Below, piece after piece: positions 1 to 14,729 of a DNA stretch of 14,729 nucleotides. The stretch is from NCBI GenBank assembly GCA_031280115.1, contig JAITHF010000256.1, forward strand, positions 1 to 14,729, in the 5' to 3' direction. The notes under the pieces are model-generated. The model saw nothing but the letters and a program-made list of their open reading frames with translations. It ran no database searches and was not told the DNA's origin. The translations under genes and the position numbers were made by a program. The stretch comes from Spirochaetaceae bacterium. GTDB lineage: Bacteria > Spirochaetota > Spirochaetia > Treponematales > Breznakiellaceae. Numbering within the stretch: the first letter of the stretch is position 1; the number at the start of each line of letters is the position of its first letter.

Positions 1-161
1 CATAAACGTCTTGCGAAGCGCGGCAAAGCGGGCGGTTTTCGCTTCGAGGCGCGGGGCGGGATGCTTATGAAACCGTCGGAGACGGGCCGGACGTTGTCCG
101 GCGCGGTTTGTGTTACCCACGGGGCTTTTTCGTATATCGGCCACAAAGGAGGGTATACACG
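1..161 (+). other. Leader region upstream of the lipoprotein gene
   Basis: No gene is recognised here. One plus-strand frame is open from position 1 to a TGA at 163-165, which would overlap the lipoprotein start as ATGA. It could be the tail of an upstream gene, but its composition is not obviously protein-like. A short inverted repeat (CCGGAC/GTCCGG) lies at about 88-102. The ribosome binding site AGGAGGG at 147-153 sits 8 nt before the ATG at 162 and fixes that start. Confidence 0.3.
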
Positions 162-1742
162 ATGAAAAAAATGAAGCAAAGGGCTTTGTTTATGACAGGA
201 TTACTAGCGGCAGCGCTGGTATTCGGGAGCGTTTTTGTTGGGTGCAACGCCGAAGAGCCCGCGGATGAGGGGGGCGGCCCCCAAATCACCGTGCCCAAAG
301 TAGATGACCTGCCTGCGCTGCCGACGGGAAGCGACGCGGTTGACTCGGAACTCGATGCAACGGCGCTGTTGGGAGCGCTTGAGGCGGTGAGCAGCCAGAT
401 ACACGATGCGATTTATACGGTGATTGAAGCACAGAGCGGCGGTGATTATAACGCGGCGTTTGACTTCACCGATGAAGCGGGAACAGATGTAACCGTAAGC
501 GGCAAGGGCACAGAGTTTACTCCGCAGCCTTCTTATGAGGAAGGGGATACGATGAAAATACCATACGAATACGCTGTGAAAGGCGCTGTTACCGCAAATA
601 CCGCAGCAGGCGGCGTTACCGTTTTAGAAAACAGTACCTTTGGAGAGAAAACTATCGGGTCATACAACCTGACGGCAACACAAGCGGGAACTATGGAGGC
701 CACGCACTTTAGCGGGACCGTATCCGGCAAGAATCAGTATGTGTACGCCCTCACCGCAACAGGCCCGGAGAGCAAAAGCGCCCGAATCATCTTGGACGCC
801 GTAGAGACAATCAGCGCAACCCTTACCAATCAAACAATATCATCAGCAATAATACCAAACAACGTAACCTATACGGGCTCGCTCAAGGTGTACGGCGCGA
901 ATAATACGACGCCGGTGTATACCTTGGCGATAACGACCGAAGCGAAGTATTGGCAAGCCCTCGGGTATTTCGGCATAGAATACTACAACGGCGGAGACGG
1001 ACCCGGACCTGACGGCCCTGAAGACATCACGGCGCCGGATGTGAACGATCTGCCTGCTTTGCCCGGGGAAAGCACGGCGGTTGCCTCGGAAGCCGAAGCG
1101 GAGGCGCTGTTGGGCGAACTGCTGGATGTGAGCATCGCGATAGATAGGGCTATAGGAGAAGCGATTTGGGATGCATTGGGCCGTGATGAAGAAACGATTG
1201 ACCAACCGTATGACATCCAAGATGCAGAGGGAGATATAGTAACCGTAACTGCCAAGACTACCCGTCCCTCTGTTCCAGAAACGGTTAATCAAAACGATAC
1301 GATAAACATATCATCTGAAGATTTTACTCAAGCCGTTGTTACGAGTGATGCTACAGAGGAAGGAGTTACGGTTATACTAGGCAGTACCTTTGAAGATAAA
1401 GGGAGAATGTTATACAACCTGACAGCAACATCATCGGGAGATATGGAGACCGCGCGATTTGACGGAACCATGTATGTTAGGAATCAGTCTGTGTACGCGC
1501 TCACCGTAACAGGCTCAGGGAGCAAGGGCGCCCGAATCATCTTGGACGCCGCAGTGACAATAAGCGCAACCCTTACCAATCAAACAGGGCAATCAGCGTG
1601 GAACCCAACCTATACGGGCTCGATCAAGGTGTACGGCGCAGGAACGACCCCTCTCTATACTTTCACGATAAATAATGAAGATACCTATGCGGAAGCTCGC
1701 GGGTATTTCGGCAGAGGCATAGGCGGCGGCGGCGGAGACTGA
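162..1742 (+). CDS. Lipoprotein with two tandem copies of an unknown domain
   Basis: A 526-residue protein that I cannot assign to a known family. The start at 162 is chosen because AGGAGGG lies 8 nt upstream and the translation then opens with a bacterial lipoprotein signal: a basic MKKMKQR, a hydrophobic stretch, and the lipobox VFVGC with Cys28 as the predicted lipidated residue. It is therefore probably anchored in the cytoplasmic or outer membrane facing the periplasm or outside. The mature part is an internal duplication. Residues about 41-273 align with about 288-518, both starting with IT-P-V-DLPALP and both containing GVTV, YNLTAT, SARIILDA or GARIILDA, and ISATLTNQT. A Gly/Pro/Asp linker joins the copies and the C-terminus is Gly-rich. 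The sequence is Thr/Val/Ala-rich, suggesting beta structure. It stands alone before a repeat region, so its neighbours give no functional clue. Confidence 0.8.
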   Translation: MKKMKQRALFMTGLLAAALVFGSVFVGCNAEEPADEGGGPQITVPKVDDLPALPTGSDAVDSELDATALLGALEAVSSQIHDAIYTVIEAQSGGDYNAAFDFTDEAGTDVTVSGKGTEFTPQPSYEEGDTMKIPYEYAVKGAVTANTAAGGVTVLENSTFGEKTIGSYNLTATQAGTMEATHFSGTVSGKNQYVYALTATGPESKSARIILDAVETISATLTNQTISSAIIPNNVTYTGSLKVYGANNTTPVYTLAITTEAKYWQALGYFGIEYYNGGDGPGPDGPEDITAPDVNDLPALPGESTAVASEAEAEALLGELLDVSIAIDRAIGEAIWDALGRDEETIDQPYDIQDAEGDIVTVTAKTTRPSVPETVNQNDTINISSEDFTQAVVTSDATEEGVTVILGSTFEDKGRMLYNLTATSSGDMETARFDGTMYVRNQSVYALTVTGSGSKGARIILDAAVTISATLTNQTGQSAWNPTYTGSIKVYGAGTTPLYTFTINNEDTYAEARGYFGRGIGGGGGD

Positions 1743-1743
1743 A

Positions 1744-1758
1744 CCGGCCCCGGGCCGG
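1744..1758 (+). terminator. Possible terminator hairpin after the lipoprotein gene
   Basis: A GC-only inverted repeat (CCGGCC, 3-nt loop, GGCCGG) begins 2 nt after the TGA. No T-run follows directly; five T's occur at 1773-1777. A second hairpin, GGGGGG/CCCCCC, lies at 1787-1805 and belongs to the repeat copy. Weak as an intrinsic terminator. Confidence 0.3.
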
Positions 1759-1780
1759 CGCACCCTGGGGGAATTTTTAA

Positions 1781-1949
1781 GAGGATGGGGGGTCATAGAC
1801 CCCCCAAACCCCCCCGCTAAAGGCTTCCTGCGCTGCGCCGGTGCGTTTGCGAATTCCGCTGAGGCGTTGCTTCAGGGTTGTGACTAAACGTGCAAACCCG
1901 CTCGCCGCGAGAAGCACGTGAACCCCCCTATGGGGGCAGCCTTCGGCTG
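1781..1949 (+). repeat. Dispersed structured repeat, copy A (plus orientation)
   Basis: First of six copies, some partial, of a mosaic intergenic repeat in this window. Parts in order are: a G/C hairpin (1787-1805), a CTAAAGGCTTCCTGCGCTGC block, a variable stretch, the core GGTTGTGACTAAA at 1876-1888, a small stem ACGTGC...GCACGT ending at about 1919, a C5/G5 hairpin, and the palindrome CAGCC-TTC-GGCTG at 1937-1949. It fills most of the gap between the lipoprotein and symporter genes. Nothing in it looks coding. Confidence 0.8.
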
Positions 1950-1962
1950 GGAAAAGAAAATG

Positions 1963-1991
1963 TTGCGTTTTCAACAAGAAGCCCGTACAAT
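1963..1991 (+). promoter_or_regulatory. Predicted sigma70-type promoter of the symporter gene
   Basis: TTGCGT at 1963-1968 and TACAAT at 1986-1991 are separated by 17 nt, matching the -35/-10 consensus at 4 and 5 of 6 positions. The predicted start is near 1998, giving a leader of about 34 nt. The promoter lies just outside repeat copy A. Confidence 0.55.
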
Positions 1992-1999
1992 GGGGATAG

Positions 2000-2017
2000 T
2001 TCCTTACGAATAAGGAA
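2000..2017 (+). promoter_or_regulatory. Leader hairpin before the symporter ribosome binding site
   Basis: TTCCTTA (2000-2006), loop CGAA, TAAGGAA (2011-2017) form a perfect 7-bp stem at the very 5' end of the predicted transcript. It directly precedes the ribosome binding site AAGGAG (2019-2024). It may stabilise the mRNA or affect translation; no ligand-binding motif is recognised. Confidence 0.4.
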
Positions 2018-2031
2018 ATAAGGAGTTATGT

Positions 2032-3345
2032 ATGGCGGAACAAAACGCGGTTTCACAAAAAAAGTGGTATAGCTGGTATTTTGAGTCGAACCTGCTTTAC
2101 CGGATCCTCATCGGCCTTGTGCTGGGAGTAATACTAGGGCTGGCGTTCAAGGAGAAAATCCTCTGGATGGCGCCGTTTGGGGACATTTTCGTGCGGCTGC
2201 TCAAAATGATTATGATGCCGATTATTCTTTCCACCCTGATTGTGGGCGCTTCCTCGGTAAGCCCGGCCAATCTGGGCAAAGTAGGCATACGGGTCATTGC
2301 CTTTTATCTGGTTACTTCAGCGGTGGCCGTGGCTATCGGCCTTTTAATGGGAATGGTCTTCCAGCCGAACACGCCCCTTGCGGACTTCGCCGAAACCGCC
2401 GGCAGGGACGTCAAAGCCCCAAGCCCTATGGACATCGTGCTTAATATGGTTCCTACCAGCGTGGCGCAAGTTATTGTCAACGAGGTTATTCTGGCGGTAA
2501 TCTTCTTTGCCCTTATCTTCGGCATCGCCGTCTCGTACCTGCGGGTTTCACCGGACGAGCGGATTAAAAAAGCCGGGGAAACGCTGTACGCCTTTTTTGA
2601 CGGCATCGCGGAAGTGATGATGCTGGTGATTAAGGGCATTATGCAGTACGCGCCCTTCGGCGTGCTGGCGCTGGTGGCGGTGGTGCTGGCGAACAACGGG
2701 CCCAAAGTCATGGGGGCCCTTGCGGTGGTAACTGCCGCCTGTTTCTCCGGTTACGCCATACATATTCTCCTTGTGTACTGCGGGATGGTGAAACTCTTAG
2801 GCGGCCTCAGCCTCAGGCGCTACTTCAAGGACGCGAAAGACCCGTTTGTAACGGCCTTTGTAACCCGCAGTTCCAACGGCACCCTGCCGGTCTCTATGGA
2901 AGCGGCGGACAATCTGGGGGTTCCCAAGAGCATCTATTCGTTCTCCCTGCCCCTGGGCGCCACGATTAACATGGACGGCACCGCGATTTATCAGGGGGTC
3001 TGCGCCACGTTCATCGCCCTTTCGGTGTGGGGGCGCAACTTCTCCTTCCCTGAGATGGGGACTATCGTGATCACCGCGACCCTTGCGTCCATAGGCACCG
3101 CCGGGGTTCCCGGGGCCGGGGCCATAATGCTGCTGCTGGTCTTAGACGCGGTGGGCCTTCCTGTTACCGCCGGAAGCGCGGTTGCCGGCGCCTACGCGCT
3201 CATCCTGGGTATTGACGCGCTTCTGGATATGGGGCGCACGGCGCTCAATGTTACCGGCGACCTTTCCTGCACCGCTATCGTTGCAAAGCGCCTCAAACAG
3301 CTTGACCTTTCAAAATGGTCCCGCCCCGCCAAGGAGCAGGGATAG
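2032..3345 (+). CDS. Sodium/proton-coupled aspartate/glutamate symporter (DAACS family)
   Basis: A 437-residue inner-membrane transporter of the dicarboxylate/amino acid:cation symporter family, close in its motifs to archaeal GltPh. Eight transmembrane helices and two re-entrant loops are expected. Visible motifs are TRSSNGTLP in hairpin 1 (278-286), NMDGT in helix 7 (313-317), GTAGVPGAGA in hairpin 2 (355-364), and D399-M-G-R402-T---N406---D410 in helix 8. In GltPh the equivalents of Asp399, Arg402, Thr403 and Asn406 bind aspartate. The retained Arg points to an acidic amino acid rather than a neutral one, because neutral transporters of the family replace it. The Arg in TRSS plus Met400 is the GltPh arrangement. 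The start is supported by AAGGAG 7 nt upstream. It has its own promoter-like sequence and ends 1 nt from the oppositely oriented CobW-like gene, with no terminator between them. gltP would be a reasonable name, but the exact substrate is not fixed by sequence. Confidence 0.93.
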   Translation: MAEQNAVSQKKWYSWYFESNLLYRILIGLVLGVILGLAFKEKILWMAPFGDIFVRLLKMIMMPIILSTLIVGASSVSPANLGKVGIRVIAFYLVTSAVAVAIGLLMGMVFQPNTPLADFAETAGRDVKAPSPMDIVLNMVPTSVAQVIVNEVILAVIFFALIFGIAVSYLRVSPDERIKKAGETLYAFFDGIAEVMMLVIKGIMQYAPFGVLALVAVVLANNGPKVMGALAVVTAACFSGYAIHILLVYCGMVKLLGGLSLRRYFKDAKDPFVTAFVTRSSNGTLPVSMEAADNLGVPKSIYSFSLPLGATINMDGTAIYQGVCATFIALSVWGRNFSFPEMGTIVITATLASIGTAGVPGAGAIMLLLVLDAVGLPVTAGSAVAGAYALILGIDALLDMGRTALNVTGDLSCTAIVAKRLKQLDLSKWSRPAKEQG

Positions 3346-3346
3346 C

Positions 3347-3928
3347 CTAAACCGCGTATTCCCCTGCGGCATAGCCGGCAGCCCCCTTGCCGCGGCTTGC
3401 CCTGGGGATGGCTTCCCGTATCGCTTGGAAAGAAAGCGGGTTTTCTTCCAGCCGGAATACCGGCGCCAAGGGCCGGATCGTGTGAAGGATATCCTGAATA
3501 CCCTGAATATGCGACGGTTCGGCCAGGGCGGTCTTGGAAAGCACAAAACAATCTGCTGAAGCCGCCTGCTCGTACAGGGAAACCACTGCCGCGAAGAGCT
3601 TGAGAAAGCGCAGGGCGTCAATAACGCATATCATGCCGCCGAAACGCAGGCGGCCCCGGCTCCGCTCCTCCGCCCGTATCACTAGATCATGCAGCAGCGC
3701 AGGGCGGGTAAAGCCGGAGGTCTCGGCCAGTATATAATCCCAGTGCCGGCGCTCCAAAATACCCTCGATAACCGGCAGGAACGAAGAGGCAAGGGCTGAT
3801 CCCTGCCGCCCCTCGGTAATAATGATACCGGTCTTGGGGGGGACCTCCAGCCAGTGCCGTAAGAGCGCCGTCTTTCCTGAGCCCAGAAAACCGGTAACTA
3901 AAATAAGTTCTGTTATAGGTGCAGCCAT
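3347..3928 (-). CDS. Short, divergent CobW-like (G3E) P-loop protein
   Basis: A 193-residue protein of the G3E (CobW/HypB/UreG/YjiA) P-loop family, whose members usually act as GTP-driven metal chaperones or cobalamin-enzyme helpers. Walker A is GFLGSGKT (residues 13-20), the Walker B-side motif is ETSGFTRP (69-76, usually ETTG-ADP), and VIDA lies at 102-105. COG0523 members are normally well over 300 residues. Here the segment between Walker A and ETSG is shortened and has no CxCC metal site, the guanine motif reads SKTA (131-134) instead of [NST]KxD, and the C-terminal CobW domain is absent. The start is supported by AAGGAG 8 nt upstream. It is the last gene of the minus-strand cluster, 116 nt after the corrinoid-like gene, so a role with that protein is the natural inference. 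GTP specificity and metal binding are doubtful. Confidence 0.75.
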   Translation of the reverse strand: MAAPITELILVTGFLGSGKTALLRHWLEVPPKTGIIITEGRQGSALASSFLPVIEGILERRHWDYILAETSGFTRPALLHDLVIRAEERSRGRLRFGGMICVIDALRFLKLFAAVVSLYEQAASADCFVLSKTALAEPSHIQGIQDILHTIRPLAPVFRLEENPLSFQAIREAIPRASRGKGAAGYAAGEYAV

Positions 3929-4044
3929 TAGAATACTCCTTTTTTAATTTTTTATTTTTTATGTGCGGGTTTTTCTTTAGGTAATTTTTTTTTTAACTCT
4001 CTGCCTGTCTTTTTATCTCTTGCGCAGGCGGCGCCCTTCGCCCC
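3929..4044 (-). other. A-rich intergenic spacer before the CobW-like gene
   Basis: On the minus strand this 116-nt gap is rich in A-runs broken by single T or C (3940-3992), ending in the ribosome binding site AAGGAG. No hairpin with a T-run and no cobalamin-riboswitch-like box was seen. The low structure may favour translation of the last gene in the transcript. Confidence 0.4.
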
Positions 4045-4701
4045 TTAGCCCGGGGCGTTCTCTTCCGGTGCGCGCTCAAAGCAGGCTTTCGCGATTTCCG
4101 CAGCGCTTACCGCGTTAGGCGCGTAGAAGTCGGCGCCGATAACCTGGCAGTAATGCTCGGTAACAGGCGCGCCGCTTACCATAATTTTGACTTTTTCCCG
4201 CAGTTTCGCGGCAATAACCGCCTGCACCAGATTTTTCATCTGAGGCATGGTGGTGGTAAGGGTCGCGGTGCAGGCGATAATCCGCGCCTGCTCCTGCTGG
4301 GCGGCCTCGATAAAGCGCTCGCTTGTAACCCCTGCCCCCAGGTCCACAACCCGGAGCCCCATACCGCGCATCATAAGGGCCATTAAGTTTTTCTCCATGT
4401 CTTTCAGGTCCCCTTTCACGGTCCCGATGGCCACCGTGCCTTTGCGGCGGGTTTCACGGGCGTCAAGAAAAGGTTTGAGGTGCTGGATGCCCATGTTCAA
4501 GGCCCGGGCCGTAATAAGGAGTTCAGGCACGAAGATCTCGTTCCGCCGGTACCGCTGTTCAGCCGCGGCCATGCCCGCGATAAGGCCCTGTTTCACAATA
4601 GACTCAATCGAATACTGCTCGCTGATGGCCTTGGATATTAAATCCATAGTTTCCCGGGCCCTGCCGGACTGCAAACTTAACGCGATGTTCTCAAGTATCA
4701 T
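4045..4701 (-). CDS. Corrinoid-binding-family protein lacking the DxHxxG histidine
   Basis: A 218-residue protein with the two-domain layout of the small corrinoid proteins of methyltransferase systems (MtaC, MtbC, MttC type): a helical cap domain (about 1-85, with VPELLITARALNMG) and a Rossmann-type B12-binding domain (about 88-212). In that family the motif GD-x-H-D-x-G supplies the His that ligates cobalt from below. Here residues 97-103 read G-D-L-K-D-M-E, so Lys100 replaces the His and Glu103 the Gly; I re-read the codons (AAA, GAG) on the minus strand. Other cofactor-site features survive in altered form: TATLTTTMPQM (145-155), SGAPVT for the usual GGAPVT (176-181), and ADFYAPNA (190-197). 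The start has AAAGGAGG 9 nt upstream. It follows the PocR-AraC gene by 20 nt, so the two are probably cotranscribed. No partner methyltransferase is in the window. It may bind cobalamin without the protein His, or have become a sensor or adaptor. Confidence 0.85.
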   Translation of the reverse strand: MILENIALSLQSGRARETMDLISKAISEQYSIESIVKQGLIAGMAAAEQRYRRNEIFVPELLITARALNMGIQHLKPFLDARETRRKGTVAIGTVKGDLKDMEKNLMALMMRGMGLRVVDLGAGVTSERFIEAAQQEQARIIACTATLTTTMPQMKNLVQAVIAAKLREKVKIMVSGAPVTEHYCQVIGADFYAPNAVSAAEIAKACFERAPEENAPG

Positions 4702-4721
4702 CGTATTACGCCTCCTTTCGG

Positions 4722-6248
4722 TTATTTTTGACTGTCTTTGGCTTGGGTATCGCCGTCTGCGCCGTCTTTGCAGGGGGCCCGGCAGTTTTCAGCGAAATTG
4801 TGTTCTGAAATCTCCTGGGCCATGCCGCCGCCCTGCCCCCGGTACTTTCCCGGGCTTACCCCGATATAGTGCTTAAAGGTCTTGGAAAACCAGCTCTGGT
4901 CTTCGAAGCCGCAGGAACCGGCAATCTCGCTTAATGAAATGTCCGTTTCGGTAAGCATGCGGCTCGCCTTTTCCACCCTGATACGGTTAAGGTAGCTTGA
5001 AAGGTTTTCCCCCATCTCTTCTTTAAAGATGGTGCTGAAATAGGGCGCGGACAGGCCGGAAGCCTGGGCTATCTCCTTGAGGCTTATCTTGCGGGTATAG
5101 TTCTCCCAGATATACCGCTCGGCTTTCCGCAGCGCCGAGGCGTGGCGCACCCCGTGGAACGAGAAAATCTGGCCCGCCATGCGCTCCACGATCGTATGCA
5201 GCACGTCGGTCAGTTCCTCCACGTTCTGCGCCTTCTGGATGCGCCGCAGGTACTGGTTATTCGTTTCAAGGATGGCTTTCTCCGTGTTCCCCGGGGCCAC
5301 GTTGGTGCGGGAAAGCAGCACCACAAGCTCGATGGAGCGGAACTGGATATACTTGAACTGGTCCGGGTTGGAAAACAAGAGGATAGCAAGGAGCTCGTTG
5401 AGGATTTTCCTGCCGGTCTCGTTGTCCCCGCGCTTGAGCGCCCCAAGAAGCATCCGCTCTTTATCAAGCGGGTAATCCGGCAGCGGGGCCCCGGCAGGGT
5501 ACTGGCCCTTTAATTCCTGTATCTTCACCGAAAGGTCCGTCTGCTGCTGGGAACGGCGGCGCATGGTCCTGTAATACTCCTCGCTTCCTTGGGAGAGGGA
5601 TTTCGCCAGAATAAGCAGGAGGTCCGCAAGGGCTTTTACCCGCTCCGGGTCCCCCAGGGGGAACGGGCTTAAAAGCCGCCTGATTTCCTCAAGGGGAACG
5701 CCGCCGCCGGACATCTGGGACATCTGGGACGCGGTTTCCTCGCTGTCGATGCCCAGAAAGCCGGAGCCGATGAGGGCGCCTGCAAAGCGGTCCTCCGCGT
5801 AGAGCGGGCTTGTCCAGAACATAAAGCCCAGTTCGCACATATAGATATAGGACCCGCCGAAGTGGCTGGCTTCTTTTATGGCGTTCACGTGCATTTCCAC
5901 GCAGGGGCACTTGTTAAAATCCTGTATCTTACGCGCCTCTGTCTGGGCCCTGTGCTTCATACAGAACAGGCAGATATTCTCTTCGGTGGTAATCGCCTTA
6001 AAAACTTCCGGTATGGGCAGATAGTTGCGGTCGTGCACGCATACCGCCGCGCCGGTGGCCTTCGCGTATACTGCCAGCATCTTGTATGCTTTGAGCAGGA
6101 TAGGGTCGGTACGGCTTACGGCGTTTGGTTTAAGCTGTTTTTTATCTTTCGTATCTTCTTTCATGCTTTTCAAGTCTCTCATATTTTTTGTATCTTTTGC
6201 CTCTTCTCTCATGTCTCTCATATTTTTCATATTTTTCATATTTTCCAT
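4722..6248 (-). CDS. PocR-domain AraC-family transcriptional regulator (1)
   Basis: A 508-residue regulator. Residues about 45-215 match a PocR-type ligand-sensing domain, known from the 1,2-propanediol/cobalamin regulator PocR and common beside corrinoid methyltransferase genes. The C-terminal ~100 residues (about 373-470) are an AraC double helix-turn-helix: KAERYIWENY, SLKEIAQASGLSAPYFS, then SLSEIAGSCGFEDQSWFSK and GVSPGKYR. The sensor holds cysteines C93-x-x-C96, C114-x-C116 and C138, a possible metal or Fe-S site. The first ~40 residues are a low-complexity Lys/Met/Asp segment built from KNMRDM-like units on a 9-nt DNA repeat (about 6190-6248). No strong ribosome binding site precedes the ATG at 6248, so an internal Met (for example Met29) could be the true start. 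The 80-nt gap to the upstream paralog is AT-rich with TATATATA and might hold a promoter. The neighbours suggest it controls the corrinoid-like gene 20 nt downstream. Confidence 0.9.
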   Translation of the reverse strand: MENMKNMKNMRDMREEAKDTKNMRDLKSMKEDTKDKKQLKPNAVSRTDPILLKAYKMLAVYAKATGAAVCVHDRNYLPIPEVFKAITTEENICLFCMKHRAQTEARKIQDFNKCPCVEMHVNAIKEASHFGGSYIYMCELGFMFWTSPLYAEDRFAGALIGSGFLGIDSEETASQMSQMSGGGVPLEEIRRLLSPFPLGDPERVKALADLLLILAKSLSQGSEEYYRTMRRRSQQQTDLSVKIQELKGQYPAGAPLPDYPLDKERMLLGALKRGDNETGRKILNELLAILLFSNPDQFKYIQFRSIELVVLLSRTNVAPGNTEKAILETNNQYLRRIQKAQNVEELTDVLHTIVERMAGQIFSFHGVRHASALRKAERYIWENYTRKISLKEIAQASGLSAPYFSTIFKEEMGENLSSYLNRIRVEKASRMLTETDISLSEIAGSCGFEDQSWFSKTFKHYIGVSPGKYRGQGGGMAQEISEHNFAENCRAPCKDGADGDTQAKDSQK

Positions 6249-6328
6249 ATAGTCTGAACCTGCTTATATATACTCATAATGTACCAGATTTACGCTGCTG
6301 TATAGTAGTTTGTTGTAAACCTGCGGTC

Positions 6329-7690
6329 TTATTTTGAAATCCCCGGGGCTTCTTCCCATACCGCGCCGAGAACCCCGCCTTTTTCGCGGTATTTTCCCGG
6401 GCTTACGCCGGTATAGGTCTTGAATATCTTGGAAAACCAGCTTTGATCCTCAAAGCCGCAGGCGCAGGCGATTTGGTGTAAGGGCAAATCAGTCTCCGTC
6501 AGCATGACCGCGGCCTTTTCCGCCCGCAGGCGGTTAAGATAGCTTGAGAGGTTCTCCCGCATTTCCTCTTTAAAGATACTGCTAAAATACGACGCTGACA
6601 AACCGGAAACCCCGGCGATTTCCTGAAGGCTCAGCTTTCTGGTGTAATGCTCCCAGATATACCGCTCGGCTTTCCGCAGCGCCGAGGCGTGGCGCACCCC
6701 CTGGAACGAGAAGATGCGCGCCCCCAGCCGGTCGGTAATGGCGTACAGGCTCTCAGTAAGCTCCTCCCTGTTCCGGGCCTCTTGAATGCGCTTTATGTAC
6801 CGGTTGTTCACCTCAAGGGTTATCCGCGGCTCGCCGGCGGCGGAAAGGGCCTCCCGTGAAAGGATGACCACAAGCTCTATGGCGCGCATCTGAATAAACT
6901 CGAAATTACCCGGGCTCGTTACCATGATAGATTCCAGAATTTCCCGCAGTATTTTCCTCCCCGTGTCATAGTCGCCCCGGCGCAGGGAGGCAAGGAGCAG
7001 GCGTTCTTTATCTAAAGGGTAAACACCGGAAGGCGCGCCTTTGTTACGCGAAGCAGGGCCGCTTTTTACCGAAGGCGGCGCCAGGGCCTCGGCGCTCAAA
7101 GCGATCTGCCCGGCGCAGAACCCCATAATCTGGGCCAGAGCTTTTACCTCGTCATAGGCCCGCTCAGGAATGTCCGCAAGGTACGCCAGGGCCTCAAGCT
7201 CTGAAATCGCGCCCCGGGCCATACGGGAAAGCCTGCGCGCTGCCTCGCGCCGCTCGATATAGAGCACCCGCCCCGCAGAGAGGGCCCCGGCCATGCGCCC
7301 GCCTGCATAGATGAGGCTCACCCAATAGATAAACCCCAGGTCGCACATATAGATATAGGTGCCGCCGGTGCGGTGCGCCTCTTTCATGCTCTCGAAGTGG
7401 AGTTTCGTGCAGGGGTATTCCCCGTGCCCCCACACCCGCGCCTTGTCGGGGTAATGTTTCTTGCACAGGCCGCAAAAAAACACCGTGTCCTCATAATCCC
7501 CGATGTTTATCGAATACCCGCTTTTATCCAGCAGGGAAACCGCGCAGTCAGCGGCCTGTTTGTAGGTGCTTATCACCTCGTAAGCCTTAAAAAGGAGCGG
7601 GTCAAGCTCCCTCCGCTTTATGATATTGGAACCGGAAACCCGTTGTTCCACCAGCAGGTCTTTTACAGAATGTTGACGGCATATGTTCAT
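6329..7690 (-). CDS. PocR-domain AraC-family transcriptional regulator (2)
   Basis: A 453-residue paralog of the next gene downstream, alike along the whole length: PocR-type sensor (about 28-195), a middle helical region starting at YPLDKER (224), and an AraC DNA-binding domain (about 338-435) ending GVSPGKYR. The block FSFQGVRHASALRKAERYIWE is nearly shared with the paralog (FSFHGVRHA and onward), so the duplication is not ancient or the DNA-binding part is constrained. Four cysteines are shared in position with the paralog: C73-x-x-C76, C94 and C116; the extra Cys of the paralog's CxC pair is missing. The Lys/Met-rich N-terminal extension of the paralog is absent. The ATG at 7690 is preceded by GGAGG at a good distance. 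It is the first gene of the minus-strand cluster. Upstream on its strand, TATAAG (near 7725) is a possible -10 with a poor -35. Two related sensors in tandem suggest two ligands or a cascade. Confidence 0.92.
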   Translation of the reverse strand: MNICRQHSVKDLLVEQRVSGSNIIKRRELDPLLFKAYEVISTYKQAADCAVSLLDKSGYSINIGDYEDTVFFCGLCKKHYPDKARVWGHGEYPCTKLHFESMKEAHRTGGTYIYMCDLGFIYWVSLIYAGGRMAGALSAGRVLYIERREAARRLSRMARGAISELEALAYLADIPERAYDEVKALAQIMGFCAGQIALSAEALAPPSVKSGPASRNKGAPSGVYPLDKERLLLASLRRGDYDTGRKILREILESIMVTSPGNFEFIQMRAIELVVILSREALSAAGEPRITLEVNNRYIKRIQEARNREELTESLYAITDRLGARIFSFQGVRHASALRKAERYIWEHYTRKLSLQEIAGVSGLSASYFSSIFKEEMRENLSSYLNRLRAEKAAVMLTETDLPLHQIACACGFEDQSWFSKIFKTYTGVSPGKYREKGGVLGAVWEEAPGISK

Positions 7691-7912
7691 ACTAAGAACC
7701 TCCAGCTTTTTAAAACAGTAGCGCTTATAGAATGAACGGAATACACCCTAACGGCTAAAAAGTTTTGCCCCCGGTTAAGAAGCTCCCGGAAACGTCCGAT
7801 AACGTTCCCTGACAGGGGAAAGGCCGCGCCCCAAGGGGCCGTCCCCGGCAGCGGCGCAGGAAAGAACGCCCCCAGCGCGGCGTATTCCGGCGCCAAAACA
7901 CAACGTTTCCGG
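7691..7912. other. Non-coding upstream region of regulator 2
   Basis: Contains the ribosome binding site and probable promoter of the minus-strand regulator. The rest is GC-rich sequence with no recognisable gene. Open frames exist here on both strands but lead into the 21-bp array and show no family features. Confidence 0.35.
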
Positions 7913-8056
7913 TGAACCGGAAAGAGTTCCGCGTTACCGCGCAGGGTTTGCGCGTTACCGCGGAAGGTTTGCGCGTTACCGCGCAGGGTTTGCGCGTTAC
8001 CGCGGAAGGTTTGCGCGTACACGCGCAGGGTTTGCGCGTGAACCGGAAAAACTGTC
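7913..8056. repeat. 21-bp tandem array 1 (GC-rich, hairpin units)
   Basis: Units start at 7931, 7952, 7973, 7994, 8015 and 8036, with a degenerate partial unit at 7913-7930. Each full unit is GCGTTACCGCG followed by CAGGGTTTGC or GAAGGTTTGC, and the two versions alternate, giving a 42-bp higher period. At unit junctions the DNA is self-complementary: GCGCG-TTAC-CGCGC. In the unit at 8015 the loop is TACA instead of TTAC while the arms stay perfect. Because 21 is divisible by 3, heptapeptide repeats are open in several frames on both strands; none looks like a real protein. Confidence 0.9.
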
Positions 8057-8217
8057 CTGCCCCTGCATAAATCATTAGTATATAAAGACTTACCGGCGCT
8101 GCGCGCCTCTTGAAGAGAATTTGGAGAGATCTTTTATATGCACTTCATGGTTTGCGGCTCATAGCGCAAACAACGACTATTGAAACAGCCGGAGGCTGTC
8201 GGCGCTTCGCGCCTCTT
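8050..8217. repeat. Array-flanking direct repeat, copy L1
   Basis: About 168 nt beginning AACTGTCCTGCCCC and running through TGCATAAATCATT, CGGCGCT...CGCGCCTCTT, TTTGCGGCTCATAG, the palindrome CAGCC-GGA-GGCTG (8186-8198) and a second CGCGCCTCTT. It is clearly homologous to 8583-8751 at almost equal length. It starts inside the last unit of array 1, just as copy L2 starts inside the last unit of array 2. Confidence 0.85.
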
Positions 8218-8291
8218 TTAAGAGTTTTTGGGGGCTCTTTTATCAGCGCTTCCTGTTTCGCGTCTTCTTTTGCAAACTCCGCGTAAGGGAA

Positions 8292-8440
8292 CAGCCTCCG
8301 GCTGCCCCCAAACCCCCACCCAACGGCTTCCTGCTATGAGCCGCTAACGCTTTCAAAGCGCGGTGAGGCGCCGCTTCGGGGTTGTGACTAAAATTGCAAA
8401 CCTCTCGCCGCAAGAAGCACCTGAACCCCCCGCAGGGGGC
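8292..8440 (+). repeat. Dispersed structured repeat, copy B (plus orientation)
   Basis: Starts with palindrome CAGCC-TCC-GGCTG (8292-8304), then CCCCCAAACCCCC and GGCTTCCTGC. The core GGTTGTGACTAAA is at 8380-8392, followed by GCAAACCTCTCGCCGC and AAGAAGCACCTGAA, ending in a C/G-run hairpin (8426-8439). A truncated restart of the family (CTTCCTGCGCTGCGC) follows at 8440-8454. Confidence 0.8.
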
Positions 8441-8492
8441 TTCCTGCGCTGCGCCCTTCCGCCTGCGGCCCCGGCAGGCGTTTTGTTGGATT

Positions 8493-8591
8493 AAGAAAAC
8501 TTATTTTGACTACAAACAAACTTATTTTGACTACAAACAAACTTTCTTTGACTACAAAAAAACCTTTCTTGACTACAAAATAAACTATCCT
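8493..8591. repeat. 21-bp tandem array 2 (AT-rich)
   Basis: Units start at 8508, 8529, 8550 and 8571, after a partial unit at 8493-8507. Each begins GACTACAAA and continues with A-rich then T-rich sequence. The period is the same 21 bp as array 1 but the sequence is unrelated, and no hairpin arms occur. On the plus strand a frame with heptads like TYFDYKQ is open and ends PAPA-stop at 8601-8603, the equivalent position to the stop at 8068-8070 after array 1. On the minus strand each unit carries an in-frame TAG. Coding is not supported. Confidence 0.9.
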
Positions 8592-8751
8592 GCCCCCGCA
8601 TAAATCATTGTTTTATAACGACTTATCGGCGCTTCGCGCCTCTTTGAAGAGTTTTTGGGTGGCTTTTTTACCGGCGCTTCCTGTTTTGCGGCTCATAGTG
8701 CAAACGACGACTGCTGAAACAGCCGGAGGCTGTCGGCGCTCCGCGCCTCTT
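8583..8751. repeat. Array-flanking direct repeat, copy L2
   Basis: Homolog of 8050-8217, offset by about 533 bp. It has AACTATCCTGCCCC, GCATAAATCATT, CGGCGCTTCGCGCCTCTT, TTTTGCGGCTCATAG, palindrome CAGCC-GGA-GGCTG (8720-8732) and CGCGCCTCTT. The middle differs most, matching the 8220-8270 stretch better than L1 there, so the blocks are mosaic. Confidence 0.85.
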
Positions 8752-8910
8752 GAAGAGAATTTGGAGGGTCATAGCCCCTCCAAACCACCCACTAATGCTT
8801 CCTGCGCTGCGCTCTTTCGCTCTCGAAGCGCGCTGAGGCGCCGCTTCGGGGTTGTGACTAAAATTGCGAACCCGCTCGCCGCAGGAAGCACGTAAAACAG
8901 CCTCCGGCTG
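8745..8910 (+). repeat. Dispersed structured repeat, copy C (plus orientation)
   Basis: Begins with AGAGAATTTGGAGGG and a hairpin GGAGGG...CCCTCC, then AATGCTTCCTGCGCTGCGC. The core GGTTGTGACTAAA is at 8850-8862, followed by GCGAACCCGCTCGCCGC and AGGAAGCACGTAAA, with palindrome CAGCC-TCC-GGCTG at 8898-8910. Confidence 0.8.
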
Positions 8911-8977
8911 CCCGCAGGGGGTGACTAAAATTGCAAACCCTCTCGCCGCAAGAAGCACCTGAAACAGCCGGAGGCTG
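8911..8977 (+). repeat. Dispersed structured repeat, copy D (partial, plus)
   Basis: A 5'-truncated copy directly after copy C. It has GTGACTAAAATTGCAAACCC, CTCGCCGCAAGAAGCACC and palindrome CAGCC-GGA-GGCTG (8965-8977). The probable nik promoter starts immediately after it. Confidence 0.75.
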
Positions 8978-9006
8978 TGGACATTATTTTTTTTGTGTGC
9001 TATGGT
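8978..9006 (+). promoter_or_regulatory. Possible nik operon promoter
   Basis: TGGACA (8978-8983) and TATGGT (9001-9006) are spaced by 17 nt, matching consensus at 5 and 4 of 6 positions. The leader to nikA would be about 180 nt. No NikR-like operator was recognised. Confidence 0.35.
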
Positions 9007-9119
9007 GTGGAAAACGCGGCTTGAAAGCGGCGTTTTGTAAAATGCCTCCATACTCGACTCATAAAGTGCCATGAAGGTACGCTGTTGCGGAAGAAGCCGC
9101 GCGCGGATATGTCATGGCA

Positions 9120-9156
9120 TTTTTATTTTTTATTTTTTTATTTTTTTATTTTTTTA
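9120..9156 (+). repeat. Poly-T/A simple-sequence tract in the nikA leader
   Basis: Five consecutive runs T5A, T6A, T7A, T7A and T7A. Such tracts are prone to replication slippage and bend DNA. It lies between the predicted promoter and the ribosome binding site. Confidence 0.85.
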
Positions 9157-9157
9157 T

Positions 9158-9181
9158 AAGCCGGCCCCGCAGGGCCGGCTT
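9158..9181 (+). promoter_or_regulatory. GC hairpin abutting the nikA ribosome binding site
   Basis: AAGCCGGCCC (9158-9167), loop CGCA, GGGCCGGCTT (9172-9181) form a perfect 10-bp stem ending 1 nt before the ribosome binding site GGAGG (9183-9187). Reading forward there is no T-run after it. The long T tract lies on the 5' side, so it would be terminator-like only for minus-strand transcripts. It may affect nikA translation or mRNA stability. Confidence 0.5.
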
Positions 9182-9193
9182 TGGAGGACATTT

Positions 9194-10789
9194 ATGGAAA
9201 ACATAAAAAAGAACATCCCGGCGCTCGGAGCGCTTGCCCTCATGGGCTTCGCCCTCTCGTGCGGCGGCCAGAAACAACAGGCCCCGGTCAAAGATACGGT
9301 GGTCTACTCGTATCCCAGCAATGCAGGGCCGGTCAACCCGCACCAATACTCCCCAAGCCAAATGTACGCCCAGGCTATGGTGTACGAAGGGCTGGTCATG
9401 GGGAAGGACGACGGGTCTATCGCCCCGGCGCTTGCGGAGAGATGGGACATTTCCAGCGACGGCACAGTGTATACGTTTCATCTCCGCAAAGGGGTCACGT
9501 TTAGTAACGGCGAGGCGTTTAACGCTGACGCGGTGGTGAAAAACTTTAAGGCCGTGATGGGAAACGCCGCGGACCACGACTGGCTGGGGCTGGTGGACAA
9601 AATCGAGTCCTACGAAGCGCCCGCTCCCCTTGAGTTCCGGTTGACATTAAAGAGCGCCTATTACCCCCTCCTCGACGACCTTGCGCTGGTGCGCCCCTTC
9701 CGGTTTTTGAGCCCCAATTCTTTTCCTGACGACGGGAACACTGCAAACAGTATAAAAGCGCCGGTGGGAACAGGGCCCTGGAAGCTGGCTGAAACGAAAT
9801 TAGGGGAATATGACGTCTTTGAGCGGAACGAAACCTATTGGGGCGGGAAACCGAAGGCGGCCAAAGTAATCGTGAAGGTCATCCCCGATCCGGTAAGCCG
9901 GGCCCTTGCCTTTGAATCCGGCGAAATTGACCTGATTTACGGCAGGGGGCAGATCCATTACGATATTTTTAACCGGTTTAAAAACACCCAAGGGGTCAGC
10001 GCCGCGATTTCTCAAGCAATGGGCACGGTCTGCGTGGCGCTTAACAGCGCCCAAGGACCCACAAAGGAACTGGCAGTGCGCCGGGCGCTCCAGCACGTTA
10101 CCAACAAGGCGGAGATAATAAGCGGCGTGACCCTCAACACCCAGATACCGGCGGAAACCTATTTCGCCCCGACCGTGCCGTATTGCAATGTCAATCTGAC
10201 GCCCTATGCTTATGATCTCTCGAAGGCCGCGGCGCTGCTCGATGAGGCTGGCTGGGTTTTGCCGGAAGGGAGCCGCATACGGGAGAAAAACGGGGAGCCC
10301 CTTTCGATTGACTTTTGTTTTGTAGGGAATAACGCCGCGGAGAAGGCTGCCGCGGAGATGATGCAGGGCCAGGCTCTGGCCTGCGGCATCCGTCTTAATC
10401 TTTTAGGGGAGGAGGAGGACTCGTTTTATACCCGCCAGAACTCAGGGGAGTTCGGCATGATCTTTAATGATACCTGGGGGCCTCCCTACGAGCCGCACGC
10501 TATGGTGTCTTCGATGCTTGTGCCGGCCCACGCTGATTATAAGGCGCAGATTGGCCTGCCCATGAAAAAGGAGCTGGACCAGGCCATCCGCGCGGTCTTT
10601 GTTACCACTGATACTGCCGAGCGCCGGCGGCTCTACACGGATATTCTCACCACCCTGCACGACCAGGCGGTGTATGTGCCGCTGTACCACATGACCATGT
10701 TTGAGGTGCACAAGAGCGCGGTCCTTAAAGGCGTCCGCTTCGGGCCGGATACCTCCTTCATACCCTTTCAAGACATAGCGTTGGAGTAG
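9194..10789 (+). CDS. nikA: Nickel-binding lipoprotein of ABC importer, NikA-type
   Basis: A 531-residue solute-binding protein (SBP family 5). The ATG at 9194 follows GGAGG by 6 nt and opens a lipoprotein signal with lipobox FALSC (Cys23), so it is membrane-anchored in the periplasm. It tracks E. coli NikA along the whole length, including GPVNPHQYSPSQMYAQ, LKSAYYPLL, RPFRFL, IKAPVGTGPW, YDVFERNETYWG, VIPDP-SRALAFE-GEIDL, GMIFNDTWGPPYEPH and LHDQAVY. Residues reported around the Ni site or Ni chelate in E. coli NikA are present: Met57, Arg98, Arg167, Trp428, Tyr432 and His446 (E. coli Met27, Arg97, Arg137, Trp398, Tyr402, His416). The His is the direct Ni ligand, which argues for nickel rather than peptide. 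The stop is TAG and the next gene begins 3 nt later in the same frame. Confidence 0.92.
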   Translation: MENIKKNIPALGALALMGFALSCGGQKQQAPVKDTVVYSYPSNAGPVNPHQYSPSQMYAQAMVYEGLVMGKDDGSIAPALAERWDISSDGTVYTFHLRKGVTFSNGEAFNADAVVKNFKAVMGNAADHDWLGLVDKIESYEAPAPLEFRLTLKSAYYPLLDDLALVRPFRFLSPNSFPDDGNTANSIKAPVGTGPWKLAETKLGEYDVFERNETYWGGKPKAAKVIVKVIPDPVSRALAFESGEIDLIYGRGQIHYDIFNRFKNTQGVSAAISQAMGTVCVALNSAQGPTKELAVRRALQHVTNKAEIISGVTLNTQIPAETYFAPTVPYCNVNLTPYAYDLSKAAALLDEAGWVLPEGSRIREKNGEPLSIDFCFVGNNAAEKAAAEMMQGQALACGIRLNLLGEEEDSFYTRQNSGEFGMIFNDTWGPPYEPHAMVSSMLVPAHADYKAQIGLPMKKELDQAIRAVFVTTDTAERRRLYTDILTTLHDQAVYVPLYHMTMFEVHKSAVLKGVRFGPDTSFIPFQDIALE

Positions 10790-10792
10790 CCT

Positions 10793-11752
10793 GTGGGTAC
10801 CTACATTATAAAGCGGTGTTTGAGCCTTATCCCCCTTTTGTTTTTCGTGTCAATCGCGGTGTTCGCCTTGCTGCGGACCGGTAAAAACGATCCGGCCATG
10901 AGTTATCTCAGGCTTTCAAACATCCCGCCCACTGAGGCGGCGCTGCAAAACGCCCGGGAAAAGCTGGGCCTTAATAAGCCGGTGCTGGCCCAATATATTA
11001 CCTGGCTCTGGAAGGCCCTGCGCCTTGACTTCGGCGAATCCTACGTTACGAAAACCAGCGTTACCAAACAGCTCCTCTATTACGCGCCGAACACGCTTTT
11101 TCTCGCTTCCGTGTCCCTCCTCTTTACTATCGCTCTGAGCCTGCCTTTGGGCATACTGGCGGCAAAGTATAACGGGAAGTGGCCGGACCAGGCGGTGCGG
11201 GTGTTTGCCTACGCCGGTGTCTCGGTCCCCAGTTTCTGGCTGGCCTTTCTTATGATCATGGTGTTTGCCATCCGGTTAAAATGGCTCCCGCCCCTTGGGG
11301 CGGGCAGTTTCCGCCATGTGCTTATGCCGGCAATTTCGGTTATGCTCATGTCAACCTGTATCAACACCCGCCTTATCCGGAGCAATATGCTGGAGCAGGC
11401 CCACTCAAGGGCGGTCGTCTACGCCCGCTTCCGGGGGGTTCGGGAAGGGTACATTACGAGCCATCATATCCTTAAAAACGCCTGTATCCCGATTATCACG
11501 GCCCTGGGCATGCACGTAGGCGAAATACTCGGCGGCTCAGTGGTGGCGGAGGTTATCTTCGCCTGGCCCGGGGTGGGGCGCTACGCGGTCTCCGCCATAT
11601 ACAACCGGGACTTTCCGGTTATGCAGTGCTTTCTCCTCTTTATGACCGTTATTTTCGTAGGGTGCAACCTTATAACCGACATCGCCTACGCTGCGCTTGA
11701 CCCGCGAATCCGCTTTCAGGAAAAAAGCGAAGGAGGGCCGGGACATGGCTGA
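10793..11752 (+). CDS. nikB: Nickel ABC importer permease, NikB-type
   Basis: A 319-residue integral membrane permease of the DppB/OppB family, close to E. coli NikB (about 314 residues). Shared signatures are DPAMSYLRLSNIPPT, the WLWKALRLDFG segment, GVSVPSFWLAFL, and the C-terminal block GMHVGEILGG, IFAWPGVGRYAVSAI, NRDFPVMQCF and ALDPRIR. The ABC-contacting EAA-type loop is about residues 211-232 (ARFRGVREGY...ILKNA). It starts with GTG at 10793, using GGAG at 10783-10786 inside the end of nikA. It forms the channel with NikC and overlaps nikC by 8 nt, so translation is probably coupled. Confidence 0.9.
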   Translation: MGTYIIKRCLSLIPLLFFVSIAVFALLRTGKNDPAMSYLRLSNIPPTEAALQNAREKLGLNKPVLAQYITWLWKALRLDFGESYVTKTSVTKQLLYYAPNTLFLASVSLLFTIALSLPLGILAAKYNGKWPDQAVRVFAYAGVSVPSFWLAFLMIMVFAIRLKWLPPLGAGSFRHVLMPAISVMLMSTCINTRLIRSNMLEQAHSRAVVYARFRGVREGYITSHHILKNACIPIITALGMHVGEILGGSVVAEVIFAWPGVGRYAVSAIYNRDFPVMQCFLLFMTVIFVGCNLITDIAYAALDPRIRFQEKSEGGPGHG

Positions 11753-12686
11753 TTCTGACGCCCTTATAGAAAAAATAGAAAAAACAGAAAAAACAGAAAA
11801 AACAGGAAAAACAGGAAAAGAGGCGGCGCCGCAACAAAAAATGATAAGGCGCCTTTTCTCAAGGCGGCGGGCGCCGCTCCTCCTCTCAGGGGCGGTGCTG
11901 GCGGTATTGCTCGCAGCAGCCCTTGCGGCGCCGCTTATCGCGCCCTACGACCCGTTAGCCATTGACGTACAGAGCCGCCTTACCGGCCCAAGCCCTGAGC
12001 ATTGGCTGGGGCAGGATCATCTGGGGCGGGATATATTCTCCCGCCTTATCTGGGGCGCCCGCTCTTCCCTCGGGTCCGTGTTTGCCATCGCGGTTTTGAT
12101 TATGGCGGCAGGCTTTACCTTAGGCGGCATCTCCGGCTTTGCAGGCGGCTGGGTTGATACGGTGATTATGCGGGCCTGCGAGGCGTTTATGACCTTCCCC
12201 ACGTTCATCCTTGCGCTCTTTCTCATCGGGGTCTTCGGAACCGGCATGGCCAACGTGGTGCTTGCCATTGTGCTGACCCATTGGGCATGGTACGCCCGCA
12301 TTATACGGGGCATGGTGCTGCACCTGAAACACCGGGACTATATCTTGGCCGCCCGTGCCGGCGGCGGAAGCGCCTTCGCCATCTTCCTCCGCCATATCGC
12401 CCTGCCGGTATGCTCCCAGCTGGTCATTCTGGCCACCCTTGACCTCGGCCACATGATGCTCCACGTGTCGGGCCTCTCGTTTCTGGGGCTGGGCATTCAG
12501 CCCCCGTCGCCTGAGTGGGGGTGCATGATAAACGACGCCCGCCAGCACATCTGGACAAACCCGGAACAGGCAATACTCCCGGGGTGCATGATATTTCTTA
12601 CCGTGCTGGCCTGCAATATCCCCGGAGATTACCTGCGGAACAAACTCGATCCGGCAATCATGGCCGGAGAAGGAGGCGGCGCATGA
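11745..12686 (+). CDS. nikC: Nickel ABC importer permease, NikC-type
   Basis: A 313-residue permease of the DppC/OppC family, partner of NikB. The start at 11745 follows AGGAGG (11731-11736) by 8 nt. Visible are LGQDHLGRDIFSRLIWGAR (88-106), which is typical of the family, the EAA-type loop LAARAGGGSAFAIFLRHIAL (201-220), and SFLGLGIQPPSPEWG (245-259). It is longer than E. coli NikC (277 residues) because of a charged cytoplasmic N-terminus, EKIEKTEKTEKTGKTGKE (9-26), encoded by a 9-nt A-rich repeat at about 11768-11822. This extension could change length by slippage without shifting frame. The stop overlaps the nikD start as ATGA. Confidence 0.9.
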   Translation: MADSDALIEKIEKTEKTEKTGKTGKEAAPQQKMIRRLFSRRRAPLLLSGAVLAVLLAAALAAPLIAPYDPLAIDVQSRLTGPSPEHWLGQDHLGRDIFSRLIWGARSSLGSVFAIAVLIMAAGFTLGGISGFAGGWVDTVIMRACEAFMTFPTFILALFLIGVFGTGMANVVLAIVLTHWAWYARIIRGMVLHLKHRDYILAARAGGGSAFAIFLRHIALPVCSQLVILATLDLGHMMLHVSGLSFLGLGIQPPSPEWGCMINDARQHIWTNPEQAILPGCMIFLTVLACNIPGDYLRNKLDPAIMAGEGGGA

Positions 12687-13537
12687 GCGGCGAAACCGAA
12701 AACGCCCTTGAAATACAGGGCCTCACGGTGGCGGCGGCGTCATCGGGAAAGGTTCTGGTGGACAACCTTTCGTTCTCCCTTAGGTACGGCGGGATAACCG
12801 CGCTTGTGGGGGAGTCAGGCTGCGGGAAAACCATGACCGCCGCCGCGATAATGGGCCTCCTGCCTGCGGGGACCGTCAAACGCGCCGGCTCGATTAGTAT
12901 CGGCGGCACGGACACGGCGTCCCTCAGCGCCGAAGCGTACCGGCAGATGCGGAACACCGCCGTAAGCGTGGTTATGCAGAATCCTATGAGCGCGTTTGAT
13001 CCGGTGCTGACCATAGACACGCACTTTTGGGAAACCTTGGCGTCCCACGGGTTCAAGAACAGGCGCCGCGCCCGGGAGCAGGCGGCAGAGAGCCTGTCGC
13101 AGGCGGGCTTCCCTGACCCAAAGACTATTCTTGACCTCTACCCGTTCCAGATGTCAGGGGGTATGCTCCAGCGGGTTATGCTGGCGGTTGCCCTCTTCTC
13201 CCGTCCGGCGCTGGTTATCGCTGACGAGGCCACCACCGACCTTGACGTGGTTTCTCAGGCAAAGATACTTGACCTCCTGCGGGAACACTGCAAAGACCGG
13301 GCTATGCTCCTTATTACCCACGATTTCAGCGTGGCAAAGTATCTGGCGCAGGAAATTATCCTTATGAAAAACGGCGCCCTTGTGGAACGGCAGGAGGCCG
13401 GCGGTTTTTTCACGTCCCCCCAATCAGGCTACGCGAAACAGCTCTTGGCCTGCCACCAAAGCCTGTATACCAGCCGGTTCAAGAAGATGCTTGCGGTTAT
13501 AAAAGATCACGAAAGGGGAGCCCATGAACCTGCTTGA
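12683..13537 (+). CDS. nikD: Nickel ABC importer ATPase, NikD-type
   Basis: A 284-residue ABC ATPase. The start at 12683 is chosen over longer open-frame starts because it forms an ATGA overlap with nikC and has AGGAGG 6 nt upstream; the long upstream extension is nikC sequence in another frame. Complete motifs are Walker A GESGCGKT (43-50), Q-loop Gln99 in [11 protein letters not shown], signature MSGGMLQR (157-164), Walker B with D181-E182, and H-loop His213. The GMLQR signature and [11 protein letters not shown]-loop match E. coli NikD (GMLQR, DEPTTDLDVV) more than generic Opp/Dpp ATPases. It should pair with NikE as a heterodimer powering Ni2+ uptake. The usual Pro after the catalytic Glu is Ala here. 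Confidence 0.9.
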
Positions 13538-14303
13538 GTTACGGGACGTTACCAAGACCTACCGGCGCGGGAAGCTCTTGAGTTCCAGCGCCGCGACGCA
13601 GGTGTTAAACGGCGTGAATCTCGTTATTAAGGCCGGAACCTGCGTGGGCCTTTTAGGGGAGTCAGGCTGCGGGAAAAGCACTGCCGGACGCATCATAACC
13701 GGCCTTGAGCGCCCCACGTCGGGAGCCGTGCAGTATTGCGGCGAGGATTTGAAGGGCATGGGCAAAGAAAAACGCCGGCTCTACCGGCGGAATTGCCAGG
13801 TAGTGTTCCAGAACGCCCTTGGCGCGGTCAACCCCCGCTGGCGGGCGTGGGAGGTTATCGGGGAGCCGCTCTCGTATTTCGAGAAGCTCCCGCGGGAGGC
13901 CCTGCGGGACAAGGCCCGCGCGCTTTTAGCCCGGGTCGGGCTTGAGGAAAACAGCCTTGACAAGCTGCCGTCCTAGTTTTCAGGCGGGGAGCTCCAGCGG
14001 GTCTGCATTGCCCGCGCCCTGTCCCTTACGCCGCAGTTTATTTTGCTTGACGAAGCGGTGAGCGCCCTTGATATGTCCAATCAAAGCCTTATTCTTGACC
14101 TTATTACGAACCTCAAGCGGGAGTCCGGCGCGGCGTTTCTGTTTATTTCCCATGATGTGCGGGTGCTCTTGAAAACCGCCGATTCCCTTGCGGTTATGGA
14201 GCGCGGACGGATTGCCTTCTTTGAGCCGGACATAACAGCGCTGGACCGGGACGGCGCGGTCTACGGCGGGGCATTGACACAGCTTGCCCGGGCCGCCCTC
14301 TAA
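13524..14303 (+). pseudogene. nikE: Nickel ABC importer ATPase NikE-type, interrupted by in-frame TAG
   Basis: A 260-codon frame encodes a full-length NikE-type ABC ATPase but carries a TAG at 13974-13976 (codon 151). Before it are Walker A GESGCGKST (45-53) and Q-loop Gln96. After it, in the same frame, come signature FSGGELQR (152-159), Walker B with D176-E177 in DEAVSALD, and H-loop His210. The DEAVS motif is NikE-like. The stop replaces the residue just before the signature, which is commonly Gln, so one C-to-T change (CAG to TAG) explains it. No frameshift or other damage is visible, and the gene ends with TAA. The start has GGGGAG close upstream and overlaps nikD by 14 nt. If translation stops, the 150-residue product cannot hydrolyse ATP. 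A sequencing error, a very recent mutation or nonsense suppression are the options. Other genes here (symporter, CobW-like, nikA) use TAG as normal stop. Confidence 0.88.
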
Positions 14304-14450
14304 CCCCCTGCGGGCAGCCGAAGGCTGTTTCACCCCCTGCGGGGGATTCACGTGCTTCCTGTAGCGATAGGGTCTGCACGTTTAGTCACAACCCTGAAGG
14401 ATGCGCCTCACCGCGCTTCGCAGGCGCACAGGCGCGGCGCAGGAAGCCCC
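14304..14450 (-). repeat. Dispersed structured repeat, copy E (minus orientation)
   Basis: Directly follows the nikE stop. Read on the minus strand it has GGCTTCCTGCGCCGCGCC, GCGGTGAGGCGC, core GGTTGTGACTAAACGTGC (14377-14393), GAAGCACGTGAA, then C/G-run hairpins and palindrome CAGCC-TTC-GGCTG (14315-14327). The hairpins (for example CCCCCTGCGGGGG at 14332-14344) could stabilise the nik mRNA 3' end; no T-run is present. Confidence 0.8.
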
Positions 14451-14640
14451 CTGCGGGCAGCCGGAGGCTGTTTCAAGTGCTTCTTGCGGCGGGAGGGTTT
14501 GTACGTTTAGTCACAACCCAGAAGTTGCGCCTCAGCGGACTTCGATGGCGTGAGTGGCGCAGCGCAGGTAGCCTTTAGTTGGGGGTTTGGGGGAATTGGT
14601 TCCCTCAAATTCTCTTAAAAAGCGCAAGCGCAGCGCAGCG
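14451..14640 (-). repeat. Dispersed structured repeat, copy F (minus orientation)
   Basis: Tandem with copy E. On the minus strand it begins AGAGAATTTGAGGGA, then CCCCCAAACCCCC, CTAAAGGCTACCTGCGCTGC, CGCTGAGGCGC, core GGTTGTGACTAAACGTAC (about 14502-14519), AAGAAGCACTTGAAA and palindrome CAGCC-TCC-GGCTG (14458-14470). It is the longest and most complete match to copies A and C. Confidence 0.8.
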
Positions 14641-14657
14641 CTCAATAAAGAAAGCCC

Positions 14658-14686
14658 TTGACCAGACGGGAGGGCGCTGGTATTAT
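14658..14686 (+). promoter_or_regulatory. Strong predicted sigma70-type promoter
   Basis: TTGACC (14658-14663), a 17-nt spacer and TATTAT (14681-14686), each 5 of 6 to consensus. The predicted start is near 14693. Confidence 0.6.
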
Positions 14687-14696
14687 TTTTTTCATA

Positions 14697-14729
14697 ATGA
14701 AACTATATGACGGCGGCGCTCCCGTTAGG
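14697..14729 (+). CDS. Possible start of a gene cut by the window end
   Basis: ATG at 14697 opens 11 codons reading MKLYDGGAPVR to the window edge. The promoter-like sequence just upstream supports a transcribed gene, but the predicted transcript start is only a few nt from this ATG and no ribosome binding site lies between. It would therefore be leaderless, or the real start is further on. The opening loosely resembles some glutathione S-transferase-fold proteins; eleven residues are too few to assign. Confidence 0.3.
   Translation, partial: MKLYDGGAPVR

Follow-up and report, generated by a model that had tools for sequence, protein, structure and literature searches.

In one genome of the Spirochaetaceae, short intergenic elements carry tandem arrays in which, as the comparison of the copies suggests, the spacing and the symmetry of the units are kept and not their letters. 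The period of these arrays is locked at 21 bp, the inverted repeats of the units covary in the arrays linked to a common flank and exceed chance in other species, the sequence is free and the place is mostly intergenic. The preferred reading, held at a probability somewhat below one half (about 0.45), is that these are BOX-like intergenic elements with iteron-like arrays, the 21 bp of which would be held by the same-face binding of one or more putative dimeric proteins. The surprise is the sequence-free, period-locked design.

Two element copies in one intergenic gap

The window, i.e., the whole stretch of DNA that was analysed (14,729 nucleotides), contains both 21-bp arrays in a 1.5-kb gap between two of its genes (Table 1). 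The claim, made from the letters alone, that two such arrays are joined to one flank of about 168 bp was confirmed by TRF, which reported period 21 at 7930-8039 (there also as 42, or 2 x 21) and at 8497-8579, by repeat finding, in which the 21-bp register of array 1 extended from 7906 up to the flank edge (8050) and that of array 2 from 8476/8497 up to 8583, and by the alignment of L1 (8050-8217) with L2 (8583-8751) at 84% along the whole length (E 2e-46). The lag identity over 42 nt in 7690-9190 had its maximum, 0.93, at lag 21, against a top value of 0.64 at any lag of 10-40 in 300 dinucleotide shuffles submitted to the same test.

The gap consists of two adjacent copies of one short palindrome-rich intergenic element type, with no gene seen inside, since the tails that follow L1 and L2 have further small repeats in common; thus, 8818-8872 matches 8348-8402 at 93%. 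The left ends are unlike, array 2 beginning at the C edge and array 1 without it, and C-like edges lie left of arrays also at the loci L007, L012 and L016. The boundary units of array 1 contain CCGG-TGAA-CCGG, and the last unit of array 2 ends in CAAAATA, which is common to many copies. The two arrays had been described as sharing no evident sequence; this stands letter by letter, with 7 of 21 positions agreeing in register by consensus count, but not for the layout and the register to the flank, which are the same (GCGCG-TTAC-CGCGC and TTTTG-ACTA-CAAAC, each with a spacer).

Table 1. Features of the gap and its two neighbouring genes (positions in the window).
Feature	Position	Strand	Description	Basis
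Left neighbour	6329-7690	minus	PocR/AraC-type regulator gene	
Array 1	7906..8049	+	about 7 units of 21 bp, GC-rich; consensus GGTTTGCGCGTTACCGCGGAA in register to the edge	
Flank L1	8050..8217	+	L edge AACTGTCCTGCCCC..ATAAATCATT, then GGCGC-TGC-GCGCC and more small palindromes	genome matches, edge alignments
Element 1 tail	8218..8438	+	mosaic of small repeats (AACAGCCTCCGGCTG, GTGACTAAAATTGC, others)	repeat families D3, D6, D8
C edge (third edge type)	8439..8485	+	GCTTCCTGCGCTGCGCCCTTCCGCCTGCGG..GGCGTTTTGT; left boundary of array 2, runs into GGCGTTTTGTTG	
Array 2	8486..8582	+	4-5 units of 21 bp, AT-rich, TTTTG-ACTA-CAAAC type	
Flank L2	8583..8751	+	84% identity to L1	
Element 2 tail	8752..8977	+	small repeats partly common with 8218-8438	
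Right neighbour	from 9194	plus	solute-binding-protein gene, first of a transport operon	

Among the eight window proteins, Pfam recognised an SDF symporter, cobW, a B12-binding protein, two PocR/AraC regulators, SBP_bac_5 and an ABC ATPase, and one protein was without a match. The two regulator genes (4722-6248 and 6329-7690), both of PocR + AraC-type architecture and alike by eye, are probably a tandem duplication. The last ABC-transporter ATPase of the operon is represented by two successive ORFs (13524-13976 and 14043-14303), as if interrupted, by an assembly error or by decay. A predicted lipoprotein-like protein at 192-1742, with no Pfam match, contains an internal duplication by eye, and the coding sequences of two proteins contain 9-bp repeats at the N-terminal end (11768-11819 and 6218-6250; EKTEKTEKTGKTGK and MENMKNMKNMRDM).

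Copies of the flank and their genomic place

The flank is a repeated module, as had been supposed, with at least 56 matches in the own genome (G000, a 1.84-Mb MAG of 301 contigs with a completeness of 62%), the best 40 of 440 first-look candidates having been scored. With L2 as the query, at least 4 of 58 genomes match, the own included (G000, G003, G005 and G006; the best 14 or fewer candidates scored per genome), and among the matches listed the main other holder of the flank is the sister species G003. The latter and JAITHR01 ('Spirochaetaceae bacterium Pc512_bin84') were taken as one assembly because of the same arrays in both (L053 = L067, L057 = L071). The JAITHR01 (Pc512) series originates presumably from the termite gut, and Breznakiellaceae is the name that we take to be that of the family of this group.

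The edge copies, deduplicated by the 25 bases that precede the edge on its left, come mostly from G000, with some from G003/JAITHR01 and G005. After the exclusion of 2 of the 61 L-edge rows as too short, 45 of the 59 readable copies adjoin a tandem array, every one of period 21, and the unit sequences vary between copies, which upholds the idea of an exchangeable or variable array at a fixed flank. Flank copies lacking 21-bp arrays, an outcome named beforehand as one that would speak against the association, were found in part, namely 14 of the 59 at the threshold used, 5 of which still have a single in-register dyad unit that pairs at 4 or more of the 5 arm positions. Of the 24 rows of the R edge (AAAACCGGTTTTCCTGCCG..), 23 adjoin a period-21 array; one row (L021) is actually an L-like edge. 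Both edges are present on single arrays, e.g., L018, L029 and L079, and in the complete element (L018, L029) the array lies between the R edge and the L edge, with outer repeats on either side. The outer sides hold inverted copies of one another, that is, terminal inverted repeats such as define MITEs: 1088-1207 against 1651-1770 in L018 (120 nt, 82% complementary) and three arm pairs of 32-38 nt (71-89%) in L029. A pattern scan of genome contigs gave nine loci, two from JAITHR01 with arrays and seven from other bacteria without a period-21 array, which were taken as chance matches.

By hexamer-model gene calls, the arrays are mostly intergenic, with 3 of 56 array groups overlapping a called ORF. 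At L029 of G000, an element occupies about 640 bp between a gene starting at or slightly below 1130 and a permease-like gene whose 3' end is at 1771. For the permease-like ortholog in G003 (L134, 9609-10586), the distance from the 3' end to the next gene, a different one, is 72 bp, and no element is present. This presence/absence beside one shared gene fits the mobile or duplicating element of the sequence-only reading, in a comparison that is one-sided, the other neighbour being different, and in which rearrangement is a possible alternative to insertion. Beside another shared gene the arrays of G000 and G003 differ in sequence, and at a third place the element of G003 corresponds to a remnant in G000. 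These orthologous loci were compared within the retrieved stretches, where 21 of 112 G003 genes had a match of at least 60%.

Accordingly placed, the arrays might be selfish or neutral minisatellites in MITE-like elements, of a unit length inherited from a founder, with slippage lengthening and shortening the arrays, with a mutational mechanism (one hairpin arm as the template of the other) preserving the inverted repeats, and without a cellular function. This account is possible, although doubtful; the almost wholly intergenic place, the presence/absence between species, the stepwise similarity of many flank-linked units and the 28 two-sided changes of arms inside arrays, including 10 paired ones, speak in its favour, and the constancy of the unit length, described below, speaks against it.

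One gene for a Y1 transposase (PF01797) is found in each of the array-rich genomes, G000 and G003, with relatives more numerous in the array-poor G001, G004 and G005 and absent from two other species. In the stretches inspected, the flanks of the Y1 gene in G000 and G003 had no such repeats by eye, and a link of the elements to this transposase has no clear support. The gene of G000 (IS200-like) lies at L198 1471-1917 on contig C283, near the contig end and, by eye, divergent from a trpD-like gene; the single relative of G003 lies on contig C185. Carriage by a phage, a plasmid or a virus was rejected, there being no match (in one search by exact pattern only).

By the hexamer-model gene calls, the gene ends that face arrays in contigs C1-C40 of the own genome are 26 3' ends to 9, compared with 51 to 69 when all ends at gaps no shorter than 100 bp are counted; the corresponding numbers are 11 to 7 in G003 (all ends 30 to 22) and 17 to 23 at the flank-linked loci. 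A role as a terminator of convergent genes was rejected, as the 3' bias of the own C1-C40 is absent from G003 and from the flank-linked loci. Terminator-like hairpins in the window gap number 7, versus 3.5 (sd 2.4) in shuffles. The same bias of the own contigs would agree with a DNA structure independent of protein, in which the dyads extrude hairpins or bend the DNA and serve as supercoil sinks or boundaries between genes. The folding of single-stranded DNA also points that way: for both strands of both window arrays it is better than the dinucleotide-shuffle mean (z -2.05 to -7.70), one strand being equalled by 5 of 200 shuffles and three strands by none. However, such a structure is an improbable cause, because the 3' bias is not found in G003 or at the flank-linked loci, a bend due to A-tracts cannot be common to GC-rich and AT-rich arrays, and stable cruciforms need longer stems than the ones here of about 5 bp, some of which consist of A-T pairs only.

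The 21-bp step and the dyad of the unit

In the own genome, contigs C1-C40 (228 kb) contain 42 tandem arrays at lags 10-40, and 35 of these have period 21; some contig ends are near-identical (L105, L106), so that the 35 arrays are partly non-independent. In G003, contigs C1-C20 (119 kb) contain 25, and 21 of these have period 21. Both sets of contigs were chosen by number and not by content, and arrays explained by periods 1-9 were excluded from the census. Periods 18 and 24 were absent from both samples. In the samples of the other species, period 21 was found in 4 of 5 (G001), 4 of 8 (G004), 1 of 3 (G005) and 0 of 4 arrays (G006), and in 18 other genera, by one contig each, in 2 of 7; there was no period-21 array in 84 kb of G002 or in 40 kb of two more genomes. 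An L, R or C edge is present at 22 of the 35 own arrays, 12 others lie at a contig end without an edge, and 1 is without any. In the G003 sample, all three edges are missing from each of 20 arrays, of which 15 are readable on both sides; flank-linked arrays of G003, few in number (L053, L057), exist outside this sample. The flank is, therefore, not the cause of period 21, which prevails in the G003 arrays without any recognised edge, and the proposal that the flank accounts for the array is not supported.

Among the steps of 20-22 bp reported by a detector open to lags of 14-30, those of exactly 21 bp number 393 of 398 in G000 and 127 of 127 in G003, or 520 of 525 overall, which is the two-helical-turn spacing of direct repeats that characterises iterons; 17 other steps, 14-18 or 29-30 bp long (13 in G000, 4 in G003), stand outside the 525. 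Between neighbouring units of an array, 5 length changes were counted versus 1428 substitutions, which are non-independent events, whereas 78 flank matches contain 80 gap openings versus 1000 mismatches; per substitution, length change is about 20 times rarer in the arrays than in the flank. An inherited unit length would account for the place and the turnover of neutral minisatellites but not for this near lack of length change, the more so as the flank copies differ by many gaps and period 21 recurs in arrays of other sequence without a recognised flank.

The flank-linked unit consists of a 14-bp inverted repeat (5-bp arms and a 4-bp centre, with G-N4-C) and a 7-bp spacer with AA[GC]TT. Its register was set from the L edge and not from the symmetry, and 29 non-redundant consensuses of 42 were used. 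Over 210 column pairs, the top Watson-Crick excess above column shuffles fell on (9,16), (8,17), (7,18) and (10,15), followed by the off-axis (8,9) as the fifth and by (11,14) as the sixth pair, so that all of the six but (8,9) lie on one axis. The summed excess is 1.51 on the dyad axis against 0.43 on the next one for the L-edge arrays, and 1.55 against 0.47 for 17 R-edge arrays; letter and column shuffles ignore relatedness, whereas this axis control keeps it, for the flank-linked arrays only. The arm letters thus covary between arrays. Conservation is highest at G10 and C15, which enclose the free four-base centre, and at A21, A1, T4 and T3 in the spacer.

The sequence of the unit varies far more between copies than that of the flanks, but the units are constant in their 21-bp step and in the layout of their inverted repeats; 125 arrays fall into 46 unit clusters (at most 5 mismatches of 21), the inner module not being conserved between copies. 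Blocks of unlike unit types succeed each other within one array with the register intact (L103, L036). The arm changes within arrays are mainly one-sided (185 versus the 28 two-sided ones) and not copied to both arms together, which again counts against the neutral minisatellites with templating arms. In G003, the axis pairs of 19 unit clusters are above all 300 shuffles, by a modest difference (5.89 vs 5.27), and those of 12 clusters from five other species are above shuffles too, 1 of 300 reaching them. For own arrays without a recognised edge (11 arrays in 5 clusters, from 9 of 13 such places, L105 and L106 not being in the sample), the symmetry was not significant, 77 and 194 of 300 shuffles reaching it, and the dyad as a universal feature was rejected, these arrays not exceeding shuffles. 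Units of 7-bp arms around a 7-base centre were seen in G003 at L118 1-149 and L134 7405-7715 (GGCGTTT-AGCCTTC-AAACGCC; GAATTTC-CAGGACA-GAAATTC); such 7+7+7 units are an alternative way of filling 21 bp with a dyad.

Dyad symmetry and covariation would also be expected if the arrays were transcribed and acted as RNA, in the form of a string of small hairpins. On the AACTT strand, G-T exceeds A-C mismatches over five pairs (58 vs 34) in 32 of 41 arrays oriented by the spacer, the 9 arrays of ambiguous spacer direction being omitted. However, taken per array, the wobble excess is not significant (equalled by 1411 of 10000 sign flips); it shrinks to 35 vs 26 in the four pairs that covary (5272 of 10000), and the count in the flank orientation is 58 G-T vs 54 A-C. 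Rfam returned 0 matches at the gathering threshold for 10 sources, no promoter-like site was seen within the window arrays, and period 21 would need a separate cause, so that a role as RNA seems very improbable.

Still less credible is a set of genes for heptapeptide repeats, with 21 nt as 7 codons, which had been proposed among the possible functions of the arrays. The divisibility of 21 by 3 and the lack of one-base length changes fit a reading frame, the open frames per consensus unit are 4.69 versus 4.12 in shuffled units, and at least one frame is open across 73 of 74 arrays, an uninformative count that short repeats readily produce. A precedent exists in the large BOX elements of pneumococci, which can give rise to expressed ORFs according to the part of PMC3049150 used here. 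A coding frame would account for the absence of one-base length changes but not for the missing codon phase or the covariation: the variation within flank-linked arrays is without codon phase (0.102, 0.116, 0.116; 4435 of 5000 permutations as large) and lends the peptide idea no support, and the dyad covariation is left unexplained. Moreover, periods 18 and 24 are lacking in the own C1-C40 and the G003 C1-C20, and the ORF ends near arrays vary by array.

Likeness to known systems and the preferred reading

By layout alone, the elements resemble the BOX elements, described in the relevant part of PMC3049150 as boxA-boxB(n)-boxC with boxB treated as one module family: both have two conserved end modules, a variable number of tandem inner modules, a predicted fold and a variable copy number. 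They differ from BOX, as presented in that part of the source, in an inner unit of 21 bp whose sequence is free between copies while period and dyad are kept, and in the outer sides, which contain mutual inverted copies. BOX-type composites keep the sequence of the inner unit; here, length and symmetry persist even between arrays that have hardly any sequence in common, or none, and the constraint should, therefore, be one of DNA geometry or of some process of measurement. The implication would be either that these spirochaetes possess a class of silencing system or chromosomal DNA-protein filament or that an unknown process makes repeats of fixed length.

The iterons of plasmids are direct repeats of about 17-22 bp at two-helical-turn spacing, on which Rep proteins bind cooperatively along one face of the DNA, and they belong to a replicon. 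The arrays are like iterons in being direct repeats at such a spacing and unlike them in occupying very many loci with different sequence, in the inverted repeats of the units and in the lack of a replication protein among the eight window proteins by Pfam; the window gave no plasmid match. The REP/BIME elements, connected with RAYT transposases, are palindromic, intergenic and present in many copies. Palindromic intergenic multicopy repeats and one Y1 transposase gene per array-rich genome recall them, but the Y1 gene is here, in the stretches inspected, without adjoining repeats by eye and its relatives are commoner in the array-poor G001, G004 and G005.

In the preferred reading of BOX-like elements with iteron-like arrays, the array would work as DNA, each inverted repeat being the candidate site of a protein that binds DNA as a symmetric dimer. 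With 10.5 bp per turn, no whole number of base pairs below 21 completes full turns, and the 21-bp lock suggests helical geometry: a step of 2 x 10.5 bp would place all sites on one face of the helix, where neighbouring dimers could touch, as in plasmid iterons. The drift of an arm may be tolerated if the opposite arm, or the partner protein, follows; the copy number and the blocks would shift through slippage or recombination between arrays, and the elements would spread among intergenic regions. One sequence-specific protein could not read every array, and many partners or the reading of shape must be assumed. A search limited to PF01797 gave no candidate for an array-binding protein. Of the three functional ideas of the sequence-only reading, the DNA-protein scaffold is the best.

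A wider version appears unlikely: a lineage-wide satellite system in which the architecture (the 21-bp step and the dyad) is selected and the sequence is free, with fast turnover, each array type having, or having once had, a fast-evolving partner protein of its own or all of them one reader of shape and spacing. If true, it would be a bacterial counterpart of the fast-evolving repeats that are chased by fast-evolving DNA-binding proteins.

The open-access literature searched contained no description of such arrays, and the word 'tandem' occurs 0 times in the main text of PMC13067680. The part of the prokaryotic satellite survey drawn on here (Subirana and Messeguer 2019, PMC6749651) has no period-21 class; it gives tandem repeats of 10-200 bp at densities up to 89 per Mb (Methanosarcina, its Table 1), against about 150 per Mb for period 21 alone in the own 228 kb, by looser criteria, with 29 of the 35 arrays spanning at least 84 bp. 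In the own C1-C40 (L075-L114), 18 of the 35 arrays lie 25 bp or less from a contig end; because of this breaking of the assembly at arrays, there are probably more of them than were counted. Three arrays of period 23 were also seen, at L186 99-286 (G004) and L161 121-196 (G013), those of L186 being dyad-like by eye.
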